Origin: Phycisphaerales bacterium
GTDB lineage: Bacteria; Planctomycetota; Phycisphaerae; Sedimentisphaerales; Anaerobacaceae
Direction of reading: 5' to 3'
Assembly (NCBI GenBank): GCA_020343675.1
Contig: CP070806.1
Location: 3,624,498 to 3,688,497, forward strand
Length of the DNA: 64,000 nucleotides
The position numbers and the translations under genes are program-made. The notes under the pieces are model-generated. The model was not told the origin of the DNA, made no database searches, and saw nothing but the letters and a program-made list of their open reading frames with translations. How positions within the stretch are numbered: position 1 is the stretch's first letter; each line of letters begins with the position of its first letter. Shown in pieces: positions 1-64,000 of the stretch.

Positions 1-187
1 ATCTGCTTTTTTTTCAACCTTACAAGAACAGTAAACATCCCTGGCAAAATCCCGAATAAGTTCCGAAATTGTTATTTCACCTATATTTAGCTTCTCAAGA
101 GGACTGTTTTGCGTTATAGTCAGAGAAAATTCAGAGGCCTGGCAGCTTGCCGGGCGACAGACACAACGTTAGGTGAGGTGGTACTAT

Positions 188-1315
188 ATGGGTCTTAAAA
201 AGATGCCAACACTGCGAATAGGTGCTTTGGAAGCTGAGATGCCCATTGTGCAGGGAGCAATGGGCGTTGGCATTTCCTTATCGGATTTGGCGTCGGCCGT
301 TGCGAATGCCGGCGGTATTGGAGTGATTGCAACCCCCGGAATCGGTCAGTTCGAACCCGATTGGGACACCAATGCGAAGGATGCGAACGAAAGGGCCTTG
401 CGGAAAGTCATAAGAAAGGCAAAAGCCAGGACAAGCGGCATTATTGGCGTAAATGTAATGGTGGCTCTTTCAGACTACGATAACCTTATCCAGTGTTCTG
501 TGGACGAAGGGGCGGATGTGCTCTTTCTGGGTGCAGGATTGCCGCTGGCGCTTCCCAAGACATTGCCGCTGGCCAAGCTCGGTGAGCTTGCCACAAAGTT
601 TGTCCCCATCGTCTCATCCGGCAGAGCGGCCAAATTAGTATTCAAGGCCTGGCAGAAGCGGTACAACCACGTACCCGATGCTGTGGTTGTAGAAGGTCCG
701 TTAGCCGGGGGGCATCTTGGCTTCAAAAAAGAGCAGATCGACGATCCTGACTATGCGCTGGAAAAAATACTGCCGGACGTGATCGCCGTGGTAAGGCCTT
801 ATGAAGAGCAATTCAATAGAAGCATTCCGGTCATCGCCGCTGGCGGAATATATACCGGTGCTGATATTCATAGATTCACGGAGTTAGGAGCCCAGGGAGT
901 GCAGATGGGGACCAGGTTTGTCGCCACTCATGAGTGTGATGCTTCCATGGAATTCAAAGAGGCGTATCTGAGCTGCAAGAAAGAGGATATTATCATCATT
1001 GACAGCCCCGTCGGATTGCCCGGACGAGCCATACGGGACAAGTTTTTTGAGCGGGTCTCGTCAGGCCTTAAAGAGACGTTCAAATGCTCCTGGAAGTGCT
1101 TGAGAAGCTGTAATTTCAAGAATGTGCCCTATTGCATTGCCCTTGCATTGACCAACGCCAAGAAGGGGAACCTTGAAGAAGGTTTTGCTTTTGCAGGGGC
1201 CAATGCCTATAGAGTAGATAAAATCGTCTCCGTCAAAGAGCTTATTGGAAGCTTGGTTGAAGAATATATGGCCGTGGCAATACAGGGGTCAACGGCGACT
1301 GGAATGCCGGTATGA
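188..1315 (+). CDS. NMO/FabK-family FMN enzyme (nitronate monooxygenase-like)
   Basis: A 375-residue TIM-barrel flavoprotein of the nitronate monooxygenase / enoyl-ACP reductase II superfamily. Visible features are the N-terminal MPIVQGAMGVG segment, the GGHLGF motif (His176) that marks the family active site, and the FMN-phosphate-binding stretch beginning AAGGIYTGADIH. A cysteine set near the C-terminus (C300, C304, C308, C316) resembles a clostridial-type subgroup, so the true reaction may not be nitronate oxidation. I start at the ATG because GAGGTGG lies 6 bp upstream; an in-frame GTG at 173 has no such site. The gene is monocistronic and less GC-rich than the next gene. Family assignment is firm; the substrate is unknown. 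Confidence 0.85.
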   Translation: MGLKKMPTLRIGALEAEMPIVQGAMGVGISLSDLASAVANAGGIGVIATPGIGQFEPDWDTNAKDANERALRKVIRKAKARTSGIIGVNVMVALSDYDNLIQCSVDEGADVLFLGAGLPLALPKTLPLAKLGELATKFVPIVSSGRAAKLVFKAWQKRYNHVPDAVVVEGPLAGGHLGFKKEQIDDPDYALEKILPDVIAVVRPYEEQFNRSIPVIAAGGIYTGADIHRFTELGAQGVQMGTRFVATHECDASMEFKEAYLSCKKEDIIIIDSPVGLPGRAIRDKFFERVSSGLKETFKCSWKCLRSCNFKNVPYCIALALTNAKKGNLEEGFAFAGANAYRVDKIVSVKELIGSLVEEYMAVAIQGSTATGMPV

Positions 1316-1585
1316 ACGTCTGATCTCAAGTGGATTAGAGGTTGGAGAAGTGAATCGGCGTTCTTGTCAAGTTGTTCAGTCTCTCCCGCGCGTGCAGAAT
1401 ACATTTTGCACATCCCACCCCGCTTGGGCGATTCCCGGCCTGGGTTAAAAAACGCTTGCTGAGATGTCCGGCTCAAGATAGACTCATGATAAGTATTGAG
1501 TTGTGAATTCATTCACGTTCTACGATGAACATGGCCGGCTGGTTTTCAGGCACGTCAAGCAGTCCAACTGAGAAGGAGAACAAGC

Positions 1586-2947
1586 ATGTCAGCGAGGAAA
1601 GCTATGAATCGCAGGAGATTTATGAGCAGGACCGCAGCCGCCGTTGCAGGGTTGTCGATGACCGCTTCCATGCGCGCCAGGGGTGCGAACGAGAAGGTCG
1701 TGCTCGGACTGATCGGCGCCGGCGGGCGCGGTAAGAGCGTCGCTCGGGGGTTCGCCGGCCTGGACAACGTCGAGTTCAAGTACGTTTGCGAGGTGAACGA
1801 CCTGCGAGGTCACGATTTCGCGAAAGAGATGAAAGACAGGCAGGGCTACGCGCCGCAGCGCGCCCTCGATATGCGAGAGGTTTTTGACGACAAGGACGTC
1901 GACGCCGTGCTGGTTATGACGCCCGAGCATTGGCACGCCCTGGCCTCGATCCGGGCGCTGCAGGCGGGCAAAGATGTCTACGTCGAAAAGTGCCCGACGC
2001 TGACGGTCGACGAAGGGCGCAAGATGATCCAGGCCGTGCGAAAATACAAACGCGTGCTGCAGGTCGGCACGCAGAACCGCAGCGCCCCCTACGGCCACTC
2101 GGCGTGGGAGTACATCAAGAGCGGTAAGCTCGGGAAGGTCGTCGAGGTCAAGTGCTACAACACGTTGAACGGCGGGCCGTGGTCGCCCAAACCCGACCAG
2201 CCGGTCCCCAAGGGTCTGGATTGGGATCGCTGGCTGGGGCCGGCCCCCTACGTCCCTTATAATCCGGGGCGTCATGCAATGGCCCCGTCGGGCCGGGGCT
2301 GGCAACAACACTGGGATTACTGCGGGGGCAAGCTGGCTGACGACGGCAGTCATGTGCTCGATCTGGCGCGACTGGCGATAGGTGATCCCGGACATCCGAA
2401 GTCGGTCCTCTGCGCCGGCGGACGCATCGCATATCCCGACGAGCGCGAGACACCCGATGTGCAGTCGATAATCTATGACTACGGTGACTTCGTTATGACC
2501 ATGGACTGCACGGATTGTATCCCCTACAACAAGAAATCCAGCACGGCGGTTCGAAAGGGGGACCGGTTCCCCTATTGGCCCCAGAACGCTACGCGGATTG
2601 AAATCTACGGCACCGAACGCATGATGTATCTGGGCCGGCACGGCGGCGGCTGGCAGGTCATGGTGCAAGATGCGAAGGTCCTTGACTTCGAGTACGGCTA
2701 CGACCCGAACCCGCTCCACCGGAGGAACTTCATCGAATGTATCCGCTCGCGCAAGGATCCGAACGGCGTCGTCGAGCAGGGCCACCTGAGCGCTTGCCTT
2801 GTGCACCTGGCAAATCTGTCCCTGCGCGTGGGCAAGAAGCAACTCCACTTCGATGCGCAGCGGGAGGTGTTCACGAATAGTGACCAGGCCAATGCCATGC
2901 TGAAGCGCCCCGGGCGCAAGCACTACCGCATTCCCGATGAAGTCTAA
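1586..2947 (+). CDS. Tat-exported Gfo/Idh/MocA family oxidoreductase
   Basis: A 453-residue NAD(P)-dependent sugar or cyclitol dehydrogenase-like protein. The N-terminus carries a twin-arginine signal (RRRFMSRTAAAVAG), predicting folded export. The Rossmann motif GLIGAGGRG follows at about residues 41-49. The usual EKP motif of the family reads EKCP here. A C-terminal Gfo/Idh alpha/beta domain continues to the end. AAGGAG precedes the ATG by 7 bp. Exported members of this family are abundant in Planctomycetota and are thought to act on carbohydrates, with cofactor possibly pre-bound; that role is inference. GC content is visibly higher than in the preceding gene. A long open frame on the other strand is a codon-bias shadow. 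Confidence 0.9.
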   Translation: MSARKAMNRRRFMSRTAAAVAGLSMTASMRARGANEKVVLGLIGAGGRGKSVARGFAGLDNVEFKYVCEVNDLRGHDFAKEMKDRQGYAPQRALDMREVFDDKDVDAVLVMTPEHWHALASIRALQAGKDVYVEKCPTLTVDEGRKMIQAVRKYKRVLQVGTQNRSAPYGHSAWEYIKSGKLGKVVEVKCYNTLNGGPWSPKPDQPVPKGLDWDRWLGPAPYVPYNPGRHAMAPSGRGWQQHWDYCGGKLADDGSHVLDLARLAIGDPGHPKSVLCAGGRIAYPDERETPDVQSIIYDYGDFVMTMDCTDCIPYNKKSSTAVRKGDRFPYWPQNATRIEIYGTERMMYLGRHGGGWQVMVQDAKVLDFEYGYDPNPLHRRNFIECIRSRKDPNGVVEQGHLSACLVHLANLSLRVGKKQLHFDAQREVFTNSDQANAMLKRPGRKHYRIPDEV

Positions 2948-2996
2948 GCATAAGGGAGTTTGGCTTATTCGAGACAACCGCCGTTTTGCTGCTGGT

Positions 2997-3464
2997 TTAC
3001 CGGTCGAGCTCGATATTGTTTTCGCGGCACCATTCGATGGCGATTTCTTTTAGGGCATTGTCGCGGTAGCTGTTCCATCTACTCTCAATGCCGTGCTGAT
3101 ACACGGCATCTTTGAATCGCCGAAAGGCGCCGCTGCCTCTTATTAGGCCGCACAGAGTCTCGCACATCTCAGGATCGTCCACGGACAGGCAGAATCTCTC
3201 CATAATGCGGTATTCATCAAGGTCGAACCTGGTGGGCAATTCGATGTAATCGCCCGTCTCGGCCACTATCTCCCTGGCCATTCTAACCTGGTCCTGCTGC
3301 CAGTCGGGGAAATCTTCAACAGGCTCATCCTCTTCGGCGGCACTCAACTCTTCGTCGGTGATAAGGACGACCTCGCCGGTCTTCTTGTTCAGGAACGAGC
3401 TGCTTTCATCCGACTGCGATTCCAGGCCGTCGATGATGTCGGCCAGCTTGACGCGAATGGACAT
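2997..3464 (-). CDS. UPF0158 family protein
   Basis: A 155-residue acidic cytoplasmic protein resembling the UPF0158 family: an N-terminal MSIRVKLADIIDGLE segment, an acidic middle (EELSAAEEDEPVEDFPDW), then ELPTRFDLDEYRIMERF and a C-terminal helical WNSYRDNALKEIAIEWC segment. No catalytic motif is evident and the function is unknown. The ATG is preceded by GGGAGG. It lies 31 bp downstream of cysK on the same strand and is probably co-transcribed with it. The longer frame starting at 3515 would overlap cysK and has a basic, unconserved extension, so I rejected it. Confidence 0.75.
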   Translation of the reverse strand: MSIRVKLADIIDGLESQSDESSSFLNKKTGEVVLITDEELSAAEEDEPVEDFPDWQQDQVRMAREIVAETGDYIELPTRFDLDEYRIMERFCLSVDDPEMCETLCGLIRGSGAFRRFKDAVYQHGIESRWNSYRDNALKEIAIEWCRENNIELDR

Positions 3465-3495
3465 AGGCTTCGACCTCCCCTCATGGGGCCGCTGA

Positions 3496-4407
3496 TTAGG
3501 GCGGGCACTTTGCACAGATCGATCTGAACAGCGTGGTGCTCAGGTAGCGGTCGCCGCGGTCGGGCAGGAGGACGACAATTGTGCCCGAGGTCATCTTCTC
3601 GGCGACGCTCAAGGCGCCCGCGACCGCCGCACCGCTGGACATTCCGACAAAAATCCCTTCGCGGCCAGCCAAAAGCCTTGTGGTTTCGAAGGCTTCGCCG
3701 TCCTCGACGGTGATCTTCTCATCCAACATTCGCGTGTCATAAATCCCGGGCACAATGGATTCGTTCATGTTCTTAAGTCCCTGTATGGTGTGCCCTGCCG
3801 GCGGCTCGACTCCAACGATCTTGGCCTGGGGCTTCTTTTCCTTGAGGTACTTATAGACGCCCATGAGCGTTCCGGTTGTTCCCATGCCGGCGACAAATGC
3901 GTCAATTTCGCCGTTTGTCTGGCAGAAGACCTCGGGGCCGGTCGTCTCGTAATGGGCCAGAACGTTGCTTTGGTTCTCGAATTGGTTGGGCATGTAGTAC
4001 TTTTCGGGTTCGGCATCGAGAAGCTTATGGGCTTCTCTAATGGCGCCGTCGGTGCCTTCCTTGGCCGGGGTGAGCACAACCTGGGCTGCGAGGGCCTGGA
4101 GGATATGCTGTCGCTCCATGCTGACACATTCCGGCATGCAAAGCTTGACCGGATATCCTTTTGCCGCTCCAATCATGGCCAGGGCGATCCCCGTGTTGCC
4201 CGAGGTCGGTTCGAGTATGATCTTGCCGGCGGTCAATTGGCCGGATTCCTCCGCCTTTTTTATCATATAGCAGGCCGGGCGGTCCTTAACCGAGCCGCCG
4301 GGGTTAGCGCCCTCGAGCTTACCGAAGAGTCTCACGCGGGGGCTTTTCCTGTTCAGGTTCGTCAATTCCACAAGGGGTGTATTTCCGATGGCTGATAATA
4401 TGCTCAT
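3496..4407 (-). CDS. cysK: Cysteine synthase A (O-acetylserine sulfhydrylase)
   Basis: A 303-residue PLP enzyme that makes cysteine from O-acetylserine and sulfide. The PLP lysine is K41 in GGSVKDRPA. The substrate loop PTSGNTGIALA, the phosphate-binding GMGTTGTLMG and the C-terminal SSGAAVAGAL are all present and the length is normal. A GGAGATAAG ribosome-binding site lies upstream. It is transcribed divergently from amrS and followed by the UPF0158 gene. CysM or cystathionine-beta-synthase-like alternatives are less likely because there is no CBS extension and the motifs fit CysK. Confidence 0.94.
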   Translation of the reverse strand: MSILSAIGNTPLVELTNLNRKSPRVRLFGKLEGANPGGSVKDRPACYMIKKAEESGQLTAGKIILEPTSGNTGIALAMIGAAKGYPVKLCMPECVSMERQHILQALAAQVVLTPAKEGTDGAIREAHKLLDAEPEKYYMPNQFENQSNVLAHYETTGPEVFCQTNGEIDAFVAGMGTTGTLMGVYKYLKEKKPQAKIVGVEPPAGHTIQGLKNMNESIVPGIYDTRMLDEKITVEDGEAFETTRLLAGREGIFVGMSSGAAVAGALSVAEKMTSGTIVVLLPDRGDRYLSTTLFRSICAKCPP

Positions 4408-4477
4408 ACCGGCTTATCTCCAGGAACCGTGCTTGCCTTGCCCGATAACACCAGGCTGCTCCCGACGATCTCGAATA

Positions 4478-4506
4478 TTGATTTCGCCTTCACTATTCTA
4501 TATAGT
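4478..4506 (+). promoter_or_regulatory. Probable sigma70-type promoter of amrS
   Basis: TTGATT at 4478-4483 and TATAGT at 4501-4506 are separated by exactly 17 bp. A start about 7 bp downstream leaves a leader of roughly 34 nt before the amrS ATG. This is a sequence match only. Confidence 0.55.
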
Positions 4507-4546
4507 AACTTGAGGAAAGTGAACCTGATTTTCGGAAAAACTGCGT

Positions 4547-5587
4547 ATGGAACCGGCAAGAGAAAATCTCAAGCGGGCCGTCCTGTGGGAACCCTCAGCC
4601 GAAGGCGAGAAGGTCCAGTGCAAGCTGTGCAACTGGCGGTGCCTGATCGAAGAGGGCGGGCTCGGCCGGTGCTGCGTGCGCAAGAACCTGGACGGCGTGC
4701 TCTGCTCGCTCAACTACGACAAGGTCTGTTCGGCCAATCCGGATCCCATCGAGAAGAAGCCTTTGTTTCATTTTCAGCCCGGCTCGCGCAGTTTCTCGGT
4801 TGCGGCGATGGGCTGCAATTTTCGCTGTGAATTCTGTCAGAATTGGCAGATCAGCCAGGCGGCGGTCGAGAGCGGGCGCATTGATGGCGAGCCGATTGCC
4901 CCCGAGCATATTGTCGAAGCGGCCGTTCGCGGCGGCTGCAAGAGCATCGCCTATACCTACAGCGAGCCGACCGTTTTCATGGAGCTGTGCGACGCCTGCG
5001 GGCGATTGGCAAAGAAACGCGGTCTGACGAATGTCTTTGTCAGCAATGGTTTTATGACGACAGAGGCAATAGACCTTGCCCGGGAATGGCTTGACGGCAT
5101 CAACGTTGACCTCAAAGCGTTCACTGAGGATTATTACAGGGGGCTGTGCAAGGCGCGATTGCAGCCTGTGCTGGATACGATCAGCTATATTGCCAGCGAA
5201 ACAAGCATCTGGCTTGAAATCACGACGCTCTTAGTACCGGGGCAAAACGATTCCGAGCAGCAGCTCAGGCAGCTTGCCGATTTCATTGTGACCAACGCCG
5301 GGGCCGACGTCCCGTGGCATATTAGTCGCTTTCACCCGCAGTACAAATATCTGGATTCGCTTGCGACGCCCCTGAGCAGTCTGGAGCGGGCTTTCGATAT
5401 AGGCAAATCCGCGGGACTGCACTACGTCTATCTGGGCAATGTACCCGGCACGAAATCCGAGAGTACGTTTTGCTATAAGTGCGGCCGAATGTTGATCGAG
5501 CGCATCGGCTACACGATAACCGGCAACAGCGTGAGCGATTCAAAATGCCCCGATTGTGGGACACAGATTGCCGGGTATGAGCTTTAG
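4547..5587 (+). CDS. amrS: AmmeMemoRadiSam system radical SAM enzyme
   Basis: A 346-residue radical SAM protein. The [4Fe-4S]-binding cysteines C90, C94 and C97 lie in MGCNFRCEFCQNW. An N-terminal cysteine cluster (C25, C28, C32, C42) and the VRKNLDGVL motif are diagnostic of AmrS, formerly annotated as PflA-like. A C-terminal CYKCG...CPDC pair looks like an added zinc ribbon. AmrS usually associates with MEMO1 and AMMECR1 homologues; neither is adjacent here. The start ATG has only a weak ribosome-binding site but sits suitably behind a good promoter. It likely heads an operon with pdxB 11 bp downstream. The modified substrate is unknown. Confidence 0.88.
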   Translation: MEPARENLKRAVLWEPSAEGEKVQCKLCNWRCLIEEGGLGRCCVRKNLDGVLCSLNYDKVCSANPDPIEKKPLFHFQPGSRSFSVAAMGCNFRCEFCQNWQISQAAVESGRIDGEPIAPEHIVEAAVRGGCKSIAYTYSEPTVFMELCDACGRLAKKRGLTNVFVSNGFMTTEAIDLAREWLDGINVDLKAFTEDYYRGLCKARLQPVLDTISYIASETSIWLEITTLLVPGQNDSEQQLRQLADFIVTNAGADVPWHISRFHPQYKYLDSLATPLSSLERAFDIGKSAGLHYVYLGNVPGTKSESTFCYKCGRMLIERIGYTITGNSVSDSKCPDCGTQIAGYEL

Positions 5588-5598
5588 GACCATAGAGA

Positions 5599-6753
5599 AT
5601 GAAGATAGTAGCAGATGCGAATATCCCGTTTGTCAAAGAGTGCTTTTCTTCTATCGGGCGGGTGGACGTGCTCGGCGGCAGGCAGATCACCTCGGACAGT
5701 CTTGACGGCGCCGACGTTTTGGTGGTTCGCAGTATTACAGAGGTCGATGAGGATTTGCTCGCCGGCAACAAGGTGCGTTTCGTGGGCACCGCTACGATTG
5801 GCTTCGACCATATCGACATTGACTTTCTTCGAGACAACCATATCGGTTTCGCATCGGCTCCCGGTTCCAACGCGAACTCCGCCGCCGAGTACGTCATTGC
5901 GGGGCTGCTCGATGTCGTGCGCAAATATGACATGGACCTGGAAGGCAAGTCAATCGGCATTATAGGCGCGGGCAACGTCGGCGGCAGAGTGGCAAAAAAA
6001 TGCGCCGCTCTGGGCATGGAGGTTCTGCTGAACGACCCTCCGCTGGCCAGGCAGACGCGCGACGCCAAATACCTGCCTCTGGACGAGCTTTTCGGCTGCG
6101 ATTTTGTCACGCTGCATACTCCGCTGACATTCGAGGGGCCGGACAAGACGCATCATTTGGCCGATGAGCGTTTTTTCAAATCGCTCAGGCAAGGATGCGT
6201 CTTTGTCAACGCCTCTCGGGGCGGCGTGACAGACAGCGAAGCCTTGACAGCGGCCATCCGGGAACAGCGGCTGCGCGCCGTTGTGCTCGACGTCTGGGAA
6301 AACGAGCCGGCCATCGATACGGAACTGCTGAAAATGGTCGATGTCGGTACGCCGCATATTGCGGGCTATTCGCTGGATGGGAAGATTGCGGGCCTGATTA
6401 TGATCTACAAGGCCGTATGTGACTATTTCGGGTTGAGGCCCGAGCGCAACGCCGCGGATTTCCTGCCTGAGCCTTCGGTACCTCGCGTGGAACTTAATCA
6501 GAACACAGGCGCTGAGCAGGATGCATTGTTGGATGTCGTGACGAAGGTCTATAGGATTGCCCGGGATGATCAGCGATTGCGTCGCATTCTCGACGAGCCG
6601 GCTGAAAAAAGGTCGGCGTATTTTGATGGTCTGCGCAAGAATTACCCCGTTCGCAGAGAATTTCACAATACCGAAGTGATACTCGAAGATGACACGGACC
6701 CGTTGGCTGCGAAGCTGGCCGGGCTTGGATTTAAAGTGAAACGTGGAAAGTAA
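5599..6753 (+). CDS. pdxB: Erythronate-4-phosphate dehydrogenase
   Basis: A 384-residue D-2-hydroxyacid dehydrogenase that oxidises 4-phospho-erythronate in the DXP-dependent pyridoxal-phosphate pathway. The PdxB N-terminus (MKIVADANIPFVKE) and the GTATIGFDHID segment are specific to this family. The nucleotide-binding motif is GIIGAGNVGGRVA. The catalytic Arg lies in NASRGGVTD, Glu in DVWENEPAID and His in TPHIAGYS. The roughly 90-residue C-terminal dimerisation domain, which separates PdxB from SerA or LdhA, is present. It overlaps folP by 11 bp. Confidence 0.92.
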   Translation: MKIVADANIPFVKECFSSIGRVDVLGGRQITSDSLDGADVLVVRSITEVDEDLLAGNKVRFVGTATIGFDHIDIDFLRDNHIGFASAPGSNANSAAEYVIAGLLDVVRKYDMDLEGKSIGIIGAGNVGGRVAKKCAALGMEVLLNDPPLARQTRDAKYLPLDELFGCDFVTLHTPLTFEGPDKTHHLADERFFKSLRQGCVFVNASRGGVTDSEALTAAIREQRLRAVVLDVWENEPAIDTELLKMVDVGTPHIAGYSLDGKIAGLIMIYKAVCDYFGLRPERNAADFLPEPSVPRVELNQNTGAEQDALLDVVTKVYRIARDDQRLRRILDEPAEKRSAYFDGLRKNYPVRREFHNTEVILEDDTDPLAAKLAGLGFKVKRGK

Positions 6754-7639
6754 AAAGACACAAGCACGAGCACACGGCGCGGATGCTCTCGAATGGCCGG
6801 GGGGGAAGCTGGATTTTTCCGCCGGCTGCGTCGTCATGGGCGTTCTGAACGTTACGCCCGACTCGTTCAGCGATGGGGGGCGGTTCCTCGATGCCGAGAA
6901 GGCGGTTGAACATGGGCTGCGAATGGCCGCCGAGGGGGCGGCGATCATCGACGTGGGCGGTGAATCCACCCGGCCGGGTTCGGCCTCCGTCTGCGCCGAT
7001 GAGCAGATAGAGCGCGTGGTACCGGTCATCGAGAAGCTCCATGCAAAGACACCTGTGCCGATCAGCGTTGATGCATGGAAGTCTGAAGTGGCCAAAGCCG
7101 CTCTTGACGCCGGTGCGGGGATGATAAACGACATCACGGCGCTGGGCGATGAGCGGATGGGCGAATTGGCGGTCGAGCGGCAGGTACCGATCGTTCTGAT
7201 GCACATGCGGGGCACGCCGGCGACGATGCAGACTGAGCCGAAATACGAGGACGTCGTCGGCGAGGTGTTGGAATTCTTGCTGAGCCGGGCCCAACTGGCT
7301 GAACGGCTCGGAATAGCAAGAGAAAGACTTTTCATCGATCCCGGCATTGGTTTCGGCAAGACGCTGGAACATAATCTTGTTCTGTTGAAGAATATCGACA
7401 GATTTGTCGCGACCGGTTATCGCGTTCTTGTTGGAACCAGCCGCAAGAGCTTTATCGGCCGGATAACGGGCAGAGACAATCCGGCGGAACGGATATTCGG
7501 CACTGCTGCGACGGTCGCTTTGTGCGCTGCGGCGGGTGTCTGCGTCGTTCGCGTCCACGATGTGGCGCAAATGGCCGACGTGGTGCGGGTGGCCAATGCC
7601 GTCAACGGCGGTGCATCGCCGACGAAGAGATTTGCTTGA
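6743..7639 (+). CDS. folP: Dihydropteroate synthase
   Basis: A 298-residue folate-pathway enzyme that joins p-aminobenzoate to dihydropterin pyrophosphate. Signatures are MGVLNVTPDSFSDGG, GGESTRPGS and the C-terminal GTSRKSFIG that binds the pterin diphosphate. Roughly 22 N-terminal residues precede the conserved core. The only in-frame start available is the GTG at 6743, overlapping pdxB by 11 bp, and it lacks a strong ribosome-binding site, suggesting translational coupling. It is followed 11 bp later by a GNAT gene in the same direction. Confidence 0.93.
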   Translation: MESKKTQARAHGADALEWPGGKLDFSAGCVVMGVLNVTPDSFSDGGRFLDAEKAVEHGLRMAAEGAAIIDVGGESTRPGSASVCADEQIERVVPVIEKLHAKTPVPISVDAWKSEVAKAALDAGAGMINDITALGDERMGELAVERQVPIVLMHMRGTPATMQTEPKYEDVVGEVLEFLLSRAQLAERLGIARERLFIDPGIGFGKTLEHNLVLLKNIDRFVATGYRVLVGTSRKSFIGRITGRDNPAERIFGTAATVALCAAAGVCVVRVHDVAQMADVVRVANAVNGGASPTKRFA

Positions 7640-7650
7640 AGGAGGCTACC

Positions 7651-8145
7651 TTGTCGGAATTCTCCATTCGTCCTGTCGGCGCCAGTGATCGAGAATGGGT
7701 CGCGCGATTCATCAGCGAGCGGTGGGGGGCGGAGTTTATTGTCGCGCACCACCAGGTGTATCACTGCAAAGATCTGCCCGGCTTTGTGGCCGTTCAGCAG
7801 CAGGACAGAGTTGGGTTGCTGACTTATGAAATCACCGGCGACGGGTGTGAAATCGTAAGCCTGGACAGTACGCGTCCTGGCATGGGGATCGGCACAGGCC
7901 TGCTGGCGGCCGTTAAAGTGGAGGCTCTGAAGGCCGGATGTGGACGCCTGTGGCTTGTCACGACGAACGACAACATGAATGCTCTGCGCTTCTATCAGAA
8001 ACGCGGCTTTGTGCTTGTCAAGGTCAACAGAAATGCCATCGAGTTCGCGCGCACACTCAAGAGCATCCCGTTGATTGGGGCCGAAGGTATTCCCCTGCGG
8101 GACGAGATTGAGCTTGAGATGATTCTGGACGGGATTGCCGGGTAA
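7651..8145 (+). CDS. GNAT family N-acetyltransferase
   Basis: A 164-residue acyltransferase of the GNAT fold. The acetyl-CoA-binding motif is RPGMGIGTGLL, followed by the GRLWLVTTNDNMNALRFYQK strand-helix and the RGF ending typical of motif B. I chose the TTG at 7651 because GAAGGAGG precedes it by 5 bp; the longer frame from 7522 runs back into folP and gives an arginine/cysteine-rich, implausible N-terminus. The target amine is unknown. It belongs to the amrS-pdxB-folP run and is followed by a NUDIX gene. Confidence 0.82.
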   Translation: MSEFSIRPVGASDREWVARFISERWGAEFIVAHHQVYHCKDLPGFVAVQQQDRVGLLTYEITGDGCEIVSLDSTRPGMGIGTGLLAAVKVEALKAGCGRLWLVTTNDNMNALRFYQKRGFVLVKVNRNAIEFARTLKSIPLIGAEGIPLRDEIELEMILDGIAG

Positions 8146-8187
8146 AAGAATCTACCGGAGACTACATCTATTGAAAGAAGGCCAGAT

Positions 8188-8706
8188 ATGTTCGAGTTTT
8201 GTCCATCCTGCGGCAAGAAAGACATCGTTCCAGCCGGCCCCAAGGAGCTTTACTGCAACTCATGTTCCTTCAGCTATTTTCATAACGTGGCGGCGGCTGT
8301 TGTGGCCATTCTGGAGTTGGACGGAAAGGTCCTGCTGATCAGAAGAGCCAAGGATCCCGGCAAAGGCAAGCTGGACCTGCCGGGGGGATTTGTGGATCCG
8401 AAAGAGAATGCAGAAGAGGCCATCAAGAGAGAAGTACGAGAAGAATTGAACGTCGATCTTGAGTCAGTCAACTATATAGGTTCATCGCCCAACATCTATG
8501 AATATAAAGGCGTGACCTATCAGACCTGTGACGTGTTTTTCTACGCGCCAATAAACGCGCCTCCAACGGATTCAGACAAAAGGGAAGTGGCGGAATTGCT
8601 CCTGATGGAACCGGCGGAAATCCCGCTTGATGAGCTGGCATTCGTATCAACTCGAACGGTTCTGAGTCGCTTCGTCGCAGCCCGAGCAGATCATCGGCGA
8701 CAGTGA
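8188..8706 (+). CDS. Zinc-ribbon NUDIX hydrolase
   Basis: A 172-residue protein with an N-terminal zinc ribbon (CPSC and CNSC pairs, residues 5-27) joined to a NUDIX domain. The NUDIX box runs from GGFVDPKENAEEA to REVREELNVDL, with the catalytic REVREE intact. Such proteins hydrolyse nucleoside-diphosphate-X compounds; the SQPWE motif of NADH pyrophosphatase (NudC) is absent, so the substrate is open. An AAGAAGG site lies just upstream of the ATG. It ends 24 bp before the end of the convergent lon gene. Confidence 0.86.
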   Translation: MFEFCPSCGKKDIVPAGPKELYCNSCSFSYFHNVAAAVVAILELDGKVLLIRRAKDPGKGKLDLPGGFVDPKENAEEAIKREVREELNVDLESVNYIGSSPNIYEYKGVTYQTCDVFFYAPINAPPTDSDKREVAELLLMEPAEIPLDELAFVSTRTVLSRFVAARADHRRQ

Positions 8707-8730
8707 CTTCTGCGCCCGGTGTGCGAAGGG

Positions 8731-11175
8731 TCAGCTCGTATCAATCGCGACTTTCAATGCTTCGGCGGTGTTCTTGACGAATTCGAATTTCACGCCCTTT
8801 TTGGCCTCTTTGGGCACTTCGGACAGGTCTTTTTTGTTTCGGGCCGGCAGGATGACGGTCTTAATGCCGGCCTGCTTCGCCGCCAGGGTCTTCTCCTTCA
8901 GGCCGCCGACGGGTAAGACCAGGCCCCGCAGGGTTATTTCGCCGGTCATCGCCACATCCGGCCGTGTGGGCTTGCCCAGCAGCAGGCTCACCAGCGATGT
9001 GAACATTGCGATCCCTGCGCTGGGGCCGTCTTTGGGGATTGCCCCGGCCGGAACGTGAACGTGGTAGTCGAACTTGCTGAACTTGTCGGGGTCGATTTTG
9101 AGCTTGCCGGCATTGGCTTTGACAATGGAAAAGGCGGCCTGGGCGCTTTCCTTCATGACCTCGCCGATTTGGCCGGTCAGTTGGAGCCGCCCTTTGCCTG
9201 GCATGAAGGCGGACTCGATAAAGAGAAGCTCTCCGCCGACAGGCGTGTAAGCCAGGGCCGTGGCGACGCCCGGTATGGCGGTTCGCAAGGCCAGCTCCGA
9301 TTCAAATTGCGCGGGGCCCAAGATTTTGGCAAGGCCCTTCTGGCCGATGGTGGCCCGCCTCTTTTTGCCCTTGGCAATTTCCGTGGCAACGGCCCTGCAG
9401 ACCGCTGCGATGTTCCTTTCGAGGTTTCGCACGCCCGCCTCTCTCGTGTAGCCGCGGATGAGGGCGACGGTCGCCTCATCTTTCAGCGAGCATTGGTTCT
9501 TTCTCAGGCCGTGCTCTTTAAGCTGGCGAGGTATGAGATATCTTCGTGCGATATTCAGTTTTTCAGTTTCGGTGTAGCCGGGCAGCTCAATGACTTCCAT
9601 TCGATCGCGCAGCGCCGGTGGGACCGGCTCGGTATAATTTGCCGTGCCGATGAACATGACCGAAGACAAGTTGAACGGCTGATCGAGGTAATGGTCCGTG
9701 AAACTGGAGTTCTGTTCGGGATCGAGCACTTCCAGCAGGGCGCTGGCCGGGTCGCCCCTGAAATCGCTGCCGATTTTATCCAGTTCGTCGAGCATGAAGA
9801 CGGGATTCTTGGTTCCGCACTTTCGCAACTCCTGCAGGATTCGTCCCGGCAGGGCGCCGATGTACGTTCTTCGATGCCCACGGATGTCGGCCTCATCTCT
9901 GATCCCGCCGAGCGAGATGCGCACGAACTCCCGTCCCATCGCGCGGGCGATGGATTTGCCGAGGGACGTTTTGCCCACGCCGGGAGGACCGACGAAGCAT
10001 AAAATAGGGCTCTTGCCTGCGGGATTCAGTTTGCGAACGGCAAGAAATTCCAGGATACGCTTTTTGACCCTCCGCAGGTCGTAGTGATCGGCGTTCAGGA
10101 TTCGCTGGGCCTTGTTGATATCGAGCTGGTCCTTCGTCTGAACGGACCAGGGCAGCTCGCAAACCCAATCCAGATACGTGCGGATAACGCTGTATTCCGG
10201 CGATACCGGGGGGATCTTGCTGAGCCTGTCGAGCTCCCGGATGGCCTCGTCCTCGACCTTCCTGGGCATCCTGGCTTTTGCGATATTCTGGGCAATCTGC
10301 TTGAGTTCATCGCTTCTGTGGTCTTTTTGGCCGAGTTCGGTCTGGATGGCCTTTAGCTGCTCCTGCAGAAAGTACTCCCGTTGATTTTTGTCGATGGATT
10401 CCTTGACGCGTCCCTGGATCTTGTGGCTCAATTCGAGGACTTCCAACTGGTTGGCCAGGACGAGGGAGATTTGTTGCAGGCGCCTGGCGGCATCCAGCTC
10501 TTCGAGCAACTCCTGCTTCTTTGCAATATCAAGGCTCAGATTCGCAGCCAGAAAATCAGCCAGGGCGGAGGGGTCTTCGATGTTCTCCAGCATGACCGAT
10601 GCTTCCTCAGGCACGTTCGGACTCAGCGCAATGACCCGGTTGGCCGCCCGACGGACGCTGACCATAAGGGCCTGGATCTTTTTTGTCATCCTGATTTTGA
10701 CATTGAGTGGGCGGACCCTGGCCTTCAAATAAGGTCTTGTGGCGACTTCCTCGGCAACTCTGAAGCGAATGACGCTGTGGACCACGATGTGTAGCGAGCC
10801 CTGCGGCAGCTTCGTGATCTTGAGCACCGAGGCAGCGGTCCCGACGGAGTAAAGGTTGTCGAAGCCCGGCCTGTCTATGTCGGGGTCGCGCTGTGTCAAT
10901 AGTCCTATGATGGATTCATGCGGCACGATCTTGGCAATCAAGGCCTTGCTCTTCTTGCGACCTACTGCCAGCGGCGTGACCGTGCCGGGATAGGCAACGA
11001 CGTTTCGAATCGGCAGGATGCCAATGACGTCCGGCAGCTTGAATTTGTGGCTGCTCACCTGGGACTGGTTGTCATCGTCATACAGATACGGCTCGAAACC
11101 CACCGGTTCTTCGGCCACCAGATCGATCAGCGAGTTATTGCTGATAGCGGTCAAATCTTCAGGGTCCTTTGGCAT
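8731..11175 (-). CDS. lon: ATP-dependent Lon protease
   Basis: An 814-residue LonA-type protease for misfolded and regulatory proteins in the cytoplasm. The order is an N-terminal substrate-binding domain (LPIRNVVAYPGTVTPL onward), a helical region, an AAA+ module with Walker A GPPGVGKTSLGK and Walker B MLDELDKIG, and the serine-lysine peptidase domain. Catalytic Ser719 lies in PKDGPSAGIAM and Lys762 in GGLKEKT. Full length, with no missing residue seen. Transcribed alone on the minus strand from a recognisable promoter. Confidence 0.97.
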   Translation of the reverse strand: MPKDPEDLTAISNNSLIDLVAEEPVGFEPYLYDDDNQSQVSSHKFKLPDVIGILPIRNVVAYPGTVTPLAVGRKKSKALIAKIVPHESIIGLLTQRDPDIDRPGFDNLYSVGTAASVLKITKLPQGSLHIVVHSVIRFRVAEEVATRPYLKARVRPLNVKIRMTKKIQALMVSVRRAANRVIALSPNVPEEASVMLENIEDPSALADFLAANLSLDIAKKQELLEELDAARRLQQISLVLANQLEVLELSHKIQGRVKESIDKNQREYFLQEQLKAIQTELGQKDHRSDELKQIAQNIAKARMPRKVEDEAIRELDRLSKIPPVSPEYSVIRTYLDWVCELPWSVQTKDQLDINKAQRILNADHYDLRRVKKRILEFLAVRKLNPAGKSPILCFVGPPGVGKTSLGKSIARAMGREFVRISLGGIRDEADIRGHRRTYIGALPGRILQELRKCGTKNPVFMLDELDKIGSDFRGDPASALLEVLDPEQNSSFTDHYLDQPFNLSSVMFIGTANYTEPVPPALRDRMEVIELPGYTETEKLNIARRYLIPRQLKEHGLRKNQCSLKDEATVALIRGYTREAGVRNLERNIAAVCRAVATEIAKGKKRRATIGQKGLAKILGPAQFESELALRTAIPGVATALAYTPVGGELLFIESAFMPGKGRLQLTGQIGEVMKESAQAAFSIVKANAGKLKIDPDKFSKFDYHVHVPAGAIPKDGPSAGIAMFTSLVSLLLGKPTRPDVAMTGEITLRGLVLPVGGLKEKTLAAKQAGIKTVILPARNKKDLSEVPKEAKKGVKFEFVKNTAEALKVAIDTS

Positions 11176-11267
11176 AGAGCCAAAAACAAAGTACGTCTCC
11201 AGGAAGCCAACGCAAACAAAACCAGCGAGACTTCTCCGGCATTCGGCGCATCAAAGGCGATTGATTT

Positions 11268-11296
11268 ATTGTATGCGCATTTTCTCTTGGCTTGAA
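11268..11296 (-). promoter_or_regulatory. Probable promoter of lon
   Basis: On the minus strand TTCAAG (11291-11296) and TACAAT (11268-11273) are spaced by 17 bp. Transcription would begin near 11261 and give a leader of about 86 nt. No CIRCE-type inverted repeat or other heat-shock operator is visible. Confidence 0.45.
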
Positions 11297-11349
11297 GTGA
11301 TAAATCGGGAAAAGACAAAGAAATCCGCGCAAAGCAATAATAGAAGATG

Positions 11350-11388
11350 GACGCCCCGGCTTCATCCGGCTCTATTTGGCCGGGCGTC
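11350..11388 (-). terminator. Hairpin downstream of the PilX-like gene
   Basis: GACGCCCCGGC (11350-11360) pairs with GCCGGGCGTC (11379-11388), a 10-bp stem with one bulge. It lies between the end of the minus-strand gene at 11406 and the lon promoter, so it may end that transcript. There is no clean T-run, so the assignment is tentative. Confidence 0.4.
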
Positions 11389-11405
11389 AGACTGCTCAGT
11401 GGCGA

Positions 11406-12716
11406 CTACATGGCAAATTCTTCGTAGGAGGATGGATTATAGGTTAGCACCCGGTGAGTATCAAAGCCGGCCGGGACTTTGATGCGAGTGTGCCGGTCGA
11501 TGTTCATCACCGCGTTGCCCTCGATGATTAGGGGGCTTTCGCAGTAGTTGATGATTGTGCTCCTGATCACGGCGTTGACGTTTCCCGAAAAGCGTACGCC
11601 GCTGACGGCCACGACGCCCTCCAGCGTGGAGAAATGGCCCCCGAAGGACGTGGCGAACCCGGGGGCAAGTATGGACGAGCCTTTCCTGCCGCGAATCGCG
11701 TCAAAGTCGGCCCGGTCAGGATACGGTCCGCTGCTGAAGTTGCCGCAAAAGTCAATTCTGTTCGTCCCGGGATTATCCACGTCGCCGGCGGCCACGATCA
11801 AACCCGCAAGAGCCACGTCTCGGCCAAAGGTAACGACGTTGGGCGACTCGATGAACAAGATGCCCTCAATCGTGACATGGCCTGTGAAATGGGGATTCGT
11901 TCCCGCCGTGATTGTTGCGTTTGTCAGAATCATGCCGCTGCTCAGGTCGCTGGAAGAATCGATGGTTTCGCCTGTTGCATATTGCCGGAAACGCTCGATG
12001 TCGGGGATGGGAAACTCCACGTTCACGCCGGCAGCCGGACCGGCTATCATGACGTCTCCGTCGAAGTCTGCATGACCTGCGAGGGCCGGCGCCCCGGGGC
12101 TGTTTGAGCCTTCGACGTACAGGTTGGCTTCCCGGGCCGCGTTCGCGGCCCTGAGGGTCGGATTGCCGGCAAACTTCAATGGGCCTTTGGTGGCCAGGCT
12201 GAAGGTGAAGATCGGATGCGCATAGGATTCGATATCGAAACAGACTCCTATTGTCCGGGCAAGCCGACCCGCTCCTGCCGTGCTGTACACCTGGAGGACG
12301 GAAGGGTTTGCGGGGTTCACAAGGATTTGCCCGGTGAAGCACTGTGCGGCCGGAGAGTCCGGGATAGCAGCGGAAAGAAAACCGGTCTGACTAACCGTCA
12401 TGTCGGAGATGTTGTTGGAAGCCAGATCATCCTGCAGGGCATGGACTATCGTGCTCAAGTAGGCGCACGGCGGAGTCGAACTCGGCATCATAACGCGGCT
12501 GAGCCAATACCGATTCACTTCCAGGCCGGAGGCGGCACTGGCCAGTGCGGAAGCGACCTTTCGCTGGTCCGAGGCAATGTGAGCATTTGCCCGGGAAATC
12601 GCGGCCGTCGAGACTGCCAGGGCGGAAAGGACAAGGATCAACGCCATGGACAGGATGAGCACAGCGCCTTCTCGCTTCGAATTGACTGACGTCTGCTCTT
12701 CTTCTTCCGACATCAT
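11406..12716 (-). CDS. PilX-N-terminal-like pilus assembly / surface protein
   Basis: A 436-residue protein with a short cytoplasmic tail ending KREG, one hydrophobic segment (AVLILSMALILVLSALAVST) and a following Ala-rich helix (residues about 20-75). This is the architecture of PilX-type minor-pilin-associated proteins. The rest is Gly/Asn/Val-rich with repeated short strands (GHVTIEGILFIES, GRDVALAGLIVAAGDV, EGVVAVSGVRFSGN, SPLIIEGNAVMNID), suggesting a parallel beta-helix. I start at the ATG-ATG at 12716; a longer frame from 12764 adds an unlikely hydrophobic leader. It follows lipA by about 98 bp on the same strand, with no evident functional link. Exact function unknown. Confidence 0.6.
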   Translation of the reverse strand: MMSEEEEQTSVNSKREGAVLILSMALILVLSALAVSTAAISRANAHIASDQRKVASALASAASGLEVNRYWLSRVMMPSSTPPCAYLSTIVHALQDDLASNNISDMTVSQTGFLSAAIPDSPAAQCFTGQILVNPANPSVLQVYSTAGAGRLARTIGVCFDIESYAHPIFTFSLATKGPLKFAGNPTLRAANAAREANLYVEGSNSPGAPALAGHADFDGDVMIAGPAAGVNVEFPIPDIERFRQYATGETIDSSSDLSSGMILTNATITAGTNPHFTGHVTIEGILFIESPNVVTFGRDVALAGLIVAAGDVDNPGTNRIDFCGNFSSGPYPDRADFDAIRGRKGSSILAPGFATSFGGHFSTLEGVVAVSGVRFSGNVNAVIRSTIINYCESPLIIEGNAVMNIDRHTRIKVPAGFDTHRVLTYNPSSYEEFAM

Positions 12717-12814
12717 TTGAACCCAGAGAAAACACGGTACCCTGACAATTCCTGCTCCCACCATCCGCTACCCAAAGTATATGAAATGTTCGCCGCGGGG
12801 GCAAAGTGCGGCTG

Positions 12815-13726
12815 CTACGACGAGTGCCGACGTATGGTGTTGTCCTTCTCTGCGAGATAAGAGCTCCGCGCGAACGGCTCGGAGATGACCCAGGAGAAGC
12901 CCAAATCGACGGCCTTCTGCTTCCAGCGATCAAACCTGGCCGGAGTTACGTAGCCGGCGACCTCAAGGGAGGTCTTTGAAGGCCGCAGGTACTGGCCAAT
13001 GGTGAGGCTGTCGCAGCCGACAGACCGCAAATCCCTCAAAACCTGTTCCACCTCCGCATCGGTCTCGCCCAGTCCGAGCATGATCGAGGACTTCGTTCGA
13101 GTACTGCCGTACTTCTGTCTGGCCAACCTGAGCAGGTTCAGAGATCGCTGATAGTCCCCGCCGGCTCTGGCCTTTGGGTACAGCGACGGGACAGTTTCGA
13201 CGTTGTGCGCGAAGACGAAAGGCAAAGCCGCCTCCAGGATACGAATCGCCTCATCCTGGCCGTTACGGAAATCGGGGGTCAGGATCTCAAATTTCACGTC
13301 AGGACACCGGCGTCTGACCGTCTCAATACAATCGCGAAAATGGCTCGCCCCGCCATCGGGCAGATCATCCCGGTTGACACTCGTAATGACCAGATATCTG
13401 AGCGACATTTTTACGACCATCTCGGCGAGGCGCGACGGCTCGGTCGGGTCGGGCGGCTCGGGTTTGCCGCAGACGACTGAGCAGAATTTGCAGTTTCGGG
13501 TACAGAGCTTTCCCATGACCAGGACCGTCGCCGTCCCCCGGGTCCAACATTGGCCGCGATTAGGACAGTTCGCATTGCCGCATATAGTCTCCAGGCCCAG
13601 TGAGCTCAGCACTGCCTCCGTATGGCTGAATTCCGCGCCGGCCGGCAACTTTCTCTTGAGCCAGGGCGGAAGTCTGCGGGGCCTCGTGCTGCGCACCTGC
13701 ATTTGCCGGCTGGATTCCTGGTTCAT
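12815..13726 (-). CDS. lipA: Lipoyl synthase
   Basis: A 303-residue radical SAM enzyme that inserts two sulfurs into protein-bound octanoate. The auxiliary cluster cysteines C49, C54 and C60 lie in CGNANCPNRGQC. The radical SAM cluster cysteines C75, C79 and C82 lie in CTRNCKFC. The C-terminal RSSYLAE provides the serine ligand of the auxiliary cluster. Length is standard. The start codon overlaps the lipB stop (ATGA), so the two are translationally coupled and supply lipoate to 2-oxoacid dehydrogenase or glycine cleavage complexes encoded elsewhere. Confidence 0.96.
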   Translation of the reverse strand: MNQESSRQMQVRSTRPRRLPPWLKRKLPAGAEFSHTEAVLSSLGLETICGNANCPNRGQCWTRGTATVLVMGKLCTRNCKFCSVVCGKPEPPDPTEPSRLAEMVVKMSLRYLVITSVNRDDLPDGGASHFRDCIETVRRRCPDVKFEILTPDFRNGQDEAIRILEAALPFVFAHNVETVPSLYPKARAGGDYQRSLNLLRLARQKYGSTRTKSSIMLGLGETDAEVEQVLRDLRSVGCDSLTIGQYLRPSKTSLEVAGYVTPARFDRWKQKAVDLGFSWVISEPFARSSYLAEKDNTIRRHSS

Positions 13727-14415
13727 TGTCGCATGCTCGCGGAAAAGCGCCTTCTAAGCACCGACGCCAGGCACTCTTTGACATCGTTCATTGCGTGGCG
13801 TTCGCCCGTTTCCTTGAGGACGGACGTCATCTCGACGCCGTCAAGGCCGCACGGGATAATCAGCTCGAAAATGCTCAGATCGTTTTGGATGTTTATGGCC
13901 ATGCCGTGGTACGTCGTCATTCGTGAGACGCGCACGCCGATTGAAGCAATTTTTCTATCGCCCACCCACAAACCGGGTGAGCCTTCTCGCCGGCTGCTGT
14001 TGAGACCGAATTGCTCCAGCAGCGCGGCGCCGACCGCCTCCAGTTCTCTGATGTATTCGTTGATTCCGAGCCCCGCCTGCTGCAAGTGCAGGATCGGATA
14101 GAGAACCAACTGGCCCGGATTGTGGGCGGTGACGCCGCCGCCTCGGCGGATCCTGACCAAGTTGATCTTCCTTTGCTGCAGGGCTTGTTGATTGACAAGC
14201 AGCTTGTTGCGGCTCTGGCGAGCGCCAAATGTTATCACGGACGGGTGTTCGACGATGAGCGCCGTATCGGGTATCTCACCCTGTCGCCTTTTCTCGCATA
14301 GCTGCTGTTGGAGATGGAGAATCTGCCGATAATCAGCCAATCCACAGTCGCGAATTTCCAAAGGCTGGTTTGCCGTCTGTTTTGCCGCCGCATGCGGCGG
14401 ACTCGAACTGTCCAT
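13723..14415 (-). CDS. lipB: Octanoyl-[acyl-carrier-protein]:protein octanoyltransferase
   Basis: A 230-residue enzyme that moves octanoate from ACP to lipoyl domains. The family signature RRGGGVTAHNPGQLVLYPI, the catalytic lysine in GDRKIASIGV and the catalytic cysteine in IIPCGLDGVEMTS are intact. I prefer the ATG at 14415; a GTG at 14451 adds 12 residues without a better ribosome-binding site. The first 20 or so residues are polar and outside the fold. It is the first gene of the lipB-lipA pair. Confidence 0.93.
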   Translation of the reverse strand: MDSSSPPHAAAKQTANQPLEIRDCGLADYRQILHLQQQLCEKRRQGEIPDTALIVEHPSVITFGARQSRNKLLVNQQALQQRKINLVRIRRGGGVTAHNPGQLVLYPILHLQQAGLGINEYIRELEAVGAALLEQFGLNSSRREGSPGLWVGDRKIASIGVRVSRMTTYHGMAINIQNDLSIFELIIPCGLDGVEMTSVLKETGERHAMNDVKECLASVLRRRFSASMRQ

Positions 14416-14520
14416 GAAGTGAATTGTACCATGAGAACACGGGGATTGCACGGATTTTCGAGCGAAACAGGGCCACGTGCCTGTGGAGGATTTGGGCCTT
14501 CACGCCCGCGGCGCATAAAG

Positions 14521-14563
14521 AAAGCCAGGGCTGAGAACCACTAAGGTCATCAGCCCTGGCTTT
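14521..14563. terminator. Perfect 14-bp inverted repeat, bidirectional terminator
   Basis: AAAGCCAGGGCTGA (14521-14534) and its exact complement (14550-14563) flank a 15-nt loop. A- and T-rich ends on both sides suit a rho-independent terminator on either strand. The most likely user is the minus-strand PilZ gene ending at 14646, which this separates from lipB. Confidence 0.75.
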
Positions 14564-14645
14564 ACTCTTTCATTGCCCCGCGCGTCCGATAGCCACGGAC
14601 TCTTCGCTGCCCGCGAAGATGATGCCCGCCAACCTCTACCGCTGT

Positions 14646-14960
14646 TTATTCAAAGGCGATACCCAGGCCGATTTCGGCACTCTCCAGCAGGCTCCTTCGC
14701 TCGACGCGGACCACTTTTCCTGTCTTGATGCGAGCGAATTGTCCCTTTTCTTCCGCCAGAGCCTCAGTTCGTGGGAAGTTGAGTTCCACGAGATGGCCGG
14801 TACCGACCGGTGCCGTTGCCGGCAGGGTGATAAATACGCCGGTCTTGCTGATGTTACAGCTTCGCCCGTTGACGAAGCGATTGGCCTGCGGTATCCAAAC
14901 ACTGACAGGCCAGGAAACACTGTTCCGGCTGTCCTTACGTTGTTCAATCAGTGTCTGCAT
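14646..14960 (-). CDS. PilZ domain protein (possible c-di-GMP receptor)
   Basis: A 104-residue stand-alone PilZ domain. The c-di-GMP-binding pattern is present: an RxxxR box as RKDSR near the N-terminus and the second box as NISKTGVF, where Asn replaces the usual Asp (D/NxSxxG). The remainder is beta-barrel-like (GHLVELNFP, GKVVRVERRS, GLGIAFE). AAGGAG precedes the ATG at 14960 by 9-10 bp; the 11-residue longer TTG version is less likely. It is isolated, with no cyclase or phosphodiesterase nearby, so the controlled process cannot be told. Confidence 0.75.
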   Translation of the reverse strand: MQTLIEQRKDSRNSVSWPVSVWIPQANRFVNGRSCNISKTGVFITLPATAPVGTGHLVELNFPRTEALAEEKGQFARIKTGKVVRVERRSLLESAEIGLGIAFE

Positions 14961-15256
14961 AATCTCAATCTCCTTAAATATCCGTTCCATCAACGGTATG
15001 TCTTATCGGCAATGTTAAAATGGATAGATTAGCGTATTTGGGGAAAAATGTATCTTTTCTGAAAAACTTTCTTCCTGCTGTGCTTGGTGCTGTTTGCGAA
15101 GGTTTTTTATCAGACGCTCTTGGGCCTCGAGCAGATGAACCTCTTGAGTGCGAGGTCTCGTTACGGCGGCTGGATTGCCTGGCTTCCGGCGCGAGGAAGG
15201 GGCCTGCATGGGAAAACCTTGCCAAGCGGGCCTGCGTGTTGTATGTGTAAGGGCCA

Positions 15257-16378
15257 ATGAAAACGAATGTTGCAAAAATCGATCCGGCCAACATGGATCA
15301 GGCAGCGCTCAGGGAGGCGGCGGAGCTGGTCGAGGGCGGCGCACTTGTGGCGTTTCCGACTGAGACTGTCTATGGCATCGCTTGCAGGGCCGACAGCAAC
15401 GCGCTGGCCAGGCTGACTGAGCTTAAGGGCAGAACCGCAGAGAAGCACTTTACCCTGCATATCGGCGAGAAGAACGCCGTGGACGAGTACGTACCGGCGA
15501 TTGGGGTCAAGGCTCGCAAGTTGATTCAGAACAGTTGGCCGGGCCCGCTGACAATAGTGTTCGAATTGGATGGCCCGGCGCAGGAGCAACTGCGGGGCAA
15601 ATTCGAGAGGGACGTTTTTGAAAGTCTCTACAAGCAGGATTCCATCGGAATCCGCTGTCCCGATCATCCCGTTGCGGCGGCACTTCTGCAACAAACGAGT
15701 ACGCCCGTGGTCGCGCCAAGCGCAAACCTGGCAGGGGAGGCGCCCGCCGTGAACGCGCTTCAGGTTTTGGCCCAGTTGTCCGGTCGAATCGAAATGGTGT
15801 TGGATGCGGGGCCGTCGAAATTTGGAACGAGCAGCACGGTTGTCAAAATAGGCAAGAAGGGCTTGCAGATGCTCAGACGCGGTGTCTATTCACAGGAACA
15901 AGTTGAGAAATTCTCGCACTTAACTTTCTTATTTGTCTGTACGGGCAACACGTGCCGCAGCCCAATGGCCGAAGGCGTATTTCGAAAATATTTGGCCGAA
16001 AAATTGCAGTGCCATGTTGACGGACTTTCACAGGTCGGTTATAAAATACATTCGGCTGGTACTATTGGCTCCTCCGGCTTTCCCGCTACTGGCGAGGCAG
16101 TGGCGGCTTGTGCAGCGAAGGGAATAGACATAAGTGCTCATAGAAATGAGGGATTGTCCGAAGAGCTCATTGAAGAGAGTGACTTCATATACGCCATGGA
16201 GCAGGTTCACCTTCGGAGAATTCTTGCTCTCGAACCTGAAGCTGCAGGCAAGTGTATGTTGTTGACGCCGAACAAGGGGATCCCTGACCCGATGGGTCAT
16301 TCGCAGGAAGCTTACAACAGGTGTTTGAACATTATCGAAAAAGGCGTGAAGAAGAGAATTGGTGAGCTTGTGGTATGA
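15257..16378 (+). CDS. YrdC/Sua5 threonylcarbamoyl-AMP synthase fused to a YwlE-type arginine phosphatase
   Basis: A 373-residue two-domain protein. Residues about 12-200 are a YrdC/Sua5 domain (EGGALVAFPTETVYGIAC, HPVAAALL, VVAPSANLAGEAP), which makes threonylcarbamoyl-AMP for tRNA t6A. Residues about 222-373 are a low-molecular-weight phosphatase: CTGNTCRSP at C228-P236 is the CX5R loop, and the general acid Asp lies in IPDPMGHS. Thr232 matches Thr11 of Bacillus YwlE, which favours phosphoarginine over phosphotyrosine. In Bacillus subtilis ywlC, ywlE and ywlF(rpiB) are close neighbours; here the first two are fused and rpiB overlaps by 4 bp. Co-occurrence in one chain is direct; dual activity is inferred. 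Confidence 0.9.
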   Translation: MKTNVAKIDPANMDQAALREAAELVEGGALVAFPTETVYGIACRADSNALARLTELKGRTAEKHFTLHIGEKNAVDEYVPAIGVKARKLIQNSWPGPLTIVFELDGPAQEQLRGKFERDVFESLYKQDSIGIRCPDHPVAAALLQQTSTPVVAPSANLAGEAPAVNALQVLAQLSGRIEMVLDAGPSKFGTSSTVVKIGKKGLQMLRRGVYSQEQVEKFSHLTFLFVCTGNTCRSPMAEGVFRKYLAEKLQCHVDGLSQVGYKIHSAGTIGSSGFPATGEAVAACAAKGIDISAHRNEGLSEELIEESDFIYAMEQVHLRRILALEPEAAGKCMLLTPNKGIPDPMGHSQEAYNRCLNIIEKGVKKRIGELVV

Positions 16379-16842
16379 AAGTAGCGCTCGGAAGTGATCA
16401 TCGCGGCTTTGAAGCCAAGCAGCAAATCAGGGTCATTGCGACGGAGCTGGGGCACGAATGTATCGACTTCGGCACTGACGATAACAACCCCGTCGATTAC
16501 CCCGACCTGGCTTATCAGGTGGCGCGCGCCGTGTCGATGAAAGAGGCGGACAGGGCGGTTCTCATCTGCGCAACCGGTATCGGTATGTGTATGGCCGCAA
16601 ACAAGGTGCATGGGGTCAGGGCCGCCCTGTGCCACGATGAACTCACTGCTCAAATTTCGCGCGACCACAACGATGCGAATGTCCTGTGTCTGTCGGCGGA
16701 GCAGTTGGGGGCCATTGTGCTGCGGAAAATGCTGGAAGTCTGGCTCAACACGGAATTCAGCGGCGGAAGGCACGAAAGACGAGTCAGAAAGATCCTGGCC
16801 ATCGAAGAAGGCCACGACCCGCGGGAAGTCAGGAACGGCTGA
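16375..16842 (+). CDS. rpiB: Ribose-5-phosphate isomerase B
   Basis: A 155-residue RpiB/LacAB-family isomerase interconverting ribulose-5-phosphate and ribose-5-phosphate. Signature residues are the N-terminal GSDHRGFEAK, the active-site cysteine loop ICATGIGMCMAANK and HNDANVLCLSA. Its ATG overlaps the stop of the preceding fusion gene (ATGA), implying coupled translation. The order matches the ywlC-ywlE-ywlF neighbourhood of Bacillus. Confidence 0.94.
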   Translation: MKVALGSDHRGFEAKQQIRVIATELGHECIDFGTDDNNPVDYPDLAYQVARAVSMKEADRAVLICATGIGMCMAANKVHGVRAALCHDELTAQISRDHNDANVLCLSAEQLGAIVLRKMLEVWLNTEFSGGRHERRVRKILAIEEGHDPREVRNG

Positions 16843-16866
16843 GATTCAACGAGCAGAGTGTAGGGT

Positions 16867-16884
16867 GGGCAGGGAGGCCTGCCC
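16867..16884. terminator. Short hairpin between convergent genes
   Basis: GGGCAGG and CCTGCCC flank a GAGG loop in the 115-bp gap between rpiB and the convergent sulfatase-like gene. No T-run follows, so it could be a weak terminator or a dispersed palindrome. Confidence 0.35.
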
Positions 16885-16957
16885 TATAATTCCGACCCCG
16901 GCTTAAAGACGACACATTCTGTTGCGCTCGGCCTGTGCGGATACGTATCGCGAGCAT

Positions 16958-18508
16958 TCACAAAGTCGACGGCGGTATCTTGATTTTCAGATGCGTCTGA
17001 AGCTGGCTTCTCATATCCCGGGCGACCTGTGGAAATTCCTTCACGACGTTTCGTTCCTGTTTGGGATCCACCCTGACGTTATACAGGCAAGGTCCCTTTC
17101 CGCGATCTTTACCCCGGACGTTCTGGAAGTAGTGCCAGTCAAGATTATGCACCGCTCCGAACCTGTTGAAGACCGTATAGACGTTCTCATGGAGGCTGGG
17201 ACGTTTGCCCGTCACTATATCCCACATATTGCCTCCATCGACGTTATTGTAATCGGTGATTCCCAGAAGCGCCAGAAACGTCGGCATAAAATCGACCGCG
17301 CCGACGAGGCCATTGACGCGCTTGCCGGCGAAGGACTTATCGGGGTGTCGTATGATCAGCGGGATATGCGTGACACAGGCATTCAAGAGCGCAGGCGTTT
17401 TCTGCACGCAGCCTTGCTCTCCGAGGTGGGTCCCGTGGTCGGTCGAAAAGACAATGACGGTATTCTCGGCCAGCCCCAATTGCTCGACCCTTCGTAGTAG
17501 ACGCCCGATGCAGTAGTCGCTGAATGTGACCTCCGCGGCGTAAAGGTCTCTGATCACAGGCAAATCGTCGGCCCGAATGTCGGCGTTCCTGACCCCATAC
17601 CCAAACAGATATCTTTCGTAGGGATATTCGTCGCGATACATTTTCTGAAACCGCGGCGGGGCGTCCCAGGGCTCGTGCGGATCGAACATGTCAATCCAAA
17701 GCATGAACGAGCCGCCTTCGGCATTGTCCTCAAGCCAGTCCATAGCGGCGCTGCAGCTTCGGGCGCAGAAGTAATCTTCCTCGCTTTCTCTGTCTTGAGT
17801 GTTCATCATGTACTGGCGCATGTTCGCGTCGTATCGCTTATTCCAGAGATGGGCGGGCATGTGCTTTCGGGGATCGAACTTATCCTTCGGACCGCTCTTC
17901 CATCGGTCGGTCTCCTGGCCTCGCACCCAGTGCCATGAGTCAAATCCCCGATGAAAATTGTAGTTGGCTTTGAAGTGGTGATAGGTATCGACGATAAAGC
18001 CGGTGGTGACACCGTGCCTGCCCAGGACCTCGGCGAACGTAACATCCTTTGCGCCCAACGGTTCCCATTTCGCTTCTGGAAGGACGCTCTTGCCGGTATG
18101 ATAGACTCTGCGGCAGGGAATGGTGGGCAGTCCCTCAGCGGTGGCATCGGCAAACAACGTGCCCTCGGCCGCCAGCCGGTCGAGGTTGGGCGTTTTGACG
18201 CGCGTGCTGCCGTAACAGCCGAGGTGGTCCGCTCGCCAGGTGTCGGCGATGATGACGATCATATTAAGGCCGTTGGGTTTGGAGCGCGCTGCAATGCGAG
18301 GCGCCTGCACTTCGGCAATCTTCAAATCGCCCGACCAGATGGGCATCTTTTGCCCCGTATCGTTCGGGTTTTGCCGGCCGCTCGCCGCCAGGCTCATTGC
18401 ACCCATTCCGGCCGCCGCCATGAAGTTCCTTCTATTTAGCAGGTTCTTGTTCTGCCTGCGGGAGGGCGAAGTCTTCTTCCCGTCCGGGTTACGCTTGCCG
18501 TTTGCCAT
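16958..18508 (-). CDS. Tat-exported sulfatase-fold hydrolase with altered active-site residue
   Basis: A 516-residue alkaline-phosphatase-superfamily protein. A Tat signal (RRNFMAAAGMGAMSLAAS, residues 26-43) predicts export. Metal-site segments are IIADTWRADHLGCYG near the N-terminus and FSTDHGTHLGEQG further on. The position normally holding the formylglycine precursor in C/S-x-P-x-R is Thr129 (T-I-P-C-R), so maturation to formylglycine is not expected; a Thr nucleophile as in nucleotide pyrophosphatases is possible. The start ATG has AAGGAG upstream; the frame extends 31 codons further up but that part is unconserved. It lies 89 bp downstream of accA on the same strand. Confidence 0.85.
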   Translation of the reverse strand: MANGKRNPDGKKTSPSRRQNKNLLNRRNFMAAAGMGAMSLAASGRQNPNDTGQKMPIWSGDLKIAEVQAPRIAARSKPNGLNMIVIIADTWRADHLGCYGSTRVKTPNLDRLAAEGTLFADATAEGLPTIPCRRVYHTGKSVLPEAKWEPLGAKDVTFAEVLGRHGVTTGFIVDTYHHFKANYNFHRGFDSWHWVRGQETDRWKSGPKDKFDPRKHMPAHLWNKRYDANMRQYMMNTQDRESEEDYFCARSCSAAMDWLEDNAEGGSFMLWIDMFDPHEPWDAPPRFQKMYRDEYPYERYLFGYGVRNADIRADDLPVIRDLYAAEVTFSDYCIGRLLRRVEQLGLAENTVIVFSTDHGTHLGEQGCVQKTPALLNACVTHIPLIIRHPDKSFAGKRVNGLVGAVDFMPTFLALLGITDYNNVDGGNMWDIVTGKRPSLHENVYTVFNRFGAVHNLDWHYFQNVRGKDRGKGPCLYNVRVDPKQERNVVKEFPQVARDMRSQLQTHLKIKIPPSTL

Positions 18509-18597
18509 AATCGTTCTCCTTCGAGATGTTCGCGCGCGCAGCGCGCCGGGGCCTGATTTCGACAATAACACATGATGCAGGCAGAGGGACAGAAACG

Positions 18598-19671
18598 TCA
18601 CACTTTTGCGGGCACTCGTTTGCCCTTGCCCGGTATGGCTTCGAGTGCTTCTTTTATTCGTTCCCTGCCTGCTTTGGTTCGGCGACGCAGCTTTTCCGTG
18701 GCGCTGACGCCTGTGGAACGCAGTTTAGCATATCTGTTGTCAAGAAGGGTGTCGATCTTTACACGTCGGAGCTCTCGGAGCGTCCTGACGATGTAGTCCT
18801 CGACGTTATGGACGGTATCGTGAAGATTTCGATGGGCTCCTCCGAGCGGTTCGGGGATGACCGCATCAACCAGGCCGAGCTTGTACAGGTCCTTACTTGT
18901 AAGCTTGAGCGCCTCGGCGGCTTCGGGGGCCTGCGAGCCGTCGCGCCAGAGTATGCCGGCACAGCCTTCGGGCGATATGACCGAATAGTACGCAAATTCG
19001 AGCATGGCGAGCCTGTCGCCGACGCCTATTCCCAGGGCGCCTCCGGAGCCGCCCTCGCCGATGACGATGCAGATAATCGGCACCCTCAGCCGGGACATGT
19101 GGTAAAGGTTGGCGGCTATCGCCTGCGCCTGGCCTCGCTCTTCGGCACCGATGCCGGGGTATGCGCCGGGTGTATCGATCAGCGTCACGATGGGAATCCC
19201 GAATTTCTCGGCGAACTTCATTTTCGCCAGCGCCTTGCGGTAGCCTTCGGGATTCGGACAACCGAAGTTGCTGGCAATCTTCTGTTTCGTGGTTTTGCCT
19301 TTGTCCTGGCCGACCAGCAGCACGCGCTCTCGGCCAATCTGGCCAAGCCCGGCGATGATGGCCCGGTCGTCGCCGAAGCAGCGGTCGCCGTGCAGCTCGC
19401 GAAAATCCTTGACCATGAGGTTCAGATAGTCGCTCAGAAGAGGCCTTTCGGGATGGCGGGCGACCTGGACCGTTTGCCAGGCGGTAAGGCTGGAGTAGAT
19501 ACGCTTGAGCTCGGTGACCTGTTGGCGCTGAAGCTGACGGATCTCCGAGGAGTAATCAATGCCCTTGACCGAAGTGAGCTTGCGCAGCTCGTTCATCTGG
19601 CGATCAAGGTCCGCCACCTTTTCCTCAAACGCGAGGTGGTTCCCGTCTTTGCTACTGTTGTTATCCGGCAT
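18598..19671 (-). CDS. accA: Acetyl-CoA carboxylase carboxyltransferase subunit alpha
   Basis: A 357-residue AccA, half of the carboxyltransferase that makes malonyl-CoA for fatty-acid synthesis. Recognisable blocks are FEEKVADLDRQMNELRKL, DYLNLMVKDFRELHGDR, TLIDTPGAYPGIGAEERGQA, VIGEGGSGGALGIGVGD and SPEGCAGILWRD. The C-terminus has about 30 extra basic residues. I use the ATG at 19671; a TTG at 19686 would add five residues. The beta subunit is not in the window. It is transcribed away from tyrA. Confidence 0.95.
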   Translation of the reverse strand: MPDNNSSKDGNHLAFEEKVADLDRQMNELRKLTSVKGIDYSSEIRQLQRQQVTELKRIYSSLTAWQTVQVARHPERPLLSDYLNLMVKDFRELHGDRCFGDDRAIIAGLGQIGRERVLLVGQDKGKTTKQKIASNFGCPNPEGYRKALAKMKFAEKFGIPIVTLIDTPGAYPGIGAEERGQAQAIAANLYHMSRLRVPIICIVIGEGGSGGALGIGVGDRLAMLEFAYYSVISPEGCAGILWRDGSQAPEAAEALKLTSKDLYKLGLVDAVIPEPLGGAHRNLHDTVHNVEDYIVRTLRELRRVKIDTLLDNRYAKLRSTGVSATEKLRRRTKAGRERIKEALEAIPGKGKRVPAKV

Positions 19672-19792
19672 TCCGGTTACTGTCAAATGTCTTCTTGCCG
19701 TGTGTGCGTGACAAACACGCGTTGCCGCACCGGCGAGTTTCAGCTGGAAGGGAAAATAATAGCATTTCGACCGGACAAAAGGAAGAAAAAAA

Positions 19793-19821
19793 TTGACATC
19801 GACAACCCCTTTCAGTACCTT
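19793..19821 (+). promoter_or_regulatory. Possible promoter of tyrA-purL-purQ
   Basis: A perfect TTGACA (19793-19798) is followed 17 bp later by TACCTT (19816-19821), a weak -10. The leader to the tyrA start would be about 35 nt. Confidence 0.4.
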
Positions 19822-19862
19822 TTAGCCGAGTCTATTCTGGGGCATGTTTTCATAAGGTATTG

Positions 19863-20741
19863 ATGGTGAACGACTTAAGACAAACGACCGTTATAGGGAT
19901 GGGTCTTTTGGGCGCCTCGATTTCATTGGCGGTTTTGCGTTCTTTTTCCCGCATGAAAATAGTGGGCTACACGCATCGGCCCTCGACTCGGGCCAAAGCG
20001 AGGCAGCTGGGCGTGGCGACTGAGGTCGTTGATGACATGATCCAGAGCGTGACCGATGCGGATCTTGTTATTCTCGCGACGCCGATCTGCACGTTCGAGA
20101 GTATCTTCGGTGAGATCGCCGATGCGCTGCCGAGCGGCTGCATCGTGACCGATGTTGGCTCGACCAAAGTCCTGCCTCACCGCTGGGCTCAGAAGAAGCT
20201 TCCCTCGTCGGTGCATTATGTGGGCTCACATCCTATCGCCGGCTCCGAACAGAGGGGCGTCGAATTTGCCCGGGACGATTTGTTCGATCAGGCGATGTGC
20301 GTTCTGACAACAACGAAAAAGACCCACCCCGGGGCCGTGCGGACGCTCGAGAGCTTCTGGTCCAGGCTGGGCTGCTTTGTCAAGTCGATGACGCCAGCCC
20401 AGCACGACAGGATCTTCGCCAACGTAAGCCACCTGCCGCATATCACGGCCGCCGCACTGGTGAACGCCAGCAGCCAGGCGGATCTGATATTCGCAGGCAA
20501 GGGCTTCATGGATACCTCAAGAATCGCATCAGGGCCCGCCAACGTTTGGGCCGATGTTCTTCTGACCAACGCCGGCAATACCATCCGGGGTATCGACCGG
20601 GTAATCGCCCAGTTGAGAAAACTCAAGAGCGCAATTGAGGGCAGGGACGAGAACGAAATGGAAAAGCTGCTCGAAAAGGCACGAACCAAGCGGGCGGCGC
20701 TGATCAACTACAAGATTGAGAAGAAGGAAATCATATCGTGA
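19863..20741 (+). CDS. tyrA: Prephenate dehydrogenase
   Basis: A 292-residue TyrA-type enzyme of tyrosine synthesis. The NAD(P)-binding motif is VIGMGLLGASISLA. Typical blocks are DVGSTK, GSHPIAGSEQRGVE and the helical C-terminal region beginning HDRIFANVSHLPH. No chorismate mutase or ACT domain is attached. AAGG lies a few bases before the start. The purL GTG overlaps its stop (GTGA), so a tyrosine-pathway gene is coupled to purine genes. Confidence 0.92.
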   Translation: MVNDLRQTTVIGMGLLGASISLAVLRSFSRMKIVGYTHRPSTRAKARQLGVATEVVDDMIQSVTDADLVILATPICTFESIFGEIADALPSGCIVTDVGSTKVLPHRWAQKKLPSSVHYVGSHPIAGSEQRGVEFARDDLFDQAMCVLTTTKKTHPGAVRTLESFWSRLGCFVKSMTPAQHDRIFANVSHLPHITAAALVNASSQADLIFAGKGFMDTSRIASGPANVWADVLLTNAGNTIRGIDRVIAQLRKLKSAIEGRDENEMEKLLEKARTKRAALINYKIEKKEIIS

Positions 20742-23620
20742 AGCAATGGCGTTTCGAGGTTTTCAATAAGTCGGGCTTCTCCGATGTGCACGGCAAGAGC
20801 GTGCTGGACGACATCGGCGAACTGGGCATCGCCTCTGTACAGGCGGTCCAGTCGGCCAAGGTGTTTCTGATTGAGGCGGATTTGGACAAGGCATTTGCCG
20901 AGCGCGTGGGACGCGAGCTTCTGACCGACCCGGTCTGCGAGCAATATTACGTGGGCCGCAGCGGAGCGCCTGCCGGTTTGGCCAGGGCGACACTCATCGA
21001 AGTCCATCTCAAGAGCGGCGTCACCGACCCGGTGGCCGAATCAGTGAGGGCGGCGGTCGCCGATATGGGCGTGGAGGCCGGCAATGTTCGGACCGCCCGA
21101 AAGTATGTGCTTCTGGGTCAGATCACAGACAGCCAAACGCAAACCATTGCAAAGAAACTTCTGGCCAACGATTGCATCGAAGATTGCATTATAGGCAACG
21201 AAGAGGAGCCGCCGAGCCCGCACCTGAGGCCCTACGAGCTGCAAATCACCCATTGGCCCATACGCGAGCTTGACGATGAGGGACTGGCGGCCCTGAGCAA
21301 ACAGAAGGACCTGTTTCTGAATCTCATCGAGATGCAGACGATTCAGAGCTATTACCGGCAAATCGACAGGGACCCGACGGACATCGAGCTGGAATCCATC
21401 GCCCAGACCTGGAGCGAACATTGCGTGCACAAAACGCTCAAGAGTTCGGTCGATATGTCGGTCGATGGTCAGCAGGTGTATTTCGAGGACCTGCTCAAGG
21501 ATACCGTCTTCAAAGCGACCAAGCAGCTCGACAAGGACTGGTGTATCTCCGTTTTCGCCGATAACGCCGGCGTCGTGGATTTCGATGACGATTCGGCGGT
21601 CTGTTTCAAAGTGGAGACCCACAATCACCCGTCGGCGCTGGACCCCTATGGCGGCTCCGCCACGGGTATAGGTGGCGTTATCCGTGACCCGATGGGTACC
21701 GGCCTGGGTGCCAGGCCCATCGCCAATACGGACATCTTCTGCTTCGGCGAGCCCGACAAGAAGCTCGAAGATATACCCAAAGGAGTCCTGCACCCGCGAA
21801 GGATTATGAAAGGGGTGGTGGCGGGTGTCCGCGACTACGGCAACCGAATGGGAATTCCAACGGTCAACGGCGCCGTCTATTTCGACGACAGATATCTGGC
21901 CAATCCCCTCGTCTATTGCGGCAATATCGGCCTGATGGACAAGACCAAGTGCTTCAAGAACCCGCAAAGCGGCAATCTGATAGTCATGGTGGGCGGCCGC
22001 ATCGGCAGAGATGGCATACACGGCGCGACCTTTTCGAGCGGCCAGATGACCCATGAACATGAGACCGTCTTCTCGCACGCCGTGCAAATCGGCAACCCGA
22101 TCACGGAAAAGAAAATGCTGGACGTCCTGGTCCAGGCGAACGAGGCCGGCCTGTATGAAGCCATCACGGACTGCGGCGCCGGCGGATTGAGCAGCGCCGT
22201 CGGAGAAATGGGGGAGAACCTCGGGGCCGACGTGGACTTAGAGAAGGCGCCACTTAAGTACGCGGGCCTCAGCTATACGGAAATCTGGATCAGCGAGGCC
22301 CAGGAGAGGATGGTTCTGGCCGTCAAACCGGAGAATCTCGAAGCGATCACGCGAATCTTCGACGGCGAAAACGTCGAATCGACCGTTGTCGGCAGATTTA
22401 CCGACGACAGGAAACTCAAACTGCGCTACAACGGGCAACTGGTGGCCGAGCTGGATATGGAGTTTCTGCACAATGGCGTACCCAAGTACTCGCGCAAGGC
22501 CATCTGGCAGACACCTGCCTTTGCCGAACCGAGCCTGCCAGAGAAAGACAGCTACAATGGTGACCTGCTGCAAATCCTTTCGGCCTTCAACGTTGCGAGC
22601 AAGGAATGGGTCATCCGCCAGTATGACCATGAGGTTCAGGGCGGCTCGGTCATCAAGCCGCTGACCGGGATAGACAACGACGGGCCCTCCGACGCGGCGG
22701 TGATCCGGCCGAAGCTGGATTCGGACAAGGGCCTGGCGATTAGCTGCGGGATGAATCCGCTGTACGGCGATATCGACCCGTACTGGATGGCGCTGGCCGG
22801 GATCGACGAGGCGATCCGGAATCTGGTCTGCGTCGGCGGACGGGCCGACAGGATTGCACTGTTGGACAACTTCTGCTGGGGCGACTGCACGAAGCCGGAA
22901 ACACTCGGCCCGTTGGTGCGGGCCGCCCAGGCCTGCTACGACGGCGCGATGGCGTTCGAGGCGCCTTTCATCTCGGGTAAGGATTCGCTCAACAACGAGT
23001 TCGCCTGCGAAGACGGCACACAAATATCCATTCCATCGACACTGCTGATCAGCGCAATCTCAATCGTGGACGACGTCGCCAAATGCGTCACGATGGACGC
23101 CAAGAAGGCTTCCAACCTGCTCTTTGTCGTGGGCGAGACGAAGAATGAGCTGGGGGGCTCACACTACTACAAGACAAGCGGCCACGTCGGAGCCAACGTT
23201 CCACGGTTGGACCTCGGAACAGCTCCGAAGACCGCCGGACAGATTGCGCGGGCCATTTCCGAGGGTCTGGTTGTCAGTTGCCATGATTGCTCTGAGGGTG
23301 GGCTGGCTGTGGCTCTGGCGGAAATGGCTTTTGCGGGAGGCCTCGGCATAGACGCGGACCTGCGGGGCCTGCCGCGTAGCAAAGACTGCTGCCGGGTTGA
23401 TGCACAGCTCTTCAGTGAATCGAACAGCCGCTATGTCGTGGAAGTCAAGCCCGAAAAGTATGACGCGTTTGTCAGGCTCATGCTGAATCTGCCGTTTGGG
23501 CAAATCGGAAAGGTGACCGAAGACGGCAGGCTTGTTATCAGGTCTGAGGCCGGCAGGGCCGTTATCGACGCAGAAATAGACACGCTCAAGCAGGCGTGGC
23601 AGAAGCCATTCGATTGGTAG
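20738..23620 (+). CDS. purL: Phosphoribosylformylglycinamidine synthase with two N-terminal PurS-like modules
   Basis: A 960-residue FGAM synthase. Residues 1-76 (WRFEVFNKSGFSDVHGKSV) and about 84-153 (ATLIEVHLKSGVTDPVAES) are two alignable PurS-like units. The PurL core follows with the SEHCVHKT catalytic block, GGSATGIGGVIRDPMGTG for ATP, and two AIRS-like halves. No glutaminase domain is fused; that is the separate PurQ downstream. GTG start with AAGGAA 8 bp upstream, overlapping tyrA by 4 bp. The layout is intermediate between small PurL plus PurS and the single-chain large PurL. Confidence 0.92.
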   Translation: MKQWRFEVFNKSGFSDVHGKSVLDDIGELGIASVQAVQSAKVFLIEADLDKAFAERVGRELLTDPVCEQYYVGRSGAPAGLARATLIEVHLKSGVTDPVAESVRAAVADMGVEAGNVRTARKYVLLGQITDSQTQTIAKKLLANDCIEDCIIGNEEEPPSPHLRPYELQITHWPIRELDDEGLAALSKQKDLFLNLIEMQTIQSYYRQIDRDPTDIELESIAQTWSEHCVHKTLKSSVDMSVDGQQVYFEDLLKDTVFKATKQLDKDWCISVFADNAGVVDFDDDSAVCFKVETHNHPSALDPYGGSATGIGGVIRDPMGTGLGARPIANTDIFCFGEPDKKLEDIPKGVLHPRRIMKGVVAGVRDYGNRMGIPTVNGAVYFDDRYLANPLVYCGNIGLMDKTKCFKNPQSGNLIVMVGGRIGRDGIHGATFSSGQMTHEHETVFSHAVQIGNPITEKKMLDVLVQANEAGLYEAITDCGAGGLSSAVGEMGENLGADVDLEKAPLKYAGLSYTEIWISEAQERMVLAVKPENLEAITRIFDGENVESTVVGRFTDDRKLKLRYNGQLVAELDMEFLHNGVPKYSRKAIWQTPAFAEPSLPEKDSYNGDLLQILSAFNVASKEWVIRQYDHEVQGGSVIKPLTGIDNDGPSDAAVIRPKLDSDKGLAISCGMNPLYGDIDPYWMALAGIDEAIRNLVCVGGRADRIALLDNFCWGDCTKPETLGPLVRAAQACYDGAMAFEAPFISGKDSLNNEFACEDGTQISIPSTLLISAISIVDDVAKCVTMDAKKASNLLFVVGETKNELGGSHYYKTSGHVGANVPRLDLGTAPKTAGQIARAISEGLVVSCHDCSEGGLAVALAEMAFAGGLGIDADLRGLPRSKDCCRVDAQLFSESNSRYVVEVKPEKYDAFVRLMLNLPFGQIGKVTEDGRLVIRSEAGRAVIDAEIDTLKQAWQKPFDW

Positions 23621-23666
23621 CCACGAAGGCTCTTATGGAGACAAAGGCAAGTAATAAGGACAAGAG

Positions 23667-24485
23667 ATGGCACAGGTTAATGCGATAGTCTTGCGGGCAG
23701 CGGGCATCAACTGCGATATGGAAACCGAATATGCGCTCGAATTGGCGGGCGCCAGGGCGCAGCGCGTGCACATTAACAGAATCATTGAAGATAAGAACCT
23801 GCTGGATGAATTTCAAATAATCGTTTTGCCCGGCGGGTTCAGCTATGGCGACGACGTCGCTGCCGGCAAGATTCTCGCGAACCAGATTGTACACCATCTT
23901 CTCGAACCGATACAGAAGTTCATTGAGCAGGGCAAGCTCGTGCTCGGGATTTGCAACGGCTTCCAGGTGCTGGTCAAAGCGGGCATTCTCCCCGGCCGCA
24001 CTTCGAGCGAGCGACAGGAAGAAGTGACCATCACCTATAACGACAGCGCCAAATTCGAGGACAGGTGGGTCTATCTGGCCCCCCAGACGGACCGGTGCGT
24101 TTTCATCGAGCCCGGCCGGCAAATTTATCTGCCCATCGCGCATGGCGAAGGCAAGGTCGTTGTCAAAGACGAAGCGACCTTAGAGCAATTCAAATCCGAG
24201 GGACACGTCGCATTCAAGTACGTGGACGCAAACGGCCGGGAAGGCGATTATCCGGTCAACCCGAACGGTTCCGTGGATTCAATCGCCGGACTGACCGATA
24301 CGACCGGCCGCGTCCTGGGATTGATGCCGCATCCGGAAAGGTTCGTACGACCGACTCAGCATCCGCGCTGGAGCCGGTCGGACAATGTCGATAGCGACGG
24401 AATGACAATCTTCAGCAATGCCGTCAAGTACGTGCAGGAGAACTTTGCAAGTCGTCATTTCAGCGTCTCAAGCCCCTGTAGCTGA
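23667..24485 (+). CDS. purQ: Phosphoribosylformylglycinamidine synthase glutaminase subunit
   Basis: A 272-residue class I glutamine amidotransferase that feeds ammonia to PurL. The nucleophile is Cys96 in LGICNGFQ, and the His/Glu pair lies in MPHPERF. FGGFSYGDD-type substrate residues appear as PGGFSYGDDVAAG. It starts 46 bp after purL with an AAGGA site, completing the purLQ complex in one operon. The C-terminus is somewhat longer than in small PurQ proteins. Confidence 0.95.
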   Translation: MAQVNAIVLRAAGINCDMETEYALELAGARAQRVHINRIIEDKNLLDEFQIIVLPGGFSYGDDVAAGKILANQIVHHLLEPIQKFIEQGKLVLGICNGFQVLVKAGILPGRTSSERQEEVTITYNDSAKFEDRWVYLAPQTDRCVFIEPGRQIYLPIAHGEGKVVVKDEATLEQFKSEGHVAFKYVDANGREGDYPVNPNGSVDSIAGLTDTTGRVLGLMPHPERFVRPTQHPRWSRSDNVDSDGMTIFSNAVKYVQENFASRHFSVSSPCS

Positions 24486-24796
24486 GAAACTGGACGAGCC
24501 CCCAGTTCCGCCGCAGAGGGCTTGGCCGAAATCCAATTTGGGGGCTAAGAAGAGGCCATTTCGAATGTTTTTTCGCTCGGAGTGCCATAATGTTGTCACA
24601 CCTGCGTTTTTTTTGTTGCCTTTCTCGTTCCCTACCCCCAATTTCAAGATGGTGCATCCCATTGAGGCAGCACGTTGTCCTTGCCGGACATGACGAAGAG
24701 GTCATGCCGGAAAGACGATCTCAGTGTGTTGGCCATTGAGAGTTGAACGCCATTTTGTTCAAAACGAGGGAGTCAGAGAAAGCGAGGTGTGGCAAT
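24486..24796. other. Intergenic region with two inverted repeats
   Basis: No convincing gene is seen. AGCCCCCA (24497-24504) pairs with TGGGGGCT (24539-24546) across a 34-nt loop soon after purQ and may help end that transcript. A second hairpin at 24684-24710 pairs CCGGACATGAC with GTCATGCCGG apart from one bulged base. Short T-runs occur near 24570 and 24608. Confidence 0.5.
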
Positions 24797-25366
24797 ATGG
24801 TCCTTCACATTATTTTTTTGCTTATGGTCTTTCTTGTACCGTTCCCGCCGGCGTATCTCCTGTACAAGAAACTTCCAAGCGAGACCATCGTAACCGGCCC
24901 CTTTAAGGGATTGAACATCAACCTGACAGGGGCCTTTGGTGGCTATTTCCTTTTAGTGTTGCTGGCACTCGGTTTCGCTTACTTCGCGCTCACTCCCGCC
25001 AAGCCCAGCTGCGAGGTCTGGAACCTCACAGGGCGGCTCGAAATCAGACCGGCGGATCCGAACATGGATACGGAGTCTGGCTATGTTGACGATGCGAGAA
25101 TCGACGTTGTTCCACCTAATCTTAAGGTGGGCAGTAGCGGGAATTTCACAATGAAGATCATCGTCGAGCCCGGTCATGTTGAAGGCGAAAGAGACTTCCC
25201 GGTGCTCACGTTCAACGTGCCCGGGTATATCGGTTCACGATTAATGTTAGATACGGCGAATCCAGATATCGTTTTCGCCGAAAAGACGAAACGTGTCAGA
25301 CTTGCGCAGCCAGTGATTCTTGGAAGGCTACCGGAAGAAACGGAGGAACCACGATGGGAGCGATAA
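24797..25366 (+). CDS. Two-TM membrane protein with C-terminal beta domain, unknown
   Basis: A 189-residue protein I cannot assign to a named family. Two hydrophobic segments (about residues 2-22 and 45-68) frame a short loop containing SETIVTGPFKGLNINLTGAF. The remaining ~115 residues alternate beta-like stretches (CEVWNLTGRLEI, IDVVPPNLKVGSSGNFTMKI, PVLTFNVPGYIGS), suggesting a beta-sandwich on one side of the membrane. The ATG at 24797 has GAGGTG 7 bp upstream. It overlaps the next gene by 13 bp, so the two probably act together. Less GC-rich than the purine genes before it. Confidence 0.7.
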   Translation: MVLHIIFLLMVFLVPFPPAYLLYKKLPSETIVTGPFKGLNINLTGAFGGYFLLVLLALGFAYFALTPAKPSCEVWNLTGRLEIRPADPNMDTESGYVDDARIDVVPPNLKVGSSGNFTMKIIVEPGHVEGERDFPVLTFNVPGYIGSRLMLDTANPDIVFAEKTKRVRLAQPVILGRLPEETEEPRWER

Positions 25367-26424
25367 AGCAGGATTGCAGAAGCGGCCGCCTTTGGCCGGC
25401 AATTGTCGTCGCAGTAGTACTTACGCCTCTACCCCAACAGTGCTCCGGAAAGAATATTGCTTCGATGTACAAAGAAGAAATCTTGGCGGAACTGGCAGAG
25501 CGTTATGAAAGAAATATCTCCTGGAACCTCGAGAAGGTCATCAAGCCGGTGCTTACGAAGCGGGAACGTGCCGAACTTCAAGACGTGCGACTTCAGTATC
25601 CCCTTATCGGCAGAGGGGGCGATCCATTCCGGTACTTCGCGACGGTTGAAGGAAAGAGTCGAATCATCGAGATGCCAGTATTGTCAGTCAAGTTTCTGGA
25701 CGATCTGGCAACTGCGGCGGCATGGCTGGAGATCAAGGGCCTCAGCACTGAAACACTGCCTGCATACGTTTCGATGTTGAAATATCAGGACATCGAGAGA
25801 TTTCCCGGCGGCCGCTACCCGACGCCGCTGGAAGCTCTGTTGCCGGCTGACAGGCGGCACGAACGGGAGGTAGATGAACTTGCCCAGGATTTGCTCAAAA
25901 CCAATGTGGTGTATATTCTCTCCCGCGAACTCGGTTCAATTCATTTTTCGAGCCCGTATACTCTAAAGAAAGCATCGTGGCAGCCGCAGCAGATCGGGAT
26001 GAAGCCGTGGGGGCAGCGCAGCAGGCAACAGGATCTCGTGCTTCAATGCGATGCTTTCGCCCTGGAGATTATGAGGCGGATCGGTGTTCCACCCCACAGA
26101 TTGACTTTCTACTTGTCGGCGCAGGCTTACTGGACTCGCAGCCGCATTGATTTTGACGATGATGAGGAGGTTTACTTGAGCTATTGGCACAACCCTCCGG
26201 GGTACGCAATGTTCCCGGAGCGACTGCATCAAATAGCTGATTTGATGGTCTGGGGTAAGGAAGATTACGCCCGACAACAAGATGATAAGCTCACAAGTAC
26301 GTCTCAAATAGAGCAGGCTGCGAGGAAAATCTTCAGGCTAAGCTACGTCTTAGAGAAGCAATCCATGCAGTGGGAAGTCAAACAAAAGGCCTTAGGACAG
26401 ACAATTGAAGATTTGAGACCCTGA
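25354..26424 (+). CDS. Degenerate zincin (M48-like) protein, probably catalytically inactive
   Basis: A 356-residue protein with a hydrophobic N-terminal signal-like segment (residues 13-27). Residues 185-250 keep the pattern of an M48-type metallopeptidase: VVYILSRELGSIHF matches a helix normally holding HExxH, but reads R191-E192-L-G-S195, so both zinc histidines are lost. The downstream LVLQCDAFALEIMRRIGVPP matches the ExxAD helix with the ligand Glu replaced by Val229. A later FPERLHQIADLM resembles the usual HP..ER segment. GGAGG precedes the ATG. It overlaps the upstream membrane-protein gene. Fold assignment is by motif only; a role as scaffold or regulator is inference. Confidence 0.65.
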   Translation: MGAIKQDCRSGRLWPAIVVAVVLTPLPQQCSGKNIASMYKEEILAELAERYERNISWNLEKVIKPVLTKRERAELQDVRLQYPLIGRGGDPFRYFATVEGKSRIIEMPVLSVKFLDDLATAAAWLEIKGLSTETLPAYVSMLKYQDIERFPGGRYPTPLEALLPADRRHEREVDELAQDLLKTNVVYILSRELGSIHFSSPYTLKKASWQPQQIGMKPWGQRSRQQDLVLQCDAFALEIMRRIGVPPHRLTFYLSAQAYWTRSRIDFDDDEEVYLSYWHNPPGYAMFPERLHQIADLMVWGKEDYARQQDDKLTSTSQIEQAARKIFRLSYVLEKQSMQWEVKQKALGQTIEDLRP

Positions 26425-26496
26425 TAAGCAAGCGAACATCTGCAGAAGCGCTTGAGCCAGATTCTGTGTGCGCCGGATTGGAAGGTCCAGCGATAA

Positions 26497-26856
26497 CTAT
26501 GACTTGGTGCTTGCGGGCGACTTCGAGCTGCGGATCATCTCCAGGGCCGCCGACCTGTCGTCGGCGAAGACGAAAACCTCACTCAGACCGGCCACCGTGA
26601 AGATACACCTGGTCACGGTAGTCACGCTGCAAAGAATGAGTTGACGCCCCGCATCCTGCAGCAAGCTTCTCAATATCAACAGATTACTGATATTCCATGA
26701 ATGTATGATCTCGACCTTGGACAGGTCAACGACGACGTCGCAAGTGCAGTTCTTGCCGATGATGTCGTTGGCCTTCTTGAGCTCATCCGCCCTTGCTGAA
26801 CCTTCAGAAGGCAGATCGACGAGAATGATCTCGTCTGATAGATTCGCAATCCCCAT
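26497..26856 (-). CDS. STAS-domain protein (anti-sigma antagonist-like)
   Basis: A 119-residue single STAS domain: an N-terminal strand (EIILVDLP), DVVVDLSKVEIIHSWNIS in the phosphoacceptor loop, QLILCSV strand and a final SEVFVFADDRSAALEMI helix. SpoIIAA-type proteins have DSSG at the loop; here it is HSWN, so phosphorylation at the classical serine is doubtful. GAGAGGG precedes the ATG at 26856. No anti-sigma kinase gene is adjacent. Fold likely; partner unknown. Confidence 0.7.
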   Translation of the reverse strand: MGIANLSDEIILVDLPSEGSARADELKKANDIIGKNCTCDVVVDLSKVEIIHSWNISNLLILRSLLQDAGRQLILCSVTTVTRCIFTVAGLSEVFVFADDRSAALEMIRSSKSPASTKS

Positions 26857-26974
26857 TTCTGACCCTCTCACTCTACTGTGTTAGCCTGTGCATTTCCATG
26901 CTGTATCGGAATAAGAGCGGGGCGGGTTGAGTAAAAATCAAAGTTGGGCGTATTCTTGCGGGCTCAGGAGCCTT

Positions 26975-28045
26975 TTATCGGAGTTCCAGCCATTCGTGAC
27001 GGTTCTCTCTGACAAACTCATCGTCCGTCAGATGCGGGTAGCCGGTGATAATCCGGTCTATTTTGTCGGCCTGCCCGGGTGAGAGTTGTTCCTCGGGGTC
27101 AAGCGTTCGCAGGTCTTTGAGCAGACCCTGCCGCTTCAGAACGTAAGATATGCCCGGAATGCACCCGGCGAACCGGTTGTCGGCGTCGAAAATCGCCTTG
27201 TTGGCCAGGGTCATCTGGCAGGCCAGCGTCAGCAAGTCAGCCGGGGCCGGCGCTGCGGTTCTTCGAATGGTCGCGATGCGAGAGTGCTGCTCGACGGCCT
27301 TCTTCGTCCAGCAGGCCCATTGGCCCAGCAGACCGCCGACAATCTCGAGCGGTACAATCTGACCCCGGACATTGAATTCATAGCGGGTAAGCAAATCGAG
27401 AATGATGTTGTCATCGTTGCCGGTATAAAGGGCGATGTCTTCGGCTCGGCCGGAATGGGCCACGGCTTCAAGCACGTCGTGCGTCTGATAGCGGTTGAAG
27501 GGGGCAATCTTGATCGCGAGCACATTTGGCAGAGCAACGAGCTGTTGCCAGAACTCAGCGGGCAGGACCATCCCGCTTATCGTCTCTTGCAGGTAGAACC
27601 CCATCACCGGTATCACCTCGGCCACCTGGCGGCAGTGATTTATCAGTTCGCTGACCGGTTTTGCTCGCAGCGCGGTCAGAGAGAGCAATCCAAGATCATA
27701 ACCGAGGTCTTGAGCCAGGCGGGCCTCTTCTATTGCGTTGGGTGTGTCGCCCACGACCCCTGCGATCATTATAGGCTCGGCCCGCCCGGCCGACAGACTG
27801 AATTGCCGAGCCGTCTCGATGGCCAGCTCGAGCACGGGGCGGTACAGACCAATCCCGGGCTCGTGAATGGCAAATTGTGTCGTGTGGACGCCGACGGCCA
27901 ACCCCCCGGCGCCGCTTGCCAAATAGTAGCGCGTCAGCGCCCTCTGGCAACGCTCGTCGATCCGGTTGTCCTTCTGCAGAGCCAGCGGATGAGCCGGGAT
28001 AACGCAGCCTGCTCGGAGCCTATCGGTGATGCCGGAATCGATCAT
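26975..28045 (-). CDS. Dihydrodipicolinate synthase family lyase
   Basis: A 356-residue class I aldolase of the DapA/NanA superfamily. The Schiff-base lysine sits in LAIKIAPFNRY. The usual GxxGE/T loop is replaced by AVGVHTTQFA and the tyrosine segment reads GFYLQ, both unlike true DapA, so it is unlikely to make lysine. It is longer than DapA (about 295). GAGGAGAG lies 6 bp before the ATG, inside the 12-bp gap after the SDR gene. It is the last gene of the NRAMP-like operon and probably cleaves a 2-keto-sugar acid; that is inference. Confidence 0.8.
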   Translation of the reverse strand: MIDSGITDRLRAGCVIPAHPLALQKDNRIDERCQRALTRYYLASGAGGLAVGVHTTQFAIHEPGIGLYRPVLELAIETARQFSLSAGRAEPIMIAGVVGDTPNAIEEARLAQDLGYDLGLLSLTALRAKPVSELINHCRQVAEVIPVMGFYLQETISGMVLPAEFWQQLVALPNVLAIKIAPFNRYQTHDVLEAVAHSGRAEDIALYTGNDDNIILDLLTRYEFNVRGQIVPLEIVGGLLGQWACWTKKAVEQHSRIATIRRTAAPAPADLLTLACQMTLANKAIFDADNRFAGCIPGISYVLKRQGLLKDLRTLDPEEQLSPGQADKIDRIITGYPHLTDDEFVRENRHEWLELR

Positions 28046-28057
28046 GAAATGCTCTCC

Positions 28058-29077
28058 TCAAAACTTGCCGTCACGCACCTGGAATTTCGTCGGCTTGTTC
28101 AGAATCTCTTTTCCCGAAGCCACCCACTTGACAATCATCGAGACCATCTGTTCGAGCGATGTCTGCGGAGAGCCGAACGTATTCATGCAATAGGAGGCGT
28201 CCGAGAGCAACGCCGATTCGGCTTCTTGAGAAATGAATTTCGGCTTTTTGCCCAGCGCCGTGCCGATCAGCTCGGCCAGTTGGCGAATGGGGACCGTATC
28301 GGCCCCGGCGACATTCACGATAGCCGGGGGGGATTTTGCCAGAGTGATGGCGCGGACGATATAGTCGTTGGCGTCTCGCTGCCAGATAAGATTCACGGCG
28401 CCCATAGTCAGATCAATGGGCTCGTCGTTCAAAATCCTCGAGGTAAGGTCCACAATGATGCCATATCGAGGCTCGTTGGCATAATTGAGTCTGACCAGCG
28501 TCACCGGCGTATTGTAAAGCTGTGAAAAATACTCAAACATCCTCTCCCGGCCGAGGCACGACTGGGCATACTCGCCTATGGGGCCGGGATCGGTATCTTC
28601 GGTGGCCCCGCCGCTGTCGATGTCAACGAGTGGATAGACATTGCCCGTCGAGAATGCGACGATCTTAGAATCCTTGTAGTGCCTCGCGGCCAGGGCCGGA
28701 ACAAAGCTGTTCATCGCCCACGTCAGAGCCTGATTGCCGCTGGCGCCGAATTTCATGCCTGCGAGGAAGAACACGTTTTCGGCACGGGGCAGTCCGGGGT
28801 ACTGCGACTCATCCAGCAGATCCGCCTCGACGGTTTTGATTCCGATCCGTTCGACTCTTGCCCGGGCCGCCTTGTCACTGAATCGCGAAACGGCATAGAT
28901 GCTTCTTTTCGGTGCGGCCTTCTTTAACATCATCGCCAGGGTCGGGCCCATCTTGCCTCCCGCGCCGAGGACGACGATATCGCCGCTCAGTTCGGCGAGC
29001 ACGTTCCTGGTTGCGTCAGTGGGCTCGCTGAGCACATCTTCAAGGCCGCTCTCGTCCATGGCTGTGATGTCATTCAT
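28058..29077 (-). CDS. NAD-dependent epimerase/dehydratase (extended SDR)
   Basis: A 339-residue extended SDR. The nucleotide motif is VVLGAGGKMGPTLA rather than the common GGxGxxG. A sugar-epimerase-like middle follows (FSTGNVYPLVD, then RERMFEYFSQLYN), with a divergent active site: no clear YxxxK is seen, and Tyr may be in PIGEYAQSCLGRE. Start at 29077 has GGAAAG upstream; the TTG at 29110 lies inside the NRAMP-like gene. It is the middle gene of a tight three-gene operon (25 bp and 12 bp gaps). Substrate unknown, likely a sugar or sugar acid. Confidence 0.78.
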   Translation of the reverse strand: MNDITAMDESGLEDVLSEPTDATRNVLAELSGDIVVLGAGGKMGPTLAMMLKKAAPKRSIYAVSRFSDKAARARVERIGIKTVEADLLDESQYPGLPRAENVFFLAGMKFGASGNQALTWAMNSFVPALAARHYKDSKIVAFSTGNVYPLVDIDSGGATEDTDPGPIGEYAQSCLGRERMFEYFSQLYNTPVTLVRLNYANEPRYGIIVDLTSRILNDEPIDLTMGAVNLIWQRDANDYIVRAITLAKSPPAIVNVAGADTVPIRQLAELIGTALGKKPKFISQEAESALLSDASYCMNTFGSPQTSLEQMVSMIVKWVASGKEILNKPTKFQVRDGKF

Positions 29078-29102
29078 TCTTTGCTTTCCACGATGGGGAT
29101 GT

Positions 29103-30392
29103 TCAGACAAAATTCAGGGCTACCCGAATCAATACTCTGACCGCCATGAACACCACCACGATGAAACCGGCGACGCCCAGGGTGTTCTGTATCAGGTTGT
29201 TGCGATGTTCGCCCATAATGGCCTTGTTGTTGGCAAGCCACAGTATTGTCGCGGCCATTAGCGGATTGCCGATGACCGTCAGAGCCGACCCGAAGATGAT
29301 AAGGCTAACCGGCTTTTGCCCTGTCCGCAGCGCCAGGGTCGCCACAACCATTCCAACGAGCAGCACCACGACGGTGAATATTCTCGAGAAGCGGTCGCTG
29401 AGTCGTGGAGGTTTGCCGAGGCCGTCGGCGAGAATGCTGCCGCCGATGATCGCATTAATCAGGAACGGATTCATCGCCACCGCAAATAGACCGACGCAGA
29501 AGATAATATATGCCGTCGATCCAAGCAACGGCTGGAGGGCTTGGGCGAGCACGCCGATGTCGTCGGCCTGCTTGCCGGGGATGACCGTGGCGGTAGTGAT
29601 CATTATGACGGCACTGACAGTAGTTATGACCGTCACTCCTGCAATAGAATCGCTGATTCCGCTGCTGTAGTCTTTTATCGTCCATCCTCTTTCGCGCACG
29701 AGGTTGCCCTGGTAGAAAGCTGCGGCGACTGAAAATGTTGTGCCGAGGAGCGAGGCGATCAGCAGCATCGAGTCCTCGATCTTTCCTTCAACTCTGTGGG
29801 GCAGCTCGAATGAGAGACCATCGGGGATACCGGGGATCAGGCCTTTGCTGATTCCGATCAGGTTCGGGGCGGCCAGAACAAGGTTGATTACGAAGCTCAC
29901 CAGAATGACGCCGACCATCACCTTCATCACCTTTTCGAGCAACTGATATACATGTTTGGCGGTAAAGAGGAAGGTGATGATTAATCCGTTGAGGGCAACG
30001 AGTACGATTATGGGCGGCACCTCAGGCACGAGGGCCCTGGCGGCGGCGACAACGGCAAGGTTGTTTGCGAATTGGAACGTCGTGCAGATCAGACACAGAT
30101 TAATGCTGACAACGGCAGCGGCAGGGCGGCCGAGCCTTTGGGCAATGAGCGTGCACGGCGTCATCCCGCCCACGACGCCGATACGCGCGGCTGTCGTCAT
30201 ATACGTACCCATGAGGATGCCGCTCAGAATCAGCATCCACAGCAGCTCACATCCGTACTTTGCTCCGACGTTTGAGCTGATTAGTAAGCTGCCGGGTCCG
30301 AAGACAACACAGGCGGTAATCAACGCCGGGCCGATGGACCGCCACCACGCCGGACGTCGCCCCGGCTCCCTGGGTATAGATGTCTCAGCCAT
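29103..30392 (-). CDS. NRAMP-like membrane transporter lacking the metal-binding motif
   Basis: A 429-residue integral membrane protein with about 11 hydrophobic segments, aligning with NRAMP (SLC11) proteins: GPALITACVVFGPGS in TM1 and LLWMLILSGIL...AARIGVVGG after it. The metal-coordinating DPGN of TM1 reads G32-P33-G34-S35. The TM6 region LLGTTFSVAAAFYQ has no methionine where A-x-x-M-P-H is expected. Classical Mn/Fe transport is therefore unlikely. It begins an operon with an SDR and a DapA-like lyase, which suggests the substrate may be an organic compound or Mg-like ion. A palindrome lies just upstream. Confidence 0.82.
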   Translation of the reverse strand: MAETSIPREPGRRPAWWRSIGPALITACVVFGPGSLLISSNVGAKYGCELLWMLILSGILMGTYMTTAARIGVVGGMTPCTLIAQRLGRPAAAVVSINLCLICTTFQFANNLAVVAAARALVPEVPPIIVLVALNGLIITFLFTAKHVYQLLEKVMKVMVGVILVSFVINLVLAAPNLIGISKGLIPGIPDGLSFELPHRVEGKIEDSMLLIASLLGTTFSVAAAFYQGNLVRERGWTIKDYSSGISDSIAGVTVITTVSAVIMITTATVIPGKQADDIGVLAQALQPLLGSTAYIIFCVGLFAVAMNPFLINAIIGGSILADGLGKPPRLSDRFSRIFTVVVLLVGMVVATLALRTGQKPVSLIIFGSALTVIGNPLMAATILWLANNKAIMGEHRNNLIQNTLGVAGFIVVVFMAVRVLIRVALNFV

Positions 30393-30439
30393 TGAGTGTC
30401 TCGCTACAAAACGAATTCTCCGTGACCATCTTCTAACAT

Positions 30440-30469
30440 GTCTCCCTAAGAGAGACTACGGGTTTTATA
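30440..30469 (-). promoter_or_regulatory. Candidate -10 box and operator palindrome of the NRAMP-like operon
   Basis: On the minus strand TATAAA (30464-30469) is followed immediately downstream by a 17-bp palindrome at 30440-30456 (arms of 7 with one G-T, centre TTA). The palindrome would cover about +1 to +17, a common repressor-site position. The -35 is poor. About 48 nt separate it from the start codon. Confidence 0.35.
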
Positions 30470-30576
30470 ACAGGTCGGCGGCCGATATGCCAGCTTTTTG
30501 GCGGAGGGTAAACTTGCCGGTTGGCGGGGTGGAGCACGGCTGCAGGCACCGCGCAGAACATTGCATCCAGCGAGGG

Positions 30577-32346
30577 CTATTCCAGCTTCACATCTGATTC
30601 CACGTACCAGTCGGCTCGGCGATTGTTACGTTCGAGAAGATCTTCCAGGTCGTGGACATCGATTGAGCCATCAGCCGTGATATCACCGAGCAGATAACCG
30701 TCCGGCGATGTGCTGCTGTGGACCAGGTTGTCAAGCACAATGGCAAAATCCAATTCGTTCACGATGCCATCCGCGTTCAGGTCATACCAGAAGATGCTGT
30801 CGTTCTGTTCTCTGTCGCTTACGTTCCACGCCAGGGCGTAACGCTGACTTGACGCGGACGCCTGCTGATTCTCGTCGTCGCTGAAGCTCAGGACAATCCG
30901 GTAATGGCTGTAGCCGGGGTCGGCGGCCACGTGAATGTGCTCAAGATTGTCCACGCTGCTGTCGCTGTAATCGAGCAGGTAATCATTGCCCCGGGTGTCG
31001 GGATCGAGGGCCCAGAGTTCAAGCCGCAGGTTACTGTCTTTACCGGGGATCGCCTTGAATGGAGACACGTCGGCATAGTGTCTGTTCCAGACGAGTGTGA
31101 TGGTAATGAGCTTGTCGGCGGGCTCGGCGAGCGTGACCGAGTAACTATTCTCGGGCGTCCGGCCCTTATCCAACAGGTTCAAATCCCAGCCGGTTAGCGG
31201 CGCCTCGCCCGGCTTGTTCATTCCGGCCACGAGATGGTTGTACGCGCCGACCGCGTTGAGCATGCCGGCGCCTTGAACATAATCCAGAGGAGCGACGTGA
31301 TCATCCTCGGTTTGCAGGCGGCCCTTGTGCCAGTAGGGCAGTTTTGTCGCGGAGTTGAGCAGGATGGCCCTGATCACACAATTGCCGCCGTCGGGTGAGA
31401 CCGCGGCATTCAGCTCCGGCTCCTGTCTGGCCTTCTGGACGAGCAGGCCAACGGTTCCGGCTACGACCGGTGTCGAGAAGCTCGACCAATCCCCGACCGG
31501 CTCATACCGGTTCGGCTCGGCGGCGTCGGCAGCCACGAGGTTGCCGGGAGCGACGATGTCGGGCTTGCACCGACCGGTGCCCGTCGGGCCGGAACTCGAA
31601 TGCTCCGGGTTAGCCAGCGCAAAGTCTGTCAGTCTGATCGCAGGGTCGTCCGTATTGACCGAATCAACCACCCCTACTCCGATCACATTGGCGCCTGCGC
31701 CCGGGTAGAGAACGGGATCGCCAGGTACCTCACCGTTGCCTATGCTGGCCACAACGATAATCCCATAGTGCTCCGCCAGCGATTCGATGCCCCGTGTCCA
31801 CCAATCTTCAAACTGGCAGCCCCAGCTTGCGACCATGACGTCCGCATCCGGGGGGGTGTGGGTAAGCACGTTCTTGGTGAGGAAATATAGAAATTCATAC
31901 ACATCGGCCTCAGCTTGCGGCGCGGCACCCTCGTAATAGAACGGGCCAATCTCCGAGTCGAATGCATCCGGGTCCTCGCCGAGCAGTATGGAGCAGATCG
32001 CCGTTGAATGCGATGAGATTCCCGCGGGCAATACCGCCTGCTCCCAGAAACCGAATTGACGCGTCTTGAAGCAGTTGTGTTCGACGGCAGGCCGGTAGTC
32101 GTTCTGCGGCTCGTCATCGACATACGTGTAACTTCGACACACCACGGCGAACTTCACCCCGGCCCCTGTCAGAGTCGGATCTGTCTGCCTCAGAGCATAG
32201 ATCCCGGACCGTCTGAGGCCCTGCGGCTGGAGACCATCGGCGCCAGCCGGAGCATCGGCTCCGGCGATAGTGACGGCAGGGCCCAGCGCTAGTGCCAGAA
32301 CCGCGATCAGGCGGGATACAAACTTGTCGTTAACCGTTTGCGTCAC
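30577..32346 (-). CDS. Secreted S8 (subtilisin-like) peptidase with dockerin-like C-terminus
   Basis: A 589-residue secreted protein. A signal peptide (LIAVLALALGPAVTIAGADA) is followed by a subtilase domain: His113 in SSHSTAICS, oxyanion Asn204 in SIGNGE and Ser289 in WSSFSTPVVAG. The catalytic Asp site (VAVxDTG) reads FAVVCRS, with Cys70; D77/D78 nearby are possible substitutes. A beta-sandwich of about 150 residues follows. The C-terminus carries two calcium-loop repeats, DLNADGIVNELDF and DITADGSIDVHDL, resembling type I dockerin or EF-hand loops. GTG start. Monocistronic. Confidence 0.85.
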   Translation of the reverse strand: MTQTVNDKFVSRLIAVLALALGPAVTIAGADAPAGADGLQPQGLRRSGIYALRQTDPTLTGAGVKFAVVCRSYTYVDDEPQNDYRPAVEHNCFKTRQFGFWEQAVLPAGISSHSTAICSILLGEDPDAFDSEIGPFYYEGAAPQAEADVYEFLYFLTKNVLTHTPPDADVMVASWGCQFEDWWTRGIESLAEHYGIIVVASIGNGEVPGDPVLYPGAGANVIGVGVVDSVNTDDPAIRLTDFALANPEHSSSGPTGTGRCKPDIVAPGNLVAADAAEPNRYEPVGDWSSFSTPVVAGTVGLLVQKARQEPELNAAVSPDGGNCVIRAILLNSATKLPYWHKGRLQTEDDHVAPLDYVQGAGMLNAVGAYNHLVAGMNKPGEAPLTGWDLNLLDKGRTPENSYSVTLAEPADKLITITLVWNRHYADVSPFKAIPGKDSNLRLELWALDPDTRGNDYLLDYSDSSVDNLEHIHVAADPGYSHYRIVLSFSDDENQQASASSQRYALAWNVSDREQNDSIFWYDLNADGIVNELDFAIVLDNLVHSSTSPDGYLLGDITADGSIDVHDLEDLLERNNRRADWYVESDVKLE

Positions 32347-32563
32347 TGTACAACCCCTGAGGTGGAGTGGGAAACAGCGAAGTGGGATACACCAACCCTT
32401 CCAACTGCCGCCTCCACAACAAAAAAGACTTACATTTCACCGAATTCCTGCTATTATCATACTACAAATGGCCCCGATTTTCAAGTAAATTATGCCGGTG
32501 GTCCTAATAATTTGCCCGTTGGCAGCATTGACAACCGCTGTTGCCGACCCTGGCGGCGGATGG

Positions 32564-32592
32564 TTGTGTTTATCAGGCAGGTGTGCTATAGT
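32564..32592 (+). promoter_or_regulatory. Possible promoter of the pyr operon
   Basis: TTGTGT (32564-32569) and TATAGT (32587-32592) are spaced 17 bp. The leader to pyrR would be about 38 nt, too short for a PyrR-controlled attenuator. A perfect TTGACA at about 32528 lacks a convincing partner. Confidence 0.4.
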
Positions 32593-32636
32593 CAGGCGGA
32601 TGTGAACGTCGTTTTGGCTGAAAAGTGGCTCCGGTT

Positions 32637-33164
32637 ATGAAAGTAATCCTCGATTCAAGACAAATAGAGCAGACGCTCACGCATCTGGTGGACCGGATCG
32701 TCTCGGATGCACCTGCCCAGCCGGATATCGCCGTTGTCGGCATTCGCAGCAGAGGGGAAGTGCTGGCCCAGAGACTCTCAGGCCGATTGTCGCAGAGGCT
32801 TGGCAAGAATGTTCCATGCGGGACTTTGGATATTACGCTTTATCGCGACGACCTGAATTCGCCGAAAGGCAACGCTCAGCCGCAGGTCCGGACCACGGAA
32901 ATTGGCTTCGATATTGACGACAAGGTCATTATTCTTGTCGATGATGTTCTCTATACCGGGCGTTCAACGCGAGCCGCGATGGACGCTCTGGTCGATTTGG
33001 GCAGGCCCCGCGTGATGAAGCTGGCGGTTCTCATTGACAGAGACGGCAGGGAGCTGCCGATACAAGCCGACTACGTCGGCTTCAAGGCGGACGCGGCCCC
33101 CGGCCAGTTAGTCCAGGTTAATCTCGTCGAATCGGACGGAAAGGACGAAGTCGTCATTGAATAA
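32637..33164 (+). CDS. pyrR: PyrR bifunctional pyr-operon regulator / uracil phosphoribosyltransferase
   Basis: A 175-residue type I phosphoribosyltransferase-fold protein. The PRPP loop VIILVDDVLYTGRSTRAAMD and the PyrR blocks GIRSRGEVLAQRL and CGTLDITLYRDDL are clear. In other bacteria PyrR binds pyr mRNA in response to UMP, and also makes UMP from uracil. It is first in a pyrR-pyrB-pyrC run. I use the ATG at 32637; a GTG four codons earlier is possible. No PyrR-type attenuator is recognisable upstream. Confidence 0.93.
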   Translation: MKVILDSRQIEQTLTHLVDRIVSDAPAQPDIAVVGIRSRGEVLAQRLSGRLSQRLGKNVPCGTLDITLYRDDLNSPKGNAQPQVRTTEIGFDIDDKVIILVDDVLYTGRSTRAAMDALVDLGRPRVMKLAVLIDRDGRELPIQADYVGFKADAAPGQLVQVNLVESDGKDEVVIE

Positions 33165-33194
33165 CGATACGCAGGGTGCGACACGCCGCGATGC

Positions 33195-34148
33195 ATGGTA
33201 TCCATGAGAAAAAGTAAACAGTTCAAGTGGCAGCGCAAGCACCTGCTGGGCCTGCGGGAGCTCAGCAGGGAAGAGATTACCTATATTCTCGATACGGCGA
33301 AGGGCTTCGAGCAGGTCAGCACCCGGTCGGTCAAGAAAGCGCCCCCCTTACGCGGGAAGGTTGTGGTCAACCTGTTCTTTGAAGACAGCACGCGGACGCG
33401 AAACAGCTTTGCCCTGGCGGCAAACCGATTAAGCGCCGATATCATTGAGTTCACGAAGAAATCCAGTTCGGTCAGCAAAGGCGAAACACTGCTGGATACG
33501 GCGCGGAATCTCGAGGCCATGGGGATTGACATCGTCGTCGTGCGCCACGGCGCCGGCGGGGCGTCAAGGTTTCTGAGCAGAAACATCAAGGCGTGCGTGG
33601 TCAATGCCGGCGACGGATTTTGCGAGCATCCGACTCAGGGCCTTCTCGATGTCTATACCATTCGCAAGATCAAAGGCACGCTCGAAGGTTTGAAGATTGC
33701 CATTGTCGGGGATATTGCCCATTCGCGCGTGGCGCGCAGCGATATGTGGGCGATGACGAAGCTCGGCGCCGAAGTGACGTTTGTCGGGCCGCCGACACTG
33801 ATGCCGACACAAGTGGACCGATTACCGGTCAAGGTCAGCTACAGCCTCGATGAGATTATCGAGAAGGTGGATGTGATCAACATGCTCCGGATCCAGTTCG
33901 AGCGGCTTGGGGGCAATCCCTTTCCCTCGATACGGGAGTATTCGCACTACTTCGGACTGACCGTGGAGCGGATGAACAGAGCCAAGCCGGACATTTTGGT
34001 CATGCACCCCGGGCCGATTAACCGGGGGCTTGAAATAGAAAGTGAAGTGGCCGACGGCCGCAACAGCGTTATCCTCGGTCAGGTCACGAACGGCCTGGCA
34101 GTGCGAATGGCGGTATTGTTTCTGGTCAATCAGGCCGCAGCGCAGTGA
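33195..34148 (+). CDS. pyrB: Aspartate carbamoyltransferase catalytic subunit
   Basis: A 317-residue ATCase catalytic chain, second step of pyrimidine synthesis. Carbamoyl-phosphate-binding STRTR lies in FFEDSTRTRNSF; HPTQGLLD and MHPGPINRGLE are the other signatures. About 20 basic residues precede the conserved GLRELSREEI. A start at 33204 is also possible. No pyrI regulatory chain is seen nearby. It lies 30 bp after pyrR and 35 bp before pyrC. Confidence 0.95.
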   Translation: MVSMRKSKQFKWQRKHLLGLRELSREEITYILDTAKGFEQVSTRSVKKAPPLRGKVVVNLFFEDSTRTRNSFALAANRLSADIIEFTKKSSSVSKGETLLDTARNLEAMGIDIVVVRHGAGGASRFLSRNIKACVVNAGDGFCEHPTQGLLDVYTIRKIKGTLEGLKIAIVGDIAHSRVARSDMWAMTKLGAEVTFVGPPTLMPTQVDRLPVKVSYSLDEIIEKVDVINMLRIQFERLGGNPFPSIREYSHYFGLTVERMNRAKPDILVMHPGPINRGLEIESEVADGRNSVILGQVTNGLAVRMAVLFLVNQAAAQ

Positions 34149-34183
34149 TTCTGAGAAAGCGATCTGACGGCGAGTGACGCACG

Positions 34184-35479
34184 ATGAAGAATGGAGTCCT
34201 GATAAAGAACGGCCGAGTCATTGACCCGGCAAACGGGATCGACGGAGAGTATGATCTGCTCATCGCCGACCAGAAGGTTGAACGGGTCGCGGAGAAGATC
34301 GAAGACTCGGGACCTGCGGTTCGGGGCTGCACGATCATCGATGCCACAGGTAAGCTGGTCGCGCCGGGCCTGATCGATATCCACGTCCACTTACGCGAAC
34401 CGGGCGACGAAGAAGAAGAAACCATAGCGAGCGGCTCGGCGGCGGCTGTCGCGGCCGGTTTCACCTCCGTCGTCTGCATGCCGAACACGAACCCGCCGAT
34501 CGAGAATGAGACCGACGTCGAGTACATCCACCGAAAAGCCCGGCAGACCAGGAAAACACATGTTTACACCATGGGGGCCATCACAAAGGGGCTTGAGGGG
34601 GTCGAGCTTGCGGAAATGGGATTCATGGCCGAAGCGGGCGCCGTTGGCTTCACCGACGACGGCAGGGGGGTGCAAGATCCCGCGGTCATCCTCCGGGCCC
34701 TCAAATATGCCGCGATGTTCGATTTAGTGGTCGCCCAGCACTGCCAGGACGACGGCATCGCCGGCAGTGGCGTGATGAATTCGGGCTACTACTCGACGAT
34801 ATTGGGCTTGCCCGGGCTGGACCCGCTCGCCGAGGAGGCTATGCTCTGGCGGGATATTCAGCTGATCAGGAGGGTCCCGGTTCGTTATCACGCCCAGCAC
34901 ATATCGACAACCGGATCCGTCGAACTCATCAAGGTGGCCAAGAGAGACTCTCTGCCGGTTACCTGCGAGGTAACGCCGCATCACCTGCTCTTGACGGAGG
35001 AATGCTGTGCCGACTACGACACCAACTACAAAGTGAATCCGCCGCTGCGACGAGCCGAAGACGTTGATGCTTTGAAACAGGCGATTGCCGACGGGCTGGT
35101 TGACGCTCTGGCGACCGACCACGCGCCGCACCTGCAAAGCGAGAAGGAGCTCGAATTCCTGGCAGCGCCCTTCGGCATTGCATCTCTGGAATGTGCTCTT
35201 GGCCTCTATGTCAAGGCGCTCGTCGAGCCCGGGGTTCTGGATTGGCCCGGTTTGATTCGCCTGATGACTGAAAAGCCGGCCGGGATTATCGGTATCGACA
35301 AAGGCACACTCGGCGAGGGTAAACAGGCTGACGTGACGATCATCGACCCTGACCGCGAATACGTCGTTGACGTAAACACGTTCCGCTCCAAGAGTCGGAA
35401 CTGCCCCTATCAGGGCTGGAAAGTCAAAGGCCGAGTCGAAAAGACAATCGTCGGCGGCGAAATCAGATTCGAGGCATAG
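34184..35479 (+). CDS. pyrC: Dihydroorotase (class I)
   Basis: A 431-residue amidohydrolase that closes carbamoyl-aspartate to dihydroorotate. The metal motif DIHVHLREPG is followed by EETIASGSAAAVAAGF. The catalytic Asp lies in ALATDHAPH, and NTNPP marks the dihydroorotase family. The length fits the class I, ATCase-associated type. It follows pyrB in the operon. Shadow frames on the opposite strand are not genes. Confidence 0.95.
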   Translation: MKNGVLIKNGRVIDPANGIDGEYDLLIADQKVERVAEKIEDSGPAVRGCTIIDATGKLVAPGLIDIHVHLREPGDEEEETIASGSAAAVAAGFTSVVCMPNTNPPIENETDVEYIHRKARQTRKTHVYTMGAITKGLEGVELAEMGFMAEAGAVGFTDDGRGVQDPAVILRALKYAAMFDLVVAQHCQDDGIAGSGVMNSGYYSTILGLPGLDPLAEEAMLWRDIQLIRRVPVRYHAQHISTTGSVELIKVAKRDSLPVTCEVTPHHLLLTEECCADYDTNYKVNPPLRRAEDVDALKQAIADGLVDALATDHAPHLQSEKELEFLAAPFGIASLECALGLYVKALVEPGVLDWPGLIRLMTEKPAGIIGIDKGTLGEGKQADVTIIDPDREYVVDVNTFRSKSRNCPYQGWKVKGRVEKTIVGGEIRFEA

Positions 35480-35547
35480 ATCGCTTTGCCCACGGTTCGT
35501 GGCTGACGGTCCATAACCGGCCGGGTGCGGAGAATTAATGGCAGGCC

Positions 35548-36024
35548 ATGCTAATTATTGACGGGCACAATCTATTACACGCTATCGCCAAGATAGAGGA
35601 AAGCCCCAGGGCGCTGGGCGAGTTGGCGCTGTGCAGAATCCTCGGGACGTATTTGAAGCTGAGCGGTGAAAAGGCGGAGATCATCTTCGACGGGACGGGG
35701 CCGCCCGACAAGAGTGGATTTGACGCGACAAGCAATCTTGAAGTCCTGTTCGCCGGGTTGGGAACCGATGCAGACTCGGTCATCGAGGATAAGATAAAGG
35801 CGAGCACGGCGCCGAAAGGATTGACAATTGTCAGCAGCGACAGGCGATTGAAACAGGCAGCGCGCACGCGAAGAGCGACGGCGGTTAAGTCGGATGTTTT
35901 CTGGACCCAGCTCCAAAAACAACTCAGTCGCAAAAGAAAGCCCCAGGAGCCGGCGGCAAAACGTCAGGGGCTCAGCCAGAGTGAAACCGAACAATGGCTC
36001 GATGTCTTTGGCCTCGGGCAGTAG
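35548..36024 (+). CDS. NYN-domain (YacP/Rae1-like) ribonuclease
   Basis: A 158-residue protein starting MLIIDGHNLLHA, the first acidic motif of the PIN-like NYN fold. Later acidic residues lie in IIFDGTGPPDKSG, ADSVIEDKIK and TIVSSDRRLKQAAR. This arrangement matches the YacP family, whose Bacillus member Rae1 cuts mRNA on the ribosome. The last 30 residues are basic then polar. It trails the pyr genes by 68 bp and could be co-transcribed, without clear functional relation. Confidence 0.82.
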   Translation: MLIIDGHNLLHAIAKIEESPRALGELALCRILGTYLKLSGEKAEIIFDGTGPPDKSGFDATSNLEVLFAGLGTDADSVIEDKIKASTAPKGLTIVSSDRRLKQAARTRRATAVKSDVFWTQLQKQLSRKRKPQEPAAKRQGLSQSETEQWLDVFGLGQ

Positions 36025-36120
36025 CGTCGCCTTCGATGGGGCCGGGTGAGGATTTGCAGTTCTCTGGCCTCGTCTGAGTTCGCCTTCCTCACGACAATTC
36101 CTTAACACGAGAATTTTGTA

Positions 36121-36149
36121 TTGCTTCACCGCGCGAAAGGTTGTATAAG
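36121..36149 (+). promoter_or_regulatory. Possible promoter of the PFOR gene
   Basis: TTGCTT (36121-36126) and TATAAG (36144-36149) are spaced 17 bp. The leader would be about 160 nt and contains ATCACGCC...GGTGTGAT (around 36210-36240), a possible hairpin, and a six-T run near 36265. Confidence 0.4.
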
Positions 36150-36317
36150 AATGGTTTCTGATGCCCCGAGCACGGCGCAGAGGCACGTAGCGTTGGCTCG
36201 TGTTCGCGGGTGTGACATCACGCCGAAGTCCGCGGTGTGATCCGAGGATCTGCCGAGAAGGGCTTTTTTGGGACATAAATTGTTGTTTGGTTTGATTTTA
36301 GAAGAAGTGGAGAATCT

Positions 36318-39300
36318 ATGAAGCGTGAAATGGTGACGATTGACGGCAATGAAGCGGTGGCGTATGTAGCCCATGCGACGAATGAAGTGATTGCGATATA
36401 TCCGATTACCCCGAGCACTCCTATGGGAGAACTGGCCGACGCCAAGACGGCCAGAGGCCTGCAAAACATCTGGGGAACGGTTCCTTCGGTTACGGAAATG
36501 CAGTCGGAAGCCGGCGCCGCAGGGGCCGTGCATGGCGCATTAGCGGCGGGGGCACTGACGACAACCTTCACGGCTTCACAGGGCCTTTTGCTGATGATTC
36601 CGAACATGTATAAGATTGCCGGGGAACTTCTGCCGACGGCGTTTCACATCTCCGCCCGCTCGTTGGCGTGCCAGGCCCTCTCGATATTCGGCGACCATTC
36701 AGACGTCATGACCTGTCGCGAGACGGGCTTTGCATTGCTGTCCTCGTGCAACGTTCAGGAGGTGATGGACATGGCCCTGATCGCCCAGCAGGCGGCGCTG
36801 GCATCGAGCGTGCCTTTCCTGCATTTCTTCGATGGTTTTCGCACCAGCCATGAGGTGCAAAAGGTTGAACAGTTGACCTTCGACGATATGCGCGCCATGA
36901 TCGACGATACGCTCATAGCACGGCACCGGGCCAGGGCCCTGACGCCGGACAGACCGATGATCAGCGGAACGGCTCAGAATCCCGACGTTTATTTCCAGGG
37001 CAGAGAGACGGTGAACAAGTACTACCTCGCCGTCCCGCAAATCGTCCAGGAGACGATGGACAGGTTCGCCAAAATCGTTGGACGGCAGTATCGTTTGTTC
37101 GATTATGTGGGGGCGAAGGATGCGGACAAGGTCATCGTCCTGATGGGCTCAGCCGCCGACACAACCCACGAGACAGTCGAACATCTGGCGGCAAAAGGTG
37201 GAAAAGTCGGCGTTATAAAAGTCCGGCTATTCCAGCCGTTCAGCATTGAGGATTTCATCGCCGCACTGCCCAAAACGACAAGAAAGATTGCTGTACTGGA
37301 CCGAACGAAGGAGCCCGGCTCGCTGGGCGAGCCGTTGTACCTGAATATCCGAACGGCTGTCGGAGAGGCAATGGGTAAAGGCGAAGCACCGTTCGAGGAC
37401 TATCCGGTGATTGTGGGTGGCCGGTATGGCCTTGGCTCGAAGGACTTCACGCCGCCTATGATCAAAGCCGTTTTCGACAATCTTGATGCGGACAAGCCCA
37501 AATACGAGTTTACGGTCGGTATCATCGAGGACGTGACCGATACGAGCCTTGAGGTGGATGAGTCTTTTGATGTTCCGAGCAAAGACCTGTTCCGTGCCAT
37601 GTTCTACGGCCTTGGCTCCGATGGGACGGTCGGTGCGAATAGGAACTCGATAAAAATCATCGGCGAGACGACGGATAACTACGCACAGGCGTACTTTGTG
37701 TACGATTCGAAAAAAGCCGGCGCGGTGACTGTATCACACTTGCGGTTTGGAAAGAAGGAGATTCGTCGGCCCTACCTTATCTCGACGGCCGATTTTATCG
37801 CCTGCCATAACCCGGCGTTCCTGGAACAGTTTGACATGCTCACGCCGGCGCAAGAAGGGGCGACATTCCTTTTGACGAGCAGCCACGGGCCGGAGGAAGT
37901 CTGGGACACGCTGCCGCAGGAAGTCCAAAAGCAGATCATCGACAAGAAACTGAAGTTCTACGTTATCGACGCCATCGCGATTGCTCAGGAGCTTGGCCTC
38001 GGGGGCCGGATCAACGTGATCATGCAGACTGCGTTCTTCAAGATCAGCAATATCATCCCGCTCGATACGGCCATCGAAGCCATCAAGGATGCAACCCAAA
38101 AGACCTACGGCAAGAAGGGCCAGAAAGTGGTCGATATGAATAATGCCGCAGTGGATGCGGCCCTGACCAAAATTTATGAGGTCAAAGTACCCGGCAAGGT
38201 GACGAGCAAGATACGGATGCGGCAGTTGGTGCCCGATGACGCGCCGGGTTTTGTCAAGGACGTCACCGCTGAACTGATGGCCTTCCACGGCGACAAGCTG
38301 CCCGTCAGCAAGATGCCGGCCGACGGCAAGTTCCCAACCGGCACAACGAAGTTTGAGAAACGCAACATCGCCGTCAATATTCCGGTATGGGAGCCTGATG
38401 TCTGCATCCAGTGCGGGACATGCTCGTTTGTCTGCCCGCATGCGACGATCCGGATCAAAGCGTATGATCCGAAGTACGCCGGCGGGGCTCCGAAAACGTT
38501 CAAGAGCGCTGACGCCAAGGGAAAGGACTTCGCAGAGATGAAGTTCACCGTGCAGGTAGCTCCGGAAGACTGCACCGGCTGCGGCGCCTGTGTGCAGGCG
38601 TGCCCCGCGCAGGAGAAGGATCAAGATAAGAAGCCCACGGGCCGAAAAGCAATCAACATGGCGGCGCAAGAGCCGCTGCGAGAAGCCGAGCGCGATAACT
38701 ATGAACACTTTTTGGCGATTCCCAACACCGACCCGCGCCTCTTCAAGACAGCCAGTGTCAAGGGCAGCCAGTTGATCGAACCTTTGTTCGAGTACAGCGG
38801 CGCCTGCGCCGGGTGCGGCGAGACAGCTTACGTCAAGCTTCTGACGCAGCTATTCGGTGACAGGGCTTACATCGGAAATGCCACCGGCTGCTCGTCCATT
38901 TACGGCGGAAACCTGCCCACAACGCCCTATGGAAAACGGTCGGACGGCAGGGGGCCAACATGGAGCAACAGTCTCTTTGAGGATGCCGCTGAGTTCGCCA
39001 TGGGAATGAGGCTGACCGTGGACAAGCTCAGAGGGCGCGCCCTGGAGCTGCTGGCGAAGGTTGCCGAGAAAGGTTGTGTCAGGAAGGAACTGGCCGGGCA
39101 GATTCGCGAGGCCGTCCTGGCCGACAACCCTGCTGCTGAAGCGATTGAACAGCAAAGAGCTCGCGTGGATGAACTCGCGAAGCAGTGCGCGAAGAGCGAA
39201 TGCCCAGAGTGCAAGCACCTGCTCGATGTGGCGGATTATCTGGTTCGCAAGTCCGTCTGGGGAATGGGCGGAGACGGTTGGGCCTATGACATCGGATATG

Positions 39301-39902
39301 GCGGGCTCGATCACGTCCTGGCCAGCGGCGCCAATGTCAACCTCCTGGTCCTGGATACGGAAGTGTATTCCAACACGGGTGGCCAGATGTCGAAGTCCAC
39401 GCCGAGGGCGGCCGTGGCCAAGTTCGCAGCGGCGGGAAAACCGGCGCCCAAGAAAGACCTTGGCCTGTTGGCGATGACCTATGGCAACATCTATGTCGCA
39501 AAGGTGGCGATGGGTGCGAACACGAACCAAACCGTCAAGGCATTCGCCGAGGCGGAAGCTTATCCGGGGCCATCGCTTATCATTGCATACGCACACTGCA
39601 TCGCGCACGGCATCAACATGACGCTGGGCTATCAGGAGCAGAAGAAGGCCGTCGCCTGCGGACACTGGCCCCTCTATCGGTTCGACCCCACACTCAAAGA
39701 GCAGGGCAAGAATCCGCTGCAACTCGATTCCAAAAGCCCCACGGGGGATTTCGAGGAATATGCGTATGGCGAAAATCGTTATCGAACGTTGAAGCAGTCG
39801 AAGCCCGACGCGGCAGCCGAATTGATAAAACTCGCCCGCCAGGATGCGGCCCAAAGATACGCGCTGATGGAGCAGCTTGCCAATTTGAACTGCGACAAGT
39901 AG
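36318..39902 (+). CDS. nifJ: Pyruvate:ferredoxin (flavodoxin) oxidoreductase, homodimeric type
   Basis: A 1194-residue single-chain PFOR that converts pyruvate and CoA to acetyl-CoA, CO2 and reduced ferredoxin. The N-terminal substrate domain begins EAVAYVAHATNEVIAIYPIT. Two [4Fe-4S] sites sit at C696-C699-C702-C706 and C752-C755-C758-C762. The thiamine domain shows SGACAGCGETAY (third cluster cysteines, about residue 830), NATGCSSIYGGNLPTTPY and GGDGWAYDIGYGG. Length is standard for the fused alpha-beta-gamma-delta type. GGAG precedes the ATG. It indicates anaerobic or microaerobic metabolism. A small lipoprotein follows. Confidence 0.97.
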   Translation: MKREMVTIDGNEAVAYVAHATNEVIAIYPITPSTPMGELADAKTARGLQNIWGTVPSVTEMQSEAGAAGAVHGALAAGALTTTFTASQGLLLMIPNMYKIAGELLPTAFHISARSLACQALSIFGDHSDVMTCRETGFALLSSCNVQEVMDMALIAQQAALASSVPFLHFFDGFRTSHEVQKVEQLTFDDMRAMIDDTLIARHRARALTPDRPMISGTAQNPDVYFQGRETVNKYYLAVPQIVQETMDRFAKIVGRQYRLFDYVGAKDADKVIVLMGSAADTTHETVEHLAAKGGKVGVIKVRLFQPFSIEDFIAALPKTTRKIAVLDRTKEPGSLGEPLYLNIRTAVGEAMGKGEAPFEDYPVIVGGRYGLGSKDFTPPMIKAVFDNLDADKPKYEFTVGIIEDVTDTSLEVDESFDVPSKDLFRAMFYGLGSDGTVGANRNSIKIIGETTDNYAQAYFVYDSKKAGAVTVSHLRFGKKEIRRPYLISTADFIACHNPAFLEQFDMLTPAQEGATFLLTSSHGPEEVWDTLPQEVQKQIIDKKLKFYVIDAIAIAQELGLGGRINVIMQTAFFKISNIIPLDTAIEAIKDATQKTYGKKGQKVVDMNNAAVDAALTKIYEVKVPGKVTSKIRMRQLVPDDAPGFVKDVTAELMAFHGDKLPVSKMPADGKFPTGTTKFEKRNIAVNIPVWEPDVCIQCGTCSFVCPHATIRIKAYDPKYAGGAPKTFKSADAKGKDFAEMKFTVQVAPEDCTGCGACVQACPAQEKDQDKKPTGRKAINMAAQEPLREAERDNYEHFLAIPNTDPRLFKTASVKGSQLIEPLFEYSGACAGCGETAYVKLLTQLFGDRAYIGNATGCSSIYGGNLPTTPYGKRSDGRGPTWSNSLFEDAAEFAMGMRLTVDKLRGRALELLAKVAEKGCVRKELAGQIREAVLADNPAAEAIEQQRARVDELAKQCAKSECPECKHLLDVADYLVRKSVWGMGGDGWAYDIGYGGLDHVLASGANVNLLVLDTEVYSNTGGQMSKSTPRAAVAKFAAAGKPAPKKDLGLLAMTYGNIYVAKVAMGANTNQTVKAFAEAEAYPGPSLIIAYAHCIAHGINMTLGYQEQKKAVACGHWPLYRFDPTLKEQGKNPLQLDSKSPTGDFEEYAYGENRYRTLKQSKPDAAAELIKLARQDAAQRYALMEQLANLNCDK

Positions 39903-39926
39903 TCGAAGAGAGGAGGCACAGAGAAA

Positions 39927-40700
39927 ATGAGCAGTCGTTTGATCAAATCAGTCTGTCTGATTCTGGGTGTAGGGATTCTCATGGGAGGGTGCAAATCTGA
40001 TCGTGAGAATGAAGAGAACGCGGTCGTGCTGGCCCGAGGGCCGGCTCCGGGCTCACTTTCTGCCTCCTCTGAATATGCGACCGGAGCAATTGATGCGACG
40101 GGAGGAATGAACGCCTGGACCAGAACAAAGCACTTGCAGTTGGACTGTGTTGTTACTTTCTTCCGCCCGGACGGCAGCTTCTACCTGACCGAGCAAAGCC
40201 TGCGCATCTATCCCTGGTCCGATGCTCTTGAGATTTCCGCGCGGGAACCGCAAGGCGCGTTTGCGTGGCGCCTATCGCAAGGGCGATTCGAGGTCCTTCA
40301 GGGCGCCGATCGCGCCGGGGACCTCCCGCTGGCGGTGGCGAGCCGCTGTTTCGCCGAAGCGATCCTGAGTATCGTGACGGCACCGGTACGCCTTCTTGAC
40401 AGCTCGGCCGAATTTACCAGGCAAGACGCCGCCGTGAAGATGCACGGACAATGGTACCATGCGGTCAACAGAAAGGCCGACGCGGCCATCTTCTATCAGG
40501 ACCGGGACAATTCCGTGGTCGATATGATCCAGTTTACCTGTGCGGCCAAAAACAAGTCACTGACGGTGCGCGGCTACGACTATGCGAGGGTCGAGAAGGG
40601 CGGGCTCGCCGTCCCCACGAGGATAGAAATCTTCAGCGGTGGGCCGGACGCGCAGGATCGCCTGGTCAAGATCGACTGTCATCGTTTGAGCGTACAATAG
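39927..40700 (+). CDS. Predicted lipoprotein, unknown
   Basis: A 257-residue protein with a type II signal: a basic start, hydrophobic VCLILGVGILMGG and a lipobox cysteine at C22. The mature part begins with a low-complexity linker and has a repeated aromatic/beta pattern (CVVTFFRPDGSFYLTEQSLRI, YPWSDALEISAREPQGAFAW, AAIFYQDRDNSVVDMIQF), compatible with a LolA/LppX-like or beta-sandwich fold, though no family is recognised. GAGGAGG lies about 10 bp upstream of the ATG. It is 24 bp after PFOR in the same direction; a functional tie is not obvious. Confidence 0.75.
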   Translation: MSSRLIKSVCLILGVGILMGGCKSDRENEENAVVLARGPAPGSLSASSEYATGAIDATGGMNAWTRTKHLQLDCVVTFFRPDGSFYLTEQSLRIYPWSDALEISAREPQGAFAWRLSQGRFEVLQGADRAGDLPLAVASRCFAEAILSIVTAPVRLLDSSAEFTRQDAAVKMHGQWYHAVNRKADAAIFYQDRDNSVVDMIQFTCAAKNKSLTVRGYDYARVEKGGLAVPTRIEIFSGGPDAQDRLVKIDCHRLSVQ

Positions 40701-41257
40701 CGCTCGGAAAAACAGTATTGCATGAGACGCCGCCGCCTGGTCTGTGTAAGCGCCAGGTCTGTGTTGCTGTGTGCCCCCTCGAAATTCGCAGCTTTTTCTT
40801 CGTCGTGAAGTAAGATTTCTGCTCTGGTACAGGCACCTTTGTCTGTCCAGATAACGATGTAATTATCGGCCACAAGAGGCTGCCTCGCTCCACGTCGAAC
40901 GCACCCTCCCCGGACTTCGGCAAACCGGCATCTCTCTTCTTTACCATGCCGCGCGGGCAGCGCGGCCCGTTAGAAAGTGAATTCTCTTTGCGCAACTGCT
41001 TTAGGCGTGTGCGCTTAGGAAGGCCCGGGCCCCTGGCTGAGGTCTGCTCATCGCCGCCGGCGTCTGTTGCTCGAGGGGGCAAGAAAGGCGTTTGCGTTCC
41101 GCCGGCCCCTTGTGGAAGCCGCTTTTTAGATACCGAAAAAAAGGTTAAGAGGGCAAACCATTAAACCGATAAATCTCATCGAGTGAAAACGTGTTTTGGG
41201 CACTCTTTGAGGTTCGCCGCAAAGATGGAGCTCGGTGTCTTGAGGAAGTCTGTTGTT
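40701..41257. other. Intergenic region upstream of the exopolysaccharide locus
   Basis: No gene is convincing here. A short minus-strand frame (40679-40873, GTG start, 64 codons) begins MADNYIVIWTDKGACTRAEI and looks protein-like, but overlaps the end of the lipoprotein gene and turns arginine-rich. CCGCGCGGGCAGCGCGG near 40948 can fold. The frame of the export gene extends back to a GTG at 41183. No clear sigma70 or sigma54 promoter was found for the locus. Confidence 0.4.
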
Positions 41258-43087
41258 ATGGAGAAGCTAACCGCGCAAGGTGGAAGCAGAGGCCGTCTTT
41301 TCAGATTCTGTGCCTGTTTCGTGCCTATCCTCGCCCTTTGCTCTGGCTGCGGCAACAAATTCTTCGACCCGGCCCAGGTGGGCAGGTTCAGGCCCGTTCC
41401 TGCGGTCAACGTGATATTGGATTCGCTCGGTGTGGCCGAGGAAGCGCCCGTGGCCTGGGAAGGAGCGGAAGAGCCATTGCCGGTCGATACCGTGGTCACC
41501 GAGGCCGACTACGCTCTGCGGTCGGGCGACGTGGTCGGCGTATCCATTTACGAGCTGCTCAGAGAAGGAGCTTACCACACGAACAATTACGTTGTCACGG
41601 AAACCGGCAAGATATCCATACCCGAGGTCGGAGTCGTCCAGGCCGCGGGCCTGAGCGAAACGCAGCTCGAAGAACAGATAAAGAGAACCTTGGCTCCGAA
41701 CATTCTGAAGAACCCAACGGTTACCGCAACGCTGGTCACATCCGAGCAGCGGGCCTTTTCCGTCTTGGGCGACGGCGTGCAGTTCCCCGGCCGATACCTG
41801 CTTCCGCGATATGCTTTCAGGCTGACCGACGCTCTGGCGACAGCAGGCAGCCCGAGGCAGTTCAACGTCAGCTACATCTATGTCTCACGCGTGACCGACG
41901 ACGGCTCCACAAGCCCCGGGCCCGTCAACCCCGGGTTCGGCGAGCTGGAGCTAAAGGTCATTGAACCGGAAACCACCAGACCGGATCTTCGCAGGCAGAA
42001 TACGTCCGCACCGCGGGCACAATATCAATGGCCGCGAAGTAATGTAGTGATTGCTTCGTCTGAAATGATAACCAGCGGCGAAGCGCGAGCATTTACGAGC
42101 CCAACCGGCCAGTGGGACAGCCGCGCACCCAGGCGGGTCTACGCCAGCAATGCGGGTAACGAATCCGGCCAGACCGCCGTTCGACAACGGACGGATGAGC
42201 CAATCAGTGTTGATGATATACTGAAAACGCTGTCGCAGCGTACGCGCAGCGAGCAGGGCACGGAGGAGCAAACACCACGCCAGGATGCGCTGCAGCCATC
42301 ACCCAGGCCGGCGCCGACAGGGACCGGGGCCCTGGGTCAGGATGCCGCGGTCGATGTGGAGTGGGTCTTTCAAGATGGCAAATGGGTCCGGGTTGAGGTC
42401 GGCGGTCGCAAACCCGCTGCTGAAGAAGAGCCAACCGGGCACATCGAGTGGATATTCCAAAACGGCAAATGGGTCCCGATTCAGGTCGGTCCCGCGGCGC
42501 CAACCGAACCCGTGATAGAAATTGAGCCCGGGCAAAAGCTCCCTGCTCCGCCCGAGCCGAGAGTGCCGGCGCCAGGGTGGGAGCAAGAGGGCGCAAAGAC
42601 GCGCCTGATAAGAATTCCGGCCGACAAGCTCCTTGCCGGCGATCCTCGCTACAATATCGTGATAAAGCCGGGTGATTCTATCTTTGTCCCAGTGGATATC
42701 ATCGGCGAATTCTGCATCATGGGCAACGTCAACCGTACCGGGTACATTCCCCTGACGGGCCGCCCCATGACGTTGAAGCAGGCCATAGCGGCTGCCGGCG
42801 GCCTCGGGCCTCTGGCCTGGCCAAAACGCTGTGAGGTCATCCGGAGAATCGGAAAGAAGAAGGAAGAAATCGTCATGGTGGACCTCGATAAGATTGCCAG
42901 CGGCGAAGAACCTGATTTCTTCATCAAGCCGCATGATCTGATCAATGTCGGCACACACGCGACCTCGAGATGGCGGGCTATTCTGCGGAATGCGTTCCGG
43001 GCGACATACGGTTTTGGCTTCGTCTATGACCGCAATTTTGCAGATAGAGATTTCTACACCCACAGGCCAATCCCCGATTGGTTCTGA
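41258..43087 (+). CDS. Polysaccharide export outer-membrane lipoprotein (Wza/EpsE-like)
   Basis: A 609-residue secreted lipoprotein: a hydrophobic signal ends at the lipobox LALCSGC. The Poly_export domain starts at YALRSGDVVGVSIYELL and continues through TETGKISIPEVGVVQAAGLSE. A first SLBB domain follows (RAFSVLGDGVQFPGRYLLP). A long Pro/Arg/Gln-rich linker then carries two copies of an EWxFQxGKWV unit around residues 367-410. A second SLBB domain starts near FCIMGNVNRTGYIPL. I prefer the ATG at 41258, which has GAGGAAG upstream; starts at 41225 and 41183 are possible. First gene of the exosortase/EPS locus. Confidence 0.85.
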   Translation: MEKLTAQGGSRGRLFRFCACFVPILALCSGCGNKFFDPAQVGRFRPVPAVNVILDSLGVAEEAPVAWEGAEEPLPVDTVVTEADYALRSGDVVGVSIYELLREGAYHTNNYVVTETGKISIPEVGVVQAAGLSETQLEEQIKRTLAPNILKNPTVTATLVTSEQRAFSVLGDGVQFPGRYLLPRYAFRLTDALATAGSPRQFNVSYIYVSRVTDDGSTSPGPVNPGFGELELKVIEPETTRPDLRRQNTSAPRAQYQWPRSNVVIASSEMITSGEARAFTSPTGQWDSRAPRRVYASNAGNESGQTAVRQRTDEPISVDDILKTLSQRTRSEQGTEEQTPRQDALQPSPRPAPTGTGALGQDAAVDVEWVFQDGKWVRVEVGGRKPAAEEEPTGHIEWIFQNGKWVPIQVGPAAPTEPVIEIEPGQKLPAPPEPRVPAPGWEQEGAKTRLIRIPADKLLAGDPRYNIVIKPGDSIFVPVDIIGEFCIMGNVNRTGYIPLTGRPMTLKQAIAAAGGLGPLAWPKRCEVIRRIGKKKEEIVMVDLDKIASGEEPDFFIKPHDLINVGTHATSRWRAILRNAFRATYGFGFVYDRNFADRDFYTHRPIPDWF

Positions 43088-43164
43088 CAAAGACACAGAG
43101 CGAAGGGCGGACAGCGGTCGGGCCGATGTATCGCTTCACTTTTTTTGTATTGTCTCAATCTTGA

Positions 43165-43180
43165 CTATTGTGGACAATAG
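43165..43180. promoter_or_regulatory. 16-bp palindrome in the wza-xrt gap
   Basis: CTATTGT and ACAATAG flank a GG centre, a perfect inverted repeat. It overlaps a TTGACT (43161-43166) that could be a -35 element, about 90 bp upstream of the exosortase start. It looks like an operator site. Confidence 0.4.
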
Positions 43181-43269
43181 CGCAGGTCTTATGGCAGAGG
43201 GAGCCCCTTGCATCGGGTTCCCATTTTGTTGGAAGTCGCGGCATCGGACACCTGCGGAGAAAGGCGGCA

Positions 43270-44226
43270 ATGGAAACGCCCGTACATGGATTAGCCGGGA
43301 CGACTCGCACAGCTCATTGGCGAGAGCTCGGGTTGCACGCGTATATCAGGATATTCATTGTCGGCGCACTGATTTGTTATCTTTTTCGCATGGAGATCCG
43401 CGGGATCATTGAGACCTGGCTCGCGGACAGTAGCTGGTCGCACGGTTTTCTCATCCCCCTGTTCAGCGCGTACTTCATCATCCAAAACAAAAAGCAGATC
43501 CTGAATCTGCAAACCAGGCCCAATTACATTGGCCTGTTGCTGCTGGTTCTGGTGGTTGGTTTTTACGCCTTAAATAGGTTCAGCCCATCCGGTTACGAGT
43601 ATTTCTGCCGCATTTCGCTGATAGCCACCCTCGGCGCAGTCGTGTTCTTTTGGGGAGGGTGGCGTTTGGTCAGATACACGTGGCTGCCGATCGTTTTTCT
43701 GGTGTTTGCGGTCCCGTTGCCGGCCAGATTTTACAGGGCGCTGACCATACCGATGCGACAGTGGGCGGCGGCGGTCGCAAGCGGTCTGTTGAACCTGGTA
43801 CCGGAGCTGGAGGCGACGGCCAACGGCGTTGTCATCGATGTATTCTACAGAGGCAGGGCGTTGGAGCCCGGGCTTGATGTGGCTGAAGCGTGCGCCGGGA
43901 TGAGACTCTTGATGGCTTTCGTGGCGTTGGGCGTTGCCATGGCGTACCTTCACGAGCGGGCGCTGTGGCAGCGGATAATCCTTCTGGCCAGCACGGTGCC
44001 GATAGCGATATTCTGCAATATTGTGCGCGTCACGGTAACCGGGTTCATCTACATCCTGATTCACCCCAGATACGCGCAGGGCGTTTACCACGATGTGCTT
44101 GGGCTGGCGATGCTGCCGCTGGCCCTCGGCTTGTACGGTTTTCTTGCATGGTTCATGTCAAGCTTGTTTGTACGCGAGTCTGATGGCGCTTGCCAAGACA
44201 TTGTGATTCGCAGAGGGGGGGCATGA
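43270..44226 (+). CDS. Exosortase family transpeptidase
   Basis: A 318-residue polytopic membrane protein with about eight hydrophobic segments. The proposed catalytic triad of exosortases is complete: Cys208 in EACAGMRLL, Arg253 in NIVRVTVTG and His274 in YHDVLGLAMLPLA. Exosortases cut PEP-CTERM-type tails and attach the protein to a surface polymer. Its place between a Wza-like exporter and an EpsI-like gene is the classical context. The ATG at 43270 follows GGAGAAAGG; the longer frame from 43168 is unlikely. No PEP-CTERM protein is encoded in this window. Confidence 0.9.
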   Translation: METPVHGLAGTTRTAHWRELGLHAYIRIFIVGALICYLFRMEIRGIIETWLADSSWSHGFLIPLFSAYFIIQNKKQILNLQTRPNYIGLLLLVLVVGFYALNRFSPSGYEYFCRISLIATLGAVVFFWGGWRLVRYTWLPIVFLVFAVPLPARFYRALTIPMRQWAAAVASGLLNLVPELEATANGVVIDVFYRGRALEPGLDVAEACAGMRLLMAFVALGVAMAYLHERALWQRIILLASTVPIAIFCNIVRVTVTGFIYILIHPRYAQGVYHDVLGLAMLPLALGLYGFLAWFMSSLFVRESDGACQDIVIRRGGA

Positions 44227-44999
44227 TGCCGGGTTCGAGAAACGACTTGCGAGCCTATTGGCAGCCGGCCTTTCTGATATGCGTGCTGGTCCTTGCCGCC
44301 GCCGGAGCGGGGATGTCGGTTGCGATGAAGAAACTGGGCGCAGTCTTCGAGAAGGAACCGCTTCCACTGAAGAAGTCCCTTGAATTGTTAGACGAGGCAG
44401 ATTTGACGCCATTCCGGGTTGTGCCGCCGAAGCGGAAGATCGAAAACGAGCACGTCTTGAAAGCGCTGGGAACCCATGACTACATCCAATGGGTCATCGA
44501 GGATACGGAGCAGGGCCCGAGCAGCCCTGCGAAGAAATGCCTGCTGTTTGTCAGCTACTACCGGCTTCCGGACAGGGTACCGCACGTGCCGGAAGAGTGC
44601 TGGGCAGGCGGGGGCTACCAGAAGCTGGGGTCCGAAGGCGTGAGGTTGAACATAGACAACAACGCGGGTTTTCAGGCGGAGGTTCCGGCCAATTATCTTG
44701 TTTTCGGGCCTAAGGCCGCCAATCTCTGGCAGAGCAGCGTCCGAATCCCAAACGTGTACTTCTTCAGGGTCAACGGGCAATACGCGGGAAGCCGAGAAGA
44801 GGCCCGGTTGGCTCTGAACAAGAACCTTTTCGGCAGGCATTCGTATTTCTGCAAGGTGGAGCTGGTGTTCAACGTGAGTTCCGTATCGCCGAGCAAAGAA
44901 GAGGCCGTTGCGGCAGGCGAGAAGCTCTTGGCCGTCGTCTTGCCCATCCTGGAAGAAGAATATTGGCCCGATTCCGAAAATGGGAAGGGTCCACGATGA
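44223..44999 (+). CDS. Exosortase-associated EpsI-like protein
   Basis: A 258-residue protein with one N-terminal membrane anchor (FLICVLVLAAAGAGMSVAM) and an exported domain resembling EpsI. The family hallmark appears as YYRLPDRVPHVPEECWAGGGY, containing Cys and the Gly-Gly-Gly-Tyr end, and later VYFFRVNGQY. In other bacteria EpsI is fused to or follows exosortase and may help process the product or modify the polymer. The ATG overlaps the exosortase stop by 4 bp. The C-terminus ends in a long helix. Confidence 0.8.
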   Translation: MMPGSRNDLRAYWQPAFLICVLVLAAAGAGMSVAMKKLGAVFEKEPLPLKKSLELLDEADLTPFRVVPPKRKIENEHVLKALGTHDYIQWVIEDTEQGPSSPAKKCLLFVSYYRLPDRVPHVPEECWAGGGYQKLGSEGVRLNIDNNAGFQAEVPANYLVFGPKAANLWQSSVRIPNVYFFRVNGQYAGSREEARLALNKNLFGRHSYFCKVELVFNVSSVSPSKEEAVAAGEKLLAVVLPILEEEYWPDSENGKGPR

Positions 45000-45033
45000 A
45001 ACAAACACACGATATGCATTACGAGGTTACTCT

Positions 45034-48000
45034 ATGATGAACCGGAGGTTGAACAAGAAAGTCGCACTTATAGGCTCGGGTGTTTTTCTGCTCCTGCTGC
45101 TTGCCGCGATAGCAGTGATGCTACAGTTGGGCCAGGGCCCGGAGGAACATATCAGGGATGCTGAAGCCGCGTTGCAGGCCGCGCGCAACGCAGAGGATGA
45201 ACAGTCAAAGGAGCAGAATTACGAGCGGGCCAAGCGCAGCTTTCAGCGGGCTTACGGCAGGGCAAAAAGCAATCCGGCCCGAGAAGAAATCCTGTTCCGG
45301 ATGGTGGATATGTGTCGCGAAACCAGGGACTGGAATTACGTCCTGGTATGCTGGGATCAGATCATCAAAGTGAACCCGAACAATGCCAGGGCCCGATACG
45401 GGCGCTTGAAGTACTTTTACATATTGGCCGACAGCGGCAGCCACGGAGCGTGGAAAGAGGTGCAGGAACAAGCATCCGAGTTTTTGAGAGTGGCCGAAAG
45501 CAAAGGTCTTCTCGATGAAGATACCGCGAAGTGGGATGTTCCTGAGATCAAAGAGGAGACCGTCGAAGGGCTGCGGCTGGCCCCCTTCCTGTATCTGTTC
45601 AGAGGGCGAGCGGCTCTTGAGATGGCGAGCCTCGGTACGGTCACAGACCCGGACGAATCACTCGCGCGCGCTGTCGATGATTTGAAGAAGGTTCAGGAGC
45701 ATGACCCCAGGAACACCTATGCCTACCTGAATCTGGCCAGGGCGGCGGTCACCCGAGGAGAACTCCTTGCCGCACGAGGCAAATCCGATGAACGAGACAA
45801 AGCGACAGAGCAGGCTGTCGCGCTTTTGGAACAGGCGAGTCAAATGGCAGAGGCCGATCCGAGTGCACGGATTAACCTTCTGACGCTGAAGTGGAGGCTT
45901 GCCAGGGATGACGGTTCGGCGACGCCGCAGGAACAGGTTGAATCGCTGGAGCCGCAGTTCTTGTCACTTGTGAACACGTTTCGGTCGAGTGCAAAGGCAT
46001 TTGCGGTCCTGTCCGCATTCTATTCGGAATATTCGGTTTATGCAGGGCCGCGTCTCGGTCCCGAGAATCTCCGGAAGGCGATTGAGGCCGCAGAAAAAGC
46101 GACCGAATTGGATCCGGAAGATGTGGGTTATGCTATTAATGCAGCCGATTTGCACTATCGCAATTTTACCATTCAAAACGACAAAGAGGCAATTCAAAAG
46201 GCGATAGACATCGCCCGCAAGGCGCTGGAATTGCCGGGCGTGCAGGATACAACCGGTCCGCGCGAGCGCGTTAATAGGTTCAGCAGCTACAGGCTGTATT
46301 CACTCCTTGCCAACTGCTATATCGAACAGGTGCTCGATGCGCGCGGAGCGACAGAAAGCTCGCAGGCTGAAAGTGGGCTGGCAAGCGCCGAGCAGGCGGT
46401 TCATCAGATTGAGCAGCTCTTTGGCAGCGGCCAGGAACCGCTGGTGGCCAAGTGGAAAGGAATGCTCGAGCTGGCAAAAGGAGATGATGAAGCTGCCGCC
46501 ACCACATTGTACGCGGCTTACGAACAGCTCAAAGCGGTCATGCCGCCGCAGCCGCCCTGGCCGCGAGACCTGGAGCTGGCACAGCTTTCGTACACCTTGG
46601 CGCGGATGTTCCGGGGCACGTCTGAGATAGGGGCTGTCCTCGAATTCTTGACAACCGCCATCTATGCGGGAGTCAGCGATGTCAAACCCGAAGCCTATTT
46701 GGATTATGTTGATGCTCTGCTGGCGCTGGGCTACTACCCGGATGCCTTGAGGAATTTGGATGCCTTTGAGGAATACTTCGGCTCCAGCGAGCGATGCCGG
46801 CAGCTTCGTGTCGGCACGTATATTGGTGCAAAGCAGTATGCCGAGGCGGAAACCGAATTGGGCCAGATGCCTGAGAACGATCCCGGCGCGGTTCGGCTGC
46901 GTCTGGCGCTGGCGCACGCACGGGTCCGCGACGTGCGTCTGAGCATCGGTCAGATCAAGAGAGAGGATGACGTGGAATCGGCTCTCCAACCTGGAAGGGC
47001 CGGGGCCAACGATCTGGGTGGTTCGCAGTCCGACGTGCCGCCACATATGAGAACCGAGTTGGAGAAGTACAGCCAGATGGAGGGCGAGCTGCTTGAGAAG
47101 CTCGTCTCCCTGGAGCCGAATTCAGTGGAAGAGGCCTCGGTCATCAACGTATGCGGCAACCTGATATCCCTGGGCAGGGCCGGCCAGGCCGGCCTACTCA
47201 TCCAGCGATTCTCTGAGCACTATCCTGACAGCCCCGTGGTGCTGGTGTACCGGCGGATACTCTCCGAGCCCGATCCTGCCAACGTCTCACCCGAAAGGCT
47301 CAGGCAAATAGAAGAGCAGTCGCTATCGAGTATTGTTGACCCGACTCGCCAGGCGCTGGAGCTTGGAGTCTTCTATCGCAGAAACGACGAACTGCAAAAA
47401 GCCATCGTACAGTTCAGGAAGGTCTTCGAGACAGGAATCCTTCCGCGACAGGCGTCGCCCGGCTCTGCTGCGGACCGGGCAAAATTTGCGGCCAACCACC
47501 TTTTTGACATAGCCCTTGGAACCGAGAACTGGGAACTGGGCGAGGAGATTGCACAGGCAGCCCGCGCCAGGGATCTTGACAATTGCCAGGGCCAAATCTA
47601 TGCGGCCCGCCTGGCTTTTGCCCGGAGTGAATTCAAGGACGCCTTGGTTCGAATCAATGAGTGTCTCAGCCAGAGACCTCTGTTCTCCTATGCGTGTATG
47701 CTCAGAAGCGATATCCACGCGGCCCTGGGAAACGAGCATGCGTCTATGGAAGACATTCGCAAGGCGGCGGCCCTGAATCCTATGGACGGGGCCATCGCCC
47801 GAGGATTGGCAAGTACGTTATACCGCCGCAATGAAAAGCTTGGCGAAAGTGTTTCGGCCGCGCAGATCACTGAGACCAAGGATGCTCTGCTCAGGGCCAT
47901 GGTGCTGAATCCAGGGGATCTGGTGTTGCGAGGCCTCTACGCAGACTACATCGCAGGGACCGAGCCGCTCAGGGCGGTGGCGATTCGCCAGGATTTGCAG

Positions 48001-50040
48001 AAGGCGGATCCCAGTCTGGCCAACGCTGTGCTGCTTGGGAAGCTGGCGACGGAAGTCGCCGTGAAAGAGACGGATACGAAGGCGAAAGATGCATTGTTTG
48101 CCGTGGCCGGCTCAGCTTTTGAGCAGGCCAGGCAAACAGACCCGAGTGACAAGAGAATGCTCTATTATTATGCCGAATACTTCCGGGCCAGGGGGCGGGA
48201 GGATGAAGCGAAGCGTCTGCTGGAGGGTTCGCAAGACCGCAAATTGCTCTGGGACCATTATTTTCAAACGGGCCGTTACGACAAAGCCCGAGAGGTCCTG
48301 GAACAACTATACAATAGCGGCGACAAAGACAGCGGCGTCCTCAAAGGTCTGGTGCTGGCCGCAGAGAAGACCTCCGACAAAGAGGCGGTCAAGAAGTATT
48401 CCGAGGTCCTTGTTTCGATGGAGGATACAGCAGGAAACCATCTCTACCAGATCGAGTCCTTTCTGAAAGTCGGCCTTATCAAGGAAGCAGAGCATAAGGT
48501 CCAGAGCTTCAAGGAGAAGTACCCCAACGAACCGAAGGCCGTGCTCTTGCAGGCATGGGTGTTGATGAGGCAGGGGCAGCTCGAAAAGGCGCTGGAGATG
48601 ACGAACAGAAGTCTCCAGAACGATCCCGACAACGCAACCGCATGGCGGCTCAAGGGCGAAATAGACTTCATCAGGGAGGACTATGACAGGGCCATCAGTG
48701 ATTTCACCAAAAGCAAGGTGCTGTCGGACGAGCCTTCGGCGAGGATCTCTCTGGCCAAGGCCTACATGCAGAAACAGCGCTATGAGGACGCCATGACCGA
48801 GTTGAAGACGATCGTCGAGGCCCCGGGCGTTTCTCTTGAAGCTCGGTCACTGCTCGAGCAGGTTTACGTGCGGCTGGGCAGGAAGCAGGCCTTGCAGGCG
48901 CTGTACGAAGAAACGCTTGAGAAGTTTCCGCAAAATGCGCTATGGCTCGACCGAGCCGGTACCTTTGCCATCAAGACGGGCGCGTACGACAAGGCCGAAC
49001 AACTATTCGGGAGAATCCTTCTGGCCGGGCCTGAGCCCGCGCGAGATCGGGCCCAGGGACCTGAAGAGGCGTTGTACGCCACCGCCCTCGAAGGCTACTT
49101 GAGAGCGCTGATTGCCGGAGCGGGGACGCCTCAGACAAGCAGTTGGAACCCCGCCAGGCTGGAGCGGGTGTTTGAAGAGGGCCGAAAGCATGTTGAGGGC
49201 CGTTTTGCTCACGTCGCCTATTTGCGGATGGCTCAGGCAAAGCTCATGCTGGACGATCGGGGGGCGGCCGCAGACTATTGCCGCAGCGCTGTGGACAAAG
49301 CCGGGACTAATCAGACCCTTGCCGCCGATATTATGCGGAAGATGTACTTCCTGTTGGGAAGTGAGCAAGTCCAAAACTACTGCAAAGAGAAGCTGCAAGC
49401 CAACCCTGACTCGCTCGCTGCCAACGTAACCCTGTTTAATCTGGCAAAATTGAACGGCCAGTACGAGCAGGCCATTGGCTACATTGATAAATGTATCCAG
49501 CTTGCCGGTTCGGATAGCCCGGCCATGCTCGATTACACTATGAAAAAGGGCGAGATTCTGATACTGGCCTATGACAGAAGTTCCGATAAGGATTATCTGA
49601 GAGCCGCCATTGCAGAATACGAAAGTCTGCTTGTAAAAATGCCGAATAATACGGATGTTGCGACGGTTCTCAACAATTTGGCGTATTTGCTCGCTGAGAA
49701 TAATGAAAGGCTCCCGGAGGCCCTTGACTATGTGAAAAGGGGCCTCAGTATGAAGCCGAACAACCCGGTCTTGCTGGACACGTATGCTTATGTATTGCTC
49801 AGGAACGGCAGAGTTTCCGAAGCCGCCGAGTCTTTGGCAGCCGCTCTTCAACATTTTGAGCAGGACCGGACCCCGGTGCCGGCGGATGTGTATGAGCACA
49901 AGGGCATGATAAAAGAAGAGCAGGGAGCAAAGGCTGAAGCGCTTGCCGCGTATAGACAGGCGTTGAAAGCCGGTGAGAACACGTTGTCTGAGAGAGCTAA
50001 ACGGCGCATAGAAGAGGCTGTTTCGCGTGTTTCGCTGTAG
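45034..50040 (+). CDS. Giant membrane-anchored TPR protein
   Basis: A 1668-residue protein with one N-terminal membrane segment (VALIGSGVFLLLLLAAIAVML) and then almost continuous helical tetratricopeptide-like repeats. Clear units include VYRRNDELQKAIVQFRKVF-type, GRYDKAREVLEQLY, RQGQLEKALEMTNRSLQNDP, IREDYDRAISDFTKSKVL and a C-terminal set ending LPEALDYVKRGLSMKPNNP. The ATG-ATG at 45034 has GAGG 7 bp upstream; the longer frame overlaps epsI. TPR proteins are usual in exosortase/EPS loci (PrsT-type), acting as scaffolds, but this is about twice their normal size. Not a lipoprotein as read here. Confidence 0.88.
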   Translation: MMNRRLNKKVALIGSGVFLLLLLAAIAVMLQLGQGPEEHIRDAEAALQAARNAEDEQSKEQNYERAKRSFQRAYGRAKSNPAREEILFRMVDMCRETRDWNYVLVCWDQIIKVNPNNARARYGRLKYFYILADSGSHGAWKEVQEQASEFLRVAESKGLLDEDTAKWDVPEIKEETVEGLRLAPFLYLFRGRAALEMASLGTVTDPDESLARAVDDLKKVQEHDPRNTYAYLNLARAAVTRGELLAARGKSDERDKATEQAVALLEQASQMAEADPSARINLLTLKWRLARDDGSATPQEQVESLEPQFLSLVNTFRSSAKAFAVLSAFYSEYSVYAGPRLGPENLRKAIEAAEKATELDPEDVGYAINAADLHYRNFTIQNDKEAIQKAIDIARKALELPGVQDTTGPRERVNRFSSYRLYSLLANCYIEQVLDARGATESSQAESGLASAEQAVHQIEQLFGSGQEPLVAKWKGMLELAKGDDEAAATTLYAAYEQLKAVMPPQPPWPRDLELAQLSYTLARMFRGTSEIGAVLEFLTTAIYAGVSDVKPEAYLDYVDALLALGYYPDALRNLDAFEEYFGSSERCRQLRVGTYIGAKQYAEAETELGQMPENDPGAVRLRLALAHARVRDVRLSIGQIKREDDVESALQPGRAGANDLGGSQSDVPPHMRTELEKYSQMEGELLEKLVSLEPNSVEEASVINVCGNLISLGRAGQAGLLIQRFSEHYPDSPVVLVYRRILSEPDPANVSPERLRQIEEQSLSSIVDPTRQALELGVFYRRNDELQKAIVQFRKVFETGILPRQASPGSAADRAKFAANHLFDIALGTENWELGEEIAQAARARDLDNCQGQIYAARLAFARSEFKDALVRINECLSQRPLFSYACMLRSDIHAALGNEHASMEDIRKAAALNPMDGAIARGLASTLYRRNEKLGESVSAAQITETKDALLRAMVLNPGDLVLRGLYADYIAGTEPLRAVAIRQDLQKADPSLANAVLLGKLATEVAVKETDTKAKDALFAVAGSAFEQARQTDPSDKRMLYYYAEYFRARGREDEAKRLLEGSQDRKLLWDHYFQTGRYDKAREVLEQLYNSGDKDSGVLKGLVLAAEKTSDKEAVKKYSEVLVSMEDTAGNHLYQIESFLKVGLIKEAEHKVQSFKEKYPNEPKAVLLQAWVLMRQGQLEKALEMTNRSLQNDPDNATAWRLKGEIDFIREDYDRAISDFTKSKVLSDEPSARISLAKAYMQKQRYEDAMTELKTIVEAPGVSLEARSLLEQVYVRLGRKQALQALYEETLEKFPQNALWLDRAGTFAIKTGAYDKAEQLFGRILLAGPEPARDRAQGPEEALYATALEGYLRALIAGAGTPQTSSWNPARLERVFEEGRKHVEGRFAHVAYLRMAQAKLMLDDRGAAADYCRSAVDKAGTNQTLAADIMRKMYFLLGSEQVQNYCKEKLQANPDSLAANVTLFNLAKLNGQYEQAIGYIDKCIQLAGSDSPAMLDYTMKKGEILILAYDRSSDKDYLRAAIAEYESLLVKMPNNTDVATVLNNLAYLLAENNERLPEALDYVKRGLSMKPNNPVLLDTYAYVLLRNGRVSEAAESLAAALQHFEQDRTPVPADVYEHKGMIKEEQGAKAEALAAYRQALKAGENTLSERAKRRIEEAVSRVSL

Positions 50041-50117
50041 GAGCCGGCGCGAAGCGCGTTTCATATAGGGGCGCATAATATACTCTGTGCTGTGTGTCGC
50101 CCTGAACGGAGATTGAA

Positions 50118-52349
50118 ATGCCAGAAGACAGACCGGTAGCTGCAAACAGGATGGCAAGACCGACCTCGCCGCAGGCTCAGGCGATTGTTTCTCTGACACC
50201 GAAAGAAGTCTTTGCCATCATACGCCGGCACATCTTTCTGATAAGTTTCCTGACGTTGCTGGGTCTCGGAGCCGGGGGCGGCATCTGGAAACTCCTGCAG
50301 ATGTATTTTCCACGATACACCGCCAAAACCTATATTCAGGTGTTGCCCCCAGTTGAAAAAGACCCGATGACCATCAGCACCGTTCAATTACAGAAGGATA
50401 TTCTATACGAGCATCGTCAATCCATAGCCAGTCTTATCAAGCAACAGCGCACTCTGGAAGATCTGCTCGGAAGAGATGCCGTCAGGGAAACCGAGTGGTC
50501 GAAGCAATGGGATGGGGACAGGAGAAGGGCGGTCAGGTACCTGAAGAAGCATTTCGGCGCCTATGCGCACAGGGACAGTGCATTTGTCGAGATATCCATG
50601 ACTTGCGGCGCTGCTAAAGAGGCGGCGGATATCGTGAACGAAATGCTGACGCTGTTCCTTGCCCAGCAGGGGACGAACGAACAGCGAGAGATATCCAACA
50701 GACTGCAACGGCTTGAAGAGCAGCGCATTCGCGTTAAGGGGGAATTAGATGCGGCCAACAAGGGGCTGGATGATATCCGCACGGCCTACGACCTGACGGA
50801 CCTCGAAAGACCCGCGGGACGCTATTTCCAGCACACGATCACGATAAAGTTGAACAGCCTGGAACTGCAGAGAAACGAGCTCGATTTGGCCATCAGGCAG
50901 TTTAAGGCCGATATCGCCAATCTCGAGGAGCTGGCCACGGGGCCCATTACCGAGCAGATCGAATTTGCGATAGAAAGAGATCCGGTCATGACCGACCTGG
51001 CCCGGCAGCTTGCGCTTCTGGAAGCCCAGCTCTCGGGAATGCTCTCGAAATTTGGCGACAATCACTACGAGGTGCGCCGGATCAGAGATTCCATTCAAAA
51101 AGCCAAGGATGAACGAGAACTTCGAAAGAAGGAGATTGCAGAACAAACAAGGCGGGCCAATCTCGAAAACGCAAAGGACAGTTTGATTGTTCTGCAGGAA
51201 AGGTTCGAGCAGTTGGAGCAATTGCGGCAGGAGGCTGAAGCCAAGAAGAAACAGCTTGATATCGCCCGGGTACAGTACGATAAGGGTCTGAAGATACGAG
51301 ATGAAAGACTTGAAATGCTCGACTCCGTCAAGGAGCAGATTGAGAAGATGAAGACGCTTCACGATGATCCCGAGACCCCCAAAGTGCTGCCTGTCGGACT
51401 GGCGTCGATACCGCTGGAGATGGTTTTCTCCCGCCAGTGGTGGCTCTGGTTCCCCAGTGGGATCCTGCTCGGCTTGCTGCTTGGCATGGGTATGGCCTTC
51501 CTCGTCGAGCTGGCCAACGATCTGGTGCGGACGCCCAGCGATGTGGCCCGATTCTTGCGCATTGCTCTTCTTGGCGTTATACCGGACGCCTCGGAGGACC
51601 GTCAGGTCCGCGGAATTGAGCTTTGCCACGCCGTTCGCAAGGCGCCCTATTCGGTCATCAGCGAATCCTACAGGCAATGTCGCACGAACCTGAAGCTCTC
51701 CGGCCCCGCAGAATCTCTCAAGACGCTGCTTGTCAGCAGCGGCATGGCCCGGGACGGGAAGACCTCCGTTGCCGTTAATCTTGCCACAAGCTTTGTAGCT
51801 GCGGACCAGAAAGTGCTGCTGATCGACGCGAACTTCAGGCAGCCGAACCTGCACACCTTGTTTGCGAAAGCCGAGCGTATCAACGCGGGAGAGCGTTTTG
51901 ACTTTGGATTGAGCAGCATCCTGACCCGCCAGTGCGCCGGCAAGGAAGCCATCCGACCCAGTGGCGTAGAAGGCCTGGACATCATCGATTGCGGGCCGCT
52001 CCCGGCGAACCCGGCCGAGCTGCTGGGCAGTGTGCGAATGGAAGAGTTGCTCCGGGAGCAGCGCAGAAGCTACGATCATGTGATCATCGATGGGCCGCCC
52101 GTTCTGCTGGTCAGTGACGCCAAGATTCTGGCCGGGCTGGTTGACGCAACCCTCCTCGTGTTCAACGCCGCTGCGACAAGCAGGGGCGCCGCCCAGAGGA
52201 CAATTCGCCAATTGAAGGAAGTCAACGCCAAAGTCATTGGCTGTGTGCTCTTCGGCGCGCGAGCCATCAAAGGCGGGTATTTCCAAGAGCAGTTCAAGTC
52301 CTACCGAAGATATCAGAAGAAAGCCCAACTTGCCGGTAGCAGACACTGA
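50118..52349 (+). CDS. Wzc/CpsD-type polysaccharide tyrosine autokinase
   Basis: A 743-residue chain-length regulator and kinase. TM1 lies at about 33-58 and TM2 (WLWFPSGILLGLLLGMGMAFL) at about 440-462, enclosing a long periplasmic coiled coil. The cytoplasmic BY-kinase has Walker A SSGMARDGKTS (about 540-551), Walker A' LLIDANFRQPN and Walker B VIIDGPPV. The C-terminal tail has tyrosines at YFQEQFKSYRRYQ for autophosphorylation. GGAG lies before the ATG. It controls polymer assembly with the Wza-like protein of this locus. Confidence 0.92.
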   Translation: MPEDRPVAANRMARPTSPQAQAIVSLTPKEVFAIIRRHIFLISFLTLLGLGAGGGIWKLLQMYFPRYTAKTYIQVLPPVEKDPMTISTVQLQKDILYEHRQSIASLIKQQRTLEDLLGRDAVRETEWSKQWDGDRRRAVRYLKKHFGAYAHRDSAFVEISMTCGAAKEAADIVNEMLTLFLAQQGTNEQREISNRLQRLEEQRIRVKGELDAANKGLDDIRTAYDLTDLERPAGRYFQHTITIKLNSLELQRNELDLAIRQFKADIANLEELATGPITEQIEFAIERDPVMTDLARQLALLEAQLSGMLSKFGDNHYEVRRIRDSIQKAKDERELRKKEIAEQTRRANLENAKDSLIVLQERFEQLEQLRQEAEAKKKQLDIARVQYDKGLKIRDERLEMLDSVKEQIEKMKTLHDDPETPKVLPVGLASIPLEMVFSRQWWLWFPSGILLGLLLGMGMAFLVELANDLVRTPSDVARFLRIALLGVIPDASEDRQVRGIELCHAVRKAPYSVISESYRQCRTNLKLSGPAESLKTLLVSSGMARDGKTSVAVNLATSFVAADQKVLLIDANFRQPNLHTLFAKAERINAGERFDFGLSSILTRQCAGKEAIRPSGVEGLDIIDCGPLPANPAELLGSVRMEELLREQRRSYDHVIIDGPPVLLVSDAKILAGLVDATLLVFNAAATSRGAAQRTIRQLKEVNAKVIGCVLFGARAIKGGYFQEQFKSYRRYQKKAQLAGSRH

Positions 52350-52461
52350 GTCGGACAGATATAATAGCGCCGAACGTATGACAATCTGATGCGGCGCCGG
52401 CGAGCGTGCTTTCGATGTCGTAGATCCCGTATTTCGAATTAGTCTGTGCGAGGCCGATTCA

Positions 52462-53400
52462 ATGCAAAAGTTTCTCGTGACCGGAGGAGCCGGTTTCATC
52501 GGTTCGAACATCTGCAGAAAACTTGTGTCGCAGGGCTGCTTCGTCAGGGTTCTCGACAATCTTCTCACGGGCAAGAAGAGCAACCTGGCCGATGTCATTG
52601 AGAAAATTGAGTTCGTAGAAGCTGATATGGGCGATTCGGAGGTCGCCCAATCGGCTGTCAGAGATATCGACATTGTCCTGCATCATGGGGCCTTGCCCTC
52701 GGTGCCGCGCAGCGTCGATGACCCCGCCTTGACACACACCCATTGTGTCGATGCAACGTTTGCGCTTTTGCTGGCCGCCCGCGATGCCGGCGTGAAGCGC
52801 TTCGTTTATGCCGCCAGCTCTTCGGCATATGGCGATGCGCCGACCTCACCGAAGGTCGAGACCATGTCGCCCAATCCTCTGTCGCCCTATGCCGTGGGCA
52901 AGCTCGTCGGGGAATATTATTGTTCGGTTTTCTCCCAGGTCTTCGGCCTTGAGACCATTTCGCTTCGCTACTTCAACGTGTTCGGCCCGTACCAGGACCC
53001 GTCCAGCCAGTACGCCGCCGCCATTCCGGCTTTTGTGACGGCAATCTTGAGGGACCAGCCGCCGACGATTTATGGCGATGGCGAGCAGAGCCGGGACTTC
53101 ACATATATCGAAAACGTCGTCGAGGCCAACCTCTTAGCCGCCTGCGCCAAGCAGACCAGAGGCGAAGTTACGAACATCGCCTGCGGCCAGGCCGTCACTG
53201 TCAACGCGATTATCGATATGATCAACGCAGCACTTGGCAAGAGCGTAAAGCCCATCTACGCTCCCGCCCGCCCCGGCGACGTAAAACACTCTCTCGCCGA
53301 CATCACCGCAGCGCAAAACCTCATTGATTTTAAGCCCACGGTGTCTTTCCGTGAAGGCCTGCAGCTTGCGATCGATTGGTATCGTGAGAATCTGATATAA
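52462..53400 (+). CDS. UDP-sugar 4-epimerase (UDP-GlcNAc 4-epimerase-like SDR)
   Basis: A 312-residue extended SDR. NAD binding is by VTGGAGFIGSNI. The catalytic YxxxK lies in SPYAVGKLVGEYY with serine in YAASSSAYGD. GALPSVPRSVDDP and LRYFNVFGPYQDP resemble WbpP/Gne-type UDP-N-acetylglucosamine 4-epimerases. It would supply UDP-GalNAc or UDP-galactose for the polymer. It lies 112 bp after the kinase gene and closes the locus. Exact nucleotide sugar not determinable. Confidence 0.88.
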   Translation: MQKFLVTGGAGFIGSNICRKLVSQGCFVRVLDNLLTGKKSNLADVIEKIEFVEADMGDSEVAQSAVRDIDIVLHHGALPSVPRSVDDPALTHTHCVDATFALLLAARDAGVKRFVYAASSSAYGDAPTSPKVETMSPNPLSPYAVGKLVGEYYCSVFSQVFGLETISLRYFNVFGPYQDPSSQYAAAIPAFVTAILRDQPPTIYGDGEQSRDFTYIENVVEANLLAACAKQTRGEVTNIACGQAVTVNAIIDMINAALGKSVKPIYAPARPGDVKHSLADITAAQNLIDFKPTVSFREGLQLAIDWYRENLI

Positions 53401-53560
53401 ACAATCGTGACTGCGGTATTCTGCCTTTGTAAGCTTACACACTGTTCTTTGCTCATGCGTCATACCACGTCCGTCGCCGGGTAGTGGCTGATGGCCGAAG
53501 ACTCTCCATGAATCACAGAGCCCGTTCTCATCCCACAGATACCGGGGCGAGAGGTTTGTA

Positions 53561-53588
53561 TTGACAGTCATACACAAGAGGCTACCAT
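53561..53588 (+). promoter_or_regulatory. Probable promoter of the TAXI-TRAP operon
   Basis: A perfect TTGACA (53561-53566) and TACCAT (53583-53588) are 16 bp apart; CATAAT at 53586-53591 is an alternative -10. The leader to the first gene would be about 65 nt. Confidence 0.5.
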
Positions 53589-53661
53589 AATGCTATTGAT
53601 GGCACCATTTGGGTGCTTTGCTCGGTTTGGCTTTCAGTAGTTCTCGTCATAGGCAGAAATT

Positions 53662-54663
53662 ATGAAGAAAGTACGTTGTTATGTAGCTGTTCTTCTGTGT
53701 ATCGCCGTTCTTATGCAGGGATGTAAAGGCAAGAAGGCCAGTTATGTAACCATAGGCACAGGTGGTGTAACAGGAATATATTATCCTACAGGTATTGCTA
53801 TAAGCCGCATGGTCAATAAGAACTTTGACCAGTACAAGATCAAAGTTACAGTTGAATCGACAAGCGGGTCCGTATTCAATGTCAATGCTGTGCTAAAGGG
53901 GGATTTGGTGTTTGGTGTTGTTCAATCAGACAGGCAATATCAAGCCTACAATGGATTGGCAGAGTGGTCCGGATTGGGAAAGCAAAGTGAGTTGAGGTCC
54001 GTGTTTTCAATTCATCCCGAGTCAATTACGTTAACCGCATCCGAAAACAGTGGCATCAGGGACATTAGCGATTTAAAAGGAAAGAGAATCAATCTGGGAA
54101 ATCCGGGCTCCGGACACCTGCAAAACTCAAGAGATATTTTAGCTGCGATAGGACTTGCAGAAGACGACCTGTCTGCAGAATATGTCAAAGCAGTGGAGGC
54201 ACCAGGACTATTACAGGATGAAAGGCTCGATGCTTTCTTCTATACGGTCGGTCATCCCAGCAGCAATATCAAAGAAGCGACGTCGGGCAGGATTAAAGTC
54301 TCTATTGTACCCATCAGAGGTCGGCATATAGACAAAATGCTCGAGAAATATCCTTACTATGCAAAATCGATAATACCTCATTCATTTTATCGCTATGCAT
54401 TGAATACCGACGATGTTGAGACGGTTGGCGTCAAGGCAACCTTTGTCACGTCAAAGAATATAGATGAGGATATTGTGTATGCTATAACGAAAGAGGTGTT
54501 TGAGAACTTTGAAGCTTTTATATCACTCCATCCTGCTTACCAGGCGTTAACAAAGGAGAATATGCTAAAAGGACTTACCGCCCCGATTCACAAAGGCGCT
54601 TTGAGATACTACAAAGAAGTAGGTCTGGACAGATACATAGATCCTAAACTGATCATTGATTAG
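53662..54663 (+). CDS. TAXI family TRAP transporter solute-binding lipoprotein
   Basis: A 333-residue periplasmic binding protein. The signal ends in lipobox VLMQGC (C21). The mature start YVTIGTGGVTGIYYPTGIAI is the TAXI family hallmark, with VESTSGSVFNVNAV and INLGNPGSGHLQNSRDIL downstream. TAXI proteins bind carboxylates or amino acids such as glutamate. The permease gene starts immediately after its stop codon. The reading frame is AT-richer than the EPS genes upstream. Confidence 0.92.
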   Translation: MKKVRCYVAVLLCIAVLMQGCKGKKASYVTIGTGGVTGIYYPTGIAISRMVNKNFDQYKIKVTVESTSGSVFNVNAVLKGDLVFGVVQSDRQYQAYNGLAEWSGLGKQSELRSVFSIHPESITLTASENSGIRDISDLKGKRINLGNPGSGHLQNSRDILAAIGLAEDDLSAEYVKAVEAPGLLQDERLDAFFYTVGHPSSNIKEATSGRIKVSIVPIRGRHIDKMLEKYPYYAKSIIPHSFYRYALNTDDVETVGVKATFVTSKNIDEDIVYAITKEVFENFEAFISLHPAYQALTKENMLKGLTAPIHKGALRYYKEVGLDRYIDPKLIID

Positions 54664-56655
54664 ATGTTTTTAACTGACAAGAGAAAAGCCGACAGATTCA
54701 TCGTCGCTGGTATTGCACTGGCGTGGGCATTGTTCCAATTAGCTCTGCCACGTTTGATAATACTGGATAGCACGACAGTAAGGACGGTTCATCTGGCTTT
54801 TGCCATGACCCTGGTATTTCTGACTATTCCTGTTCTCAAAGGTCATAAGAAGAAAGGAACCGTTGATTCCCCTCGCTCTATACCACTGACAGATTACATT
54901 CTGGCTGGGACTGCGTGTCTTTGCGTATTATATTTTGTTCTCGACTGGACGGGCATCTCGATGCGGGCGGGGCTGCCGATACCGCGTGACATTGTAGCAA
55001 GCGTGATTCTCATTGTCCTTCTATTGGAAGCCTCCAGGCGTGCTATCGGACCGGCCATTACTGTTATGGCGATTCTGTTTACGCTCTATGCCTTCTTGGG
55101 TTCATATATGCCTATGACCTTTGCGTTTCGGGGGATATCGCTGCGAAGGTATGTAAGCCAGATGGCATTATCAGCCCAGGGGATTTTCGGAATCCCACTT
55201 CATGTGTCGGCCAATACTGTGTTTCTGTTTGTGCTTTTGGGTTCCATGCTCGAAAAAGTGGGGGCGGGGCATTTTTTCAACGACCTGTCACTGTCTCTAT
55301 TCGGAAGGTTCAAAGGTGGCGCCGGAAAAGCGGCCGTTGTCTCCAGCGGGCTGACCGGACTTGTCTCCGGATCAAGTATCGCCAATGTCGTAACGACAGG
55401 GACGTTCACGATTCCCTTAATGAAGAAAGCCGGATACCCTCCTAAAATCGCAGCCGCGACCGAAGTGGCTGCAAGTACTAACGGCCAACTGATGCCGCCG
55501 ATAATGGGCGCGGCGGCTTTCATTATCGCAGAATATCTCGGTATCGATTACCTCGAGGTTGTCAAAGCCGCTGCCATTCCCGCTTTTGTATCTTATTTTG
55601 CCTTATTCTATATTGCGCACCTTGAGGCTTCCAAGCTCGGAATGAAAGGGCTGCCGCGGGCGGAGATTCCCGGATTTCTGGCCGTGCTCAAGAGTGGATT
55701 CTACTACCTTATCCCGCTCGTCATCTTGTTACATGCATTAGTCATTAAACGTTATACTCCTAATCTGGCGGCGTTCTATGCAATTCTTGTTCTGGTAGCC
55801 GTGGTCTTCATACGCGAAATCGTGAAGGCCGTTATAAGCCGGTCTGATATCATCAAGGCTGTCACTGCCTTTTTCACGATTATTGGAGAAGGGTTGATAG
55901 CCGGCTCGAAAAACATGCTCTCTGTTGCACTGGCAACGGCCACGGCAGGTATTATTGTCGGTATCGTCTTTATGGGTCTGAGCGGTATGGTTGTTGACAT
56001 TGTCGCAGATCTTTCTCTGGGTTATATCTTCCCGCTGCTGATGATAACTGCCATCGCAAGCCTGATACTTGGAATGGGACTGCCGACAACAGCGACCTAT
56101 ATTGTCATGGCCTCGATAACCGTTCCTGTTATAGTCGAGCTGAGTTCCACAGGGGAGACTATGGTTGTCCCGTTGATAGCCGCACATTTATTCTGTTTCT
56201 ACTTTGGCATTCTCGCCGATGATACTCCGCCTGTGGGCCTGGCTGCCTATACCGCCGCGGCTATCGCCAAATCCGATCCTATAAAGACGGGTGTACAGGG
56301 ATTTATCTATGATTTAAGGACCGCTGTTATACCCTTTATGTTTGTCTTTAATGCCGAGCTTGTCCTTCATGGAATCAATAGCTGGCCGCAGGCATTGTTG
56401 ATTTTCGCTATGGCGACACTCGGAGCGTTTGCCTTTACGAATGCAGTCCAGGGCTGGTTTATAACGAAGAATAGATGGTATGAGATTCCGCTGTTTCTTA
56501 TTGCGTCGCTTATATTGTTTTGTCCTGCTGTTCTGACAAAGATCTTTCATCTCGATGATAGTCTGCGATATTACGTGTACTTTGTCGGAATGGCAGTCTA
56601 TGGCCTGTCATACTTTCTCCAAAAGTCAAGACTGGCTGCTGATGCTGACGTTTAA
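54664..56655 (+). CDS. TRAP transporter fused permease (DctQM)
   Basis: A 663-residue membrane protein combining the small DctQ part (first four or five segments) with the large 12-TM DctM part. The DctM signature is FGRFKGGAGKAAVVSSGLTG to SGSSIANVVTTGTFTIPLMK, repeated in the second half as LGMGLPTTATYIVM. This fusion is typical of TAXI systems, driven by a sodium or proton gradient. Its ATG abuts the binding-protein stop. The stop codon shares TTAA with the stop of the convergent symporter gene. Confidence 0.93.
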   Translation: MFLTDKRKADRFIVAGIALAWALFQLALPRLIILDSTTVRTVHLAFAMTLVFLTIPVLKGHKKKGTVDSPRSIPLTDYILAGTACLCVLYFVLDWTGISMRAGLPIPRDIVASVILIVLLLEASRRAIGPAITVMAILFTLYAFLGSYMPMTFAFRGISLRRYVSQMALSAQGIFGIPLHVSANTVFLFVLLGSMLEKVGAGHFFNDLSLSLFGRFKGGAGKAAVVSSGLTGLVSGSSIANVVTTGTFTIPLMKKAGYPPKIAAATEVAASTNGQLMPPIMGAAAFIIAEYLGIDYLEVVKAAAIPAFVSYFALFYIAHLEASKLGMKGLPRAEIPGFLAVLKSGFYYLIPLVILLHALVIKRYTPNLAAFYAILVLVAVVFIREIVKAVISRSDIIKAVTAFFTIIGEGLIAGSKNMLSVALATATAGIIVGIVFMGLSGMVVDIVADLSLGYIFPLLMITAIASLILGMGLPTTATYIVMASITVPVIVELSSTGETMVVPLIAAHLFCFYFGILADDTPPVGLAAYTAAAIAKSDPIKTGVQGFIYDLRTAVIPFMFVFNAELVLHGINSWPQALLIFAMATLGAFAFTNAVQGWFITKNRWYEIPLFLIASLILFCPAVLTKIFHLDDSLRYYVYFVGMAVYGLSYFLQKSRLAADADV

Positions 56656-57866
56656 CCGCTCGTGGGCTTATAATTCAATTTTTCGCCTTCTAATCGGGCC
56701 ACTACCGCGGCGCCGCAGGCGTCGCCCCAAACGTTGACGGCGGTTCGCAGCATGTCGAGCAGCCTCTCCACAGCCAAAATCATCCCGATGCCTTCGAGGG
56801 GAAGATTCACGGCTTTGAGCACAATAACCATCGTGATCAGCCCCGCGCCCGGGATTGCAGCCGCTCCGATGGACGCCAGCGTGGCGGTGATCATGACGAT
56901 CAGCTGCTGGCCCAGGTGAAGGTCGATGCCGTACGCCTGGGCAATGAATATCGCACTGACGGCCTCATAGAGAGCCGTTCCGTCCATATTCACCGTGGCG
57001 CCCAGAGGCAGTACGAAGCTCGTGACTTTGTTGGAGACGCCCGTGTTTTCCTGCAGACAATCCATGGTAATGGGCAGCGTCGCGGCGCTGCTGGCGGTGC
57101 TGAACGCCGTCGCCACGGCAGTGAAAACGTCCCGGATGAACTTCACAGGCGAGTACTTCGCAAAGGTATGCAACAGGATTGGCAACGTGATGAATGCGTG
57201 AATGACCAGGCCGAGCGCCACCGTCGCCATATAAAGCGCCAGAGGTTTCCACACGGATAGTCCCATGGTGCCGATTGTGTGAGCCATTAGGGCAAACACT
57301 CCGAACGGGGCCAGGTGCATAATCCAACCGGTAATCTTCATCATCACGGCATTGAAGGCTTCGAAGAAAGCGACCAGCGGCTTGCCCTTCTCTGCAATGC
57401 TGCTGATGGCGACCCCCAAAAGCAGGGCAAAGAATATGATCGACAGGACTTTGTCTTTGGCCATGGCGTCGAAAAGATTGGCCGGAACGATGTCCTCGAT
57501 GATAGAGGCAATGGATGGTACCTCGCCGCTGGCTGCCTCCGAACCGGTCTCTGTGCCGATGTCCACGCCCGCCCCGGGCTCCATAAGATTGACCACGACA
57601 AGGCCGACGACCACGGCCAGGGTCGTTGTAGCCATGTAATAGAGCAGTGTTTTGAGGCCGATCCTGCCCAATTTGCGGACATCTCCAAGGCTTACGATGC
57701 CGGCGACCATCGATGCGAGAATCAGGGGAATGATGATCGCCTTGAGCAGCCGGATGAATATGTCGCCCACGATCTTAATGGGGGCGACCCTTTCCCCGAG
57801 CACAACTCCGACCGCAACAGCCAAGGCGATGGCAATGAGGATTTGGGTATGCACCTTCAGTTTCAA
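56652..57866 (-). CDS. Dicarboxylate/amino acid:cation symporter (DAACS family)
   Basis: A 404-residue glutamate/dicarboxylate carrier. The family signatures are SSAATLPITMDCLQ (the serine-rich hairpin), LPLGATVNMDGTALYEA with the NMDGT motif, and PGAGLITMVIVL near the C-terminus. Eight membrane segments and two re-entrant loops fit. The start appears to be the TTG at 57866, with AAGGAA upstream; no ATG is near. It follows the PEGA lipoprotein by 11 bp. Substrate could be glutamate, aspartate or C4-dicarboxylates. Confidence 0.93.
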   Translation of the reverse strand: MKLKVHTQILIAIALAVAVGVVLGERVAPIKIVGDIFIRLLKAIIIPLILASMVAGIVSLGDVRKLGRIGLKTLLYYMATTTLAVVVGLVVVNLMEPGAGVDIGTETGSEAASGEVPSIASIIEDIVPANLFDAMAKDKVLSIIFFALLLGVAISSIAEKGKPLVAFFEAFNAVMMKITGWIMHLAPFGVFALMAHTIGTMGLSVWKPLALYMATVALGLVIHAFITLPILLHTFAKYSPVKFIRDVFTAVATAFSTASSAATLPITMDCLQENTGVSNKVTSFVLPLGATVNMDGTALYEAVSAIFIAQAYGIDLHLGQQLIVMITATLASIGAAAIPGAGLITMVIVLKAVNLPLEGIGMILAVERLLDMLRTAVNVWGDACGAAVVARLEGEKLNYKPTSG

Positions 57867-57877
57867 GGGCGGTTCCT

Positions 57878-58282
57878 TTACTGCAACTGCTCTTTCATCT
57901 GCCGGGCGCTGCGGATCAGCTCATCCGAACTGACCGGCCGCTGCGGCGAAAGCTCGAACGTCCATTCGTATGAATCCACGATTCTCTCGGAGCTGAGAAT
58001 CTGGGCAAAAAAATCGAATGGAAAATCGTCATACCAGGGGCCTTCCAGTTCCCGATGCGTGTTGAGTGTCTCGTACCCTTCCTTGCTCAGTCTGACACAA
58101 TAGTCGCCATACCAACTGAAACCGACGGTAACGGGAGATTCCCCTATTTCCTCATCGTTCAGGGTCACCAGCGCTCCCTGCGGCTCAGTATTGATTGTCA
58201 GCTTTCGCTCGACGCACCCGCAGAGAACCGCAGTGACGATCAGGCTGGTGCCGATTAAAAAGAGTAACTTGACCTTTGCCAT
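57878..58282 (-). CDS. PEGA-domain lipoprotein
   Basis: A 134-residue lipoprotein. The signal ends at lipobox TAVLCGC. A single PEGA domain follows (LTINTEPQGALVTLNDEEIG, then SPVTVGFSWYGDYCVRLSKEGY), a small beta domain found in surface proteins. A short C-terminal part ends with a helix. The ATG at 58282 is preferred over a TTG five codons earlier. It sits between the AAA+ gene and the symporter on the same strand. Confidence 0.82.
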   Translation of the reverse strand: MAKVKLLFLIGTSLIVTAVLCGCVERKLTINTEPQGALVTLNDEEIGESPVTVGFSWYGDYCVRLSKEGYETLNTHRELEGPWYDDFPFDFFAQILSSERIVDSYEWTFELSPQRPVSSDELIRSARQMKEQLQ

Positions 58283-58374
58283 CGCAGATATCCCCAAGCT
58301 ATCCAGGCTCCATGAACCACCCTATTATATGAAGAAAGCGGAAAGGTAAAAGTCCAAAGGTCTCCGTGTGCTTC

Positions 58375-59862
58375 TCAGTCCGCGGGGACGCATCGGCCCT
58401 GGGCCCATGTCCGCAGGTATTCGACTTTTTCCGCCAATGTCACTGAAAGCGGCGGCGACGCCTTCAGTGCCGAGAGAACGCGCTCGGTATCTAAGCCGCT
58501 TTTTTCCGCATAGGCTTCGTGCAGTGCGGAGATAATGCCCTGTTCAATCTCGGCGCCACTGTAGCCTTCAGATGCGCGGGCCAAGAGATCCAAATCGAAC
58601 TTCGCGGGGTCTCGCTTACGCTTGCGCAGATGAATGGCAAATATGTCCTTTCGTACATCGGTCCCGGGCAGGTCAACAAAGAAGATTTCATCGAAGCGGC
58701 CCTTGCGCAGAAGCTCGGGCGGCAATGCCCCGATGTCATTGGCCGTGGCGACAACGAACACGGGCGCCTCGCGCTCCTGCAACCAGGTCAGCAGGTTGCC
58801 GAACATCCTTTTGGACAGACCGCCGTCGGTGCTTTGACTGGCGGCCGAAGCGAAGCCTTTCTCGATTTCGTCGATCCACAACACGACGGGGGCCATCGCC
58901 TCCGTCTGGCGGAGGGCATCGCGCAGGTTTCGCTCGGACTCGCCGATGTAGCTGGCGTAAAGAGCGCCGGGGTCCATCCTCAGCAGCGGCTGATGCCAGG
59001 CCGTGGCGATGGCCTTGGCGCACAGACTTTTGCCGGCGCCCTGGACACCGAGCATGAGCACGCCTCTGGCCGCCCGGAGGCCGAAGTCCTCGGCCTTGGA
59101 ACTGAACGCATCCTTGCGTTTTTCGAGCCATTCCTTCAGACGCTTCATCCCGCCAATTTCGCTCAAGTCCAGCGGGGTCCGGATATATTCGAGCAGGCCG
59201 CCCCGCTGAATCATCCTTCGCTTGCTCGAAATGACGACATTTATGTCGTCGTCCGCGAAGCATCTGTCCTGTGCAACCGTGTCAATAATGATGCGCTCGG
59301 CCTGGCGGCGGGTCAGGCCGCGGAGATTCCGGACAACCGTGTTGAGCCCTTTTTGCGTAATACCGACCTCGATGGGTGTCTTGCGGTGGAAGCGGCTCAG
59401 GGTCTTTCGGATGATATCCTGCAGTTCCTTTTCGTCAGGGAAGGATATCTCGAACGGCCTCGCGTAGGACCTGACGACGTCCGGTAACTTGTCGGTACTG
59501 TCGATCATCACGAGTGTGTTGCCGTTCTCCTCAAAGCGGTCAATCATCTCGCGCAGAACGCGCAGCACCTGGCCGCCTCTGAGATGCTCGGCGAGGTCGA
59601 GCGTCACGCAGATCGAACTTTCTTTGGCATCCGCAAGGCGGCAAAGCCCAGCCGCGGGCGTTTCGGTACCCGCGACGGAAGGGCTGTCGGTCATCAAGCC
59701 CTCCCTAACGCCTCCGGCGACAGACCATATCAGTATTTTGCTGTTCAAATCGAGCACCGCCTGTCGGATGATCTCCAGTGCATACCGCTCCTCATGCGTC
59801 AGGATCGATATGCAGCAATAGCCGGAATTAATCAGTTGCTTAAATTGTTCGATATCGTCCAT
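58375..59862 (-). CDS. Ycf46-like AAA+ ATPase
   Basis: A 495-residue cytoplasmic ATPase. The N-terminal half (residues 1-220) is a non-catalytic domain of the Ycf46 kind, with [18 protein letters not shown] and a later [12 protein letters not shown] strand. The AAA+ module has Walker A GVQGAGKS (272-279), Walker [10 protein letters not shown] (327-335), sensor ATANDI and arginine-finger-like [20 protein letters not shown] marks the lid. In cyanobacteria Ycf46 is linked to carbon-uptake control; its role elsewhere is unknown. Divergent from trkH. Confidence 0.87.
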
Positions 59863-60045
59863 TGAACGCTGTCCGAAACATCTATTCCGCCGGGGCGCTA
59901 CCTCTTTGGGCCCACCCGCTCAATCGCGTTGCTATGCGAATTTCTGACAAGAACATGTGCCTGTCCTCATTATAAGCGAAAAACGGTGGGGCAAAAGCCC
60001 AAAAAACTGAAACTCTGAAATCTCTCTGCCGGGTAGCTAAATTGT

Positions 60046-60073
60046 TTGAAGTGGCGCGGGCCGGGGCTATAAT
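60046..60073 (+). promoter_or_regulatory. Strong sigma70-type promoter of trkH-trkA
   Basis: TTGAAG (60046-60051) and a consensus TATAAT (60068-60073) are separated by 16 bp. Transcription from about 60080 excludes the upstream in-frame starts of trkH and supports the ATG at 60120. Confidence 0.65.
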
Positions 60074-60119
60074 GTACAAACAATCTTCACAATGCTGTCC
60101 GCAAAGTCCAGGACTGCGA

Positions 60120-61646
60120 ATGAGAAACGGATTTCGACGAGTCAATTGCATCTTTCATTTTATTGGCGGCCTGCTGCAGATACTGGGTCTTCTTCTTCTG
60201 CTGCCGCTGATCGTCGCCGGTATCTACTGGGGGCAAATGGGCGAGGGGCAGCGTTCCGCATCCGGCTTTCTCATGGCCGCCATCCTCTCATTCTCCGTGG
60301 GAATGCTGCTGCGCAGAACGTTCAAGCGCCAGACACTCGATACGACCGGCTCAATGCTCATGTGCGCCCTTGGCTGGCTTTGCGTCTCCGCGGTGGGAGC
60401 TTTGCCATTTGTGATAGGCATTGGTGCAAATTACCTCGATGCCTATTTCGAGGCAATGAGCGGCTTTACAACCACCGGTATCACGGTGTTCTCCGGGCTC
60501 GATAATATGCCGAGAAGTATTCTTTTCTGGCGGTCCCTGACACAGTGGCTCGGCGGTATCGGAATTCTGTCCTTCTTTTTGGCCGTCATTTATCAGGCCG
60601 GCGGAGCCCATCATGTCTTCGGAGCCGAAAGTCATAAAATTGCATCCGGCAGGCCGAAGCCTGGTCTGTTTAACACCCTGAGGATACTCTGGGCAATATA
60701 TGCGATGTTTACATTACTGGCGGCAACGGTTCTTGTTCTTGAAAAAATGCCGGTGTTCGATGCAGTCTGCCACTCTCTGGCCGCCCTGTCCACTGGGGGC
60801 TTCTCGCCCCATGACAAGAGTATAGAATTCTACAGCTTGACGGGGCATCCCAATTACAAGCTGATCGAATATACTCTCGCGTTTTTCATGATGCTCGGCG
60901 GGATCAACTTTTTGATTCATTACCGCGTTATGACAAGGGACTTTAAGGCGCTCTGGGACAATATTGAGATTCGGTACTGGTGGCGACTCATTGCCGCATT
61001 CACCGCTATTGTTATCATCGATCATCTCTATCAGACCGGAGCTCTGGGCAATCTGTTTACACATGGCATCCCGGTCACACTGGGCGAATTTGAGCGTTCC
61101 TTTCGGTACGGCATTTTTCAGGTGATTTCGGTCATGACCACAACCGGCTTCGGGACAAAAGATATCGGCTCTGACTTTTTCGGTGCGATGTCAAAACAAC
61201 TGTTCCTGGTGATGATGGTTGTCGGGGGCTGTGTTGGCTCAACAGGAGGTGGATTCAAGGTCTTACGTATTGCCATCCTTAACCGGCTGATGTTCAGAGA
61301 GCTTTTCAAACTGCGCGTTTCCGGTAAAGCGTCTGCGGGATTGATCATCGATAAAAGAATCATTCCGGAAGATGAAGTGCGTCGCGTGGCGGCCTTATTC
61401 TTCACATGGATGGTATTGTTATTAATGGGCGGTGCGATTACGGCTCTCTTCTCAGACCAGGGTCCCTGGGAATCATTCTCAGGGATGTTCTCAGCCGTGG
61501 GCAACATTGGTCCTTGTTACATACCGGCCGACGCGATGATTCACATTCATCCGGTCGTGAAACTTGCCTATATTTTTGGCATGCTGGCAGGAAGACTGGA
61601 AATCTTGCCGGTATTGCTTCTGTTTTCCAGAAAAGCCTGGAGATAA
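60120..61646 (+). CDS. trkH: TrkH-type potassium uptake channel subunit
   Basis: A 508-residue potassium-transporter membrane subunit. Its four selectivity-filter loops are visible: FTTTGITVF, LSTGGFSPH, MTTTGFGTK and GSTGGGFKV. About ten membrane spans are evident. I start at the ATG at 60120 because the promoter lies at 60046-60073; upstream in-frame codons would fall in the promoter. It is followed 49 bp later by trkA. Confidence 0.94.
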   Translation: MRNGFRRVNCIFHFIGGLLQILGLLLLLPLIVAGIYWGQMGEGQRSASGFLMAAILSFSVGMLLRRTFKRQTLDTTGSMLMCALGWLCVSAVGALPFVIGIGANYLDAYFEAMSGFTTTGITVFSGLDNMPRSILFWRSLTQWLGGIGILSFFLAVIYQAGGAHHVFGAESHKIASGRPKPGLFNTLRILWAIYAMFTLLAATVLVLEKMPVFDAVCHSLAALSTGGFSPHDKSIEFYSLTGHPNYKLIEYTLAFFMMLGGINFLIHYRVMTRDFKALWDNIEIRYWWRLIAAFTAIVIIDHLYQTGALGNLFTHGIPVTLGEFERSFRYGIFQVISVMTTTGFGTKDIGSDFFGAMSKQLFLVMMVVGGCVGSTGGGFKVLRIAILNRLMFRELFKLRVSGKASAGLIIDKRIIPEDEVRRVAALFFTWMVLLLMGGAITALFSDQGPWESFSGMFSAVGNIGPCYIPADAMIHIHPVVKLAYIFGMLAGRLEILPVLLLFSRKAWR

Positions 61647-61695
61647 ATACTACTTCGAGAATCGACAAAAATATCGAGAGTGGGAGGTTATAAAG

Positions 61696-62379
61696 ATGTA
61701 TATCATTGTCGCCGGCGGAGGAATGGTAGGTGGCGTGCTTGTTCGCAGGTTGCTGGATAACAAGCATGATGTGGTACTCATTGAGCAGAATAAGAGTGTC
61801 TGCGACAAGCTGTATGCAGAAAGCGGAGTTGTTGCGATCAACGGCGGTGCTGCGAGCATAGAAGCTTTGAATGAGGCTGGTATTCAAAAAGCCGATGCGC
61901 TTGCTGCGGCAACCGGTAGCGACGCGGATAACCTTGCCTGCGCCATATTGGCCAAGAGTTTCGATGTGCCCCGAATCATCGTCAGAATGAGGCACCCGGC
62001 GTATAAGAACGCGTATCGAGTTGCCGGAGCAGACTCGATTATTCGCGTGACGGACCTGATGGTCAATCAGATGGTGATGGACATCGAGAATCCTGGCGTC
62101 AGGAGAATAGCATCTATTGGTGGCGGCAAGGCGGATGTTTTCGTGGTCAACGTGCCCAAGGGAGGAAAAGTCGCCGACAAGAGCATTGAAGAGATCGTTG
62201 AGAGCCGACACTTTCCTTCCCAGTGCGTCTTTGTAGCGGTCTATAACGAGCAAACGGAACAGTTCTCAATTCCCAGAGGCAAACAAATCATCAAGGAGGG
62301 CGACGAGCTGTTCCTGATTTCGGCGGCGGCGGATATCAGGAAAGCCGTGGATTTCCTGACGGCCAAAAACAGAACCTGA
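61696..62379 (+). CDS. trkA: TrkA-type potassium uptake regulatory subunit
   Basis: A 227-residue cytoplasmic KTN/RCK protein that gates TrkH. The nucleotide motif is YIIVAGGGMVGGVLVRRLL, with Glu in VVLIEQNK binding the ribose. An RCK-C (TrkA-C) domain covers the last 80 residues (DVFVVNVPKGGKVADKS onward). This is the short, one-unit form; E. coli TrkA has two tandem units. GGGAGG lies 8 bp before the ATG, and the longer frame overlapping trkH is rejected. Confidence 0.94.
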   Translation: MYIIVAGGGMVGGVLVRRLLDNKHDVVLIEQNKSVCDKLYAESGVVAINGGAASIEALNEAGIQKADALAAATGSDADNLACAILAKSFDVPRIIVRMRHPAYKNAYRVAGADSIIRVTDLMVNQMVMDIENPGVRRIASIGGGKADVFVVNVPKGGKVADKSIEEIVESRHFPSQCVFVAVYNEQTEQFSIPRGKQIIKEGDELFLISAAADIRKAVDFLTAKNRT

Positions 62380-62500
62380 CATTGCTTGCACGGCACGGTT
62401 TTGAGTGCTTAGTTTTGAGTATTGAGCTGGGCGCAATTTCGAGCAGAAGAGGCGGCGCACAGAATCCAAGCCATCCGTTACGTCACAATTGAGGCCTGTC

Positions 62501-62520
62501 ATTCCTGCGCAAGCAGGAAT
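62501..62520. repeat. REP-like palindrome
   Basis: ATTCCTGC and GCAGGAAT flank GCAA: perfect 8-bp arms with a 4-nt loop. The form ATTCC(N10)GGAAT closely resembles dRS3/REP-type dispersed palindromes of other bacteria. Confidence 0.65.
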
Positions 62521-63324
62521 CCACTTTGTTGGGAGCAACGGATTGAGCGTCAAAGCCGGTCCTGAGACTGCCGAAGGGATGGCAAATCGCTGGCTGCCTT
62601 CACAGTTCCCATACACAATCACTGTATCGAGCGAAGAAAAACTCACCTATTTGGCTGTTGTTTTATCTCTTGACAGGTCAAAGTCTCTGTGTATTCTGTA
62701 AGGCCACGGCAGCGGTATGGAGTTCCTCTAAATGGCGAGAAGTTCGGGATGTCATGCGGAAACTATATAAGATCTCCAATAAGAGGGAGAACTGCCCTAA
62801 GTCGATTTCAAGGATTACTTATGAACTTCGCCCAAAGGGGTGTTATACTGAGACTCTGAGAATTCCAATGTGACCGCTAATACCAGGAGGAGAAAAGCCA
62901 ACGGTATTCTTGAAAGACTTGGCCGGGCATTTGAAGAATTTCGGAATCGAAAATGGCCCCCAACAACACGGTGCACGGGACACCCCGTCGGGTGCCGGTG
63001 ACCTGTGAACGTTATCCGATTTGTGTTGAGCCCTGCCGGATATGCCAAGATTGAATGGTATGTATGAAGTTCGCTTCTGATTACGATCAAATGGAAAGGG
63101 CAGGGGAAGAGAGAGGATCAACGTGGCAAAGTCACACGGGCACACAGTTGACGAGATTAGTCATAGCCAGCGTTCTTTGTGCCTCTGCGCCTCAGCGCCT
63201 TTGTGGCTAAGCCACACGCTGTCATGGTGAGCGAAGAGAGCCTTTAGCCTTGAGCGAAGTCGAAGGGGAAGCCGTCTCAAACGCAACGGTGGTTGTTCTT
63301 TCGCCCGACAAATGAGATTGCCGC

Positions 63325-63337
63325 GGCCCTTCGGGCC
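63325..63337. repeat. Hairpin within dispersed repeat
   Basis: GGCCC-TTC-GGGCC inside GAGATTGCCGCGGCCC...CTCGCAATGAC, a repeat type frequently seen between genes. Only one copy lies in this window. Confidence 0.45.
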
Positions 63338-63412
63338 TCGCAATGACCGGGCGGGAGCGCCGATTCGCGACAAAAAGAATCGGCAAGAGCTGCAAACAGC
63401 GGGTCAAAGTCG

Positions 63413-63441
63413 TTGACAGACGCCCTGATGGGGGTTAAGTT
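63413..63441 (+). promoter_or_regulatory. Probable promoter of pheT
   Basis: Perfect TTGACA (63413-63418), 17-bp spacer, TAAGTT (63436-63441). The leader would be about 37 nt. Confidence 0.45.
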
Positions 63442-63484
63442 ATCGCCGACGTTTGAGCTTTACTTTTTTTATGGTGTGTTCAAT

Positions 63485-64000
63485 ATGAAGATTTCGCTGA
63501 ATTGGCTGTGCGATTACATCACGATTGACCGCTCTGCGGAGCAGATTGCAGAAATTCTGAGCGACTTGGGTTTTCCCTGTGAGGGGATAGAGCCTTACGA
63601 TGACGACGCTGTAATCGACGTCGAGGTTACGAGCAACCGCGGCGACTGCCTGGGGTATATCGGTATCGCCCGTGAATTGTCCGTCGCGACGGGCGCAGAA
63701 TTGAAAATGCCGGAGATCAAGCTGGATGAGTCGGATGCGAGCGTCGGCGAATGTATCAGTGTGCAGATTGACGAACCCGATTTGTGCGGCCGATATACGG
63801 CCCGGCTTATTGAGCACGTCAAGGTGGGGCCGTCTCCGGCGTGGCTGCGCAAGCGACTCGAAACCGTGGGTCTGCGCAGCGTCAGCAATGTGGTTGATGC
63901 GACCAATTATGCGATGATAGAGACGGGCCAGCCCCCGCACGCCTTCGATTATGACAAAATAGCCCAGGGTCAGATAGTAATCAGAAAGGCCAAGGCAGGA
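63485..64000 (+). CDS. pheT: Phenylalanine--tRNA ligase beta subunit, 3' end outside window, lacks B2 domain
   Basis: The first 172 codons of PheT, running off the window. The N-terminus MKISLNWLCDYITIDRSAEQ, then VTSNRGDCLGYIGIARELS, GLRSVSNVVDATNYAMIETG and QPPHAFDYDKI are classic PheT. In typical bacterial PheT about 110 residues of OB-fold tRNA-binding domain (B2) lie between the GxxVEGVEP segment and the VTPNRADC segment. Here GFPCEGIEPYDDDAVIDVEV joins them directly, so B2 is absent. No pheS lies upstream; instead there is repeat-rich DNA and its own promoter. Confidence 0.95.
   Translation, partial: MKISLNWLCDYITIDRSAEQIAEILSDLGFPCEGIEPYDDDAVIDVEVTSNRGDCLGYIGIARELSVATGAELKMPEIKLDESDASVGECISVQIDEPDLCGRYTARLIEHVKVGPSPAWLRKRLETVGLRSVSNVVDATNYAMIETGQPPHAFDYDKIAQGQIVIRKAKAG

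Follow-up and report, generated by a model that had tools for sequence, protein, structure and literature searches.

A three-gene operon on the minus strand of the window (the whole stretch of 64,000 nucleotides that was analysed) encodes a transporter of the NRAMP fold without metal ligands, an atypical SDR, and a DHDPS-type enzyme. The unit probably imports a small carboxylated organic compound, which would feed a pathway made of the SDR and the DHDPS-type enzyme. For this compound, sugar acids (including keto-deoxy sugar acids) are the best guess. An uptake-and-catabolism unit for a non-classical substrate, perhaps a sugar acid, had been suggested in the initial annotation. This reading is partly supported: the metal and proton-path residues are absent throughout the clade of the transporter, the genes are linked in a conserved operon, ABC and TTT importers of sugars or other organic solutes take the place of the transporter elsewhere, and a paralog is found with eda and kdgK.

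The NRAMP-SDR-DHDPS operon and its conservation

The host genome is a single contig of 5.06 Mb, and its nearest relatives are metagenome genomes of Phycisphaerae/Sedimentisphaerales. The three genes lie where the initial annotation had placed them. The first encodes the transporter (29103..30392, minus strand; 429 aa). It is followed by the extended, NAD-dependent epimerase/dehydratase-like SDR (28058..29077, minus strand; 339 aa) and by a lyase of the DHDPS/NAL superfamily that belongs to an uncharacterised subfamily (26975..28045, minus strand; 356 aa). The open reading frame of the SDR (28058-29110) begins at an in-frame TTG at 29110, and the ATG at 29077 is the likelier start. The three genes are separated by only 25 and 12 bp, and the DHDPS gene is preceded by a GGAG-type ribosome site. 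The neighboring genes are further away: a subtilase gene lies 184 bp upstream and a STAS gene 118 bp downstream. All three reading frames are intact, and dN/dS is about 0.10-0.12 for each gene when compared with an 88%-identical relative, indicating strong purifying selection. A pseudogene or a decaying paralog is thus ruled out.

The gene order was compared among 17 close relatives of the transporter (57-88% identity). The SDR gene is found directly downstream of the transporter gene, on the same strand, in nine of them, and a tenth has a fragment of it at a contig end. The DHDPS gene follows the SDR gene in 8 of the 17. The NRAMP-SDR-DHDPS operon is therefore real and conserved as well as tight, and the linkage described in the initial annotation extends in some relatives to five genes. 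Two of them have the complete order Gfo/Idh/MocA-NRAMP-SDR-DHDPS-AXE1-like esterase, while four others have Gfo/Idh-NRAMP-esterase with no SDR or DHDPS gene in between. In the window and in the 88%-identical relative, neither Gfo/Idh nor esterase genes adjoin the operon, and their homologues exist elsewhere in the genome. By eye, the Gfo/Idh protein starts with a twin-arginine-like sequence and the N-terminus of the esterase is hydrophobic; the Pfam Tat model matches an Aquisphaera homologue weakly, with a score under its cut-off. These two enzymes may thus act outside the cytoplasm.

The association is also found at larger distances. The SDR/DHDPS pair still adjoins planctomycete transporters of 37-42% identity at three loci. 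Among 294 genomes of the phylum, the DHDPS gene is present in 13 of 19 genomes with the transporter and in 17 of 275 without it (p = 1.5e-10 by a naive Fisher test that ignores shared ancestry). The transporter and the pair are adjacent in 4 of these 13 genomes against an expectation of 0.017, which likewise ignores shared ancestry. In Planctomycetia, many members of the clade have no adjacent SDR and DHDPS genes, and their neighbors are varied, for example sulfatases.

An NRAMP fold without the metal site

The transporter matches the Pfam Nramp family (PF01566) with 191 bits against a cut-off of 29.8 (E = 3.9e-56). Its AF2 model (pLDDT 81.8, pTM 0.85) has the NRAMP version of the LeuT fold and retains the breaks in TM1 and TM6, so that the NRAMP-like scaffold proposed initially is confirmed. 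The top PDB matches found by Foldseek are DraNramp and EleNRMT, which are Mn2+ and Mg2+ NRAMPs, respectively, with TM-scores of 0.82-0.85 to the DraNramp targets. Beyond the NRAMP family, amino-acid carriers come next, with ApcT and BasC first and AdiC lower.

The residues of the metal site and the proton path were compared with DraNramp, E. coli MntH, and EleNRMT, and in an alignment of 73 sequences, of which 44 are members of the same clade from Phycisphaerae, other Planctomycetota, and haloarchaea (DraNramp numbering is used). The TM1 break, DPGN in canonical NRAMPs, is GPGS in the window protein (residues 32-35; 30288..30299, minus strand), where D56 and N59 correspond to G32 and S35. Both the Asp and the Asn are absent in all 44 clade members (G in 44/44, S in 43/44). 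In the TM6 break (29730..29741, minus strand), T218-T-F-S221 replaces A-T-V-M. The AxxMPH-type motif thus reads TxxSVA (TTFSVA), with A227 replaced by T218, M230 by S221, H232 by A223, and H237 by Q228. Throughout the clade the Thr is invariant (44/44), the position of the Met has S or V (I in one case), and that of H232 has A, G, T, or S. The acidic pair of TM3, D131 and E134, is replaced by Q107 and N110 within the motif Q107-F-x-N110-N111 (30060..30074, minus strand), and both Q107 and N110 are found in 44/44. Taken together, none of the 44 clade members has the Asp of TM1, the Met of TM6, or the Glu of TM3, and the four proton-path positions (D131, E134, H232, and H237) are Q, N, A, and Q in the window protein. 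Metal ligands at shifted positions were looked for in the 73-sequence alignment and none were found.

These observations agree with the TM1 and TM6 replacements noted initially and extend them to the whole clade. The initial annotation also described the metal site as lost. Its absence is clear, but the direction of change may be the reverse. Nramp-related proteins without DPGN and MPH are a recognised group that is paraphyletic around the canonical NRAMPs (PMC12873925), and the metal site may therefore never have been present in the GPGS lineage.

In the maximum-likelihood tree, the GPGS clade (support 100/99) is separated from both the canonical NRAMPs (100/100) and the NRMTs. While the window protein shares with canonical SLC11/NRAMP proteins (DraNramp, MntH, and DMT1, which carry Mn2+/Fe2+) the fold, the PF01566 match, and the broken TM1 and TM6, it differs from them by lacking the metal ligands and proton-path residues, by its separate clade, and by its catabolic operon. 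With the NRMT Mg2+ transporters, such as EleNRMT, it has in common the fold, the TM6 Thr, and a small residue at the Met position. NRMT membership is nevertheless ruled out by the tree and by the signature of these proteins (DxxG-TxxA/T), of which the Thr in TM6 is kept while the Asp and Gly in TM1 are absent. In the NRMTs of the alignment, the Asp of TM1 is retained in 9/9 and an acidic residue of TM3 in 8/9; the Mg2+ carriers are therefore closer to having a metal site than the GPGS clade is.

The SDR and DHDPS-type enzymes

The SDR matches Pfam Epimerase (PF01370; 32.0 bits against a cut-off of 20.9, E = 1e-7), and its nearest solved relative is the oxidoreductase TerB (E = 3e-14). It shares with extended SDRs the glycine-rich Rossmann motif (GAGGKMG) and the catalytic-site Tyr. 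Unlike in those enzymes, the Lys of YxxxK is missing: the window protein has Y170-AQS-C174 (28556..28570, minus strand), and C, V, or A is found at this position in all relatives (21/21 in one comparison, 19/19 in another). Only weak and unspecific matches to characterised enzymes were obtained for the SDR in NCBIfam and the PDB.

The DHDPS-like protein matches PF00701 (33.7 bits against a cut-off of 22.1, E = 2e-8). As in DapA, NanA, and KdgD, a TIM barrel, the predicted Schiff-base lysine (Lys179; 27509..27511, minus strand; 20/20 relatives), and the Tyr (Tyr151; 19/20) are conserved. The active-site loops are nonetheless as unusual as first described: the GTTGE-type loop is VHTTQF and the Tyr loop is FYLQ, and the signatures of the three enzymes are not kept. 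None of the NCBIfam models for DapA, NanA, and KdgD reaches its cut-off (the best score is 18.8 bits against 382). A Foldseek search with the AF2 model gives general DHDPS/NAL matches only, at 15-22% identity, and no closely related solved or characterised enzyme was found in NCBIfam or the PDB, where the matches are weak and unspecific. An assignment of the two enzymes as uronate dehydrogenase and KdgD is rejected: the score of the KdgD model is far under its cut-off, and the catalytic Lys is missing from the SDR. Since neither enzyme closely matches a characterised one, the substrate cannot be read from their subfamilies.

The same pair is found well outside the Planctomycetota. Eight plasmid loci from Planctomycetota, Actinomycetota, Bacillota, and Pseudomonadota were read, and in each of them the two genes are at most one gene apart. 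Of 20 further planctomycete loci, 18 have both genes on one strand. The pair is thus an uncharacterised catabolic cassette across phyla; no paper naming it was found in the literature search. ABC or TTT importers are close to the pair in six of the eight plasmid loci: a sugar ABC system in Streptomyces, Paenibacillus, and Glaciihabitans, another ABC system in Tistrella and Sulfitobacter, and a TTT system in Nitratireductor. Because the pair is mostly beside importers of sugars or other organic solutes in these bacteria, the NRAMP-like gene takes the place of the importer in planctomycetes. Other genes that recur beside the pair encode enolase-superfamily, xylose-isomerase-like, Gfo/Idh, and GNAT proteins.

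Four more NRAMP-fold proteins are encoded in the same genome, and none of them has DPGN; all five thus lack the metal site. Downstream of one of these paralogs, which is of the GTGS type, lie eda, whose product scores 215.7 bits as a KDPG aldolase (cut-off 156), and a gene for a KDG-kinase-like PfkB protein. Counting the host genome, four genomes of the order have a conserved eda-kdgK-NRAMP set. Haloarchaeal members of the GPGS clade adjoin genes for Gfo/Idh, heparinase, sulfatase, and amidohydrolase. The literature search, judged from titles and counts, gave no paper that joins NRAMP with 2-keto-3-deoxygluconate in substance.

Proposed mechanism and alternative substrates

In the inferred mechanism, of which the class of substrate, the direction and coupling of transport, and the order of the reactions are all part, the NRAMP-fold protein would act as a secondary carrier that moves a sugar acid, a keto-deoxy sugar acid, or a similar small carboxylated compound into the cell. 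By analogy with amino-acid carriers of the APC superfamily, the substrate would be held where the TM1 (GPGS) and TM6 (TTFS) helices are broken, by their exposed backbone and small polar side chains, with help from the neutral, Gln/Asn-rich TM3 (QFxNN) and no metal coordination. In the cell, the SDR would then change the compound by redox chemistry or epimerisation. Its product would be cleaved or dehydrated by the DHDPS-type enzyme through a Schiff base on Lys179, with release of pyruvate or a related keto acid. Where relatives have the five-gene set, the apparently exported Gfo/Idh/MocA oxidoreductase and the esterase presumably prepare the substrate outside the cytoplasm.

That an NRAMP fold should carry an organic substrate is not without precedent, although the precedent is disputed. 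C. glutamicum needs its NRAMP-family protein PxpT to grow on 5-oxoproline (PMC13274462), while the B. subtilis homologue YcsG, encoded in a catabolic operon, is claimed to be a Mn2+ importer whose overexpression raises cellular Mn2+ (PMC10448178). This type was represented in the comparison by a pxp-linked homologue from L. plantarum, the single such row in the tree, with a branch of 4.5. Like the window protein, it lacks the TM1 Asp (TM1 is GPGF) and the TM6 Met. The two are, however, only about 19% identical, and the window protein is partnered with the SDR and DHDPS enzymes, with no pxpABC nearby.

The precedent of PxpT also bears on the rather doubtful reading that the substrate is an organic solute other than a sugar acid, such as a neutral sugar, an amino-sugar derivative, a cyclic lactam, or an amino-acid-like compound. 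In Haloarcula, a more distant NRAMP-like gene precedes genes for hydantoinase/oxoprolinase subunits. GNAT genes accompany the SDR/DHDPS pair at three loci, a fourth locus combines GNAT, SDR, and NRAMP-like genes, and the importers in the place of the transporter in Streptomyces and Glaciihabitans are of the sugar type. A keto acid is nevertheless favored, as DHDPS-superfamily lyases act on 2-keto acids, and the products of eda and kdgK, beside which the paralog sits, act on keto-deoxy sugar acids.

Transport of a metal by the GPGS protein is unlikely. It would require a rebuilt site for a divalent cation (Mg2+, Mn2+, or a cofactor metal of the operon enzymes), similar to the NRMTs with their partly hydrated Mg2+. 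The TxxS/A pattern of TM6 is indeed common to the NRMTs and the GPGS clade, the NRMTs and a triple mutant of EcoDMT remain able to transport Mn2+ although the Met is missing (PMC8806188), and the effect of YcsG on cellular Mn2+ is consistent with such a role. The window protein also scores above the cut-off of NF037982, "Nramp family divalent metal transporter" (73 bits against 50). Against this, the TM1 Asp and the acidic TM3 residue that the NRMTs keep are both missing in 44/44 clade members, the protein falls outside the NRMT clade, the genome has FeoB, and the context of the operon is catabolic. That the transporter is an incidental neighbor of general function, with the SDR/DHDPS pair handling an internal metabolite, fits the Planctomycetia, in which transporter and pair are often both present but at separate places, and is highly improbable given the short gaps, an adjacency far more frequent than expected and found again in distant lineages, and the other importers that repeatedly lie with the pair.

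Implications for the NRAMP family

The sugar-acid reading may extend, more tentatively and with somewhat less than even confidence, to the family. The GPGS and GTGS proteins of Planctomycetota and haloarchaea, a large branch annotated as NRAMP divalent metal transporters, could be importers of sugar acids or keto acids, forming an organic-substrate NRAMP lineage that serves polysaccharide breakdown and is paired here with a cross-phylum SDR and DHDPS pathway of uncharacterised chemistry. In genomes and metagenomes, Mn/Fe uptake is scored by counting NRAMP hits, and the GPGS protein passes the NCBI cut-off without having a metal site. If the clade carries sugar acids, such inferences of metal uptake would be wrong and the NRAMP fold would have a second major job. 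The cargo of Nramp-related proteins would become testable through operon context, and the pair would point to an uncharacterised catabolic pathway common to planctomycetes, actinomycetes, bacilli, and alphaproteobacteria.

NRAMP-fold proteins and their gene neighborhoods

The genome of this Phycisphaerales bacterium (G000) encodes five PF01566 proteins (L001-L006), and none of the five has DPGN in TM1 or the Met in TM6. No canonical MntH was found; FeoB is encoded in the genome. One NRAMP-like paralog, of the GTGS type and without the metal site, is followed by eda and then by a KDG-kinase-like PfkB gene (L180:5181-8370, corresponding to G000:C1:1358180-1361369). This eda-kdgK-NRAMP set recurs in three further genomes of the same order (L183, L189, and L190). 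An NRAMP-like paralog of 591 aa with the motif IGGVS (L182:5249-7021) has Gfo/Idh, URO-D/MtaA-like, and PEP carboxykinase genes as neighbors. At E 1e-30, at least 45 Gfo/Idh/MocA-like matches are found in the 5-Mb genome.

In haloarchaea, GPGS-clade genes (L112-L115) adjoin Gfo/Idh, heparinase II/III, sulfatase, amidohydrolase, and FAH genes. On Haloarcula marismortui pHMA411 (L116:5980-10808), hydantoinase/oxoprolinase A and B genes lie directly downstream of an NRAMP-like gene with GPGT. At two other loci (L078 and L080), nagA/nagB-like genes, identified by eye, are found a few kb from GPGS-clade genes; nagA and nagB encode GlcNAc-6-P deacetylase and GlcN-6-P deaminase, respectively.

The window operon is flanked upstream by a subtilase (S8) gene (30577-32346, minus strand), whose product has a dockerin-like repeat at its C terminus (a match of E 1.7e-4 that falls just short of the cut-off), and, 118 bp downstream, by a gene for a small STAS-domain protein (26497-26856, minus strand). 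In the operon SDR (28058-29077) and in every one of its relatives, the Lys position of YxxxK is occupied by C, V, or A. This SDR family without the Lys nonetheless pairs with DHDPS across phyla.
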